Shown in pieces: positions 1 through 64,000 of a stretch of DNA of 64,000 nucleotides. Below the pieces are notes generated by a model that did no database searches, was not told the origin of the DNA, and saw only the letters and a list, made by a program, of their open reading frames with translations. Source of the stretch: Polytrichum commune (Eukaryota > Streptophyta > Polytrichopsida > Polytrichales > Polytrichaceae); contig OX485808.1 in NCBI GenBank assembly GCA_950295325.1, positions 38,770,527 through 38,834,526 of the forward strand. The letters run 5' to 3'. The position numbers were made by a program, and so were the translations under genes. Every line of letters begins with the position of its first letter. Position 1 is the first letter of the stretch.

Positions 1-1
1 A

Positions 2-2942
2 CAACAACAACATCAACACTCTAAACATCATCATCATTACTCCGGTTCCGATTCCGGGAAGAGGAATGGAAGCCAAAGGGCATACGCAGCAGCCCATAAC
101 CAAAGGGGATCGGATTATAGATTAGGAGGAGTGCCAGATGTGTCTGCGAGGACTAGTATGCCTTCCTCCGCCTCTCCATCCGGCCGCCCTCCTCATTCCA
201 ATCTGGATCGCTTCCTGGAAGTTACAACTCCCTCTGTCAAATCTCAGACTCTCCGCAAGGTATCCATTTCTTCCTTCTTCACAATTAGCAGAGCTCACAA
301 ACTGTGGTGATTATCATCGCATCTAAAGTTAGCTAATTTTGACGTGTTTCCCAAAGCCGATGGAGGACTATTGGGGCCTGGTAGCAGCACACTTCACCAA
401 TTGGGTGGATGGGTCCAATGTTGTGATGGTGTTGATGACGACGACGACGATCCGGTCACCGCCTTTGTCCCATTTTGATGAATTCTCAATTGTGGGTCAA
501 TCGCGTGAAGTCTGAGGAATTGAGTGCTTGAAATACAAGGTTTCGTTGCGTTTAGGCAGCAGTGTGATGCCTCTTTCCGTGATGTTACGGCTCAGGTTAT
601 TTGTGGAACGAAGCTCAGTTTGTATAGATGTTGTGACGGTCGGTCAGAACCCTCTGACGATCTCTTACTGCTTTGCAACTGGACGATTTTTTGCGAGGGG
701 TCGGTATTGTCGTCCCATCTTGTGCAGGATGGCAACCGATGGGTGCTCACTACTTGCATTGATTCTCTTTGGTCAGTTGTGTATGCATCGGTGCTTTCAG
801 ACATGGTGAAATTGTCACAGAGATGCAAGCCGTTTGTGTCGCGTCTGTATCGGCATTAGGATGAGGGTATATCTCAGGCATTACGGATTGTTGTTAGGCT
901 TTTGTGTGGGTTGTTGACGTGCCCAATTCTTTATCAGTAATACTTAGTTTTGATGGTTCTTTTCACCTTCCAATGGATGCATGTTATGTCAATCGTTAGG
1001 CAGGTCAAATCCAGTGTATTGGGGCCTCCTTAGTGGGAAGTTGATTGCTCTTTCACGATTCGGTGCTTGGTGCCGCTGCTTATTATAACCTTTCACCTTT
1101 GTTAAGGAGAAATAGAATGTTTTAGGTAGTTTGCTGGGCCAATTTTCTTGGTAAAGCATGATTGATATCTACCTTTTTCTTTTCATGATTGCTTTCATCG
1201 ATGGCAATTAACCATATGGTATTTTGGCCTGCAGTCTTGCTTGCGGGATTCTTCACAAAAGAGGTGTTTCAACCCCGAAGTGACGCCATTCTTCAACCTG
1301 GCAGATTTGTGGGATTCTTTTGATGAGTGGAGTGCCTATGGTGCTGGTGTGCCTCTTGTGTTAAATGGTGAAGAGTGCGTGGTGCAGTATTATGTGCCCT
1401 ACCTGTCTGCCTTACAGCTGTATACACTTCCATCACGGCGACCAGACTATCCACTTGGACACAGGTATTGTTCTGGTTGTGATCGTGCTTGTGTCTTATT
1501 AGTCACTTGGCGAAGATGTTGTGAAATCCTTATTTTTGTAGTTCAGTTTGTTTTTATCTTGATTGGCAGTTGCCCCTCTCAAATGCTGTCCCATGCGACT
1601 GCTTGTTTGGCTAGTGGAGGCATCCTGTTTGGAATTGTAACAAAGCGCACATGTAATTACATTGTGTGAAAGAATGGATGCAATTGTGCAAGTTGTTAAT
1701 GCATGCAGCTTCCACATTGTGCAGGCACCCAGGTGGAGAAAGTGATGAAGGAAGTGAAGCAAGCAGTGATAATGAAAGTGACTTACGTGAAGGCGAGGCC
1801 TGCGAAAGTGAGGCAAAGTGTCGATCTTTCCAAGTCAGAGGTTACAAGGGTGCTGAAAGTCCACCACCAAACTTAGTTAGTTCTTTGGGGAGCAGTTCCA
1901 GGTTGGACTACTCCACATTTATTACTGATGATGACGAAGAAGGAGAAGTATGGTCTTATTTTGAGCATAGCCAACCCTACAGCAGAGTGCCACTTGTTGA
2001 CAAGGTATGTTCCCACATTTGCAATGTTAGCTGAGGGATATTTTGTTGATCTGTGGCCATGATGTATGTGTAGTAGGTGGAATGGCATATCTGTGAATGC
2101 AGATGGGTGATGGCCCTGGAATTGCTATGTATGTTAAATGCTACCTCCTCATTGTCATCATCTTGTTCTTATACACGATGGCTTTGATGATATGTATGTG
2201 AAGTTATCTGTGTCTTAGAGTTGTTTTTCCTATTGTTTGGCAGATTGCAGATTTATCACGAGATTTCAAGCCACTTGAGAATCCGTTGCGGACATTGCGA
2301 AGCGTAGACCTTTTGCCCGGCAGTTGGCTTTCGGTGGCTTGGTACCCAATTTACCGGATACCTACTGGCCCCACACTACGAGATCTTGCCGCTTGCTTCC
2401 TCACATTTCACTCTCTGTCTTCGTCTCTGCATGGTGAAGCAGGTAACCTTCTATAGTCGATTCTTTGAGCAGAAATGAATCTTGTGTTTTGGTTTCTCAT
2501 CGATGTACAGATTTGTTGGGAGTTTTCTAGACTGTTATTTAATATGTTCAACAGATGTTTGATGTATTATTGGTGTTGAGAATCAGACCCCTGTCCTTTC
2601 CCCCCATGTTGCAGACAGCATTGTATGTAATGATGCGTGGAGATCATCGTAATTTCCCCCATCTGACTGTGTCTCTGGGTTTTGTGTGCAGGTAATGGTT
2701 CAGTGAGGCAAGTTTGCCGCAGTGATGTGTGTGATGTTTCTTCCATCGACTCTCAAAGATTAGCTCTACGAGCATTCGGACTTGCCTCGTACAAATTGAA
2801 GGGTGCTGTTTGGACTTCCTACCCTGACCGACGACAAGCAGCATTGTTGCAGAATTCTGCTGATGAACATCTGAAGCAGTTGGATGTCCAGCATCCAGAT
2901 TACAATTTTTTCACTTCCAACAGTGGCCACACTCGTCGTTGA
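2..2942 (+). CDS. DUF789 family protein, 3' five exons (5'-partial)
   Basis: Function unknown; DUF789 is a plant protein family without a defined biochemical role. Exons 2-259, 1235-1464, 1725-2004, 2244-2442 and 2692-2942 join in phase with GT-AG introns and give 405 residues to a TGA stop. The upstream part lies outside the window. Family hallmarks in order: [14 protein letters not shown] at the end of the first visible exon, [16 protein letters not shown] followed by [15 protein letters not shown] in the second, an acidic spacer ([23 protein letters not shown]) in the third, then [18 protein letters not shown] and [17 protein letters not shown] in the fourth, and [15 protein letters not shown] in the last. 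The visible start is Gln/His/Ser rich, as expected for the disordered N-terminus. Splice phases (0, 2, 0, 1) are all consistent, so I see no break. Confidence is high for the family and the exon borders. Confidence 0.93.
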
Positions 2943-3615
2943 GTGATCACTGCAGGCTGTAACACTAATATGTATCTATTTCCCTTTCATTACCATGGTC
3001 AGAATGCGGCCATGCGAGGTCACAGAAAACACTCTCATGACATCAGCGATTGATGGGATCTTTCAAATGCTTCGCCGTGGTGCATATAGCCAGCTTGTGC
3101 AAGCGAAGTTGCACTCCCTGTGCTGGCATTTTGAACGACCAGTCTAGCTGCAGTTTCAGTCTTTTTTATATCTGAAACCAAAAAATCAAAAATGAGAAAA
3201 ATCGTAAAAATGTAGGAATTGAGTAGATGGTTGCACTTCATTTGAGTTTGTAGGTTAGATTAGAGGCACAGTTTTTTTGCAGCCTCCTCTCACAGGCTTT
3301 TGCAAAAAGGCAGGGCTTTGGGACATCAATTGTATCCGCCTGGATTGTATTGATGATGCGTAATTTTAAGTTAGTACTAGTTGAAGTGTCAATCGTAGGA
3401 AGGGAGGAAGGAAGGCAGGCAGGTTAACACTTCCTCTGTGTAGAATCATCCTTTAGATCCCCCTACAAGTTCCCGTCTTTTGCACGTAGTTCCTCATTGC
3501 GGGTACTCTGGCAAATTTTTGCATTACCAAGTACTTTACGGACTTCTGGCATCCTCCCCAGGTGGAGAGTGAGGATTTAGCTTCTATTTTTGTGTAAATG
3601 CTTTCACCTTGTTCC
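2943..3615 (+). other. 3' UTR and downstream flank of the DUF789 gene
   Basis: No coding potential that I trust. The first few hundred bases probably form the 3' UTR of the DUF789 transcript. A purine tract of GAAGG/GGCAGG repeats lies near 3400-3423. The poly(A) site cannot be fixed by eye. Confidence 0.4.
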
Positions 3616-4145
3616 CATATATGTCAAGTCAGAAAATTTTGGCCCTGCAATTTCACTCTCTTTTCTCCCTTTCGCTTCTTTCATGCATGATTCATTGTGT
3701 TGCAGAGATTTTCTGGACATTGAAACGTCAGTTCCACTCAGATTGGTCCGCACCAGTCCGAGGATGCATACACAGCATGAGTAAAAAAATGCCTGTCAGT
3801 TTCATTAAACCTGTCGCAATGTTTATGTGGAGTGGAAGGTTTGTCAGTTTCATTATACCTATTGTGATGGTTTAAAACACAAGTCATATACGTCGAGTCG
3901 GAAAATCCCGACCCTGCGACTCACTCGTTTCTCATTTCATTTCATTTCTTCCATGCACAACTCATTTTCTTGCAGTGTTTTTTTTTTACACTCAAGTGAA
4001 ACTTAAGTGCTCCTCAAATTGCTCCCCAGCAGTCAGAGGATGCATCCACATCACGCTGAGTGAATGCTTGTCAGTTTCATTAAACCTGATGCAACATTTT
4101 CGCGGAGTGGCGATTCGTCAGTTCCATTACACCTGTTGCGGCGAT
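3616..4145 (+). repeat. Diverged tandem duplication, unit about 269 bp, two copies
   Basis: Copy 1 runs about 3616-3868 and copy 2 about 3885-4145. Both open with CATATAYGTCRAGTCRGAAAAT, then share a pyrimidine-rich stretch, a GAGGATGCATMCACA block, TGTCAGTTTCATTAAACCTG, a GGAGTGG block and a GTCAGTTYCATTAYACCT block in the same order. The copies differ by many substitutions and short indels, so the duplication is old. It lies just beyond the DUF789 3' end and may overlap its UTR. No transposon ends are visible. Confidence 0.75.
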
Positions 4146-7100
4146 TCTTGATACATGTCAAAGTCACATCACTTCTGCCACCCGCAGGGAAAAAAAATTT
4201 GTGTCAGCAGACTATGCGAAATGTCAAACAGAGAACATGTTGCGAGACAGACAGAAGCGAGTACGCACTTTTGGGTAGTTGTGACTACTTAAATAGTTAC
4301 TGGCAAGCAGGCAAGCACCTCTCTCTCTGCACAGCCGGGGAGTAAGAGATGTGGGAAGACGTGCTTCCAGAACACCTTCTGAAGTAAATCGAAGGTAAGA
4401 AAAACAGAACACAACACAACACGTGTCAGCTTAAGCTTAAAATAAGAGGAATTTGTGGAATGGCGACGGGAGTTTCAAAGCTTGTGGTGCAAGGATTACA
4501 TAAGGCACCACATCACCAGGATATTGGCATCATCTCTTGGGATATGCCGAAGTTTGGCTTGGATCGAAACACGGTTGGGGATGAAAAGCTGAGACTTGGA
4601 GGAATGTAAAGCTGGCTACTAAACTGGGACGAGGAAACGAGGCTGACATAGTGCTTTGTTGCATATGACCGTACCCTCATCCATCCAAACTAAAGACCTT
4701 TTTGGAGTTGATTGTGGATGTGTGTATACTATGTATGTTTTTTAATCTCCATGGGCGGTCGTACAAGATGAATTTGTGGTTTTTTTTGTTTTTGTTTTTT
4801 GTTTTGTGTAGCTACATCGATTTGTCCTATCGGTGTGGGTTATTATGTGGAGTTACGTGTTGCAATCATATTTTACACCGAGAGTAACCTTTTCGATCAA
4901 GTAAGTTGATGTGTATACCGACAATTTTATGGTTGTTTGAGTAGGGAAAAATAATTCTCCAGAAGAAGTTATAGCAATGTGTCAACCCACAAGCTGTAAA
5001 TGTGGTGTTGAAATACGTTCTTTTTAGAACTAGTTGTAAAATATCTTCTCGATGTTTTGTGTTGGAGGTATGTGAATACTATACCGTGAGGTGTTTGACG
5101 TTGTACCAAATCTTTTCTTTAGTGTGGTGCACTTGTTTCATTGTTGACCCTTATTAGGTGTCTTGCAATAACTTAGTGCAGCCAGAGAGGGGTGTCATGT
5201 GACACTTGGTGCTACCTAATAACAAGTCCATCCTAAGTAAAGGAAAAAAAGGCACACCAAATATGATGTTTAGTGTAACTTCACTAATTATGTGGGAATC
5301 ACTTAAATTTTCAACCCACACCAAATCTCTTGTTTCAAATTGATGTGAAAAATATGGATTGTTTTGTGGGGAATAGATGTGGATGACTATTTAATTTTAT
5401 TGTATGGTTTTGATTGGAAGTCTCCAAGAAGACTTAGGGGAAGACATGGGGTCGTGGGCCCACTTAATTGTTCCTGTGTTAAATTTCCACCCACACTAAT
5501 AGCAATATTTAGTATACTAAATCTGGATGAGGAAACAAGGCTCGCAAATTTGGACAAGGGCACGATTGTTCTCATCCATCAAGGGTAAAAACCTTTGGCC
5601 CATGGATTTGGTATTCGATTTTCTCACCTGGTCGCATAAGACTAAGTTGGGAATTTTGAAGAAAAATTAGGGTATCAAATGGACTTTAAAAGGGGAAATT
5701 TTCTAGCTTTTGAAAGTTCCCAACATTTTTTGCACTAGGTAAATGAGGGATTTAGGAGGAAGTATCGCATGCGAACGTACCTCTCATCCACCCAACATAA
5801 AAACTGGACTCCTTGTTAGGTTTGTGGCCAATTCATCTTAAATGATTTGGACTAGACTAATTCGGGTCTTTATAGCTAATTACGGTGTCAAATATACTTA
5901 AAATAATAATAACCTCTAAGCTGCACATTGTTTCATGGCTTTTATGTTGGATGAATGAGAGCTACGTTTGTATGTCATAATCACCTCTCGTCATAAATGA
6001 GGGGCAACCTTATTTTTCTTCCTTCCCCCAATTTCCAAGAAAGTCGAAATGACTGCAATCATTGGAGCGATGAAGCCACGTAAGGATGCAATTACGAAAC
6101 TTCATCAAAACGTGGATCCATCAATCCACATTACCAATTTAGCCGATTTATTTTTTTATTTTTTCACTTTAATGATGTTTTGGGCAATTTTGTCCACGAA
6201 AATGATAGAATTTTCGTCTTCCAAATTGAATTTTTGGTAATCTAATCTTTTTTTTTTCCACCAAAAACAATTGGGTTGATGAGGGGTGTACTCGTGTGAG
6301 AAAAACTTCCCATATAGCCAACCGAAACTTGCATCTCATCCAACTCCATAGACGTCGTGACGTCAACATGGTGGGTCGGAAAACAAAGTCGAACATCGGG
6401 AGTGCAAAAGAATACTCCGACACGATAGCCTCGACCCCGCTAAGAACTCAAAGAAGAGCCACCTTCGGTGTCCTCTTAGAGTGGACTTCCCAAACCCCAA
6501 CTCAAAATATGAGCCACACTTTCGATGCGTCCTCTTTTACGCGGGGCGGGGGGTGGCCCAAAACGCGCGTCAATTCACAAAAACGGGTGGGGTCGCAAAT
6601 AACTTGCATCTTCCACACTCATGGATAGGAGCGAGATATTTTGGTGGGCCCACATTGGCAGGCGTGACCGAAGAAGTTCTTCCAAAAGGATCAACTGCAA
6701 CATATTCCTAAGTTCTAAATATCTTTTCTTCTTCTTCTTCTTCTAACATGTCTGATGGTCAACTACGTGGTATATGTAATGGGGAAAGAAAGAACCAACA
6801 ATTCTACGCGGCATTACTACATCTATGGAATTTAATGCTCAAGGCGACCACATGCAACCTGAAGAACCATACCTTTCACGCTCACGAACGAGACCCTTCA
6901 CAACATGCATACGACCTAACTTGCATGTGTATAAACTCGTCCTACATCACTAAAAAATAAAATATGCAAATCTACCGCGCTCGAAGATTTGCGTTGTTTC
7001 TTTCACCGACAGAGGACATTGCCTAGGACTCATACGTTGGCAGAACTTGGTGTCCTAAGATAGGCAGATCGTTCTTATTGGTTGATGTGCAATTAGTTAT

Positions 7101-7560
7101 GCCTAGTAGCTCTCCAAAGACCAACATTAACCCAATGGCTCGTTTTAGGTTTACCACCAAAGCACCGTGGGACATGGCAACCTATGGAACATGCAATGTT
7201 TGTAAGGGAATTGGGGGTATGTTATGGTAGTGTATGGTATGGTATGGTATGGTATGGTATGTACTCCTCCGAGTGATCATGAGGGTTTGGTGGGAAAGGA
7301 GGGCGCATGTTTGGTGCTAGGGAGGAGCCTCATTTCACGGGGCAAGCCAAGATGTTGTACCAAGCAATATTGGGATGGCCCATTCATGACCACAAGCTCC
7401 CGAATGTGGTTGGTGGGAGGGTTGGCCGGGTCACCCTTGCCATTAACTCATGAGCCCCGTCTTTCATTACAACAATGTCCGTGGAGAGTTTCGCACATAA
7501 TCGGTCAAAATCCTACAGGTTTCCAAGTCCAACCGGTTGTATGTTGTGATTTTTTTTTTG
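4146..7560. other. Intergenic DNA with diverged short repeats, no gene seen
   Basis: No protein gene is supported. A roughly 90-bp motif with GGAYGAGGAAACRAGGCT followed by CTCATCCATC occurs near 4610-4700 and again near 5515-5582, so this stretch contains a degraded dispersed repeat. Near 5252-5272 there is an orphan end resembling the CACTAAATA...TTTAGTG-TA transposon terminus described at 9165. Open frames at 6296-6628 and 6481-6711 lack any recognisable domain. Confidence 0.5.
7231..7261 (+). repeat. Pentanucleotide microsatellite (TATGG)n
   Basis: About six uninterrupted TATGG units. Confidence 0.9.
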
Positions 7561-7568
7561 GTTCAATG

Positions 7569-7857
7569 CTCGGGGGGTTCACTGGCGAAAATCGTAGAAC
7601 AACGTGCAATAAAAAATAGGGTCCAATATATTCATTGTAGATAAATTTTGTAAAAAATGTACATGTAAAATAGGGGATTTTAAAATAGTGAAACACGTTT
7701 ACATGTAAAATACCATCACATATAATATTTTCAGGCTTTTTACATGTAAAATACCATCACCTTATAATCTTTTCGCAAGGTAAATAACCCCCCCCCCCAA
7801 TAAATAGGTCCCGAATGCACGTGTATGCAAAATATAAGAGGGAGTGAACCCCCCGAG
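7569..7857. mobile_element. hAT-like MITE with 8-bp target duplication
   Basis: A 289-bp element with 15-bp perfect terminal inverted repeats CTCGGGGGGTTCACT, flanked by an exact 8-bp target duplication GTTCAATG (7561-7568 and 7858-7865). It encodes nothing and is AT-rich inside, with repeated TTTACATGTAAAATA motifs and an 11-C tract. An 8-bp duplication is the hAT-superfamily signature, so a non-autonomous hAT is the likely class; the CTCGGGG terminus is not one I know. A relative with the same terminus is at 10495-10833, and a right end only at 18172-18240. Borders are certain; the class is inferred. Confidence 0.88.
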
Positions 7858-8066
7858 GTTCAATGATTATTTCAAAAAAAATTATTTTCATTTTCATAAT
7901 AATATTTAAAATTAAAATTAATTTGACGTGAATTGGAGCTTGTTTGCTCTACCTTGCTCAAGAATCCTCTTGATGCAAGGTGGGGTTTACTGCCTACCTT
8001 GCGGTGGGTGGGCTCTTGTTTGTAAGAATATGTAAAAATAAAAATAAAAAATAATGTTGATATCCA

Positions 8067-8099
<33 letters not shown>

Positions 8100-9164
8100 T
8101 GGGTGGGGGGGGGGTACTAGTTCTTGTTTGTTGTGGAGTTTTCTCTTATTAAGTACTAGGAATGTGAGATATTTGATGGCTATTTGATGGATGGTTTCCA
8201 TTGTTTTCATTTGACACATATTGCATAGGTTCCCCTCACATGATGGATTCATTTTCCTGAGGTCTTGAATGTCAACCGGTTATTTCTTAAACTCAACGGG
8301 TTCATCTATAAATAGAAGAGAGAGGAGGGGGGGGGGGGCTCAAGGGTGTTGGCAATTCCACCTTGTCGTACAATAGTTGCCGTTGCGCAAAAAGACTTTT
8401 ATCACAACCGCCATGAGACTTGGCCTTGCAAAGGAAATTACATGTGAAATGAGATGTGGAGGCCTTCCTCCTATTCTTCCGGTTTTGGTATCGTTGTGTG
8501 TTTTTTTTATGAGGGTTTAGGCTACTAGGTTGCATGGCAACCGCCCATTGTGGAATAGAGAGGACACATAATATACTACTTATATATGAACATAAAAAAG
8601 ACTTCAATGAGTCAACATTTCACTCCCCCAAACTCAATCGGGAGACTTCAATGACACATCTACAAGACCGCAAGCTCCTTCGACTCACATTCATAACTTG
8701 AAATGAAGTTAGTTTTTATTTAACTTTGCAACATAATGATTATGTTTCATTCTTTTATAATGGTCCTAATCCAGGTTTTGTATTTTGTCTTGGATATGAA
8801 TGGACAAGGACCGTGGTGGGAGCTACAAAGACCAGTAGGAAAACCTCATTCCGCAAAATCATTTTGGCTCAAAGATGAAACTTTAACTTGAAATTCTTCT
8901 GACATTTGCCTTGAAGCTTCTTTCACGATTATACAAATTTCTTGCTATCAAAATGTTCAAATAATCATATATTGTCTGAAATATGGATAATTGACCCTTC
9001 ATTTTTGAATCTTGAATTTTTTTTGAAGGTTTCTGGAGTTCTTTCTCTTTGAGGAAGAACGCATTGAGCATGGAGTGAACATGTTGTGTAGTTTTTGAGT
9101 TTGGGTCTGTTACTCAACTATTGTACAAGGTACTTTATTCCATCTTCTATAATGCAGGAAAATA
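7858..9164. other. Intergenic DNA with (TG)n and poly-G tracts
   Basis: No gene seen. A (TG)14 microsatellite spans about 8072-8099 and is followed by a G10 run at 8105-8114. A second run of 12 G lies at 8327-8338. The apparent frames here are low-complexity. Confidence 0.6.
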
Positions 9165-9532
9165 CATGAAATGTTGTATTTCGTGTCACCAATTCTATTT
9201 GTCTTGCTCGATTTTAATTGTAAACTGCCCATGCAGTGTCACCAACACCAAATGTAAACCTAACATTATTTGTCATTCCTTGTTAAAAAAAAAGGCATCA
9301 TAGAACTCGTGGCAATGTTGTAATTATTGTCACTTACTAATCGATTTTTTGGTCCAAATTCCAATCATTCATAACAATATTTCATTACGGAGATGTAAAA
9401 TATACCAAAATGGATGAACTGAAAGTAAGTTGGGATGACAAGATTTGTATACTTATTCATAAGAAGTGTCATCAGGAATAAGTTACCATAATGACGTAAA
9501 ATATCATATGACACTAAATACAATATACAGTG
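9165..9532 (+). mobile_element. TA-target MITE of the CACTAAATA/TATTTAGTG family
   Basis: A 368-bp non-coding element flanked by TA dinucleotides (9163-9164, 9533-9534). Each terminus is a near-palindrome: left CATGAAAT...TATTTCGTG, right CACTAAATA...TACAGTG. Over most of its length it matches the copy at 59093-59423 in opposite orientation; shared blocks include TGTCACCAATTCTA, TGTCACCAA, ACCTAACATTAT, ATTATTGTCACTTACTAA and AAAGTAAGTTGGGATGACAA. A third, right-end fragment is near 18370-18440. A TA target suggests a Tc1/mariner-type transposase, which is inference. Confidence 0.85.
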
Positions 9533-10370
9533 TAATTTCCACATGGAATTCAAGTGGGTCTCAACCAATGAAGGAGTGATAGATGGCCCTATATACCGAG
9601 ACAATTTGATCCTTCTTTCGTTGGAATAGAGAGCACTCTTTGGTACTACTATGGGTTTTGAATGAGTGCACATTCTCATGAACAATGTTACAAAAGAACA
9701 CACGTTGGCCTAGTGATGATGCATTCGCAAAGTGTACTCAAAGCATATTATGCGGGGGTTAGGGGAATGAATGATTTGGTGACTTCGAGAGGTCACTTGA
9801 GCTATCATGAAAGAATGCCAAGGGTTCGAGTGCCTTAATTTCCACGTGTAAATTAAAACTCTCAAAGGGCTACTTCATGTTAGTTGCCAAGTACGGAACT
9901 TCAAGTAAATTGAAGTTGGCATATGATGATATAAGTATGTGAGTGTTATTTCGGTCAGTTTTTGATGCCCTCCATCACGTCTTGGAAGTCGTGTTGGATC
10001 AGCAAATCTACAATGAAACATAAACATACAAAAAGATTTTTTTAAATTTTTTAAAAAATTGAAACCGCTTCTTATTTAGTTACGAGTATCAAAAGTGCAG
10101 GTGTGTTGGGTCCTTGGAATGAATATATAAGACCCCCGATTGTGTTGATTATTGGATATCGAAGTGGTTACCGTCTTTTGAAGATGTATTTTTAATTTCT
10201 TTTGAGCATGCGTCTTTGTGGTGTTTGTTCACCGTTCAATTAGAGGTGTATGATTCAGAAAGGTAACCAAATGGTAATCACCTATCGTACTTGACAATAA
10301 TGTCTTTGACAAATTCAGACACGTGTCAACAATAAGATAGACGCGCCTAATTTGCTTACACATCTTAATC
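9533..10370. other. Intergenic DNA, nothing recognised
   Basis: No gene or clear repeat boundary seen. Sequence is about 60 percent A+T without long open frames. Confidence 0.5.
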
Positions 10371-11090
10371 AAACACTCATATTTGAGTACTATATTATCA
10401 GGTGTGGCTCCAAAAACGGAAAATAAAAAGACATATGTTTATGTCAACATTTTAAGCTCAACAATCAACATAATCTGGATGAAGAGAGGAAGGTCTCGGG
10501 GGGGGGGGGTAGTCATTGGTTGGAGTAGCAATACACGTGCGAACAAATGATAGGGTATTTTAAAAACATGGGGGCTAAAAATTATAAATGGACTTAAGAG
10601 TAATATAGGGTATCAAAAATGGCACTGGACATCTTTAAAGTACTATAGGGTATGGAATAATAAGTAATTTGGAATTATAAGTAATGCAAGCCATTTTTCT
10701 ATTAACCCAAAGTAGAAATTTACATAATGATAGCATGTGAAAAAAAGAAGAGAATTGAAAGTAATACCCCCCTATAAAATAGTGGTTGTTCGCACCTATA
10801 TCCTTAACTTTTTAACACACTGCCCCCCCCGAGAGGAAGGTAGGGGGGAGGGGGGGGGGATATATGACCATTTAATGAGCAGGAGAATTTTTGCTCTGAC
10901 AATGAATAAGACATTGGCATATGAGGTCCAAAAATCTTTAGGAAAGCGGCTACAACCGGACTACAACCTTGATTTGGATTTGCTAACTGTCACATAATAA
11001 TCGTGTGTTTCATATTCTAGAAGTAGTGGGCTGATTGGGAAGAGTAACCATTCAAGACCCATCCACCTTGTCCATTGTCTTTGTTATCCT
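10371..11090 (+). mobile_element. Dispersed repeat 'family A', copy 1, split by a younger MITE
   Basis: Family A is my label for a non-coding dispersed repeat found here and near 14745-15115, 26365-26695, 32705-34640, 58510-58720 and 60575-60825. Shared blocks in order: ATTTGAGT, GGTGTGG(C/A)TCCAA or GTGTGGATGTAAG, AAAAGACATATG, (AA)AGAGATTGGACTAYGTGTT, CTCAACAATCAACATAAT plus a G-rich tract, TATATGATCATTTAATG, then GAATYTTYRCTTT, GATTTGGATTTG and AACCATTYAAGACCCATC. This copy is interrupted at 10495-10833 by the hAT-like MITE and continues afterwards. Terminal repeats of family A itself are not clear, so class and exact ends are unknown. Confidence 0.72.
10495..10833. mobile_element. hAT-like MITE (CTCGGGG terminus) nested in family A
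   Basis: A 339-bp element that starts CTCGGGGGGGG and ends CCCCCCCCGAG, with an 8-bp target duplication AGGAAGGT at 10487-10494 and 10834-10841. It interrupts family A exactly between the AATCTGGATGAAGAG block and the G-rich block; in the 14.7-15.1 kb copy these two parts are contiguous, which acts as an empty-site control. Same terminus class as 7569-7857. Inside are repeated TAGGGTAT motifs. No coding capacity. Confidence 0.85.
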
Positions 11091-12329
11091 TTGTTATGCT
11101 TTCCCTTGGAACGACACGTATTGATGGGGTTATAGAATCACATCAATTGCTTTTGGAAGGGTTGCGACCATTCAAAAACACATGCGTGACACATCTCCAC
11201 AATACTAGAGTATGAATGGGAATGAAACGCGGATTTCCAACTCCATAGAGAATTAACAATTCACGTCCCTTGTGCAAATCGATTGCTAGAGTTTGAATAG
11301 TAAAGGGGGCAATCCTACTTAGAGGTAGATAGAAATCGTCAAAATCTCATCACAAACCTCACATCGGTAAATGCAAAACACATGCCGCTTATAGCCATGC
11401 ATTGATGCTTGTTGGAGATTTACAAAACTATTCTCTAAAGTGGATTTTTCTTCCTCACTCAAAGTGCAAGAGTACACAATTTGAGAATGCGCGTTAACTC
11501 ACACTTTGAATTCCGGGATGCTCTTTGACTCGTTTCGACGATTTTTGTTTTTTGGGTTGACACATTCTCACGTGTCATTAAGTAATAATTTTGTGATCAC
11601 TTGTATTAGTTAGTGTGATTGAACGGGATCTTTTGTGACTCAAATGCAAGCAAGTGCAATGAACTTGATAGAGAGAAAATTCATCTAGTTTCGACTAAGA
11701 TTGTGTATCCTTGAAACTTTCACCTTGAAGTTGAATAACCATCATTTGGTTCATAGTTATAAAAGTGAGATTCACCTCTCTAGTTTACCAAATTTCTTTG
11801 CAGGATTTTGTGTTGAAATTCACAGTTAATATGGCAAGTAATGAAAGATTCAGTCACATAACTGAATGAGTTTTAGGATTTTAAATTCCGGTTTATATTT
11901 TCTTACCATCACGATAAAAATTTCATCAAGTGTTGCTCCCAAGTTGACCTATTTTTCTTTTGTAAACTTCTAGAACACCAATGAGCAAGAGGCGTGACTT
12001 CAATTCTTTCTGGCAATCTTTTGTCAAAATCACAAGCATGTGAACAAAAATCTTATGGAGTAGTGAACGGGGAAAAATGTTGCTGACATGATGGAACCTC
12101 GAAGTTTTGAAGCATACATTTCTTTCTTAAAATCGTAATTTTTTATTCTATTTTTTAGTGAACTACTTAGTATTACATGGATTGCATGATCAAACAAGGA
12201 TTGTCATTCATGAGGTTAGATGAGGAAGTGATTTTGGGACACTAAGTTTGTGTTTTTTTGGTGGCGACTCGCAAAACCCTAGCATTGGGCCCACTTGAAC
12301 GTGTAAGGGTACTTACATAACTAAGCTCT
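11091..12329. other. Intergenic DNA, nothing recognised
   Basis: No convincing coding frame, repeat border or RNA gene. It leads into the first proline-rich ORF; promoter elements cannot be assigned. Confidence 0.5.
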
Positions 12330-12662
12330 ATGGATCATTGCTATCCCATGTTACCACCGCCCCCGGTGAAGGACAATTGGTTTGGGTACTTGAAGTTCAC
12401 ACTTGCGATAATGTCCGGGTGCAAGTGGGCAAATTACAAGTACATCATCTACTTGTCGGAGGAGGACGGGGAAGGCTATTGGTGGAGCATGAAACCAGCT
12501 CCTCCTCCTCCGCCAGAGGAGGCTAAGCCCCCTACCCTTGATAATTGCCCCCCAAAAGTAGAAGAAAAACCAAAACCACCTGAGCCACCTCCTCCCCCAC
12601 CTGAAGAAGAGAAACCTAAAAAAAAAGGCAAGCTAAATCCTATGCATCAAGAGTGTTCTTGA
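12330..12662 (+). CDS. Hypothetical small proline-rich protein 1
   Basis: A 110-residue frame from ATG to TGA that I cannot assign to a family. The first 55 residues are mixed composition and rich in Trp/Tyr (NWFGYLKF, CKWANYKYIIYL, GYWWSM). The second half alternates polyproline and charged residues: PAPPPPPEEA, EEKPKPPEPPPPPP, then EEEKPKKKGKL. There is no signal peptide or membrane span. A second proline-rich frame lies 500 bp downstream on the same strand (13165-13509), also ending in a polyproline plus basic block, so the two could be exons or remnants of one gene; I found no in-phase splice joining them. Composition bias may simply have kept the frame open. Treat as a candidate. Confidence 0.35.
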   Translation: MDHCYPMLPPPPVKDNWFGYLKFTLAIMSGCKWANYKYIIYLSEEDGEGYWWSMKPAPPPPPEEAKPPTLDNCPPKVEEKPKPPEPPPPPPEEEKPKKKGKLNPMHQECS

Positions 12663-13164
12663 TGTTTAGGTAATCAAATTGTCTCATTGTCAATCAAATT
12701 TGTTGGCATCTTGGTCCACCAATGAAAAGACGTGCAAGATCCCCTCAATTTAACTTAAGGGGAAGGTTTCTTGACTGCTTGTTGGCAAACATAACATCTT
12801 CACGTCGATGTTTTGGAGTCGATAAGAAGATAGTTGGCATTTTGTAGAAGAGGTTGCCACCAAATAGAGTTGGGCTTTGGTGGACATGAACTGAGGTTGT
12901 AAACAAAATACGCGTGTTGTTGTTTTTGAGTGATGTTTTGAAGATAAACGGAGGGTAGCGTTGGCTTCATGTGGAAGCAATCATGATTGAAGAGTGTTTC
13001 CACCCACATGCTATTTTTCCTTTTCAAAGGGGCAGTAGGGAGAGAGAGAGGGGGGGGGGGGTCTTGTCAAAATATATACATGTCTTTTTGTATAGTACAA
13101 AATCATTTGCCAACATAGAACCAAATATTTTGGAGAGAGCTTGCTTTTGTCATTCAAGTGCGGT
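12663..13164. other. Spacer between the two proline-rich ORFs
   Basis: Contains a (GA)n tract followed by a run of 12 G at about 13040-13061. No gene seen. If the two ORFs are one gene, this would be intronic. Confidence 0.4.
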
Positions 13165-13509
13165 ATGCTAAAGTTGGGTGAGATGGATCTACCAATAGGT
13201 AAGATGGATGAACCTATACCTCCCAAAGATAGTGAAGTGGATCACTTTTGTTTCTACACCAGTAGAGCCCCCCTCCCCACCTCCGCTAGCATAATGATCA
13301 TTGACCCGCTAAGCATAAGCAAGAAGAAGGTGCATGCGGAGTTGAATTTCCGTCGTTGGAAGCACGGCAAACCGCCCAAAAATATTCTCCTCACCCCAAG
13401 CAGAAACTATCTTAACTATCGGTTCCGTGATGTGGAGTTTTATGTGCCTCCGCCTCCGCCCCCGCCCAAACGCCCACGAAGGGTCCGTCCTAAATTCACT
13501 CTGGATTGA
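13165..13509 (+). CDS. Hypothetical small proline-rich protein 2
   Basis: A 114-residue frame from ATG at 13165 to TGA; the frame stays open further upstream to 13141 without another ATG. N-terminal part: short KMDEPIPPKDSEVDHFCFYT region. Middle: a basic segment (KKKVHAELNFRRWKHGKPPKN). C-terminus: YVPPPPPPPKRPRRVRPKF, a polyproline run followed by an Arg/Lys-rich tail that could act as a nuclear-localisation or nucleic-acid binding patch. I do not recognise the family. Same strand and similar design as the frame at 12330. No transposase or polyprotein motif is visible. Expression evidence would decide whether it is a gene. Confidence 0.38.
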   Translation: MLKLGEMDLPIGKMDEPIPPKDSEVDHFCFYTSRAPLPTSASIMIIDPLSISKKKVHAELNFRRWKHGKPPKNILLTPSRNYLNYRFRDVEFYVPPPPPPPKRPRRVRPKFTLD

Positions 13510-13945
13510 GGGGAACAAAGGATAGATCTTCACATTTTGTAATGGCTGATCTCCAAATATGAATTTTTTTGAAATCTTACGAGGAATGAAGATTTAACCA
13601 GAACATGAGAAAATAGGGTCTTGAAATTCAATCGAATTTTGGCTATGTAATAATGCAAGTACTTATGGGACAATTCATGTGTTTTATGAATATTCTTGAA
13701 ATATGTCTAGTATATTCTCGTCAAATTTACAAATATCATAAAATATTTATGTTAATTGTTCACAAAATATTTAAAACAATTTACTCCTCTAGATTCTATT
13801 CCACCCTATTTGTGTTTATCACGTGATCCTTAATGTCTTACAAAAAGTGACCTCTTTGGGTCTTCAAAACTTGAGTCATATAGTTGCATCCATATTCTAC
13901 TATGACAATCCTCACTTGAGACACCATATTTCTTCGAACTAAACA
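13510..13945. other. Intergenic, A+T-rich, nothing recognised
   Basis: Low-complexity A+T-rich DNA with no gene. Confidence 0.5.
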
Positions 13946-14288
13946 AAGAAAACGGTAGAACCGTGAGGCTGTGACCTTTACTATGAAAGACTAATTGTAG
14001 TTGTCCACTTTGCTCATGCCAATCCATGGTTATTTACTATACCAAACCTTTCTTGGATTTTGTGCACCTTCTCAAATGCGGGTCAAGGATTGAAGCTACT
14101 CATTTATCACCCGAAAATTTTAAAATAAATAATCAAGAACTGCCAAAATAACTATAATTAACTAGATTTCTTTCAATGCATTTTAGGGAGCAATTATAGC
14201 TCTCTCTCTCTCTCTCTCTAAACTATAGTTAACATTCACATTAAATAAAATGGACCAAAAATAACAAGAACAAGTAACGTCCAAGTGT
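13946..14288 (+). repeat. Dispersed repeat, direct copy of 63646-64000
   Basis: About 340 bp that matches the last 355 bp of the window at roughly 90 percent identity by eye, in the same orientation. Both start at AAGAAAACGGTAGAACCGTG and run through GTTGTCCACTTTGCTCATGC to AACAAGTAACGTCCAAGTGT. At the one clear difference this copy carries (CT)n at 14201-14219 where the other has (AT)n(AG)n. The right border is unknown because the second copy runs off the window. Confidence 0.85.
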
Positions 14289-14744
14289 GAACGCAAAGTG
14301 GTTAGGAAATTTGCTCTTGAAACGAAGAAGTTGATGCATAGTCTCTATCCTACAGACAAAGCCAACAAATATTCCTAATAGAGGATGTCCCAAACTTTCT
14401 CAAACTTTGTGTGGAACTAAGGTACTAGGAAAGTACGCATGTGGGAAAAGCATGCTTTATACTCAAACTCTATCAACACATATCAACCCACGACATTCTT
14501 AATCTACACACATAAAATATGCTTGACACACACATACTTTCAAGTTGTCTATGGATTAATAACGCATATTAAGCGTACGGGTTACCCTAGTCCCCCATTG
14601 AAATATGTATGGGGAGCTCCAAAAGCATCAAGGTGTTGATCTAGGATGGTGGCGGTCTCCCTATAGAGTTATGTCCAATGACTTACCTTGGATGTCTTAG
14701 GGCTTGGGTGATAGCCACCCCAAACCAACCAATAGCTATGACGG
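14289..14744. other. Intergenic, may continue the 13.9-kb repeat
   Basis: No gene seen. The 13946 repeat probably extends into this stretch, because its partner is cut by the window end. Confidence 0.4.
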
Positions 14745-15115
14745 AAGATTAAGGTAGATGGGTCTTAAATGGTTACATTTTCCAACTAGCTCATTTCTCA
14801 TAGGATTTGAAATACGCAATTAGCATGATAGTGTTAACAAATCCAAATTGAGGCCGTAGCTACTTCCTTCATAAATTTGGAGCTCACATGAATATCATAT
14901 TTATGGTGAAAGTGAAGATTCTTGTGTTCATTAAATGATCATATAGATTCCCCCTCCCCCTCCCCCCAATTATGACAATTGTTGAGCTTAGAATGCTTAT
15001 CATATATTTAACACGTAGTGCAATCTCTTTTAAACACATGTAACTTGGGTATCTGTTCTTGGAGCCACACCGAACTACATACCCACTTGAGTACATGTGT
15101 TTCAATAACAAAAAT
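14745..15115 (-). mobile_element. Dispersed repeat family A, copy 2 (uninterrupted)
   Basis: Reverse-complement copy of the family described at 10371. On the minus strand it reads GGTGTGGCTCCAAGAACAG, AAAAGAGATTGCACTACGTG, CTCAACAATTGTCATAATT, a G-rich tract, ATATGATCATTTAATGAACAC, AAGAATCTTCACTTT, GATTTGGATTTG and AACCATTTAAGACCCATC. It carries no insertion and so serves as the empty-site reference for the insertions at 10495 and 32870. Confidence 0.75.
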
Positions 15116-16181
15116 GTATTTGAATAAGGGTTGCCTACCTTAACCCCTAAGCATCTAACATGCTTAGACTAGACCTCTCCAAGTAGAAAAATAGCTTATT
15201 TGAATGTCAAAATTAGCTTCTCATGTCAAAATTGACCCTATTTAGAAGCAACCCATTCTTCAAGTGCACTATTTGAATAAGTCAAACACTTTGATGTGAT
15301 TGAAGATTTGAGTTCAAATAAATAGCATGAGTGTCCTTGGATGTAAATACACACATTGTATTTGGATCATCAGTGTCTAGTGTGAGTATATTTTTATTTC
15401 CTCCTTGACATAAGACAATGTATTTATAGTATTTCAAACACATACATAAATAAAATTGACTTAAGAACTTGGTGAAGCTTGTATAAATTGTTTGAATGGC
15501 CGTGTATTGAGACCCCACGTCCTTTAAGAGTTGATACAAATCATGCACATGGCTTGGTATATTTTTGTCGCAAAGGGATGAGCCGAGCGCACGCACCCTA
15601 AAGTGCGGTGATTGGTAGTGACTTCAATGCTATACTTTCATGAGCACCACAATAGGCAATGGTAGCATTTGTGACTTGTGGAGGGCGGCAAGCAACTTAG
15701 TTTCATCATTGTGGGTCCACTTTGCTTGTTCGTTATGTGGTGTGTCCTCCTTTCTTAGATGTACGGTGGTCTTGGATGTTGGTAGGGTAGGTGGTTGTGG
15801 CTCTTTCTATTTGCAAATTGCCTCACTCACATCTGAATTAATCTTGCTGAAAAGTCAGTAATAAGATGATTTAAATAAGATGATAGTCGCTAACTTGGGT
15901 AGGCGACGCCAACGATCTTTGGACTCCTACTTCAAGAATTCTTGAGAACATTTGTTTTTGTTTGGAGTTATAAATTCTTGTTTCATACCACCTATATTGC
16001 TTAAACTCATTGTATATATTTTGAAGCTCATATTACTTATGTTTTCATATCCCCTCAATAATACGACAACTTTACGCCATTTGTCATATTAAGAAGAAGA
16101 CAACACCTCGATAATACGACTATTTTTGTGTTTCCCATGGGATTGGGGGTTATTAGGGCGTGACCACACATTGTACATTAA
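15116..16181. other. Intergenic DNA, nothing recognised
   Basis: No gene or clear repeat border seen. Confidence 0.5.
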
Positions 16182-16981
16182 GAGCGTCCCCATGGTGAGC
16201 CATCAATGGGCGCCAAACTTGTAGGGACAAGATCTCCGGGGAGGCCACAAATCGGTGTTCAAGATTGAAGTCTTCAATGCCCTTCAATCACGATTTGGCC
16301 CTTCAAAATATACCTCTCTCATTTCAACCCTTCAAAACACAAGCCCAAATTGAAAATGAAAACATCACTTGAAGTCCTCAATATAATACTCCCGCCACAA
16401 GAACCAACAAGCGTAGGGCATTGTCACTACAAGGAGTAGAGTAAGATGGTTGATTCTTAATTCTTCACATTGTATTGGAAACATGTACCATATAAGTCAT
16501 GCACAAGTATAATAAAAAAATTATGTATTTCACTTCTATATTCTTGGATCGACGGCTTGGATTTGAACCACTCCTTCAACTGAAGGACTGAAATATTGAG
16601 AGCCCTTCAAAATGAAAATCATATGAGGGCTTCAATCTTGAACACTGCCACAAATGATGGCAAGCGTGGGACTCCAATGTTATTCACAACGGATGGGTCA
16701 AGTGCCATGGCAATTTTCCTTATGTGGGTCCATACATACACCGGGAGCCTTGACGTCATTAAAATAAAGTAAATGTCACCCATGATTGATTGTTGGCGTT
16801 AATGGAGCGGTCACGGTATAAGGGTCATGATGTGGCATCATTTCTTAGCAATGGACCCACCCAACTTTTAAGCGAGACATGCTACCCATGCGAGTGATTT
16901 GGCGATTGCTATGGAGCCCAATTTTGTGGGATGCCGGTGGCACGCTAGTACGCGTGGGCCCATGGGCCCATGGGGACACTC
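16182..16981. mobile_element. PIF/Harbinger-like MITE, TAA target, with nested hAT-like MITE
   Basis: An 800-bp element flanked by TAA on both sides (16179-16181 and 16982-16984), with termini GAGCGTCCCCATGG and, reversed, GAGTGTCCCCATGG (one mismatch in 14). A 3-bp TWA target duplication is the PIF/Harbinger signature. Removing the nested element at 16253-16647 and one of its target copies leaves about 397 bp, a normal MITE size. Non-coding. Confidence 0.78.
16253..16647. mobile_element. hAT-like MITE nested in the 16182-16981 element
   Basis: A 395-bp element with a perfect 8-bp target duplication CCACAAAT (16245-16252 and 16648-16655). Termini are CGGTGTTCAAGATTGAAG on the left and CAGTGTTCAAGATTGAAG read from the right: 17 of 18 match. 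A CAGTG-type terminus with an 8-bp duplication fits hAT. The CCCTTCAA motif recurs inside. No coding capacity. Confidence 0.88.
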
Positions 16982-19440
16982 TAAAGTTAGGCACACACAT
17001 AAAAGGGTTGTTAAAACATGGTAGAATTCATTACATGTAAGTATACATTACTCCACACGGCAATACTCTACATGAGCAATTTAGGTTGTGGGTCCCATTT
17101 CCCACACGGCTCTATGTAAATAAATAAAAAAGTGAAAGTATGATTTATTCAGTCAAAGAGTATGGATTATTGGTAGTCTTTTTCTATTTGAAGGAATTGA
17201 AACTCTCCCTCAATATGTTGCATGCTTGAATGCGCGCCCGTGGGGGGGGGGGTGTTGAAAATATTAAGGGTCATTTTACACACGTGACCAAAGGGCCATG
17301 GAAAACATGTATACAGATGTCGGGTCAAAGTTGGTTGTCTGAAACCATGGCTAAGGAAACTTCACTTATTAGAAAGGACTTGGTCATGGGACACAGTGTA
17401 AAACGGACTAAGACCAAGACGTAGTGTTTTTAACAAATTTTTTTTTTCTAATATATATGGCTAATATAAGACGTTGAGAAAATGGAAGTGACCAAGAACT
17501 TGTTCTTTTTTTGGTTTTTTTGTTGAGACAACTTATTTGGGTTCTCTCGTTGCAGAATTTAGGCGATCACCAAACATTTTCAATCATGGACACGTAGGAT
17601 TCCATGTCACTTTCATGTCATTTTCTCATTCTTTCCCTAGCATGATCATTTTTATTTTTGACGACCATGTGTTAAAGACAATGGGACCACCACTCATTTC
17701 TCAATCAACAAATTTAAAAAAAAAAACGGTGGTCATGGTCACTAGTCACTAGTGTAAACAACTGCTCAAAAGGAAAAACAACGTCCGATGTAGTGATAAA
17801 GAGCATGTTCATGGCCGGTGGTTTATTCCGACTTGTATATTTTGTTATCTCCATGTTTATTGGTAACCCTTTAACTAATATCCAAGTGTTATTGGTTGTA
17901 TTTTGAATGGTACTTTGATGCTTTAGGATTGGTGTTACTAATTGAATCCAAATGAATGATAATTTGAATGATATGGAATGTTTGTTGCTCACATAGTCGA
18001 TTTCGCAATGCTATAGTATTTCATCCACTATTTGGTACTTGATAAAAAAAGATTGTGCCAAAATATATCCTATCTAAACAATTACAAATTAATGTAGGGT
18101 GCTAAAAAATACGTCAAAGTAGATTTTTATTTACAAATAGGGAGGGAAAAAAAGATCGAGAGGTGCATAAATACCCCCCCCATTAAATACCCCATTATCA
18201 CACGTGATTACGAAACATAAGGGGGTGTGATCGCCCCGAGTATATTCCATCCTCATGTACTAGCTCCCACCGTGCCAGGGCCACTTTGAAACTGTATTAG
18301 CAAGACATAACAACATATCCTCACGTCTTCAACTGCCTCTATGAATATGCATCCAATTTGCTCACAGTCCAATATGCATAAGAAGTGTCACCCAAAAAGT
18401 TACCATAATGACATTAAAAACCATACGACACTAATAATCATAGATTAATGTAGTGTTTGGCTCCCCCCCGTTCATTGATCGAAAATGCTCCGTGACCCTA
18501 TAATGAAACATCTAGTTGGGTATTGAGATGTATTTGAGTTTGCACCCACTTGTCCTAGGATAGGAAACACACGACTTTATAGCACTAGATGATAGGGATC
18601 TAAATTGACGTTTCTTAACCTAATTTATTACCTTAATATCGGGGGTTAAATCCCACATTAGCTTAGAATTAAAACCAGGAAACACCGTAGATAAGGATTA
18701 GCAACTTAGGAAGAGATAAGACAGATGTCTCAACTCGTGATATTGGCTGAGATGCCTTTTGGGTGATTAAGTAAAGGTTAGGTTTAGGGTTTACATTAAG
18801 GAGTCTTGGTTCAAGAACTTGGGGTTCAAAACACCCATGAATGTGTCTTCCATTTGAACTCAAGGCTGGACCTAAGCTTGAAGGCTGGTTTTTCAAATTA
18901 ATGAGTGTTATTTCCAGGAGTGGGGGATTAATGAGATTGTGCAGAAAAATGATGCTATAATAATGTCATGTTATTTTTCTTACATGGGACCTGGATTCTA
19001 GTGTAAATTTCTAGGACCAAAAATCTACTCTCAACCAATAAGATTGTTCGATTTTGTGAAATTATTGTGGTCTTGGGCCCTAATGTGAAATGCACCTAAT
19101 GCTACTTAGGTGGGTTTACACTAGAGTCCGGGTCCCAAAAACCCGTTTTAATGGACCTAATTTTGGGTATGAAGATTAAACCCAAGCTTGAAGATTGGTT
19201 TCTCAAACATGAAGGAATGTTTTCTTGAACTGCGAATGTCAAGATTTGATGGGAAAGTGATGCCACATGAATGCCACTTTCGTTTTCTCATACCTTGGAG
19301 TGGGACTAGATTTTGCTCTCGACCAATAAGATCACTTGATTTTGGAGTTTCTTTGGTCTTGGACCCTAATGTAAGCCCACCCTAACTTAAGTAACTTGCA
19401 ACGTTTCTTACTTGCAAGGACCAACTGTTGGGGTTCAAAT
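16982..19440. other. Intergenic DNA with two transposon-end fragments
   Basis: No gene seen. At 18172-18240 there is a right end ending GATCGCCCCGAG that matches the CTCGGGG-terminus MITEs; I found no matching left end. At about 18370-18440 AAGAAGTGTCA...AGTTACCATAATGACATTAAA...GACACTA matches the right end of the 9165-9532 MITE. A run of 11 G lies at 17242-17252. Two similar passages (about 18780-19070 and 19140-19385: AACCCAAGCTTGAAG, TCTCAACCAATAAGAT, GGTCTTGGGCCCTAATGT) indicate an old duplication upstream of the Ppx gene. Confidence 0.5.
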
Positions 19441-20341
19441 TGGAAATAAGCAAATATATAAAGCTTGCCTTGTGCCAACTCAGCCAATACGGTCATGAGA
19501 GTCAATCCGAGCCCGCCACGTAGCACCCGCGCTCTTGCTTCTCTCTCTGTCTCTCCCCCTCCTTACGAGGAGAATCGCTCGCAAAAGAAAGAATCCAGAA
19601 TTGGGAGTGAGCGCGGCCGATTGTGTGCGTGTTGGGGCAGCGCAGGTGCCAGGTCGGAGTTATTGCAATTGCAGGACCGAATCCCAAATTGGCAAGGAAT
19701 AAACAATAAAAGAAAACGCTTCGGCAAACTGGGTGGCCAAGGGAATCTGCACTTGTAGCTTGGGATCTGTGAGGGCTGGCCTTTGTATCTATCTCGTGGG
19801 CGACCCTGTTGGAGTTGGGATTGTTGGGATTCGCTTCCACTGGGTTCCATCTTATCTTGCACCCTTTTGGGTCTCGCTCGCTAACCCCCTCTTTGTTGGG
19901 TTTGATTTGGTTACATCACCCGACTGACTGACCGACGGCCGGAATTTGCATGAGGCGGAGGATTCTTGGCATTCTCAATCTGCAAATTCGGAGTTCTCGA
20001 CATAACTTGGCTGGAATAACTCTCCTAGGTCCCTCATCTTCTTGCTGTGAAAGTCATAATCTCACGAAGTTGTGTGGGCGTTTGGTGAGATTGGCAATTC
20101 GATTGGGTTTTGGGTTTCAGAAGGAAGAGAAGGGCTACATACGTGTGTCTGCGGAATTGAGTGTGCACTTGCGAGAGCGAGAGCGAGGGAGAGTGCGGAA
20201 AATGGTGATGGTGGTGGAAGCAATTTTGGTGTCGGCTGCAGCAGGGTTGGGGTTGGGGGCGAGCTGATACTCGCCATTGCCATTGCAGGGTTTTGGTGGT
20301 GCTTTGTGTGGGGCGGGAGAGGGAGGGAGCGTTGGACCGCC
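19441..20341 (+). promoter_or_regulatory. Putative promoter and long leader of the Ppx/GppA gene
   Basis: G+C content rises sharply here compared with the DNA upstream. A pyrimidine-rich block CTTCTCTCTCTGTCTCTCCCCCTCC at 19538-19562 resembles plant core-promoter/leader Y-patches. Several overlapping short frames on both strands reflect the composition rather than genes. A strong splice donor GCT|GTGAGT at 20371/20372 ends what is probably the first exon. The start site itself cannot be read. Confidence 0.5.
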
Positions 20342-23300
20342 ATGCTTTCCACTGGGAGCTTCCTGCATGCTGTGAGTACCTTTGTCTCTTCTCTTCTCTT
20401 GCATTGCGCCCTATCCCTCCCCCGAGATATCTTAAAAGCTTCAGGAAACTCTCAATCCTGCTAATGATTGAGCATGTGGACGTAGCGTACTGTAATAATT
20501 GTTCTGTCTCTAAAGGAATTTATATGTTTTGACATTGCTCCATCAGGTGGGTAGTAAAAGATTGAGCATCTGGGCATAGTGTACTGTCACAATTCCTCTG
20601 TTCCGAAGAGGATTTCTCTGTGTTTGCATTTTTTTCCATTAGGTAGCAATGAAATTGAGCTTCTTGACGTAGCTTACTGTCACAAATCCTCTCCTTCGAA
20701 AAGAATTGCTCTGCGTTTGCATTTGTTCCACTAGGTAACACCTGGACATAGCACACTGTCACAATTCCTCTGTTTCGAAGACATTTGCTGTGTGTTGGCA
20801 TTTGTTCCACTGGGTAGCAAAAGGTCGACTATCTGGACATTTTATGCTGGCACAATTTTTCTGTTTTAAGAGAATTTCTCTGTGTTTGCATTTGTTCTAT
20901 TAGGTAGCAAATGATTGAGCATCTGGACATAGCAGACTGTCATATTTCTTCTTTTTCAAAGAGAATTGCTCTGTATTTGTATTCGTTCCATTAGGTAGCA
21001 AAAGATTGGGAGTCTGGACATAGCATAATGTCACAATTCTTGACTTTCGAAGTGAATTGCTTTGCTTTTGCATGTGTTCCATTGGGTAGCATATGATCGA
21101 GTATCTTGACATACCATACTTGTCACAATTCCTTTGAATTTATGAGAATTGCTGTGGTTTTGCATTTGTAAGGCATTTTGGAGGTTATTGATGTGGAAGT
21201 CCCCCTCGCTTGAAGAATTCTGCGACTTTCATCCTCTATTGGTGTTTCTGGGTTGTGTGAACCCTGATGAAAGTCTTGGATCACAATTCCTGTCTGTAAG
21301 TCGTGTCAGGATCTGCATACATTCAAATTTAGGGGCAATGGCTTTGTTGCCATGAAGGTTAGAGAGAGCGGGTTGAACTATGTTTAATTGCAAGTTGTGA
21401 TGGGTCCATTGAAGTCCACTGATGTTTGTAGGAGGGTTTATCATGAGGGGAATGTATGATTTGGTTACTGTCCACTTGTGAGGGATTGAAGAGAATCAGA
21501 AAAGAATTCAAGTCCAGAAAGGATACATATGTTGTTGACAGGTGGTTATAGTACTGCAGTAAAATAAAACTACAAACCTGCTGCAAGATAGGTTTGAGTA
21601 AAACTGACTGGCTCTTTGTGGGTTGCGAACAGAGTGAAGTTTTCACCTCCACAACAACCTGTCAATGGCAGAAGGGTGATTTGTATTGGCAACGGCAAAG
21701 AAAGATTCTTGTGGCGAAGATTATAAATTCTAGTTTAGGTTATTGCAGCTCATCTAGGTTGCTTTGTGGTCCGTCAATTAATGTAAACACTTGGATGGAG
21801 ACACCAAGCTTAGGCAACTCGTCACCCTCGGGGTTTGTGAAAACCACTCGAAGAGTGCAAACTCCTCTTGTTGCACAGAATGTAGGACCTGTTGAAGCCG
21901 TAGAAAAAAACTCTGTTACTCACAGCTCAATGACTGAGCCTAATAGGTTTGGATTGGACGACTTTGATGCGGACACCTCATTGCATGACCATCCCTCTGG
22001 CCAAAAGAATGGTGCAAATCTGCTGACAAGGAAGGATGCAAATTCGTCATCGCCTTTTGAAGGTTTGCTTTAATTATACCTTTTTGGCATCAGCTGGTGA
22101 GGGGTGGAGCATTTGACTCATAATTAGTAGTTAGGTTAACATCACTACGTAGTTGCATTGAAGTTACACAGTTATGATGTTGATGAAACACTCAGTAACC
22201 CTTGACTCGCGGTACTCTTATTCATTCTATGATGAAGGAAAGCATGATATGAACCTTGACATGGCCTGATTTCTTTGTTAGGATGCATTCTTGTGTAAGG
22301 ATGAATGGGTGGCTTTATCCCAAGCTCTTAAACCAGGATCCCATGGGGACTCCGAGGTTAAGCCGCCTTAAGGCTGGAATAGTGCTTGGATGGGTGACCT
22401 TCCTAAGCACTTGATTTCTGGTGCACTCTACCACCTATGGTCCACCCAATCATATTGGGGTATCTGGATGAACCAGATATTTTCAACCAACTATGTGGGA
22501 ATCTAGGGGCTTGCCTGTGGGCGGGAATTAGGTGCGGGCTGGTTTGTCTGTGCTCATTCAAGGTGTTCACCTTTGAAAAGAGGCAGTAGTCTTTTGCGAG
22601 GGCTTCTAATTCTCATGACGCTCGTTTTGGGATTACCATAGACTTGGACCAACTTGAAGATGAAGCAAGACCATTATTCACACTGGTGGCAACAACAGAG
22701 TCATTTGTTTCCCCCTATTTTGTGTGTGTGTTGATGAAGAGCATATCTAAATTGCAGGGGAGAAGATGCTGGCGGCTGTGGACATGGGCACAAACTCATT
22801 CCACATGGTGGTTGTGCGAGCTGACAACCAAGGCCGGTTCCAGCTGATTGATACAGGAAAAGAAGATGTTCGACTTGGCAGCGGCAGTCCAGATATGAGT
22901 GTCATCACTCCGGACGCGGAGGAGCGTGCCTTGGCTGCCATGAAGCGCTTTAAAATCTTGGCACAGACTCGAAATGCTGAGATGCGTGTCGTGGCCACTT
23001 CTGCTGTTCGAGAGGCTCGAAACCGACGCACTTTTGTACGAAGAGTACTTGAGATTACAGGTGCTGTATGAGTTTACTGCTTTTGTTGCTTCTAGAGGAG
23101 AAGAGGGAAAATAGGACGATAATGATGATGAGGTGGCATGCTGTTCATTTTAATAGAGTTATCATCTGTAAAATCTTGGGATCAAACTGCAGGTGAGTTA
23201 GCTAAAAGGTGAGTTTGAGAGGGTGTCATTTAAAGTCACCTAAGTTTTCTTAAGGCTTAAACTAACACGCTGAAAGAGTGTTGTTGGGCTTAATAGAACC

Positions 23301-26300
23301 AACTTTCTAGTTTGTCATACTCGGATTGGTGGGCCAAGCTAGGCTTGCGTAGGCTGTCCAGGAATAAGGTTGGTGAGTCCTATGAAAATACCCTATTTTA
23401 GTTTGTAAAGTTCTCGCAAATTTTATTGGGTTTGGCAGAGGAGGTCCAATAAGTTTCATCCAACTTTCAAAATTAGGCTCTGACACAAGATGAGGTAACA
23501 GGCATTTAATAGAAAATGCCCTTCAAGATGGACCAAACTCTGAGTTTTGTCCCTCTTCAAGAGACTTCACAATTAACTCTAATACCTCATTATTAGTTTG
23601 TCTGTGAATTTTTTTTCAGGTTTGGAAGTTGAGGTTCTCTCGGGGCGGGAAGAGGCTTGCTTAATCTATCAGGGAGTGCTGCAGGCTCTCCCTGTTTACA
23701 ACCAGACTGTCTTGGTGGTGGATATTGGCGGAGGGTCGACGGAGTTTGTTCTAGGGAAGGCTGGAAAGCCAATTTATGCAACATCTTTAAAGCTGGGCCA
23801 TATTCGGCTTTCAGAGCAGTTTTTAAACCTTGGGCAGAAAAAGGAGGAGCTGAAGAAGGAACAGGTCAGTAAAAGCGATAGTGTGGACTTGGTAAGCGGA
23901 ACTTGATATTTCTCCACAATCTCAACTTATAGCATTGATTGAGTATTAAAGGGCCCTGCCACACAGCAGGGTTACCAAACCCAATCATTCAAGTTAGCTA
24001 ACTCTATCATACCACTATCTCTTCCTAAAAATCTGTGTTATTTGTGTTTGCATATGAGGGGTTAAGCAATAGGGCCTACTTGGTCCCACCTTGCCCTCTT
24101 TGTTCCTCAATCTGAACTGCTCCCTGAATTTGATCTTGTCCCCCTCCTTGTCCCCTTTCATTTATCTATGGTTTCTGACATATAACCAAGAGTATGAGGT
24201 GGGTGTCTGGAAAGCTAAAAGCTGGTTAACGTAATTTTTGTACAGGCTGGTCTTATTGTAATAATTGGGCCAGCTCGAGGCAGGAAAAACAATGATAATT
24301 AGAGCTGTTTCATGTTCAGATTGAGGAGCTACGGCGCCATATTAGAGTGATATTAGCAGACTCAGGGGTGATCGAGAAAGTGCAGGCCACTCCATTTGAG
24401 GTGGCTATTGGAAGCTCGGGTACCATTGAGAGCATTGAACAAATGATCAACCTCACTTCTACAACATTTAGTGATACGCAGGTTGTGGTCACTATCTTCA
24501 AGATCAGTATCTTCTTCTTCTTCACATTGTGCTTTCACTTATCAGTTCAAAAATTCTCTTCATTTCTTGATGTTTGACTTCTCCTTTATTTGCAATTTAT
24601 CTCCTCCAGGTTCTGGACCCCAATGCCCGAACAAACCACAACTCCAACTCTCTTCGTGATAAAGAGTTTACAGCAGATGAGCTCAATCAGGTGGTCAAGA
24701 AGGTACTTCCACTGCAACTTTTCCTCTTCTTTGAGTACTGCTACAGAGTTCAACCATGCATCCTTGGAAGAATGGCCTCTTGAAAGATTGTTTATGGATT
24801 GCAGTGCTGCTCTGTTCTCGTTATTTCTAATTTTAAGGTTTTCTTCTGTTGGTGACATATTTCTTGAATTCAAGCATCTGTGCATTTCAAACAGCTTTTC
24901 TAGGTGGTTTTCAAAGTGCCAATGGAATAAACTCTGCAGTCATGATATCCATGGAGCATCTATAATCTGCAGATGAGTCAGTGCAGGTGTTGTGGAATTT
25001 TTTTCAGGTGTGCAAAGCCAAGACCGTAGAGCAGAGAGCAAAAATTCCAGGGCTACCAGAAAAACGAGCTGATGTGATTGTTGGGGGCGCAGTCCTCCTG
25101 GAAGAGATTTTCTTGGCGATGGGGATCCAAAAAATGAAAGTATCGCCATTTGCGTTGCGTGAAGGTGTGATTGTTGACACATTGGCTGAAACATATGAGA
25201 ATTACCAACCAGGTTTTAACATCCGATCGAGCTCAATCATGAATCTTGCTCTGAAGTTTAATACTGACCGGCGGATGGAGTCGGCTCAACATTCTTCCCG
25301 CCTTGCTAAGGTTAGACTCTTTCCTGTTGAGCATTATACCAATTTTAGAGATGTAGATTCACATATTCCCGCCTTGCTAAGGTTAGACTCTTTCCTGTTG
25401 AGCATTATTATACCAATTTAGAGATGTAGATTCACATATAAGAGATTATCTATTTGTCGTATATGAGAACCTTGAGTTGTATTTGAGCAACCAAGTTCGG
25501 GTAGTTGTAAATATAGACTTTCATACTATGTGCAGGAAATTTTAGCGGGGTTGCAAACAAGCCATACTGGAAGTATGGAATATGTCTCTGAAGCAGCCTT
25601 GTTGTTGAATGTGGATGATGCGGAACTGCTCGAAGCGGCTACCATTCTACATTATGTGGGGATGTTCATCAACCACAAATCTTACCACAAACACTCTCAT
25701 TACCTTATTAAGGTATGAAGAGGATGCTCATCTCTGAGTTGCATGGACAATCAATTTGTACTGTCTAGATTAAAGATGCATTGTTTGATTGTAGGTGAGA
25801 ATTGGCTCATGTCGAAGCTCATTAGTCAACTATCCTGTATCTTTTGTCATGGAAGGTTGCTAAAGTTACAGGGTGGTGGATGGTTGACTGGGAATTTTAT
25901 TACAGAATAATGAGCATCTGCTTGGCTACAGCCCTTTGGAGATTGAGGTATTAATGTCTCCCTTCATTTTTGGTCTACCTATGTGTTCAGTGTCTACCTT
26001 TTTGAATGGTTATGGTTTATTGTACGTGTAGCAGGTTTGTTTGAATATGTAGGAAGGATCCTTTGTTGTAAGATGCCAATGGAAGGTCTGTAAAGGATTA
26101 ATCTTTTCAATTTGTTTCTAGAGGGAAGTTAAGAAGAATTTCTTGTCAGAGTGAACCTTGATGCATGTTCATTGTGGCAGATACTTGCACTGCTAGCTCG
26201 ATATCATCGGAAGAAAGTGCCAAGCTCCAAGGATGAAGACTTTGCCAAATTGCCCGAGGAAGTGAGTAAATGACTTTTTATATCATTTGAGATGGTTGAC

Positions 26301-27551
26301 TCATGATGAACAGTTAGTTATGGTTTTGAATTAGGTGAGCAGGCCTAATTCAGTTACTTGTCTAAAATAGACATGTATATTTGAGTGGTGCGGCATAAGG
26401 TGTGGATTTAAGAACGGACACCAAAAGACATATGCTTAAAAGAGATTGGACTATGTGTTCAAAATTTGCTAACCATTCTAGACTCAATAGTCCACACAAT
26501 TGGGGGGCCTATGTGACCAAGTTATGGGTCACTTTTGAAAATTTATGTCAATTTAGGGTGGGCTCTAAATTTCTCTGCAACTGAATCTTGCTTCCTTATC
26601 CACATTTGCAGATCAGCCTAAATTAGAGTTTGCAAATCGGAGTTGTATTGATTAGCGAATGGGAATGGGAAGAAGTAACTATTTAAGACCTGTACTTTAA
26701 TGGAAGCTCACTATGTAAATGCTAATGCAGGTTCAGAAGAAGCTGCGCGCTATGTGTGCTGTCATGCGTGTGGCAGTGGCATTGGACCGTTGTGACACGA
26801 GTGCCATCCAGCATGTTCATGTCTTCCAGCAATCTGAAAGCATTATTCTTGTGAGATTTCCTTCTCACTTTTCAGGATACACTGGTTTTTTGACTAAAGA
26901 ATAGGCTTTGATCATTGCCTCCATATCAGCACTGGAAGGATTCAGGAGGAACTTGAACCTGAAAGATATATATAGACAGATTGACAAGTGCTATTCTAGG
27001 TACTAGTCAGTATGCTCACGCAGTGCTTTGAAAACTTGCATTGGTGAGTGGGCTAAGATGGGCAGATGAGCAGATGGTATGCTCCTGGGGAACAATATTT
27101 GAAGTGTTTGTGGGTTTTTAGTAGCCTGTAAATAAGCTGTGCTGCTACAATGTTGATCCTAAATTGTTTTTCTTGATATCCATGTCAGGCTGTGTCGCCT
27201 GCAACCGATCTGAAAACAGGGCAACCTCGAGATGTCTCCCTGGAAATTTGGGCTGCTCATGCAGAGCTTCCATATTTTGAGAAGGTCTCTCTTCTCAACC
27301 ACTTGTCGATGCTCTTGACAAACTCTCTATTTAGAAACAACAATTGTATACTGGAAAGTTTCAAACTGCAGCTTATATGGTGTTTGAATGGGCTTAGTTA
27401 ATAGAGGTTTGGTTACAAATAAAATGTGGATTCTCATACTGCATGTATGATATGGCAGATCTTTAAGCGGCGAACGTCTATTCTGATTGCGGATGAGCAT
27501 GACCTGGAGGGCTTGAGTGCAATTGTGACATCTGCTAGTCTCAGCTCATAA
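20342..27551 (+). CDS. Ppx/GppA family exopolyphosphatase (or ppGpp phosphohydrolase-like) protein
   Basis: Likely hydrolyses inorganic polyphosphate; a pppGpp phosphatase role is possible for this family. Secure exons: ...-22062, 22758-23060, 23620-23864, 24320-24481, 24610-24702, 25008-25310, 25536-25712, 25906-25947, 26181-26261, 26731-26850, 27189-27284, 27459-27551, all phase-consistent. From ATG 21795 the protein is 660 residues. Phosphate-binding AAVDMGTNS is at 95-103, the catalytic-Glu motif SGREEA at 198-203, and DIGGGSTE at 225-232. The C-terminal HD-like helical domain includes LHYVGMFINHKSYHKHSHYLI and RYHRKK; the usual His-Asp/Glu pair reads His-Tyr here. The 5' end is uncertain: the frame stays open to 21594, and a first exon at 20342-20371 (MLSTGSFLHA, donor GTGAGT) joins in phase to AG acceptors before 21633 or 21672, giving a Ser/Thr-rich, basic leader that could target an organelle. 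Intron 1 holds a minisatellite. Confidence 0.88.
20466..21175 (+). repeat. Minisatellite in intron 1 of the Ppx gene, about 91-bp unit, eight copies
   Basis: Copies begin near 20466, 20560, 20651, 20742 (5'-shortened), 20823, 20911, 21004 and 21097. Consensus features: GATTGAGCATCTGGACATAG, then ACTGTCACAATTCCTCTGTT, TTCGAAGAGAATTGCTCTG, and TTTGCATTTGTTCCATTAGG plus TAGCAAA. The units differ by scattered substitutions and are all in one orientation. The array fills about half of the first intron; each unit carries an AGGTAGC donor-like motif. No transposon ends flank it. Confidence 0.92.
22336..22694 (+). mobile_element. Retroelement with 5S rRNA-derived head, copy 1 (Ppx intron)
   Basis: The first 80-odd bases resemble plant 5S rRNA: GGATCCCATGGGGACTCCGA, then GAGGTTAAGCC (box A region, 22354-22364), ATAGTGCTTGGATGGG and GGATGGGTGACCT (box C, 22388-22400). 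The remaining 280 bp (GGTCCACCCAAT, GGGGTATC, CATTCAAGGTGTTCAC, GACCAACTTGAA, to GTGGCAACA) is not rRNA but is shared with the copy at 29308-29580. It is therefore a mobile element that carries a 5S-type Pol III promoter, either a Cassandra-type TRIM (solo) LTR or a 5S-derived SINE. No tRNA primer site, poly(A) tail or clear target duplication is visible, so the class is open. Confidence 0.8.
25291..25432 (+). repeat. Tandem duplication across an exon-intron boundary of the Ppx gene
   Basis: The last bases of the exon ending at 25310 plus 50-odd intron bases (TTCCCGCCTTGCTAAG|GTTAGACTC ... GATGTAGATTCACAT) are repeated directly downstream with a 71-bp offset and near identity. A second copy of the splice donor thus lies at 25382. 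Using it would add 71 nt and shift the frame, so the first donor must be the productive one. High identity points to a recent event. Confidence 0.92.
26365..26695 (+). mobile_element. Dispersed repeat family A, copy 3, inside a Ppx intron
   Basis: Lies in the intron between exons 26181-26261 and 26731-26850. Reads TATATTTGAGTGGTG, GGTGTGGATTTAAG, ACGGACACCAAAAGACATATG, AAAGAGATTGGACTATGTGTT, CTAACCATTCTAGACTCAAT, a short G tract, and ends GGAAGAAGTAACTATTTAAGACC. The middle is internally shortened relative to the 10.4-kb copy. Confidence 0.72.
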
Positions 27552-28984
27552 ACAGATAATGGCGGCAATCTTTTTAATTATTTGCCCAAGTGACCGGTAA
27601 GTATCTCAATCTGTCTCTGATGTGGGTGTACTTGAGCACTGACATCTTTAAAGAGTTTGTTCTTGCCCCCAAGTTATTATCAATCGTGGCCTCATAGAAT
27701 AGAGATCTCTAAATGAGTCCTTCCACTAGGTACAATTCTGCTTCTTTTCTATATCCCCTTCAGATCCTCCATTCTTATTGTGTTGAATTCCTGCACGACC
27801 ACTGAGCTACAGAGCATTTTACTTTTTGTTAGATTATCTCAGAGGGAGGTAAACTTCCCATGTTTTAATTCTTGTAAACAGGTAAAGTTCAAGTAACCGA
27901 TGCATACAACTGAAATATCCCCTCGATTGTCGAGATTTGCAGGTAAACAGGCCTCATGACGAGGAAACAGCACCTGAGGCTCCTAGAGTGTACACTCTTG
28001 TAGGCACCAATATTGTATTGAATATGTATCATGAGGTCTAGTAGTTTTAAATTTTTTAATGTGAAGCTTTCCATTATGGAAAGAATGTGCAGGAGCGACA
28101 CTTATTGTGTTGCACATCAGTATTACAAACTGTCTTTTGCGCCATAGTTCACTATCATGCTTTTATTCTTCTGGTTCAATTTTGGTTCTCAAGAGGGTGA
28201 AACCTTCTTCCCAGCGCGTTTTTGGGAGAGTTTCTGGCTGGGGGTCCGTTTTTGGGATTCCCTGTGCAGATTTGTTAGTCTGGATGACAATTTTTTCAAA
28301 ACACATTTGCCCTAATTCTCATGATATTTCATGTTTCTTAGAGTTGTTGCTGGGAGAGTGGAGGCCTACACTAACACATTGTAACCATATACTGAAATTC
28401 AATCATTGCGAATTGAGTATTTCTGGAGTCGTCCATTTCGGTTAATCAACCCCTTTTCATCTCTAATTTAGTGGATTTACAATGCTTCAATTGTCATCAT
28501 TGCTGACATATTTTTGAGGAACTTCTAGCTACAAGTAAAATCTTTTATGTCTTTGATTATCGGTGGCTGTCTTCAGCATGTCCAGGTGTATTTGAATCTC
28601 ATATGCTTAACTTGGACGTAGAATAAAGTGTGCAAAATTTGCACCTCCTGAGAATCTTAATCTCTTGCGCCACTAGACACCCACACACGTCACATGTTCC
28701 ATTTCCTAGATTCATGAGAAGTAATGCATTGATATACCAGGTATGAATAGTACAAATTTGAAAGATCAAATCACTATTTACCAATCCTGCAATCCTGGAG
28801 ATCCTAATGCAGAGATCAAAATGTCAGTTTTTTTAGCAGCTCCATGCTGCAGCTTAATTATATCTCCTGCAGCCTCCTGTCCATGGATGAAGGTTGGGTG
28901 GTAATTTTTGCCACTTATACACACTGCTAGCTCACTCTGCAGGCAGATCAATAAACAGTGACTGGGAGATAGATGCATGTGGCC
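27552..28984 (+). other. 3' UTR of the Ppx gene and intergenic DNA
   Basis: A possible 3'-UTR intron may start at the CCG|GTAAGT donor at 27598/27599. I see no further gene between here and the membrane-protein gene. The frame at 28107-28445 has no recognisable features. Confidence 0.45.
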
Positions 28985-29160
28985 TTCAAAATTTCTCGAA
29001 GGATGTATAGACTTGAACAATCAATTGTGAAAGAAATCCTTGCAGTTTCTTCTGTATGTTCATGGGTTGGTTGGAAATCAGGATGGACTCAACCAAAAGC
29101 AAAGTAGATATTGGATCCCTTAACTTAGTACTGCAATCAGCCATGTTTGACGGATGAAAC
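28985..29160 (-). repeat. Decayed duplicate of the 3' end of the four-helix membrane gene
   Basis: On the minus strand, CATGGCTGATTGCAGTACTAAG at about 29124-29145 mirrors the last codons and stop of the gene at 29829 (GGCCGATCGCAGTACTAA). It continues with the same downstream order: a CCTGAT/CCTGGT block, CCAACCCATGAAC/ACCCATGATG and an AAGAAA(G)..TGCA block. The corresponding primary sequence is about 29670-29850. The two units are separated by about 600 bp that include the 5S-headed element. Confidence 0.7.
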
Positions 29161-29307
29161 CTGAACATACAAATGTGAAAGAAATGCTAATAATGTAACA
29201 ATCCTAGTGGTGCTAGAGCTAATAGGAGAGAGAGAGAGAGAGGAGGGTAGCTCCTCCTATCTACTCCTCTAGAACTGCAGGAATTCTTACATAGCTATAA
29301 GATGAGA

Positions 29308-29580
29308 AATAGTACTTGGATGGGTGACCTTCCTAACACTTAATTTTTTGGTCCACCCAATTGTAGTGGGGTATCCATGATATTGTCTACGAACCATGTG
29401 GGATCCTACGGGCTTGCTCTTGGGGAGATAGGTGCCAACCGGCTTGTTTGCATCCATTCAAGGTGTTCACATTCGAAAGGAGGTAATAGTGTTTGGGGAC
29501 CCTCTAATTCTCGTAATGCCTGTTTTCATGTAAACTTAGACCAACTTGAAAATGGAGCAACACCATAATCAGTGGCAACA
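29308..29580 (+). mobile_element. Retroelement with 5S rRNA-derived head, copy 2 (5'-truncated)
   Basis: Starts within the 5S-like part (AATAGTACTTGGATGGG) and keeps box C GGATGGGTGACCT at 29318-29330. The rest is collinear with 22379-22694: GGTCCACCCAATTGTAGTGG, GGGGTATCC, CATGTGGGATC, CATTCAAGGTGTTCACATTC, GACCAACTTGAAAATG, ending AGTGGCAACA. It lies between the duplicated 3' ends of the neighbouring membrane-protein gene. Roughly 75-80 percent identity to copy 1 by eye. Confidence 0.8.
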
Positions 29581-29828
29581 TGGGAGTGGTCTTTCTTTCT
29601 CAATGCATGCAGAAACTTAGGATGAACCCAACAGCAAAGCAAATCCCCTAACTGCAATCGAACTTTTGGAAGGATGAATTAACCTCACCATTCATGTGAA
29701 TGCGAGATCAGAAATGCGTGCAATCTCTTTCTTATGTATGTACATCATGGGTTGGATGGAGCTTACCAGGATGAACCCAAAAGCAAAAAAATTAGTCACA
29801 ATTGAATATCCCTGAAATTAGCTGTAAG

Positions 29829-30359
29829 TTAGTACTGCGATCGGCCTTGCTCGTTGAAGACCCCTTCAGAGTAGGCCGTGGAGTCCTCCTGGTGCTGAGG
29901 GTTATACGACTTGGCGGTGGGGTTAGCCATGGGGATCGATCCACCTCCCACAGGAACAGCAGCTGATCCACTACCCTTGACATGGCAGCAAGTTTCCAGA
30001 ACCACCACCCAGAGCTGGAAACCGAAGATGGCGACGAGGAGGATGACGAAGAGCGAAATCCCTAAGCTGACGATGAGGGCGATCCCGAGCACCACGATGT
30101 CCACCAGGTTGGCGACGGCCAGCACAACGTGGCAGATGGGCACGTAGCGGGGCTCCTTGTCGGGGTGGGACAGTACACCGTAGAGGCCCGAGGCGCAAGC
30201 TAGCAGGGATGCGATCAGGATCCACAGGGCGGCCGCGCTTAACGTGCGGATCACCAAGGCTAGGCCGATCAGGAAGGCGATGAAGCTCAGGATCAGCACC
30301 GTCAGGTTTGCGCTAAACAGCAGCGTGCATATCTTCTTGCCTTGAGGAGGAGGCGCCAT
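29829..30359 (-). CDS. Four-helix membrane protein, unrecognised family, intronless
   Basis: 176 residues, ATG at 30359 (MAPPPQGKK) to TAA. The frame is open 37 codons further upstream, but that part is not protein-like and the MAPPP start leads straight into the first helix. Predicted membrane segments: about 11-36 (LLFSANLTVLILSFIAFLIG...), 42-63 (AAALWILIASLLACASGLYG), 74-98 (PICHVVLAVANLVDIVVLGI...) and 101-122 (ISLFVILLVAIFGFQLWVVV). A Cys-Cys-His follows helix 4, then a 50-residue soluble tail rich in Gly, Ser, Asn and Gln. No signal peptide is needed. The layout recalls small plant four-TM proteins, but I cannot name a family. G+C content is well above the flanks. Tandem duplications lie on both sides of the gene. 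Confidence 0.85.
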   Translation of the reverse strand: MAPPPQGKKICTLLFSANLTVLILSFIAFLIGLALVIRTLSAAALWILIASLLACASGLYGVLSHPDKEPRYVPICHVVLAVANLVDIVVLGIALIVSLGISLFVILLVAIFGFQLWVVVLETCCHVKGSGSAAVPVGGGSIPMANPTAKSYNPQHQEDSTAYSEGVFNEQGRSQY

Positions 30360-30444
30360 CGCTGCTACGATCGAGAGTACTAGTAATAGATCTTCGGATG
30401 GGAAATGCGAACTTAAGTACTGCAGTGCTCCTGACCCGACGTCA

Positions 30445-31060
30445 CAGTAAAGATCAACAGTACTATGCACGTACTAATTTCCGGGTTCGCAGACTGCAGG
30501 CATTTCAGAGGCAGGTCACAAAAGTCAGAAAAAACTGAGAAAATGCAAGCGACTAGCCAACGGTTACCCAGGAAAACAAAGTGCAAACAAGATTAATCTT
30601 CGGATCCAAAATGCAAAGTTAGAGATCCTCCGATTTCACAGTAATGCAGATCAACAGTATGCGGGTACTAATTTCCGGTTCGCATACTGCAGGTTTTTTA
30701 GAGGCAGATTACAAGGGTCAGAAAAAATCAGTGAATGCGAGCGACTAGCCGGTAATAAAGAGGCAGAGCTGCAATCACTTTTCCTGCAAAAGGGTTGTCA
30801 CCGGCAGGCAGGTTATCAGGTGCAAAAGGGACTACTTGAAGCAGAAATGGGGACAAAAACGTCTCTGAGAAAGGGATTAACACTGTACAGGTACTAATTT
30901 CTTGGTTCATGCAGTGCAGGTAATTTAGAGGCACATCTTCAAGGTCAGAAGAAGAACGAGAAAGTGTAAGTGACTAGCCGGTAATACATGGAAAGAGCTG
31001 GACGCAATTTTCCCACAAAGTGATTGTTACGGCAAGCAATTTTTTGGGCGTAAATGCAGA
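30445..31060 (-). repeat. Three diverged tandem repeats upstream of the membrane-protein gene
   Basis: On the plus strand, GTACTAATTTCY..GGTTC recurs at 30471, 30665 and 30891. Each is followed in the same order by a CTGCAGG-type block, TTTAGAGGCA, AAGGTCAGAA, GAGAAA(G)TG and GACTAGCC. Periods are about 194 and 226 bp. The array begins about 85 bp upstream of the ATG and so overlaps the promoter or leader. Weaker echoes (CGGGAAGCAC...CCTCGCAAC...GAAAGTA) continue at 31230-31280 and 31715-31800. Confidence 0.82.
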
Positions 31061-32704
31061 GTCGACCAGACAGATGAGATAACTGCTAGATAGTTGGGAA
31101 GAAGCAGAAATGGGCACAAATAGGTTTCCCGGAAAGGGTTTCCCAGTTAATGCGTACGATAACCAGAGGCGGCTTAAATCAAACAGATACAGACCAGGGC
31201 GAGTGTAAGCTGGCTGGACCAAGAGAATCTTCGGAGAAACACGGGAAGCACAAATAGATTCCTCGCAACCGGAAAGTACAGCATCCATGCAGCAACCCCT
31301 GAGAAGGTGGTCTAGCGACGAGGATATGATGTCTTCACTGCAACGAAACTATCTGCATCAACATTTAGAAAGTAGAGGGAATAGTTTTCTGCAACCCTTG
31401 TGCAATAACCACTGTCACATCAAATGAGGAATGCAGTAGCTAGCAGCCTGTAGAAAGTGCTGCACACATTCTCCCTTGCAAGCACGTTCTCAAGCGCACA
31501 GACTACTTTTGGGCGCAAATTCGGACAAGGTATTATAACTCGGAAGAAGCAGAAATACGGGGAGCCGTAACTGTAAGCAGAAGAAAATGAAGAGACAAGC
31601 AGAAAAAATTGCCAATGCATAGAAGGGCAAAGGCTGCCGAATCCAAACAGATCATAACAACAGAGCATCTGTTGCAGGAATAGGTACTAAGTTAGACCAA
31701 AAGAAATCTCCAAAAAAACTCGGGAAGCACCAGGTGCTGACGATGCAAAAATAGGATCACTACTGTTGCTTCCTCGCAACAAGAAAAGTAACATGACTGC
31801 AAGGCCTGCCGGCGATGAATTAGTAAGCCATTTTTTTCTGCAGAAAGCTGTTACTCGAAACTCTCGAGTTCAATATACCTGACGGTTGCAGCCGATCGGT
31901 GTGATGCGAGACAATTTACAAACCCCCGCTCGCCATGAACAAAGCTAATTATTACTCCACGACGACGACGATAACAACTTTCCTCACTCAACGCTCCACG
32001 CACGTAGCTCCGAGCAAACCCTCAAAACCGCTGAAACTATGATGCAACTCTTGTGCAGTCACTCCTCATAAGTTATGTTACTACTTCGCAGCAGCAGCGG
32101 CAACAGCACCGGCCCCAGCTGCATCCTATTGAGTATTGTCGCGGAAATAGCACCGATTTTCAGCCTCGCCACTAATTGCACGCGCTTTCCTTCCACCTCC
32201 CGACTACTGCACACCGACTGCTCTCGAATCTAGGGGAGGCTCCGGATTCAGCTCATCAATCCCTCCGACTCAAGCAATATCTGCTTCTGGACGGCACTAA
32301 CTGCAGCGGCGCTACCCATACAAACATTCATATATGCATACTAATACATATTGTCCTACTAATACATCATCTCAGCTACTACCTTAACATACCATATGAT
32401 ACCATTTCTGTAATCCATATACACCCGCGCTGTGTCGAAAGTCTACTACAGCACCATTCATGTCGTGAAGTCATCCATCCTACAGGGCTATGTGGCTACT
32501 TCTATCGATTTCTAATCGGACACGTAGTCTGTCAAACTGACTGGCCGCCCGACCACCATGATTGAGCCTGGAGGTGGCATTGTAAGTTACTCTAGACTCT
32601 ACACTCATCAACATACTGAATTGGGTGACTTTTACAGCATCTCTGGCCCCCAGTACCGAGCCTGGTAAAGCACGCGAAGGCAGACGTGCCTCACTCGAAC
32701 ATAC
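31061..32704. other. Intergenic DNA upstream of the membrane-protein gene
   Basis: No gene found. The first 700 bp hold further degraded repeat units (see the array at 30445). The rest, to 32704, has no recognisable feature. Confidence 0.5.
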
Positions 32705-33104
32705 CAATAATTTGGACACCTGTATTTGAGTGGTATGTGGCTAGATGTGGGTGTAAGAAATGGCACCAAAAAGATACACTTTTGAAAGAGATTGGACTAC
32801 GTGTTTAGAAGATGCTATTCATTGTAGGTTCAACGTATAAATTGGTGGCGGAGTTATATGATCATTTAGTGTGAGTTTTCATGTACATCGTTCGTTCACT
32901 GGATTCTAGTGGGAATAAGGACAAACTTGTCCAAATGTAGATGGAATTTGGTGGGGTAGGGTTCATATGTGCTAACTAGGCTACTTTCATCTTCTCAAAT
33001 CCGGGCCCACATGTTAACCTCCTCCTCCAGGTTAAAACCTTCCCCTTCTCAAATTGCTCTTCAATCCTTTGGTGACCGGCACTTGTAGGTTAAAAAGTGC
33101 TCTA

Positions 33105-33496
33105 AGGTTGAAGTATCCATAGTCGACCAAGTCCATTTAACCACTCACTAGGTCATGTAATGCCCACATGCATGAGATCTATCATTTTTAGGCAAACAAA
33201 GTTGAAGGTTATGTGATGGCCGCTTGTGATTGATTACCCTCATAAGAGTTTTGATAATTGCCATAGCCAAGGAGTAGCATTGAGATGAGCGGTTATGCTT
33301 ATCCTGTAGATCGACTATGTGTTACCCTAAAATTTATGGTTTGAAATTTGTAGCAGTTTCCAAATTCATAATTTTCATAAAAGAAATTGCATTCTCCTTA
33401 GAATATATTTCTCTTCACAAAATAAAATCCTCTGCTATTACTCCTCCTAAATAGATGCAAACTCTCTTATTTTATTGGTTGTAGATGCCTCAACCT
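33105..33496. mobile_element. TA-target MITE nested in the left arm of the foldback
   Basis: 392 bp, flanked by TA (33103-33104, 33497-33498). Termini are AGGTTGAAGTATC and, from the right, AGGTTGAGGCATC (11 of 13). The empty site is preserved in the right arm, where AAAGTGCTTTAGTGGG (minus strand, TA at 33900-33901) is uninterrupted. The terminus resembles AGGTAGAAATACC of the element at 38926-39347. Confidence 0.85.
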
Positions 33497-34017
33497 TAGT
33501 GGGCACATGAAAGTCTAGCAACCCATGTCCATGGCCCTCCACGTTCTAGTAGGCCACCAAAATGTGGTTGGTTAGTGGCTTGTGCTTAGGGTGAGACCCT
33601 GATCACACCAAACTCTCTGTTTGGTTCTAGCCATGAAATTGTTGGGGATTATGTTGAGAAAGAGAATTGGCCCACCACTTTTCACACTATCCGGAGATGC
33701 CGACGGATGGTGCCAGTAGTGGCCGGTGTGATCAACCCCTGAGACTCTATGTAGGCCAATTGCCCACTACATTCTAGATAGCATTGGATTGGAGGTGCTC
33801 TCATGTAGATAACCACAAGCCACCAACCAACCACATTATGGTGGCCTATTAGAATATGGAGGGCCGTGGACATGGGCCACTAGATTCAAATGCACCCACT
33901 AAAGCACTTTCAAACCTACAAGTGCCAGTCAATGAAGGATTGAAGACCGGTTTAGGAGGAGGAGGAGGAGGAGGAGGTTAGTAGGCGGGGTTGGATTTAA
34001 GAAGATGAGAGTAGCTA

Positions 34018-34340
34018 CACTAAATATGATATTTAGTGTTTGATTTTATTTAGTGTTGTGACCACCCTATCCTACTCAACACTAATTTTCAATTCTTTAA
34101 TAATTAGTGTTAGATATAAATGCGCCACCACCTTCCCTACCGCCACCTCCCTTCTCCTTTTATCATTTTTTTTTCATATCCTTACTAACACTAAATTCGT
34201 GCATGTAACTTCCACATATTACCATAGTTGATATTAAGTGTTTGAGTTTACATTTAATGTTACTTACTTTCATAGGGTTAGTGATATTTAGTGTATGCGT
34301 TCGTATTTAGTGTATCAAGCACTAAATATCATATTTAGTG
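34018..34340. mobile_element. TA-target MITE with palindromic ends, nested in the right arm
   Basis: 323 bp, flanked by TA (34016-34017, 34341-34342). The 21-bp terminal inverted repeats are perfect, and each is itself an odd-length palindrome: CACTAAATAT, one central base, ATATTTAGTG. The left arm of the host element preserves the empty site GCTAACTAGGCTAC at 32971-32984. A second copy is at 42366-42686, with long matching interior blocks (CTCAACACTAATTTTCAAT, TTAATGTTACTTACTTTCAT). Each end alone could fold into a hairpin. No coding capacity. Confidence 0.92.
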
Positions 34341-34640
34341 TAGTTGGCACATATGAACCCTACCCCACTAGTTTTCACCCATATTTGGGTAAGTTTGTCC
34401 TTATTCCCACTAGAATCTCGTGAGTTAGCAGCCTACATGAAAACTCACCCTTAATGAGCACAAGAATCTTCACTTTAATGCTAAATGAGATATTTATAGG
34501 AGCTCCAAAAAGTTTGAGGCAAATGGCTACGGGCACGATGTAGAATTGCTATCATCTTGCATTAATAGCGTGTTTCATATCCTACCAAGAATGGGTGTAG
34601 AAAGAATAGTATCCATCCAAGGCACATCTGCCTCATAAAT

Positions 34641-35656
34641 TATCAACTAGGCACTAACTTAGAGGCGAGGACTTTTGGCACATAATTGGCCCTTGGGTGC
34701 TTACTAGAGTTGATGGCACAATGATATACACATGTTACCATATTGTGACGGTCACTCCATGGGCAGGGTCATCAATTATTAGTAAACCATGTCTTTTTAT
34801 ATCCAATCAAGAAAAGACATGTCAGCTGATTAATTGCTTGGCTTCACCAATACAAATTAGGTATGAAGTGTAGGCAAGCTTTGCCATGGGCGACTATACT
34901 ATCATCGATGAAAATACCATTCATAGCGATGAATGCCTATTAATGGACATGTTGGTGAGGCCATGCATGGTGTTGCGCCTCCTCTAGCCAATTAGGATTG
35001 GCCATGTTGGCCGGACCACTATGAACTACACTAATTATCCTAATTAGTGTGTGTGGTATTGTTTCCTTAGACACACTGACACTATTTTGTCAAGACTCAA
35101 AATTAGAGAGGGTTGAAATGTTTATTGAGTGATACTAGCTTCATAAATACATGCTCATTTACCATACATTTCAAGAGAATTAGTGTGTGCTCTAAGGTGC
35201 TTGTAGAGCGATAAAATTGAATATATGCAAACACATGCTTGTCAGTGAATAGTGTTAGGATGAATAATGTTGGCGCTATGAATAGTATTTTCAATGAATA
35301 ATTAATTGGGATAATCAATGTGGTTACTAAAATGCACTACCGAGTAGCCCTAAGGTGAAAAAAACTCTCCACTTGCTTACCTCCTTAAGGAAGCCAATGT
35401 TCATACGATGCCATCTATCTTGAACTAGGTATTGGATGTGAGGAGGCATGCCATGGGCTATAGTAGATGTCCAACCTACCATGTTGCAATAGCAAGGCGA
35501 CAACTGCTCCTTAATAGTGGTGGGGTCATATAAGGTAGGATCATCACTTATGAGTGAAGATGTGCCTCTTATATCCAATAAAGATAAACATGTCATCAAA
35601 TTGTTTCGCTTGACCACCACGATATTTCAATTTGATGGCCAGGTCCTAGGAGATCT
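34641..35656. other. Intergenic DNA, nothing recognised
   Basis: No gene or clear repeat border. Two passages (34800-34990 and 35520-35650: TATCCAATMAAGA, AGACATGTCA, TTGCTTGGCTTCACCA/TTCGCTTGACCACCA) look like a diverged duplication. Confidence 0.4.
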
Positions 35657-35830
35657 CACTATTACAAAAGGGGTCTTTATGAGATGGCCCATTTGACATG
35701 TGTCATTGAACCAATTTTAGACAAATGTGTGCCAAATCAACAATTTGTATACAAAGTGATGTTTTTGATGTGTCCTAGATGATGACGTGTTAAATGGGTT
35801 GTGTCAAAAAGTCCCCTTTTCCTACTATTG
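35657..35830. mobile_element. CACTA-like MITE, degraded
   Basis: About 174 bp with imperfect long inverted repeats. The left end is CACTATTACAAAAGGGG(T)CTTT followed by CCCATTTGACATGTGTCAT; from the right it reads CAATAGTAGGAAAAGGGGACTTT in pieces, followed by CCCATTTAACACGTCAT. The CACTA start and A-rich/G-run terminus fit CACTA (CMC) elements. I could not find a 3-bp target duplication, so exact ends are tentative. Confidence 0.6.
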
Positions 35831-37139
35831 AGAGATTGACATAGTGGTCAATGTTGCTCCAAATGTGTAGGAAAGACAAAATGAATGCTTTGAAAAATCA
35901 ATGTCAATATTGGTTACTATGACCCTAACCTTGTGGTAAGGAAAAACATGCACAAGCAAACTTATGATAATATATTACTACTAGCATGAGTTTGCCTAAT
36001 CTTTTGAACTTGAACTGGTCATTCCTTAAACCTAACGCTAACAACATACGAGTCCTACACAATCGTCCCACATCGATGAACGAACAACGGAAATCTTTCA
36101 CTACACTAGGTTTACAAAATATTTACAAATATTACAAAAGACAAGTTTCCAGTGACGTAAATCAATTGCATGGGACTCATATGCTTGTAGTCTAACCAAC
36201 CCATTTGTAACTACTCCAATGGTCGTATCTTCCTATTCATAGGCCTAGAGTGATTGGTGTTACATGCAGCTACTAGGTAGATGTGTGATAAATATCTCTC
36301 TCTCTCTATATATATATATAAGATATATAATATGCTGATGGCTATAGCATTTGACTTTTGGGGGTGGGGGAAAAGCCGACTATATACCTTACATGAATGG
36401 TAGTCCAAAGCGTTGATTTTATTCCAACTGGGTCCTCATAGACTAATTACAGGAATTAATTGGTGCTCAATCCGGAGCCAAATCAACTACAGTAGAACAT
36501 GAAACTACATAGGTTTTTATTATGATGTAATTGACTGCCTTTTCACCCTTGCTAATATTCGTGGGGGTGCGTCTCAAATAGGTGCGTTTAGTCCTGTCTC
36601 ATAGGTCCATTTTTAATTCTAACTTTGAGTTGATATGTAGAATGAGGAGTTGACTTCCACATCAATTTTGGGAATTCATGCGCCAAGCTATGATGGTAAG
36701 GGACTATGAATTCGTGACAAAGGTTCTTAAATGGAAAGGAATTTGTGTTGTATAGACTGTGTGCCTCATAAATTTAAACACTTACAGCATATTTTAACTA
36801 TATATATTGTCCTAATTGAAGTTGTTATTATTATTATCACGTGTGAATCAAGGGTCACCCCAACATCACATATACATTTTTCATCAAAACATTTTTCAAC
36901 CACTATGTATCCTATTCGTGAGGCCACATATCTGATTTACCCATGCAAATTACCTTGGTTCAAAATTGGACCAAAAAAACTTATCTGTTTAGTTATTCAA
37001 TTGTATAACAACCGCCATATTATAGGAAAAGAACATTTATTTATTTTGTTGGTGACAAATGTGGGTTGTTGATAATTTTACTAGAGTGGATTAACCTAGT
37101 TTGCACATATCACTATAGTTGAGTTAGGTTTGTATAATA
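35831..37139. other. Intergenic DNA with a (CT)n(TA)n microsatellite
   Basis: No gene seen. A compound CT/TA microsatellite spans about 36294-36321. A 100-bp passage near 36935-37035 (TTACCCATGCAAATTACCT ... TGTATAACAACC) recurs, diverged, near 60980-61080. Confidence 0.5.
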
Positions 37140-37460
37140 AATTGAAAAGAAAAAACATGTGGACAAGTAGGCATAAGCTTAACTTAAATTATGGAGTTAC
37201 AAAATCTAGCTTGAATTTGGTCATCACAAAGAATCTGACGAGTACTGTGCTTGCATCAAACATGATTGGTTGTGACCCGTGAGCCCAATGAACTAAACCA
37301 TATGGTTTAATTTTGTAATGATTGTTAGAAGGTTTTATATTGAGTTCATTATGAGCTTTAGTGTTTATTGTTTATCTTCTATCCACCATGGAGGTTATGA
37401 GGTTAATCACGATTCGAGTTTCTTCTAGATCCACAGATTAACAAACTTTCAATTTAGGTT
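37140..37460 (-). repeat. Dispersed repeat 'family B', minus-strand copy
   Basis: On the minus strand this matches the plus-strand copy at 38865-40275 after that copy's two insertions are removed. Shared blocks: TTGAAAGTTTGT, AGAAGAAACTCGAATCGTGAT, GGATAGAAGATAAACA, CTCATAATG, AACAATCATTACAAAATT, TTTGATGCAAGCACA, GTCAGATTC, AAATTCAAGCTAGATTTT and GCCTACTTGTCCACATG. It supplies the empty sites for both insertions. Class unknown. Confidence 0.78.
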
Positions 37461-37589
37461 AAAAAAAACTCAAAATGCGAACAAAAATCACAAAACTCAA
37501 ACAAATTTTGTGTTGATTCTTCTTTCTAACTCTCATCTGCAGTATGTTGCCCTTTTGTCATAATGTAACCTTGTCTATCATCATATGTA

Positions 37590-38377
37590 CAGTCTAACCT
37601 TGATAATGTCACACCATCCATTTCACCAAAAAGAGTGATATAAACAAGGTGTGACATATTTGATAATGTCACATTTTGAAGATTTGTGCATAATGTGATA
37701 TTATAAAAAAAATAGGTAGAAAATCAAAATAAAATTACAATGTAAAAAAGAAAATAGCAAATACGAGACTTCAATGTTTTTGAATGTAAAATCTAATTCA
37801 AAATTGTGAATAACAACAAGAGCACATCATAATGTGTCATTGAGATCAGGTAAAGACCTCTCACTAGAGACAAAGAAGCTTCTAATGTCACATTGTTTTG
37901 TTGATGTTAAATGTGCAACACCAATTCTAATGAGTTTGTCATGGATTTTTTCCATTCCTAACAAGTCCAAAGTGTTGAAAATATGAGAACCTTGGCTAGC
38001 CATAAAATTCAAAACATCTTTAGCATATTTTTGTGCATCGCTTAGCTTCACTACTTTAGACTCATCATCACTGTTATCAACAATCAATGGGTCTACTTCC
38101 ATGGAATCAAGAACCTGTTCGCCATCTTGCACTAATTGCACAAGCTCCTCAGTAGAATATTCCACCTCAAAATCATCTTCACCTTCCATGTTTATGTACT
38201 CCATACTTGGTATTATCACATTTTTATACTACGGATTTTGGAAAAAAATAGTGACATTACCAAGGGTGATAGGGATAATAACGAGGGAGTTTTACACTAT
38301 GAAAATCGGTTTCAAACTTTTAGGTGACAATATCAAGGTGTTACATTAACAAGGGTGACATTATCACGGTTAGACTG
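37590..38377 (-). mobile_element. pogo/Tigger-like DNA transposon, internally deleted
   Basis: 788 bp, flanked by TA (37588-37589, 38378-38379). Termini are CAGTCTAACCTTGATAATG and, from the right, CAGTCTAACCGTGATAATG, extended by GTCAC on both sides (one mismatch in about 24). TGATAATGTCAC repeats occur several times near both ends, which may be transposase binding sites. CAGT ends, a TA target and the encoded C-terminal fragment agree on the pogo/Tigger branch of Tc1/mariner. The catalytic region is absent, so the copy is non-autonomous. Confidence 0.92.
37827..38219 (-). pseudogene. C-terminal remnant of a pogo/Tigger transposase
   Basis: An open frame of 130 residues that looks like the tail of a pogo-type transposase: acidic segments (MEGEDDFEVEYSTEELVQL, DPLIVDNSDDES), then SDAQKYAKDVLNFMASQGSHI, and near the end TSTKQCDIRSFF. 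The Q-x-x-I-x-x-F-F pattern matches the PCNA-interacting (PIP) motif described for pogo transposases. Only about 160 bp separate the frame's first codon from the element's 5' terminus, so the DNA-binding and DDE/D catalytic domains are deleted. No stop or frameshift interrupts the remaining part. The assignment rests on motif plus element structure. Confidence 0.75.
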
Positions 38378-38925
38378 TACTCACCTCGATCGAATACAAT
38401 CTGCTTTGAAATAAAGTACTGTCAGAGTAACAACACAGCAGGTTTCAACTGTCAAAAGCATACTTAATGGACCCACAACTGATCAATTAATTGCACCTCA
38501 GAAACAAACTATAACAGGAATTCTCGAGGGAGGAAGATTGAACTTAAAATATGATGATCAATGACAATGCTATGCTACCAAAGTTGTGCACATGCATGAT
38601 TGTGGGTACAAACTAGAAATGTTTAAAATAGGGCCAGATGTGGGTGAAATATCATGATATTGGATTTCAAGGACTCATTATATTGGTTTTTTTAGCATAT
38701 TTGCAAGCCTGTGTATCGGCTACAGATACATGGTGAGCATGACATCAACTTATCTGGGTGAATCTATACATGTCTGCTTATCCACTGGGATCATGATCCA
38801 CACAATTTTTTGTTATGCAAATTGTGATGTTATTTCAAGGTCACATCTTCAGGTTGTTTTTTCCCCTGGAATGAAAGTTTGTAATCATGAAGAAACTTGA
38901 ATTGTGATAAGCCTCGAGACCATTA

Positions 38926-39347
38926 AGGTAGAAATACCATAACCCGTGAAAATAAGGTGATTTGCATTGAAGATCTGGTCTGACAATCATGAGATAATTT
39001 TCCAAGATAGACGAGAAGGATTCATGAAGAATGCAAGTTGTTTCATATTTTTATGCCCTATACAAAAAAATGCTATAATTTTCCAAAGTGGAAAGTTGTC
39101 CAAACCCCTACTCGTTCACTAGATTCTCCCTACACCGAACATGGTAATCCGCATTTCCATACAAGACATTGCCTAAATTGGTTACCTCATGAGTACATTA
39201 ACACTTGACTCTCATTGGCTACACTAAGTGTACACGCATTGAAGTTGACGCCAAGCCATGATCCGTTTTAGAAATGGCACTTCATTATTATGACGGCGGT
39301 CTAGTGCACGGCTAGAGGGTGGTTAACAGGTTATGGTATTTCTACCT
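38926..39347. mobile_element. TA-target MITE nested in family B
   Basis: 422 bp, flanked by TA (38924-38925, 39348-39349). The termini AGGTAGAAATACCATAACC match perfectly over 19 bp at both ends. The interior is non-coding. The terminus resembles that of 33105-33496 (AGGTTGAAGTATCCATA), so both may use the same transposase; the interiors do not match. Confidence 0.9.
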
Positions 39348-39430
39348 TATAGATGAGGATAGAAGATAAACAGCAAAATGTAAAGGCTCAAGGTCATAAT
39401 GTTGTCAGTCTTCTACAAGAATATGAAACT

Positions 39431-40090
39431 ATGTTCGGGGAAAACCGACGGCTAGTTCATTATCAACCGATGGATTTCCCCTCGTGGACGGTCCAAATTT
39501 CCAACTATCGGATGGCAATCCGACTGTAATTTCAATCCTCCGGCAATTAGCTGATGGATCAAAAAATGTCCCGGAAAAATGTAGCCGATTCTTCTTGTGA
39601 GTTACTGGGATTCAGCTGGAAGTATCCAGAGCGCTATTTGTCTGGGGTATCTGATTATGCACTTGAGGAAGTACCCTAAACCTTAAACTTTTTGAATTAT
39701 GCAACCTTTCCATGACCAAATCCAATTGCTTTTATGAAGAATTGGGGGACCCTTGGCCTTCAAGCGGTGAAGGCATTGCTAGGTTCAATTGCTGCCAAGG
39801 ATATTAACTCTTCAAATTTAAAGTTTTGAGCATGTCTTTCTTTTCACTTATTCAAGATTTTGTACTAAGAAATGATTTCTAATAACTTTTCATACATTTT
39901 TAAAACAATTAGTGCCGATATGAATTCCATTTAATCGGATATTGGCCAATGAAAATATGAAAATATAGGCAATTGGCCGATTGATTTTACAAAAGACCGG
40001 CTGTTGCCGATGTAAATTGGAAAAAATCCGACCCTTCGTAGCAACTACCGGCAATTAGCCACTAAGGCTTCAAAAACTTCCCAAACTCTG
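39431..40090. mobile_element. MULE-like insertion with 10-bp target duplication
   Basis: 660 bp between exact copies of ATATGAAACT (39421-39430 and 40091-40100), interrupting family B. Termini are weakly inverted: ATGTTCGGGGAAAACC on the left, CAGAGTTTGGGAAGTTTTTG from the right. Subterminal CCGACGG/CCGGCAATTAGC/GGCCGATTG motifs recur in both halves. A 9-10 bp duplication fits Mutator-like elements. No transposase fragment is present. Borders are firm; the class is tentative. Confidence 0.8.
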
Positions 40091-40275
40091 ATATGAAACT
40101 GTATAACAGTCATAACAAAATTTTAAGCGAGATGACTTAGTTCACTGTGGCCCATGAAGAATCTCATTTGATGCAAGCACAATTCTAGTCAGATTCGATT
40201 GTGACCAGATTCAAGCTTAATTTTATAACTCCACATTAGTTATGCCTACCACTTGTCCACATGTAAAATCATAAC

Positions 40276-41014
40276 ACAAGGACATGGTTGAATAATGTTA
40301 TGGTAATAATAAAATGTGTAATACTAGATTCACATGTGATTAGAATAATGTTATGTTTTGGTCAACTCTAATGAGGATAAAAAATTAAGGTGAGTTAAAG
40401 TATGCTATATTAAGTATCTTGAAGCACATAGTATGTACAACATAAATTCTAAAGGATATTCTGTGATAGTCTTGAATTTCATGTGAATTTTATTTTTGTG
40501 AAGAGTGACATGTATACTAATCCATGATGAGTTTTATTATTATTTTAAAAATAATTTTTATCTCTATCATCACACGACATAAATATATTATGAATTTCAT
40601 GGAAAACTTCTCAAGGCATGTAAAATGATGCTCTCAAATTTTCATAAGGAATTTATTTTTATATAGCTATCTTTTGGCCAAAGACAATGCCTTTGAACAT
40701 CTCAACGATGGGGGCTTCAAAACCACTTGAATGGTCCTTAAACCTATGAAAACATGAGTTTTGGAGAGACTTCAAGGACATTGATTCTTCTCATCCTCCT
40801 TCTCCTCCCCCCCCCCCCCTTTCCTTTTCCTCACAAAATGCTTAAGCTTGGACTTTGTATGGTCTTTGGCAACAATTTTAATGAGTTCATTTGTCTTAAT
40901 TTAAGAAGAGAAGAGAAAAGAAAATGATTGAACACATAACCTCATTTCTAATGGTCTTGAAGCTCAGAATCTATTGGATTTAGAGGTTGATAAGATCCGA
41001 AGGAGGGGAGGAAA
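40276..41014. other. Intergenic DNA with a poly-C tract
   Basis: No gene seen. A run of 13 C lies at 40807-40819. The LINE fragment may begin within the last 100 bp, but reading-frame evidence starts at 41015. Confidence 0.5.
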
Positions 41015-41616
41015 TGGATTACGAAGCAAAAGGCTCTCAAGAAATTGATTCCGCATAAGTGGTAGAATGAAATTCCCCCCTCCACTTCTCCTAAATGGAA
41101 CACCATATGGCACAAAGCTAAGGCACAAAAGACGTTGCCTTTCTCTGGTCAATCATCCATAAGGTCGTGGCGGTTAACGAGTAGCGTTGGAAAATCTCAA
41201 TGGATATTGACAAATGTTGCTCCCATTGTGGCCCACAGTCAGTGGAATCGGTGGAACATGGGCTCTTTAGTTGTCCTTTAGCTCAACAAGGGTGGCAGTG
41301 TGTCGTTTGTATCATGTGGCAACTCCTTGCCAAAAGAGGGAACCCTGGCCCACGGAAATCTTTCTCCATGATGCAATGCCTTTTTTTTCAACCTTTGTGC
41401 AAGGCGCTCAAACGATTCAACTGCATTTGTTTTTTCTTGAGGAGTGGCATTCCGTGGATCATTTGGCGCCAACGGAACAATCTGGTGTTTAATACTTTGC
41501 AATGGCCCGTTGAAAAAACACGTCAAGTCATTTGGGACACCTTGCAAGATTATGATAGGATTGAGTGGAAACGGACTCTCTCGGGTTTAGAAAAAGCCCC
41601 AAACGTTGCTTACTAA
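41015..41616 (+). pseudogene. LINE (non-LTR retrotransposon) 3' fragment with zf-RVT domain, broken
   Basis: Translation around W-I-T-K-Q-K-A-L-K-K-L ... KWNTIWHKAKAQKT, then after a one-base frameshift FLWSIIHKVVAVNE-stop-RWKISMDIDKCCSHCG, and finally VESVEHGLFSCPLAQQGWQ ... GIPWIIWRQRNNLVFN. This is the reverse-transcriptase zinc-binding (zf-RVT) region of plant LINEs: C-x2-C followed by EH-x-LF-x-C, then the WxxWRxRN motif. At least two in-frame stops and one frameshift kill it. The endonuclease and reverse transcriptase are missing, as expected for 5'-truncated LINE insertions. No clean poly(A) tail is seen downstream. Confidence 0.88.
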
Positions 41617-42365
41617 GATGTTCTTAACGGGTTTGATTCAACTTGGGGGGTCAAAGGTCTCATTGTGACCTGGAGTAACTTAGTGGTCACTTGGAAAGTT
41701 AGACCTCAGATGGGTATTGTTTCTTGGTCTCCCCCGGGTGGTGTTGGTTCCCCGTGGTGGTTGTATTTTGATATCTCTTGCAATTGAATTTTCAAATTGT
41801 ACCAAAAAGAAGAAGATAAGATCCAATTGAGACCTGTGTATAAGGTAAGTGCACCTACAAAAAATATGACTATAATGGATTCTAATGTATTGGTGCATAT
41901 CCAAGTATGAGATGTACATAGTTGATAATTGTTATCCTAAAAAATAAATCAAAAGTCATCCCTAACATTCACTTAAAGAATCCACAAGATATTCACCTCG
42001 ACTCCTTAAATAGCAAGGTCAACTCTCAAGTTCTCATTTGGATTTGCGTGCTAATGAAAATTTTATTTTATTATTAAGCCTCTACATATGGTGAATCCCA
42101 AAAAGCGATCATAATTATAGGTGCACTCCCCTTGGACAAAAGCTGAAATGTGGGGGCAAACATCAAATTCTTCACCGGATTCAAAAAAGAAAAGAAAAGA
42201 AAAGAAAAGATTGTGCAGACATTATTCACCCCACTATTGACAGAGACTGTGAGAATTTCAAGAATTACACCTTTTAGTCTAATTAAGTTTCGGTTACCAT
42301 TTGGAGTTACACATTCCTATAACATTTTACTAAGAGTATAATTTGTTATCCAAACAACATAAGTA
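41617..42365. other. Intergenic DNA, nothing recognised
   Basis: May contain the LINE 3' UTR in its first part. A short (AAAAG)n tract lies at about 42187-42209. Confidence 0.5.
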
Positions 42366-42686
42366 CACTAAATAGGACATTTAGTGTTTAGTTATATTTA
42401 GTGTTGTTACCATCCTACCCAGCTCAACACTAATTTTCAATTTCTTGATAATAGTGTTAGACATGAATGCATGTGCCGCTACCTTCGTTATTGCCACCTC
42501 CCTTATTGTATCATTTCTTTCTTATCCTTACTAACATTAAATTCAAACATGTAACTTCCACATATCATCATAGTTGATAATTAGTGTTTGAGTTTACGTT
42601 TAATGTTACTTACTTTCATAGGGTTATTGGTATTTAGTGTATGCGTTCATATTTAGTGTATCAAAGACTAAATATCCTATATAGTG
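42366..42686. mobile_element. TA-target MITE with palindromic ends, second copy
   Basis: 321 bp, flanked by TA (42364-42365, 42687-42688). Ends are CACTAAATAGGACATTTAGTG in pieces on the left and, from the right, CACTATATAGGATATTTAGTC in pieces. Interior collinear with 34018-34340: ACCCAGCTCAACACTAATTT, TTCCACATATCATCATAG, TTAATGTTACTTACTTTCAT, TTTAGTGTATGCGTTC. Slightly more diverged at the termini than the 34-kb copy. Confidence 0.9.
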
Positions 42687-43865
42687 TAGTTGGTATGTGC
42701 ACCGAAGAATAGGTGGGACCTCGTCTTGTGCATTAGTGGGAAGGGGGGGGGGGGGGTTGTGTCCTTGCGCCAAGTGGCATGCAATGGTGTGGCAGTGGTT
42801 GGTTTGGGCCTGAGTTTTCAAAGCTTTTTAGACTCAAAGCTTGATCTTCCTCTTTTTAGAGGCCTTTTCCTTTTATTCTTCATCAAAATGAAGCAAGGGT
42901 GGGTGAGATTTTTCTTCATCACAAGTCTATTGCATCACTAAACATAACATCCAATATTGTAATCATGGATTTAGTGCTATATTCTACACATCTAGTTAGT
43001 TGATTGGAATTTGAACAAGGAATATGTATGATTATCAAAGCAGTTTGATACCCCGCTATGTTTCTTTGCTATCAAATTAAAGCTTAGTGGCAAGGGTTGG
43101 CATAAAGGTATAAAATCAAGTATTGTAAAGTGATGATACATCCTGTCGTATCAAATATCCCTCTCTTATGACAACTACATTCAAAAGATAGTCCAACACA
43201 TGACTATGTTCTGCTCAATGATTACTATTACAACCAAATGATAAAGCAATGATATGATATGTAGGCTTATATACCTCATTAGATATTTGCTAGAAGGTAG
43301 TCTCAATGTCCCAACTATTATTCTTGAATTTGTGTACACATCAAATCACTAGTCAAAGCAACATAATAACTTTCACTAGTGTAATATTTCAAGAGTAAAA
43401 GATCATTCAAACATGAGCAATGCACTATTGATGGTGTTCAAAATGTAAAGAGCCAACCTCGCTTGCACCCGTGCTTGGGTATACAAACTTGCTCTTTTGC
43501 CACATTGTATACATTTTTATAAATAATAAGAACATCTTGTACACCCAACACCATGCACACTTAGCACATATCTACTGAGCCTTAGCGAATAAACTAAGCC
43601 AAGCATTTTCTTCTCCAAGCATGTAAAAGAGTTTTCATTGGAGGTGCTTAGGTTTTGAGTATTAGTTTAGTAAGGTGCAGTGGTTGCCTTAGGTTATGGA
43701 AACCCTAAATTGTGGAGCATGATAACTTTCTTGACCATGATTAGTTAACTCTGGTTAAGTACACTGTGGTGTCTAACATTGGTGAAGAGTTCACTAAGTA
43801 TGCCAAACTTTGTAGGTGGTTTAATCACTTTGTCAAAAAATTCACATTTTACTATTTATATAGTT

Positions 43866-43897
<32 letters not shown>

Positions 43898-45102
43898 CTC
43901 ATGGCTCCTAAATGTGAGCTAATTTAGATGCGGTGATTGATGAAAGAGTCTGATGAGTGGGGGGAATAGTTCCTGATGAAATATAAATTGTGAGCACCAA
44001 TAATTTCCATAATCTTCACATATTTTTACTCCCATTGTCAAAATTCTTTTTAAATTATGGTACAATCTTTAAAGTACGTGTGTATGTGTGTGAGGTTGCC
44101 TGAAAACCATTGCTTCATGAATTATGTTTGGAATCTCTTTCTTCAAACACTAAGCTAACTTCAAATGCCATGCGCTTGTTAATAGTAATTTGTGTGGATT
44201 GTGATAGTGGGAATAGAAGTGTCTCCTACCTTTGAGAAATTCAAGGTTGCCTGCTGAGGAGTCATGACTTTCTTGCTAAAGTATTTCAACCCTAATTCAA
44301 CACATTGCAAGTTTGTTGAATTAAGACACAAGCTTAAAAAGATCGTATGCATTATGAAAGAGGAAGTACTTCATAAAGTTTGTAATAATTGAGCCAAAAT
44401 ATTAGGAGCTTCATTGACAATGTGCATTATTTTTTGATGTAATAGTTGCATTTTTTTTTTATAGTGATCCATTCTAAGATAATTAAATTGCAAGCAACAA
44501 ACAAGGAGTGAGTTGAGGCATATTGTTGGTGACGGTGACTTCACCTTTCTTATCACTCGAAGTTTTTGATGACAAAGCACTTAGTGTTGGTGACGTATTC
44601 GTATGCATGATTTCCCCCCCTAAAACAATTACCGAGGGGGTGTGTTGGTGACTTGTCTATAAACGAAAGTTTCTATCCTAAACTACCTATAAAGGGAATG
44701 CAGTGTATCAATAGAACAACCAAATAAAACAAGTGGACTCAAAAATGAAATATAACTTAATTGATAAAAAAAATGATAAGATCGGTAAAAAGTTATAACA
44801 ACACATAACTCCAAATGGTAACCCACACTAATTAGACAACTAAATGCAGTGGCAATAAAACCCTACATATTACATACAGTCGGAGCTATGCTACTGTGTA
44901 GCAAGAGTCAACAGACAGTAAGGTATATAGGGACCAGTTGAGTCTTTAGGGACCAGTAGTACTTGTGCATGAATTGAGGCAGTGGGTGTCGCTCAAACAG
45001 GAAGATACATACATACAGACAGACAGTAAGGTAGGCTCGAAATACGCGATCACTTGAGTCAGCAAGTTTCCATGTGTGGTGGGGTGTCAGGCACAATTGC
45101 TC
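42687..45102. other. Intergenic DNA with poly-G and (GA)n tracts
   Basis: No gene seen. A run of 14 G lies at 42743-42756 and a (GA)n microsatellite at 43867-43895. The stretch 43,000-45,000 has no repeat border I can define. Confidence 0.5.
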
Positions 45103-45290
45103 GGTTGGGGATTCGTGGCACTCGAGTAAAATCATCCATCCAAGATATCGTGGATGAAGTGGCTCCAATAAAAAAAGCCCCCCTATGGGGTTGAGGGCCG
45201 ATTCATTCGAATGTGACGTCACTAGACGTGATTCCTGTGTTTTTTTCATCCGCACGGATGATTTTACTTGAGTGCCACGAATCCCCGGCC
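45103..45290. mobile_element. MULE-type MITE with perfect 9-bp target duplication
   Basis: 188 bp between exact copies of CAATTGCTC (45094-45102 and 45291-45299). Termini: GGTTGGGGATTCGTGGCACT on the left and GGCCGGGGATTCGTGGCACT from the right, continuing with CRAGTAAAATCATCC: 35 bp with three mismatches. A 9-bp duplication plus long inverted repeats is the Mutator-like signature. Centre: TGACGTCA palindrome at about 45222-45229. Confidence 0.93.
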
Positions 45291-45380
45291 CAATTGCTCT
45301 GGCAATCACCAGGACTTATATTCTCTGCGATTACCAACCACAATTCCAATATATGCTCAGTCTTGTAAGTGTTTAACTTA

Positions 45381-45912
45381 TGGCCGCTTTACACACGAGC
45401 CAAGAGCCGTGACCATGAAATCGTGAGAGCTGTGACCATGAAATTGTGAGAGCCTAAAAGAAAGTGTTCAACGGCCGTCCTCCCAACACACCTCCAAAGT
45501 CATGTAGTGCGGTCACGGATTCACGAGTGTAGTGTGAAGTCACATGTGACCCGGTCCTCAACCTAATGCTATTTCAATGAATTTCTATTCATGCGGGTCT
45601 TCACACATGGTAAAATAGAATAAATCAACGGTTGTGAGCATTTGGAGTGTCATGGTCTCCCGGTTTTGTGTTAGGCATACCTCCAAGAGATGGTTTTTGA
45701 AAATAGTCCGAGTGACCATGAAACATGATCCGTTCGATGCCATGTGAGAATGAATCCATGTAGACTTTACCTCCATCTTGCATTCACATGCTCTGTTGGT
45801 CCCTCGAGCGTAGTGTGAAGTAGCGAACTTGGACCGCCTCCACCTTTTCCACCAATGAGAGTGCTTGGAGTGTACTGGTCACGGGCTCTCAGTCTCGTGT
45901 GTGAAGTGGCCC
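45381..45912. mobile_element. PIF/Harbinger-like MITE with TTA target duplication
   Basis: 532 bp flanked by TTA (45378-45380, 45913-45915). Termini are TGGCCGCTTTACACACGAG and, from the right, GGGCCACTTCACACACGAG, followed by GAGCC(C)GTGACCA on both sides. A 23-bp motif GTGACCATGAAATCGTGAGA is tandemly duplicated next to the left end, and GTGACCATGAAAC occurs inside. GGGCC ends with a TTA target fit Tourist/Harbinger MITEs. Only about 90 bp separate it from the MULE MITE at 45103. A similar left end (TTA-GGGCCACTTTACAC) occurs alone at 62276-62292. Confidence 0.85.
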
Positions 45913-48410
45913 TTAGGTAGTAGAGCTGGAAGAAATCCTGATTGCAGAAATTGGAAGGAGGAAGGATGCCAGAACTGAGGCGATGATTATTGAAACTTAC
46001 GTTTTCGGTACATGCAGAAGAGTATTATACAGATTTTCCGCATCCAGATTCAGCTTCATGTACCCTACTTTGAAGGTGAAATTTTCACAGATGTTCGTGT
46101 TCATTACTGGAATTTCGAAACACCAGGGCCTGAAAATTAGAGCTCAAATTCCAGGTTAGTACGTTATGTACTAAGCATTGTGGGTCACTTACCTACATCC
46201 GAGTAAGGACCGAAGAATTGGCGATCAACAGAATCAGAAACAAAAGAAAACAATAATGTTATACCATCTTATCACTTCATAATAACGAACAATACAAACG
46301 CATATGTTGTTATGATCTATGATTGACCTACGGAACAAACTTCTAAAAATCGTGCAATCGAGATGGGAGGAATACTCATCGCTTCCAGATGTTATATAGA
46401 ATCGAAATGTTGACTGATATTGCAATTTGATTCCAACACTGAGATAAGAGTATTGTAGAAACCTTAAAGACTATATCAGTCCCGCAAATAGCTTAGTACA
46501 AGAGTGCTGTAAATGCGTTGGAAATGAATGTTGCAAACATTTGTGTCCCGAGAATTGTGTCTGAAAATGTGTTCTTATTTTCTAAATGTGTAGTAGGGGC
46601 TAGCTCCAGAGGTTGAATGAAATTTCTAAGGGCAGGCTTATCATCAACATAACATTACTTAGTCGATGAGGTGTGTTCATTTGAGAATAATGGTCTTGGG
46701 TGAGGCCCACCACCTGTCCCGGTGTCTATGGTAGGTTTCCCAACAAGTCACCCAGTGTGTTGCCAAGTTCCCCACGTACTCAATTTTCCATCTACCCAGA
46801 AGCAACCCACCACACCTTTCCGACATAATATTTGAGACTTCAATTAAAAAACCTTTAGGACACCACGTTGTGGGCGCGCCCACATGTGTCATATTTTGAT
46901 TGAGCCATGTAAATTCAATCACACATAATGTGAGTAGGCGGTGAATGGAGCCAATATTGTGATTTCCCCATGCTACATGGCATCATAGTTAGATTGGACA
47001 CAATGTGTATTTCTAATGTTAATAATTATGTTAATTAAGATTTAAAAAAATTTAGGTGTGCAACATGACTTGTAAAGGTATAATATTTTTCTCGTGAGAT
47101 GAGTATAGTATGAATCAAAGGTTGACACACTAGAACACTATGCATGGGCCAATTTGATTTTTTGCTAGAACCCCCAACATTAGTCATCTTGGTCACATTT
47201 GAATGACTAGACACCTAATGATAACCCATGCCTAGACTGATATGCATTGGAACAATTTATGCGTCATAGAAATCATCGGCTCCAGGCTGTGGTTGGGAGG
47301 CAGTGGTCTTGCATGAGTGGGAGGGTAGCAAGGTTGGATCTCATTGGCCTTTTGGCTCACATGACATTAAAATCAAATTCATTGCATTGGAGTAAGTGCA
47401 ACTAGGTGCATCTAGGTGTACACCCTAGCACCTAAAGCAACCTAGTTGCACACTCACCCGGACTAGTCAATGACCTGGGGCCTACTAATGCTAAGCATGG
47501 CATGGCTAAGTGGTATTAAATTATTAATAATACGGATAAATGGCGGTAGCCAAGCCCCGACCCCAGCCCAGATTTATATTGTACTTATTCAAATTCCGGT
47601 ATTTGGCATGATTGTTCTAGAATGCTTCGAACTTGTCCAGGGGGGGGGGGGGTCTCAAGGAACAATTCCCCCCTCTAAGAAGTGGAATCGGAGGGAAATC
47701 CTCTTTGTGCAACTTCATCCTCCAATGTGCAAATGACGCATCGAAATCACCATGCATGTGGCCGACTATCACAGAAGGCACTTGAACTCTTCTTTGAACT
47801 TGGCTTTAGCAAAATACAAAGACCAAAAGCAAAATATGTATCAACATTTGTTGTCCTTAGCACAATTGTCAAGTTTGCATGTAGAGAGTAGGGGATTAAA
47901 GGTTTGGCAACAACAAGATATTCAAGGGGTTTCGACAATGAAGAGATCCAAACCTCCTTGCCCTCGAGCACTACCTCATAAAGAAGTATTGTTTCACATC
48001 CCTCAAAAAGGGCACCTATCCTACAATGTTTCAAAATTTAGTGTAGAAAATTTCTAAGGATTGAGTTAGATGATGGAAGTAGAAGGTCTAAGGTAGTCTC
48101 ATGGTAGATGACGGTACAACTGCTTACATGAATAGTGATTTTCATCACTCAAGGACATTGTTTTGGTTTGTGAGCGTTTTTGATGAATTGGTGCAAACTC
48201 TTATTGAATTTTGCTAGGTTACTATTGTTTGAAATTGAATATCAATGTACAATTTGAAAATTGGTGGAAATTTCACCTAATGAAGGACTCGTGGCCCTGA
48301 ATAATGATCAATATTACACCCCAATCTATTGCAATAAAAGGCCCCAAAATAATTACATTGAGTAGGATGTTGTGAAACGTTAAGCACAGTATACATGTTA
48401 TGTGACACTA
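45913..48410. other. Intergenic DNA, no gene recognised
   Basis: A short hairpin sequence lies near 47395-47457 (GTGCAACTAGGTGC ... GCAACCTAGTTGCAC). A run of 13 G is at 47640-47652. The frames at 47682-48057 on both strands have no recognisable domain. Confidence 0.5.
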
Positions 48411-48626
48411 CACTTAATATTGTATTTACTATCACTTACTAGTTGGAGTACACAATGCTATATCTTTTTACTATTAACTTAATTTTCACCAAGTAGAGAT
48501 GTTAAAGTTCTATAACATCCAAACAACTAGTTTGACCTTTGTTGGCAAAAAAATAAGATATACAGTAAGCACTTATAGCATTGCAAAATTCCAAATAGTA
48601 AGTGACACTAAATACAAAATTTAGTG
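48411..48626. mobile_element. TA-target MITE, short member of the CACTAAATA family
   Basis: 216 bp, flanked by TA (48409-48410, 48627-48628). Left end CACTTAATATTGTATTTACTA in pieces followed by TCACTTACT; from the right CACTAAATTTTGTATTTAGTG in pieces followed by TCACTTACT, so the inverted repeats span about 30 bp. The subterminal TCACTTACT is shared with the 9165 and 59093 elements. Confidence 0.85.
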
Positions 48627-49908
48627 TAGAGAATGGACAGTATTTCCAATCTCCTCAGTGAGTGAAATTTGTAAGTTCTGGTGCATTGAAGGGACATGTT
48701 TAAACAGCACATGAAATATACTCTGACATCATGATGTGTAATTTTAAAAGGACCTACATAAATTGAGGACAGCTAGAAAGCGCATTTTTGGTGCACATTG
48801 GTTCAACACTACCCACATCATTTGCTTTCACTTCCTCCCTTCTTTTTATTTCATAAGGTTTGTGGACTTGTTGGTATTGATCCTTGGGATCCATTCATAC
48901 ACAAACATGTCCAAGGGTTTTATGGTCTAGTGATGCTATTCACAAATGTAATAAAATTTGCAAAAGCATTTGATGCCCAAGATGTCAATGGTTTTGAACT
49001 TAATGTCAATGTTGTTGATATTGATTAAAAGATACAAAATGATCTGAAACAAATCACGTTGAGGCATTCACATTTTAATGCTTCCACATGGTTCAGTAGT
49101 GTCCACCAACATTGCTCCATCCACTCAAGAATATCCATGAATCTACCCATGATGTCAAATTCCCTGAGTACCCTAGTGAGTATGTAGCAAGGCAAAATGT
49201 CACGGCCTACCAATGAACTGGAAGAACCGAATGAGTTCAAGACTTCAGGAAAATTAAGAATCATTCTAGAGAAATCTATGTAATATACCTCAAACCAAGA
49301 AAGAAAACCCGAAAGATGTCAACACATAACAGGTTGGACTTGAAAACACTCAAGTATTGACCTATTATGCCCAAAAATCTCCCCGAACACTACAGCCTAC
49401 AATGGGTTTTGCATACAAAATCAATTCGAAACCACAGTATCAGATGCATCAGAATGAAACATGGGCATGTGTGGCAATGCCACATCCACCATTACACTAC
49501 ATTGGCTTAGCAAATCTGACGGTAGAAATGGGACCGTGATTCTGACTGGTAACAAGATCTAGAGGGGTGAAGTTCAAACAAATTACATCAGGATGGAACA
49601 TGGATGTGCGTGTTTGGGGACGCCAACTCGACCAGATTACTGTGTACCGCATGGACAGCAAATTACTAGGTTATGAAAGCTCCCAGAACTATAGCAATCA
49701 GTGGTCAGAATTGCAAACATCAGAATAATGATGCAAAATCAGCTGACATGATCACAGTTGCAGAAATTGGGGTGAGGAAACAATGGTAGTGACCAGAATC
49801 CGATACAGTAATCGGAATAAAAGGAAGAAAAGAAACTGCAGTGATCACTACAAGAACCGCATGACCTAGTGGAAATGAAGACCAAGTGATGGGATTATGG
49901 ACTTTGTA
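48627..49908. other. Intergenic DNA downstream of the MATE gene
   Basis: No gene seen. It includes the repeat at 49235-49400 that recurs near 62760-62945. Confidence 0.5.
49235..49400 (+). repeat. Dispersed repeat, direct partner at 62760-62945
   Basis: Shared blocks in order: GAGTTCAAGACTT(C)AGGAA, GAAAGATGTCAACA, TTGGACTTGAAAAC and ATGCCCAAAAATCTCCC. Diverged; borders not defined. Confidence 0.7.
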
Positions 49909-50690
49909 GGGAAACCTTACCATAACCAGCAAGAGGAACAAATTGAACTTTGTTCTCAGAATTCTTGCCAGTCACTAATACTACCATGCATACCCTGTGT
50001 GCAAGTAAGTGTAGACGTAACTTGGTTTCTTTTTGCCCCAAAAAAAGTACCACATGTCATCATGTGATTACTTGGGAACTCTTAGAAGAGGCCTTTGAAA
50101 TTGACTTTACGCAGAGGGGTGCAATGACTACAATGACAACGAGGAGGAACAGACGCAGTGATGGGAATGTAATGCGAGACAAGATTAAGAAGTTGGATCT
50201 TGCATGAGCTTCACGAGGCAAAAGTCAAACTTTGTTCTCAGAAATTCTACCTAGTCACTGATACTATGTACCATGCAAAATCAAATTTTCCTGGTTTAGG
50301 AGAGTAAACGCAACTGTTGTAACAAGAATGAAAAGCGAGAGTTGCAGGGATGGGAATTAGGAGTTGGGTCTGACAGGGAAGCCTCACCTTGAGCAGCAAG
50401 AGGCAAAAGTCAAACTTCGTATTCAGTGATTCTAGCGAGTCACTGATACTACCATGCACAATGCAAATCCCTTGATGTAGGAGGGCAAACCCAATAGTTG
50501 TGATGAGAATGAGGAGTGAGAATTGCAGGGATGACAATACAGTGCAAGAGATGGGATTAAGAAATCGGGTCTGATAGGGAAGCCTCACCTTGAGCTGCAA
50601 GAGGGTGGTCAGACCTCTTCAACAAAAGAACTTCGTTCTCAGAAAATTGTTGTTGACTGAGGATACTACTACCATGGCAAGTGATGCCTT
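49909..50690 (-). repeat. Tandem copies of the MATE gene's 3' end
   Basis: Plus-strand motif GGGAAGCCTCACCTTGAGC(A/T)GCAAGAGG, then CTTYGTTCTCAG and a GTCACTGATACTACCATG block, recurs four times: near 49909-49991, 50215-50273 (5' block degraded), 50378-50460 and 50578-50680. Spacings are about 281, 184 and 217 bp. The last copy is the genuine C-terminal coding sequence of the MATE gene (stop at 50557-50559); the others lie beyond the stop, in the 3' UTR or flank. One unit retains readable LKVRLPCQTQ versus LKVRLPYQTR in an alternative frame, confirming common origin. Confidence 0.88.
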
Positions 50691-53600
50691 TGAGGCTAGA
50701 TTTACTGCAAGGAAGGGCACTGGTGGCAGAGGAGGCAGCACCGGCGCTGTGCTGCAGCTCGGCCACCACACTGGAAGCGCTCTGGTCTTGCATGAGGGTG
50801 AAGTCCTGCGCTCGCAGCGCCTGCACAACCCAGTCGGTCCGTATCACGGCGGTGACGGTGAGCACCGCGCAGGTCATGACGGCGGCCAGGAGGCCCAGCC
50901 AAAGTCCAAGCAATCCGAGCTTGAAAACGAAGCCAAGCAGCAAGCTCATGGGGATGCCCACAAAGTAGAATGAGCCCAGATTGACATACGCCCCCATGGC
51001 TGGGCGAGCACTGCCGCGGAGCACACCACACGAGACAGTTTGCGGGAAGTTGCCGAGCTCGCACAGGCCCATGATGGGCAGAATTTCCGCTACGCCCAGC
51101 AGGATTTGCTGGTCCGTGGTGAACAGCTTGCCCCAGATGGAGCGTTCGCCAATCAGCCAAAGTGTGCCGATGCAGCCCAATCCTATGCTCAGCCCCAGAG
51201 CGGCCATGGATGCGTGGTATGCCCCTAGCGGACGGTTCGCGCCCAACTCGTTGCCTACTCGCGTGCACACACACGATGCCAGTGCAACCTGGCATTGAGG
51301 AATCACAGTAAGAAAATACAGCCACCAATGCCAGTGACAGAGAAAGTAACACAAAACTAGTAACGGCAGACAAATGCAGGTACATGAAGCATGAGAATAT
51401 CTTGTTTTGAAAAGAGGTGTCTCAAAGAGACGACCGAAACTCAATGTCATAGAAACCCTGTTGCTCCTCTATGCAATTCATGACAGTTCTACCAACTGGT
51501 CATTCTGTAGAATCTTATCCTAGTTCTTGCAGGTAACTCAAGCTCAGGTTTACAAAGAACACAACCTATCTCCGTCCCAAAAGTCGGGCACTTGTTTCGA
51601 AGAGTCACATACCACGATCCTTACCATAATACAGAGTCTTAGGAGAGATTTTGATTCAAGAACCTTTTTGTCAGGTTTCGTGGGGATATGTTGGAGAGAT
51701 TTCGATGGGTGGTTTTGTTAATGCAAAGAGATAATGGCTGGGGGACAAATGATGAATACAACAAACAAATTTCCTCAACCCTCGTAGTCTACCTGTGAGA
51801 AGAGGGTTTGTAGGAATACTGATATCGGTTTTGTTGGAGGAAAGTTGTACAGATTTTTGGTGCATGAGATTGATTGATTTTGATGGGTACCTGCAAAGCA
51901 TACAAAATGGTGTCGCCGTTGAGGACGATGGCCATGATGGCGATGGACTTGCGGGCATCAGACAGCAAGCCTGCGAGCATCATCATGATTTCGTAGCACC
52001 ACCACTCCAGGCAAGTCATGAAACAGGAGGGCAATGCGAGCCTGAGCAGCGGCCTCCACTCGCGGAGGCAAGCTTTCGACCAGCCAGGCCACGTGTACTG
52101 GCACACACCGGAGTATTTGATGTAAATCAAGAGGAAGACGATCATATTGACGTCGGTCCAGAAGTTAGCAACAGCTGTGCCAGGGGCGCCCAGGCCGCAC
52201 CCGAACACTAGCAGAGAGTTGATGGGGACGTGCAGCACCATGGCAAGGCCGGAGCATACCATCATGGGCTTGGCGATGCACTGCGAGCGCAGGAAGATGC
52301 GTAAAGGGGACAGAAGTGCCGTGGCCAGCAGGTCCGGGAGCAGGTAGCGGAGGTAGTCGTTAGCAATCTTGGCTATGGCGGGGTCCTGACCAATGGCCAG
52401 CAACAACACCTCCACGTTCCACCACACCAGCGCAATGGGGAAGCTCGTGAGCAGCAAGATCAGGATGCCGCGTTGCAAGGTGATGCCCATGATCTTGTAT
52501 CTGCACACACACATCACAACAATTTCAACCTACATATTTCATTTCATCCACCACTGCACATCGGATACGTACAAGGGCTCCTTTACCGCTCACCATCAAC
52601 TCTGTTTCTGAAACCTCACCTCACACCTTGCACACTTTTGTGCAAATGTAGATAATATCGCCCTCGTGATCGAGTATGGAATGTTCGTAGCTTCGTCATC
52701 CATCACGCACATAATTTCACGACACATTCACCCTCATCTACATTCGGAAAATTTTCAAACTGTTCTGTCGCTTCGCCGCTACCGATCAGTACCCAAATAC
52801 AAATTTATTCTCCATCTAATTCACATCAGATCCGATGAAGCGTCTTGGTGCTCAAATCCGAATCAGCACCAACACCAAACTCTCATCCATCATGCACATG
52901 GTTTTCAGTTTCTCTGCTCTCATGATCGAGTAAACCCTCCGTTTGCAGTTAATTCAAGCCTTGCCCTACTGCCCTGCAAAATGAGTTTCTTTCCTGCATT
53001 CATCATGGAATAATCCTCATGACATTTGAGGATGATGTACATCGTCGCATTTCAGAATTTCCCTCATTCAAATGAGGAGCATTGTCGCTTCTGTAATCTC
53101 ACTTCATGCAGATGATGAGCAATGTTAATCCCAGATAATCTCTTCTTGAAGGAACATAATCCGCCATGAGGACCCCAATTTTGCAGGATTCAAATTATAC
53201 CATCAATGATGTTGCACGAATCTACAAGTACATCCTGATGACTTCCAATTGACAGTTCACTATTTTTGGGAAATCGATGAAGACAGAAATGAATATGGAT
53301 ACCTGCGAGCACCATAAGCCTGGCCGCAAATTGGCTCCATGCCTCCCGCTAGGCCCATGAGGATCGAGAAACCAGTCACATTTGCAAAAGTCAGGGCCAT
53401 AGTACCTCCGGCGAGTTGAAGGCCCCCAAGGCGACCTAGAAACATGGTGGAGACAATGAACCTCGTAAACCACATAACATTCATGGCAGCGATGGGCACC
53501 CCAATGGGCCTCTGCTTCCCCAATTCCAACCACATTTGATGGAACGTGGGCCACTGCTTGAGGGCTTGTTGAATCTCGCTGTCAATCGACCGTGAGTTGG

Positions 53601-53763
53601 AGGGGCTTGAATAGAGGCACTTGACGTCGGCATCCTCCAAACGCAAACCAGTGTGCACTGGCGGCAGATTCATCCCACACGACCTAATGTCGATCACATT
53701 GTCTCCCGGACGCCTTGCTATTTCCATCTTCAATTTTGAGTCGCTTTCTGACACTAACTCCAT
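50557..53763 (-). CDS. MATE efflux transporter, DTX48-51/ADP1-like, three exons
   Basis: Membrane antiporter of the MATE/DETOXIFICATION family; substrate unknown. Exons on the minus strand are 53763-53303, 52500-51891 and 51288-50557, joined in phase to give 600 residues. The N-terminal extension of about 85 residues is soluble and acidic. Membrane core: FLGRLGGLQLAGGTMALTFA at about 108-127, GMEPICGQAYGARR at 141-154 spanning exon junction 1, KIANDYLRYLLPDLLATALL and LEWWCYEIMMMLAGLL in exon 2, VCTRVGNELGANRP at about 364-377 in exon 3. The sequence pattern fits the DTX48-51 branch (includes ADP1), which is linked in Arabidopsis to organ initiation, iron homeostasis and hormone-related phenotypes; transfer of these roles is inference. 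G+C content is high in the exons. The C-terminal tail is Ser-rich, and its coding end is tandemly duplicated downstream. About 1.9 kb separate its start from the arginase stop; both lie on the same strand. Confidence 0.95.
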
Positions 53764-54302
53764 ATTTGCGCGAGGTCTCTAAAGGAAACAAATACATGGC
53801 CTTCTAAATCTCGATTGACTATCTCCATTTCCTTGATTGCAGGCTTACTTGACTGGAAAGTCTCCACACACATTTACAGACACCACATTGCTCACTTAAT
53901 ACCAGATGGTTAGCACCTTTGATGAAACACACAGATCTCATGCTTCTAAATCCTAACTCGTATATTCCAAGAATTGTACATTGATATGTCTTTCGAATAA
54001 CAAAAGAACGTCTTCGAAGAGAGGAGGTGCTGGAGCGAAACTGTACAGAGGCAGTAAGTTAATTTGGCTTCATAGAGACATCACTCCAAAGTCTCAAGAA
54101 ATCGTAATCCATGAAGAACAATCACAAACTAACCCTACAGTAAATACAAAGCCTGATATTTTACAACAAGGTGTTTCTTTCCATCTTTAGCTTTCCACAC
54201 TGCCGTTTGATGGATCCTCACCGCAGTGGTTGGCTTGTTCAGCCGTTCTACTCCCTGTAATGATAACAACATTTTCTTCCCTTGTCAATTCAAGAAACCA
54301 AG
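53764..54302 (-). promoter_or_regulatory. Upstream region of the MATE gene
   Basis: Probable leader and proximal promoter; no TATA box or start site can be called with confidence. The duplicated G-box block begins at 54303. Confidence 0.35.
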
Positions 54303-54870
54303 GAGAAGCCCACGTGCACACCCTACGATGGGATGAGAAAATATTGCATCAAGAACAACATGCATGAAAATCAAAACTTGCATTCGAAATAGGTGACTAT
54401 TTGCAAAGACGTTGCGTAGCATAAGTGCGTAGGAGAGGAGAGCAAAAGGCTGAATGATGGAGTGCCAGGGTTAGAGGTTTTCCTTCTCCCCACGTAACCG
54501 CCTTCAAAGCCAATGGACTTCTTTTCTCTTGTCCGTTGGTATGCTGTGGTTGACTGTTGGAAAGCATGTGAACCTGAAGGGCATCAGAGAAGCCCACGTG
54601 CACACCCTACGGTGGGATGAGAAGGTATTGCATCAAGAACAACATGCATGAAAAACAAAACTTGCATTCGAAATAGGTGACTATTTGCAAAGAAGTTGCA
54701 CAGGATAAGTGCGTACGAGAGGAGAGCAAAAGGCAGAATGGAGTGCCAGGTTTAGAGGTTTTCCTTCTCCCCACGTAACCGCCTTCAAAGCCAATGGACT
54801 TCATTTCTCTTGTCCGTTGGTATGCTGTGGTTGATTGTTGGAAAGCACGTGAGCCTGAAGGGCATCAGAG
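54303..54870. repeat. 284-bp tandem duplication with G-boxes upstream of MATE
   Basis: Units 54303-54586 and 54587-54870 are head-to-tail, about 95 percent identical by eye and without flanking transposon ends. Each begins GAGAAGCCCACGTGCACACC, so the palindromic G-box CACGTG occurs at 54311-54316 and 54595-54600; a third CACGTG at 54846-54851 exists only in unit 2 (unit 1 has CATGTG). Both units also hold CCCCACGTAACCG. These are ABRE/bZIP-bHLH type core motifs, about 0.55-1.1 kb upstream of the MATE start codon and downstream of arginase. A regulatory role is inference. Confidence 0.9.
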
Positions 54871-55706
54871 TTTCATAACTTGATTGAGATTTCGACTAGG
54901 ATAATCTAGTAGCAAAAATGTACCGGCATGTGTTTGTCTACCAGAAATCAGGGTCAGAACAATCAATATGTCCCTAGTTATGAAAACTGCTATGAATATT
55001 CTTGAGGTGGTCATAACCTATTCTGATCTCTTAGAGTGGACTTTCTGTTACTTGCTCTTTATTACTTTGCTGCTGAATTATACAAAAAAGGACAATGCCA
55101 TTGAAACTCAGGTAACAGGAGATATCTCATCAAGTGCTTATCGAAGTGCGCCCTTGAAAATCTACCTCAAGTGAAAGCACTGCATCAGAAGCTAAGGAAA
55201 CCTGGGCATTGACTCTACTAATTGATCGGTCAAAACAGATTGATAGATTGACCTTGACATTTTGTCAGAATTGCCAGAAACTTTTATTTCAATATAAGAA
55301 GTTTCATCAGTATAGCCTCTTTAACTGCATATATACCTGCCTTCTGTTCACTTGAATAAAATGAAACAAAAAGGAGCATTCTCTTCACAACCTCAGTGGT
55401 GATTTCACCTTGAGGGGCATGACAACAGAGACGCTTGATTGTATATTGTCCAGACTGCTCAGATCTTTCAATGTGAGTAACACCTGCCATGTCTTACGAC
55501 AAGGGAGTCAATGCTTGAAAGATCGGCATTTGAACTCGACTACCAATACAACTTACAAAACCAAGAGAATACCTAGCATTAAGACATGCAATAGAAATAG
55601 AGGAAACAACAAGCGTTCCCAATCATCTGCTGTCACCATTGAAAAAAACTTATCATAACCCTGTATATTCTAAACAAAAAATATCATCCTCTTAAAAACG
55701 ACCTAT
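54871..55706. other. Spacer and 3' flank of the arginase gene
   Basis: No gene seen. The portion next to 55706 should hold the arginase 3' UTR. Confidence 0.5.
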
Positions 55707-56848
55707 TTACTTGGACATCTTTGCACAAAGCTCTCGAACAAGCTTCGCTGCAACCATGGCAGTCATTCCATCCACAGTGTCCCGTTGCGGGTTGAACTCC
55801 ACAACGTCGCCTCCAACTATGTTACCCTTCAGATTCTGCAAGATGTTCATGACATCGCGGAAAGAAAGACCCCCTGGCTCAATATGAGAGACACCTGGAG
55901 CATATGCCGGGTCAAGGCAATCCACATCAATTGAGACATAAACACCTTTCACACCCTCACCAAGATGCAGATTTTCAAGCTTCTCCCGGTCACGATTGAA
56001 TGTCCTCATCTCATGTTGCTCCACACCAAACTTCTTGGCTTGGTCTCGTTGTTCTTGAGTTACTGAGCGCAGACCAACCTGTACAAGCCGCCGTGCATGG
56101 CCACCTTCCATAATACGGGCAAATGGAGAGGCATGCGAGTAGTGCTTCCCCTCATAAGCATGATAGATGTCGGGGTGCGCATCAATATGGAGAATATCTA
56201 CAGGTCCTCCAAGATACTCAGTGACGCCCCGCACCACTGGGAATGAAATAGAGTGATCTCCTCCTAGCACAAGCGGCCTAAGCGGTGGCTCGTCCATGAT
56301 CAGTTTCACTGACTCTGTGATTGTTCGCATGAGCAGTTCATCTTTAACACCACAACTCCGCATCCCCTGAATTGGCACATCTCCTGCATCTGTCAAAATC
56401 CGTACATCCTCCAACTGCTTCCCAGTTTCAGTGGTGGAATTGGTGCTACCACACCAAATGGCCTCTCGGATCACAGGAGGCGAGAAGGCTGGACCCTGGC
56501 AAATTCAAATCATCGTTCACGTTCAGGTACAAAAGCGACCTCCGTCGAATTAACTGCCCATAACTACGGTATCACAAAACACATTAAGATGCGAGAGGTA
56601 CCAAACTTGCAACACAACTTTCAGAACACCTGAAGAAAAGAAGAGTTGTGCCCAAGGGGAACACCAAGCAGGCAGCTAGTAGCTACGGCGCCTCCTTTTG
56701 CCCTCACAACCTCCGCCTTTAGTCGCGCAAGCTCTCGTACCAATGTGAGTGACGCCTCCACCACCCGTTGTTGCCCTTGTTCCGGTGACACAAACGATTG
56801 ACTGTACCCACGCTGCTGCTGCCACAATTTACCTAAGGCTCTCCTCAT
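55707..56848 (-). CDS. ARGAH: Arginase (L-arginine amidinohydrolase), probably mitochondrial
   Basis: Hydrolyses arginine to ornithine and urea with a binuclear manganese centre; plant enzymes act in mitochondria. Two exons on the minus strand, 56848-56630 and 56495-55707, joined in phase (...SSFLQ then GPAFSPPVIREAIW), give 335 residues, the normal plant length. Metal ligands are present: GGDHS at 151-155, DAHPD at 178-182, SIDVDCLDP at 261-269. Near the end VVEFNPQRDT and DGMTAMVAAKLVREL match plant arginases, which resemble agmatinases in sequence; agmatinase activity is the main alternative. The N-terminus MRRALGKLWQQQRGYSQSF is Arg/Gln-rich and fits a mitochondrial presequence. One coding intron is few for a plant arginase. 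Further non-coding leader exons are likely at 57.5-58.0 kb. Confidence 0.95.
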
Positions 56849-57469
56849 CCTTCAAACCCTAACATAAATAAGATGAATTCAATCGTTAACACATTTCACC
56901 AATGATGTGCTACATTTCGTAAAGTTTACAGACTCTTACAGTGTACATCTCTGATAATGTGAAAACAGGGACAAGTAGAATATTCAGGACTAGTATGTAA
57001 CACATAAAAAATACAGACAAGAGTACACCACATAAAGTCTGCACTAAGCAAGACATTCGAATGTGAATGACATTTGCTCCCACATCAATATGCACTCTTC
57101 ATGCAAAAATTCACAAACAATTCACTGAAATTTCTTGAAATGAATCAACCTGGATTCAAAATAAACATAAACCGGACCTTCGGTTGATTCTTGAAACGAG
57201 AAAAACATACTCAGACTTAAGGAACTGATATATGCCTCCCAGTCGCTAATGAAGAACACTTTTAGGTCTTCTTAAATAGAGAGTTCGTATTTGGACATAA
57301 CCTTATCTTCGATCAACAAAGAAGCTCCGCGACCTTCGAAAGGGATATCAATGATTCAAAACCTTGCAATAGACTTCAAAACTATGAAAGATCTAACTAT
57401 CTTATAACATAGCTCCGAACGGTAGGTCCTTCTGAAGTTCTTACAAACACACACCGATCCGATACAGCG
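56849..57469 (-). other. Arginase 5' flank, probably a 5'-UTR intron
   Basis: No coding sequence. If the duplicated leader blocks at 57470-58030 are first exons, this is leader intron sequence. Confidence 0.4.
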
Positions 57470-57671
57470 AAATGAAATCACCTCACACCATGCTCCTCTA
57501 ACACAAACATCAAAAAAGGCGAACAATCCTTGAGAGAATCAGCCATACCTGGCAAATTAATCAGCTGCAGTAAGGAGGTTGCTCCGCTTGAATACGATAA
57601 AGAGTCAAAAGGAACTCCCAATCCGGTTACAGCACGTGTAACTTGCGAATAAAAGACTCTGCACACCACAC

Positions 57672-57707
<36 letters not shown>

Positions 57708-58030
57708 ATAATAAGTGCAATGTAGCGCGTTGAAAAGTTGCGAGACAAATCGAGAGAAAGTCCAAACAAAGAACACTGGAGCAGGACACAATGCAGGACA
57801 CTAAACGCACTCATCCAATACCGACCGGCAATGCACACCACGCTCACAATTACCAATTGATGAACACCAAACCCTGAGAAGCCGAGGAGAAGAAGGTTTC
57901 ACGAGAAAAATCAGCCACACCTGCCAATTAATCAGCTGCAGTAAGGAGGCTGCCTCCGGTTGATTACGAGAGGTAGAAAGCAAAAGAACATCCAGCGCAG
58001 CTGATGCGCATGCGACTTGCGACGAATGAC
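57470..58030 (-). repeat. Duplicated leader block upstream of arginase, with (CA)n between
   Basis: On the minus strand, CCTCCTTACTGCAGCTGATTAATT plus GGCAGGTGTGGCTGATTTT (around 57970-57905) recurs as CCTCCTTACTGCAGCTGATTAATT plus TGCCAGGTATGGCTGATTCT (around 57595-57530). Offset about 370 bp; weaker similarity extends to both sides. Each block ends in a good donor context (CAG|GTGTGG, CAG|GTATGG), so they may be alternative first exons of the arginase transcript. A (CA)n microsatellite at 57673-57703 separates them. Donor use is inference. Confidence 0.7.
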
Positions 58031-58509
58031 GAAGCTGTTCGAAGCGATTGAAGTGGGAATGAATGAGCGCGACGTAATTATGATTAGTGGGAGAGAATGT
58101 TGAATGAGAGGGATTGCGGAGTGGTGGTTTGCGATTGCGTCGTAGCGCGTGAAGGCTCGGGTTGCGTGAGGGATTTGATCAAGCTATGGAGCAGCTGCTG
58201 GTGTTGCTGCTAAAGCGTGCGGCTATGGCGGCCATGGCGGCCATGGAGGAGGATGAAAGAAGTGGATGAGGATGAAGGCGTGGCAGGATTGGCGATGCTC
58301 GCATGGGATGGATGGATGGATGAATGTAGAAGGGTTTGTATGAGTTTGAAGTTCGCCCGGGCATCGAGATCTTTTATATTATTATTGTCACACCATGCGA
58401 GGAAGGGGATAGGATCCAAGTAAACCGTATATCCCCAAGGCATGAGACGCATGATAATTGGACTCGAGAATACACGGCGGAAATGCACGGTATAAATAAT
58501 GAGCCTTAT
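58031..58509 (-). promoter_or_regulatory. Putative distal promoter of arginase
   Basis: More G+C-rich than the flanks, with GGCGGCCAT repeats at 58227-58243 and a GGAT(G) tract at 58308-58323. No gene seen. The limit with the transposon-rich DNA beyond 58510 is sharp in composition. Confidence 0.35.
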
Positions 58510-58720
58510 TCGGACACTTCATCTTAATTGATCACCTATATTTGGATGGTGTGTGTCATGTGGTTAAGTGTGGACCTAGGTTCAATAGTCAACATAAGGG
58601 GGGGGGGGCTGCATGGTGTTTTTCATAAACTGGAGCCAATAAATGTTCAGTATGGTAAACATATTCATAAGAAGGTGTTACAAGACGCAAAATTTTTACT
58701 CGCAAATTATTCTGTATGAA
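58510..58720 (+). mobile_element. Dispersed repeat family A, copy 5, shortened
   Basis: Reads ATCACCTATATTTGGATGGTGTG, GTGTGGACC, TAGGTTCAATAGTCAACATA and an 11-G tract at 58598-58608, then diverges. The central AAAGAGATTGGAC block is missing, suggesting an internal deletion. Confidence 0.55.
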
Positions 58721-59092
58721 AAGAGATTCTTCTCACGACCCGGCATATTTTATAGCTATAACACTTTTGACTTTGTGGATTCGTAGTCATAACGTGTGCG
58801 AGATCGAGGAAAAAATTCATAGTTTGGTGCTAAAATAGGTTCATATCACAGTCATAGATTCAAGAAGAAAAAAAAAATCATAACGTTGAGAAACATGGAA
58901 AACACCATAAAACTGAGAGTTAAGACATGTTTACCTTGTTTGTAGCAAGCAACCATCATGACATGGTGAGCGCTATGCTCGATATCGTACATGTGTCGCC
59001 CTACTACAAGCTAGAACAAGGCTCCTTGTGTACCTACTTCATCACTCCAGCTACTCGGTAGGTACCATGAGGATGCCTTGCTACAACTTGTA
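58721..59092. other. Intergenic DNA, nothing recognised
   Basis: No gene or repeat border seen. Confidence 0.5.
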
Positions 59093-59423
59093 ACAAAACT
59101 CCTTGCATGCAATATTTTCACATGGTATTTTTATGTCCCTATGGTAACCGTTTTGGTGATACTTTCTATGCATAAGTTTACAAGTATTGTCATCCCAACT
59201 TACTTTTTAGTTCATCCAAATGCCAAATATAGATACAAAGTTTGGTGTAATTTGCATCCTAACAAAATGTATGATTGAAATTTGGTTGGAAAAACACTTA
59301 GTAAGTGACAATAATTGCAATAATGTTAGGTAAACATTTAGTTTTGGTGACACCGCACTGGGGTTTCCAATTAGTATTGAGCAAGACAATTAGAATTGGT
59401 GACACTAAATACAATGTTTAGTG
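59093..59423 (-). mobile_element. TA-target MITE, inverted copy of 9165-9532
   Basis: The right end on the plus strand is GGTGACACTAAATACAATG then TTTAGTG, followed by TA at 59424-59425. On the minus strand the interior follows the 9-kb copy for about 300 bp. The opposite end (near 59091) is degraded and set by alignment, so that border is approximate. Confidence 0.8.
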
Positions 59424-60574
59424 TAATTCGCTTGAGATAAAACTCAAGGTTGAACTTTTGATATTTGATTTGATCTCATATTCTTGATGGAAAAAAAATT
59501 ACAATGTATCATTAGTTTGCATCTGTGTAGGAGGAGAAATAGCGGGGAATTATATTTTTCTTGCGAATAGAAAAAACTCTAAGGAGAATGCCAAAAATGG
59601 TTTTTTTTCCACGAATATGGAAATTGCTACAAACTTTGAAGCAATAAAGTTAGTGTAACACATAGTGGATTTATAGTTTAACCCAAAACCGCTCATCTGA
59701 AAATTTAATGCTTGGCTACAATAATTGTCAAAAAACTTATGAGGGTAATCAATCATAAGTTGCCACCACATAAACTTTAACTCCATTCGCTTAAAAAATG
59801 TAGATCTTAGCCATGTTGGCATTACATGACCCTAGTGAGCAGTTAAATGAACATGGTGGACTATGGATGCCTCGACCTTATCAAATGAATGTCCTATCCC
59901 ATCCCCACACCATAAGCTCTGCATGTCGTCGTAAACAACTACTTGTTTTGGAGCTTTTGATCAGTGACAACATGACAACTATTTAGTGTACCTTGACCTT
60001 GTTCTAAATTTGTTGGGTAGCACATTCCCAACCTTATCATGAGTGTACCTAGTGTATAAGCACAATATTATGCTCCCAAATTGGATGAATTCTTGAAGAG
60101 AATGATGTCTTGAAACAATCAACTTGTGATCTCATGTTAAGTGTAATATTGGATGGTGCAAGGTTATGCTCATCCATACCGACTCTTATTCCTTGTTAAT
60201 TGGTCATAGGAACATTGTCTTGACATATGTGATGCACTTTCTTCCACCCAAGTATGTGTTCACAACATTTACCATTGGGGAGGGCAAAGACATTGATTTC
60301 TATGATAGTTGGGAGATTATTTTCTTAAAGAAAATTTCCCACCTACATCGGGATCAAAGATCTTGAATTAGTCCATTTCGTATATTATTTTAGTATGAAC
60401 CAATAAGAAACTTATAAGGGTTGATTTTACTGCATCCCCGATTGTAGGACATGTTAGGAAATGAAATCCCATCCGATACGGTAAGTAAGCTTTAAATGGA
60501 AACTTTAAGCTTTGGACCCATTTCTCCTAGGACGCAAAACACACAGTTTGTGGGAAATGATTGGCAATTCCAAA
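59424..60574. other. Intergenic DNA, nothing recognised
   Basis: No gene or clear repeat border. Confidence 0.5.
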
Positions 60575-60825
60575 TCGAGTTAGTGGCCATTCAACTCATA
60601 ATTTTCGGAAGTTGTATGAAAATTTGATTCATTGTCAAAGCGAAGTTTCTCGGTGACGTCAAATGATCCTATAGGTCCCCTCCAATCATGTTGACAATTG
60701 AACCTAGAATGGTTAACACATTTGGAGCACATAGTCCAATCTCTTATAGACATGTGTTTTTTTATGTCCATTCTTACATCCACACCGAAGCACACACCAT
60801 AGGCCCAAATATAGTTGTTCAATTA
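60575..60825 (-). mobile_element. Dispersed repeat family A, copy 6
   Basis: On the minus strand: TATATTTGGGCCTATGG, CGGTGTGGATGTAAGAATGG, AAAACACATGTCTATAAGAG, ATTGGACTATGTGCTCCAAA, TAACCATTCTAGGTTCAATT, GTCAACATGATTGGAGGGG, CCTATAGGATCATTTGACG, then TTCGCTTTGACAATGAATCA. No nested insertion. It is the best-preserved copy of the left half. Confidence 0.75.
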
Positions 60826-62759
60826 GAAAAGTGATTGTAAATTTAAGCTTGCGAATGTGGCATGTGTTTGAGCTATGAATTGTGCAATTGTGGTATAGTA
60901 GGTAATATAGACCATTCTAACATATATCAAGGCCCAAATGAAATTGCATTGGCTCTACGATGTGTGCAATTAGGTTGCCTCTTTACCCATACAAATTACC
61001 TAGATGAATATGAGATCACAAAACTTACAACTTTGTTCATTCATCTGTATAACAACCATGGTAAAAGAAATATTCTTGTACTTTACTGTAGTAGTATGCA
61101 ATCCAAATAGTGTGGAATGTCAATAAATCAATGTGGGGCAACCTAATTGCATGTACCAATGTAGAATGGGCCCCAACCAACCACTTGGGACATGCCCAAA
61201 ACATTCATATAAATTCTGATTGGTCTAAACCAAAGCTTTGTTCAAGCGATCATACACCAAAAAATGCCCCATAGCAACGAAGATTCTTGACCCACCCATG
61301 TTGAAAATAATAGGGGGTTTAAAACCAATTGAGGCTAAAAACACCCTCACCATGGCAGGAGGCACACCATTGCAAAAACATGGGCCAAGACCCACTTTGT
61401 CCCATGTGATAATTATGAACCTTTGCCGATCCAAATGCGCTCTAACGAGACACACACTAAATACGTTTCCAATACCTACAACAACTCTCGCTAAAGCATG
61501 TGAATCTCAACTAATGTGCAATCATAATTTCGAAGCCATTTGAGCTGCAGCTTGACTTTCATATGATGTGAGTCACATGGTGTTCAACATTCTTGAATGT
61601 ACTCGCAATTCACATGAGTAAAATATGAATCAATGGTCAAGTGTGTGTAAATTGACACTGCCCTTTCAGGGAATCAACAGTCGACCTAGTACGTAATATT
61701 GGAAACGCATTAGGCTTGACTCATAGGCGTTGCTTGGGTCACCGAACGTGGAAGTTGGAGGTGCAACCAAACTTGACATTGACACATATAACTTATGTCA
61801 TGGACACAAGCGCAAGTGTTCACTTGCCACCCACAAAAAGGTGCATATGACTTCATAAATTAGTAAGATTGACCAAGTTTCATGACCTTTACTTAATGAT
61901 ATTTTAACTTATTTAAACGATTTCCTGATATATCTTGACACTTTCTATTGCAATGATCTTCATAACAACAATTTCATGGGATTTAGTATTTCAACTGCGC
62001 TAAAGTACCTTCCGAACCCTCAAAGAGCGTGAGCAGTAAGCAGTGCCTTGTAGACAAGGGCACTCCATTTTGATGATAATTATGTAGTAAAGTGGCATGC
62101 ATTGAAAATGCTTTCCGTATGAGTGAGAGGTTGATGTTGGCCCTAAAGTGTTATTTTGGCATCCTAATAAGTTAGAGAGCAATGGTTGACAAACAAATAT
62201 GCCTACTTACATTGATAGGATATGTCAGGTTTCCCTGCACTATTCGTGCTTTGAGAATGAACGATTGACTTATTAGGGCCACTTTACACTAGGGGTCGAG
62301 ACCGATTGTGTGTGTCATAAGGCTAGAATCTATGGTTCTCAATGGTGCAATTTTTGAAATCGGTCTCAACCACATTGCAAGTAAGGTGAAGTTGATTTTT
62401 TCATAGAAATTTTTAATTTGGAAAAGATTTTATTCGACGTGGTCTGAGCTCAAGCAAAGGGGTGCACCATTCTTAGAAGGCCAATTCTTAACCTCGAGAC
62501 CAAATTCATATTTGAATACAAAATCATTACTTTGAAATGTATGAGGTCGTTTGAATGATTGGAAATCTAAACATTTCCCTCTCTTCTTCTCTTCCCTTGA
62601 AGGCTTTATGCAACACCCTCCATTCTTCGGCCTCAAGGCCATTAGACATGGAAAAATGACCCTTGTTATAATCTTATGCTAATGGGTGTTTGGGACCAGC
62701 CTCAAGGCTAAATAGACAATGAACAAGGAGAATTGGCAACTAGTTATACTTGAACTGGT
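60826..62759. other. Intergenic DNA with an orphan Harbinger-like end
   Basis: No gene seen. Near 62276-62292 TTA-GGGCCACTTTACAC matches the terminus of the 45381 MITE, but no partner end was found. Confidence 0.5.
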
Positions 62760-62945
62760 TGAGTTTGAGAAATAACCAATGGGAGTTCATGACTTTAGGA
62801 AGATTACCAGTCGCTTTAGAGGGATTTGGAGAATATATCCCAATTTAATAAAGGAAAACTGAAAGATGTCAACATGTAAGCTATTGGACTTGAAAACGTT
62901 AGGATATCAACTGAATATGCCCAAAAATCTCCCTAGACATTACCA
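62760..62945 (+). repeat. Dispersed repeat, direct partner at 49235-49400
   Basis: Contains GAGTTCATGACTTTAGGAA, GAAAGATGTCAACATG, TTGGACTTGAAAACG and ATGCCCAAAAATCTCCC in the same order as the 49-kb copy. Confidence 0.7.
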
Positions 62946-63645
62946 ATAAGGTAGATGAGGCTAATTCAGTTAGCTTCCTTAATCGGACACTTTTTTTTTG
63001 GCTCCTAATTGGCGGTACAATTGCTTTAATTCGGTGGGCGAGTAATACATGGTGATTTAACCGTTGCCTTGATGATATTTGGGTTAGTCACCTTTTCAAT
63101 AGTTCAAAATACACCCACCATCCTTCATAATGAAGAGTGCTATGTACCGAGCTATAACTTTGATTTTATGTTACAAATTAATTACACCAAGGTGGGCAAA
63201 TTAGGAGGCGGCATGTGGCTATGAGGTGCCAATCAACTTGTATTATAGGTATTCTTTAATAGAAAAAATATTTCAACAACATTTTATCTTACATGTGACC
63301 ACTTTAGAGACATGACACAACCAATATTGACATTAAACTTAGATTTCACATGCAAAATATGTTAATGATGTTGTTCACTTAGTACACAACATTGAACGAG
63401 AAAAGAATTCCCCCCTATAACACCACATTAGAAAGTACGGAATCTTTGAATCCGGAGCCTAGATCAACACCTTTCTCAACTCCAAATTCAACGATTTCTA
63501 ATTCTTTTGTTCCGATTTGCTATCACTAACCTACTCAAACTTCTAACGCTCAAATCCAACGGCTGGATGATTCCACAGAGTTGGAGGTGTCCACATTAAC
63601 TTCCTATACCTTAGGGACTAAAAATTTCATTGAATCAACCTCAAC
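62946..63645. other. Intergenic DNA, nothing recognised
   Basis: No gene or repeat border seen. Confidence 0.5.
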
Positions 63646-63899
63646 AAGAAAACGGTAGAACCGTGAGGCTCTGTCCTTTATTATGAAAGACTACAATTGT
63701 AGTTGTCCACTTTGCTCATGCCAATCCATGGTTATTCACTATACCAAACCTTTCTTGGATTTTGGGCACCTTCTTCTCAAATACGGGTCAAGGATTGAAG
63801 CTACTCATTTATCACTAAAAAATTTTAAACTGAATAATCAAGAACTGCCAAAATAACTACAGTTATCTAGATTTCTTTTAATGCATTTTAGGGAGCAAT

Positions 63900-63947
<48 letters not shown>

Positions 63948-64000
63948 CCACATTAAATAAAGTGGACCAAAAATAACAAGAACAAGTAACGTCCAAGTGT
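63646..64000 (+). repeat. Dispersed repeat, direct copy of 13946-14288, cut by window end
   Basis: Same order and orientation as the 14-kb copy. An (AT)n(AG)n microsatellite at about 63901-63946 stands where the other copy has (CT)n. The element continues past the window. Confidence 0.85.

Follow-up and report, generated by a model that had tools for sequence, protein, structure and literature searches.

A nest of MITEs in Polytrichum commune and the repeated filling of one site within a MITE family

The window analysed here is a stretch of 64,000 nucleotides from Polytrichum commune, and the genome searched is a 408-Mb assembly of 64 contigs, seven of which measure 42-78 Mb. Positions 32678-34633 of the window very probably hold a nest of six non-coding cut-and-paste MITEs from five families, namely A, D (in two copies, D1 and D2), C, E and B. 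The outermost element is a TA-type MITE of family A. Its left piece, which includes a TTA target, lies at 32678-32868 (+) and its right piece at 34454-34633 (+), the terminal TA having decayed to GA on the left (32676-32677) and to CA on the right (34634-34635). Between these pieces D1 (32869-33588, +) comprises family D positions 1-328 with C inside, the last 73 positions being missing. C (33105-33496, +) is a 392-bp TA-target MITE with TA at 33103-33104 and 33497-33498. D2 (33589-34450, -) is a second D, inverted, at the TTA 33586-33588 of D1, so that one D lies within another. D2 in turn holds E (33595-33739, +), a 145-bp element in the D2 terminal repeat with TGA at 33592-33594 and 33740-33742, and B (34018-34340, +), a 323-bp TA-target MITE with TA at 34016-34017 and 34341-34342 and the target CTAG. 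The right copy of the TTA target (34451-34453, unstranded) has the same letters as 32866-32868. Elsewhere in the window an arginase frame is present at 55707-56474, its best matches are two solved arginases (E 1e-134 and 1.6e-129), both of which we take to be plant enzymes.

The positions of the inserts give the nesting order: A contains D1, D1 contains C and D2, and D2 contains E and B. The identity of each element to its own family consensus rises broadly inwards (A 83.4%, D1 89.2%, D2 87.6%, C 90.1%, E 93.8% and B 97.5%), and this broad agreement with the nesting order counts in favour of a nest of six elements. Counted against it are the consensus identities of the two D copies, by which the inner D2 does not come out younger than D1, the imperfections in the target copies of A and the terminal repeats of E, and the additional, unobserved step that the loss of the D1 tail demands. 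Of C and D2, either may have arrived first. Each element would have been moved by transposase made elsewhere in the genome, and target motifs, tested here for B, would have decided where the inner elements landed.

The original prediction described four families, in which a 1,581-bp foldback split A and carried one MITE in each arm. The arms are indeed inverted copies, three segments matching far above chance (BLAST E 2e-26, 1.5e-21 and 1.2e-16). The outer TTA copies (32866-32868 and 34451-34453) are real, as are the 392-bp and 323-bp inserts with TA on both sides of each, and each arm lacks the insert of the other, so that the arms serve as mutual empty sites as claimed. Read by eye, the insert borders also recur in other copies: among 20 fetched copies of B the left TA is found in 19 and the right TA in all 20, and among 20 of C the left TA is found in 19 and the right TA in 14 strictly, or 16 if two shifted cases are allowed. 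The nested insertions and the outer order are upheld, as are both TA targets and TTA as the target within A. The supposed foldback spans 32869-34450 (1,582 bp), but it is not a single unit, being made up of two D copies. Five families and six insertions are found in place of four families; the supposed loop between the arms is a fifth family, E, which had been missed. The borders of A had been placed at 32705 and 34640, flank searches and alignment move them to 32678 and 34633.

Searches with each flank place the ends of A near 32677 and 34633. An alignment of 20 copies with the window copy at 14751-15100 shows A to be about 345 bp long, its ends resembling AGGTAGA and adjoining TA wherever they are readable. 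The insertion point is crossed without interruption by all 21 A copies, and by eye the TTA is kept there in 14 of the 21. Since all copies run through this point, the D1 insertion took nothing visible from A. Family A is very abundant: further copies lie in the window at 10373-11069, 14751-15100, 26370-26692 and 60480-60818, and it is also matched in seven of 11 fixed 10-kb stretches.

Family D is found mostly as a single-armed MITE. The outer arm was used to fetch 20 loci, and 18 of these contain one D of about 400 bp whose two ends carry GGGTGAGTTTCCATGTAGG-like repeats. In L030 the right end of D is lost, and this locus was left out of the D profile; L029, where two inverted D copies lie next to each other, was left out of the D alignment. 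Among 34 full-length D copies from all loci fetched by then, 19 have identical 3-bp flanks (18 TTA or TAA, one GAA/GAA) and 15 have non-matching flanks. The TTA or TAA flanks of 18 of the 34 agree with the 3-bp TWA target copies of Tourist-like or PIF-Harbinger elements. In the nest, D1 runs to D position 328, within GCTTGTGC-TTA, and the D2 terminus GGGTGAG begins there on the opposite strand. With E removed, the junction reads TTA-GGGTGAGACTC..., which is the end of D2. Another locus (L146, 96-704) contains three pieces of D, spaced about 182 bp apart and covering D from position 264 or earlier up to 400; these appear to be a MITE tail turning into a tandem repeat.

Taken by itself, the sequence that separates the arms has matches at many places in the genome. 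In an alignment of 28 rows (27 other places and the window) the E copies share sharp borders. Their target copies are TGA/TGA in the window and, by eye and uncounted, TNA-like in many of the 28 rows. Two or more E elements are present within one locus of about 950 bp in L041, L042, L051, L057 and L059, nearly back to back in L042 and L057; E may favour its own neighbourhood. Outside the nest the window contains a second copy of C (59514-59878) and a second copy of B (42366-42688).

Insertion of D into D is also found elsewhere. A 21-base pattern of the D-in-D junction matches 78 places at no more than three mismatches (control 9). Fourteen of these were fetched: nine are nests at D position 326-328, and L124, L128, L129, L130 and L131 are not. 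The pattern of the other junction matches 44 places, of which, given a control of 21, about half may be fortuitous. A second fetch covered 11 loci, including one matched by both junction patterns. L152 and L162 have both junctions, with D2 inverted as in the window, while L153, L155 and L159 have D2 and the D1 tail only, L154 is partial, and L156, L157, L158, L160 and L161 are not nests. The intact D-in-D site, searched as an exact pattern of 28-30 bases, is found at 29 places; so strict a pattern cannot provide a denominator. The junctions were searched at D 326-328 only, and this site is a candidate hotspot at most; 13 D targets (including L029, beside another D) yield a weak motif that ranks it third of ten TTA sites. 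L128 (G000:C5:25062196-25062521) has no D match but five junction-pattern matches at intervals of 58-101 bp, and is apparently an unrelated tandem array.

B-type elements recur at one TA of D. The junction of D with the TIR of a B-type insert is found at 382 places (control 4) and the empty D site at 832 (control 1). The site is filled in 382 of 1214 recognisable D copies, about 31%; the ratio of 382 to 832 comes from two 22-base patterns at no more than three mismatches, each of which misses drifted copies. In an independent set of D loci fetched by the other end, five of 17 carry an insert at the site (it is unreadable in L065 and L067). We read 23 inserts with D on both sides, from 16 of the 20 junction-fetched loci, five of L061-L077, L119 and the window. 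L138, L139, L144 and L145 were dropped from the junction-fetched set, as they yielded no insert flanked by D at both ends. The terminus CACTAAATA is common to all 23 inserts, which form five groups unlinked by BLAST at 1e-5, with 3, 11, 5, 2 and 2 members. The first four groups are present in both orientations, which implies at least nine insertions at one dinucleotide. Some members of one group may share a single insertion event. The D site is a natural count of repeated hits, with at least nine insertions and about three in ten recognisable sites filled.

The target motif of B, approximately AAC-TA-GTT, was derived from B copies lying outside D, 18 of 20 being used (L080 and L088 were dropped). 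This motif scores D position 109 at 11.6 and so ranks it first of the 26 TAs in D, the next scoring 5.9; a score this high is reached by four of the window's 4087 TAs. The filled site is the one TA of D that a motif learned elsewhere would choose. Occupancy was sampled in 11 fixed 10-kb stretches and the window, 174 kb in all. Targets outside D are filled in two of ten cases at scores of at least 11 and in one of seven at scores of at least 11.5; at a low cut-off of 8, with D included, four are filled and 52 are empty. The comparison of 2/10 outside with 382/1214 in D lends no support to a docking signal in D over and above the motif, the outside sample being too small to show or exclude a difference. 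Small as it is, this sample gives no reason to look further than the motif and the abundance of B-type elements. The target preference of MITEs, and possibly target exhaustion, can be measured in this way within one genome. A short palindrome at window 35026-35053 resembles a B-type element end, with no element between its halves.

The 382 junction places might instead reflect one composite element of D and a B-type insert that amplified, B not being newly inserted in D2. Insert and D distances do rise together in the five members of group B3 (r = 0.87 over 4 and 6 pairs), and in group B5 both distances are 0.249 for its one pair. In the largest group, B2, however, they show no positive relation (r = -0.15 and -0.37), and the division into five groups, four of them in both orientations, also argues against a single amplified element. 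On a tree of 52 D copies the occupied and the empty ones are intermingled: their distribution needs 16 changes (shuffled mean 17.3), or 21 for all labels (shuffled 22.3); this tree is weakly supported, with five of 49 inner branches well supported and those alone forcing five changes. In the window B is 97.5% identical to its consensus, as against 87.6% for D2. Amplification as one element is therefore very improbable and we reject it for the whole set, though B3 points the opposite way. For the inverted pair, a true foldback family, whose 1,581-bp unit jumped whole into A before B and C entered the arms, would account for the inverted arms with matching outer TTA copies and for the intact empty site in A copies. 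Yet D elsewhere is single-armed in 18 of 20 loci, the loop is the separate family E with target copies of its own, and the arm junction is a D terminus on an internal D TTA, as in the intact nests L152 and L162. The distances of the window D1 and D2 to the inverted pair in L126 are 0.24 and 0.27, and their median distances to solo D copies are 0.20 and 0.22. The window pair is thus farther from L126 than from solo copies, and the two nests are separate events. Together with the single D of about 400 bp elsewhere, this makes the arms two members of a family and not the halves of an element. The inverted pair does not recur as a unit in the copies compared, and we reject the foldback family as scarcely credible. 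Short nested repeats are easily mistaken for one foldback, and it is the genome copies elsewhere that disentangle this nest.

For D2 nested in D1, the missing tail of D1 requires a further step. The tail is absent in the window and in L126; L126 has TAA/TAA as its outer copies and TCA as its inner target copy. Among same-orientation nests it is present in three (L118, L120 and L127) and absent in one (L125); among inverted nests it is present in two (L152 and L162) and absent in two (the window and L126), the other loci being truncated or ambiguous. The last 73 bp of D1 would have gone after the arrival of D2. D2 and D1 have direct terminal repeats of about 41 bp, and one route would be a deletion between these. 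By the other, a transposase would have paired the left end of D1 with the far end of D2, leaving the tail behind on moving, so that the pair, once nested, entered A as a foldback unit. The outer TTA/TTA without a D1 tail in the window points to such composite movement, as does the difference between the outer TAA/TAA and the inner TCA in L126. Deletion between terminal repeats, however, predicts the same flanks and also retains the outer target copy of D1; moreover no second copy of the window pair was found in the comparison with L126, and the tail counts are too few. Either route is plausible, and composite movement is a serious possibility that we lean slightly against. More tentatively, and on balance doubtfully, self-nesting at the recurrent internal TTA may make an ordinary MITE a mobile foldback, which then landed in A; the window and L126 would be separate births, and L152 and L162 the preceding stage.

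Among the families of the six-element nest, D, and perhaps E, resemble Tourist-like MITEs (PIF/Harbinger) in being short, non-coding and of high copy number. D also has 3-bp TTA/TAA target copies, as well as terminal repeats starting with GGG, which are typical of Tourist-like MITEs. E differs from them in its mostly TCA/TGA-like target copies and imperfect terminal repeats. A, B and C resemble TA-target MITEs (Stowaway or other Tc1/mariner-like elements), being short, non-coding and of high copy number. TA target copies are found for all three, in the case of A at the readable ends of other copies, with GA/CA in the window. The conserved end of Stowaway elements is CTCCCT. The termini of A, B and C (AGGTAGA, CACTAAATA and AGGTYGA) are without this conserved 6-bp terminus. 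In contrast to the choice of any TA by TA-target MITEs, B-type elements need CTAG. PIF and mPing are described in the available text of PMC2836001 as preferring targets that extend beyond 3 bp.

MITEs within MITEs, including insertion into the same family, are known from rice and maize (Jiang and Wessler 2001, as cited in the available text of PMC3695323 and PMC10664404), and 11% of rice MITEs are cited there from the same work as lying in multimers. The idea that nested MITEs find a safe haven is likewise in print (PMC3695323, PMC10664404, available text). Compared with these nests, the present case concerns one dinucleotide of one family, which five insert groups together occupy in about three of every ten copies that can be recognised. 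In carrot, different DcSto MITEs found at exactly one position were taken as insertion hotspots, at 292 sites or 1.6% (PMC6881990, available text). The carrot sites were compared between plants, whereas here one site in a repeat family is compared between copies of one genome. The literature, in the text available to our search, contained no case of one site within a MITE family filled to this degree, which does not prove that none exists. MITE nesting, self-insertion and parallel insertion are already known, and what stands out here is the repeated filling of one D site.
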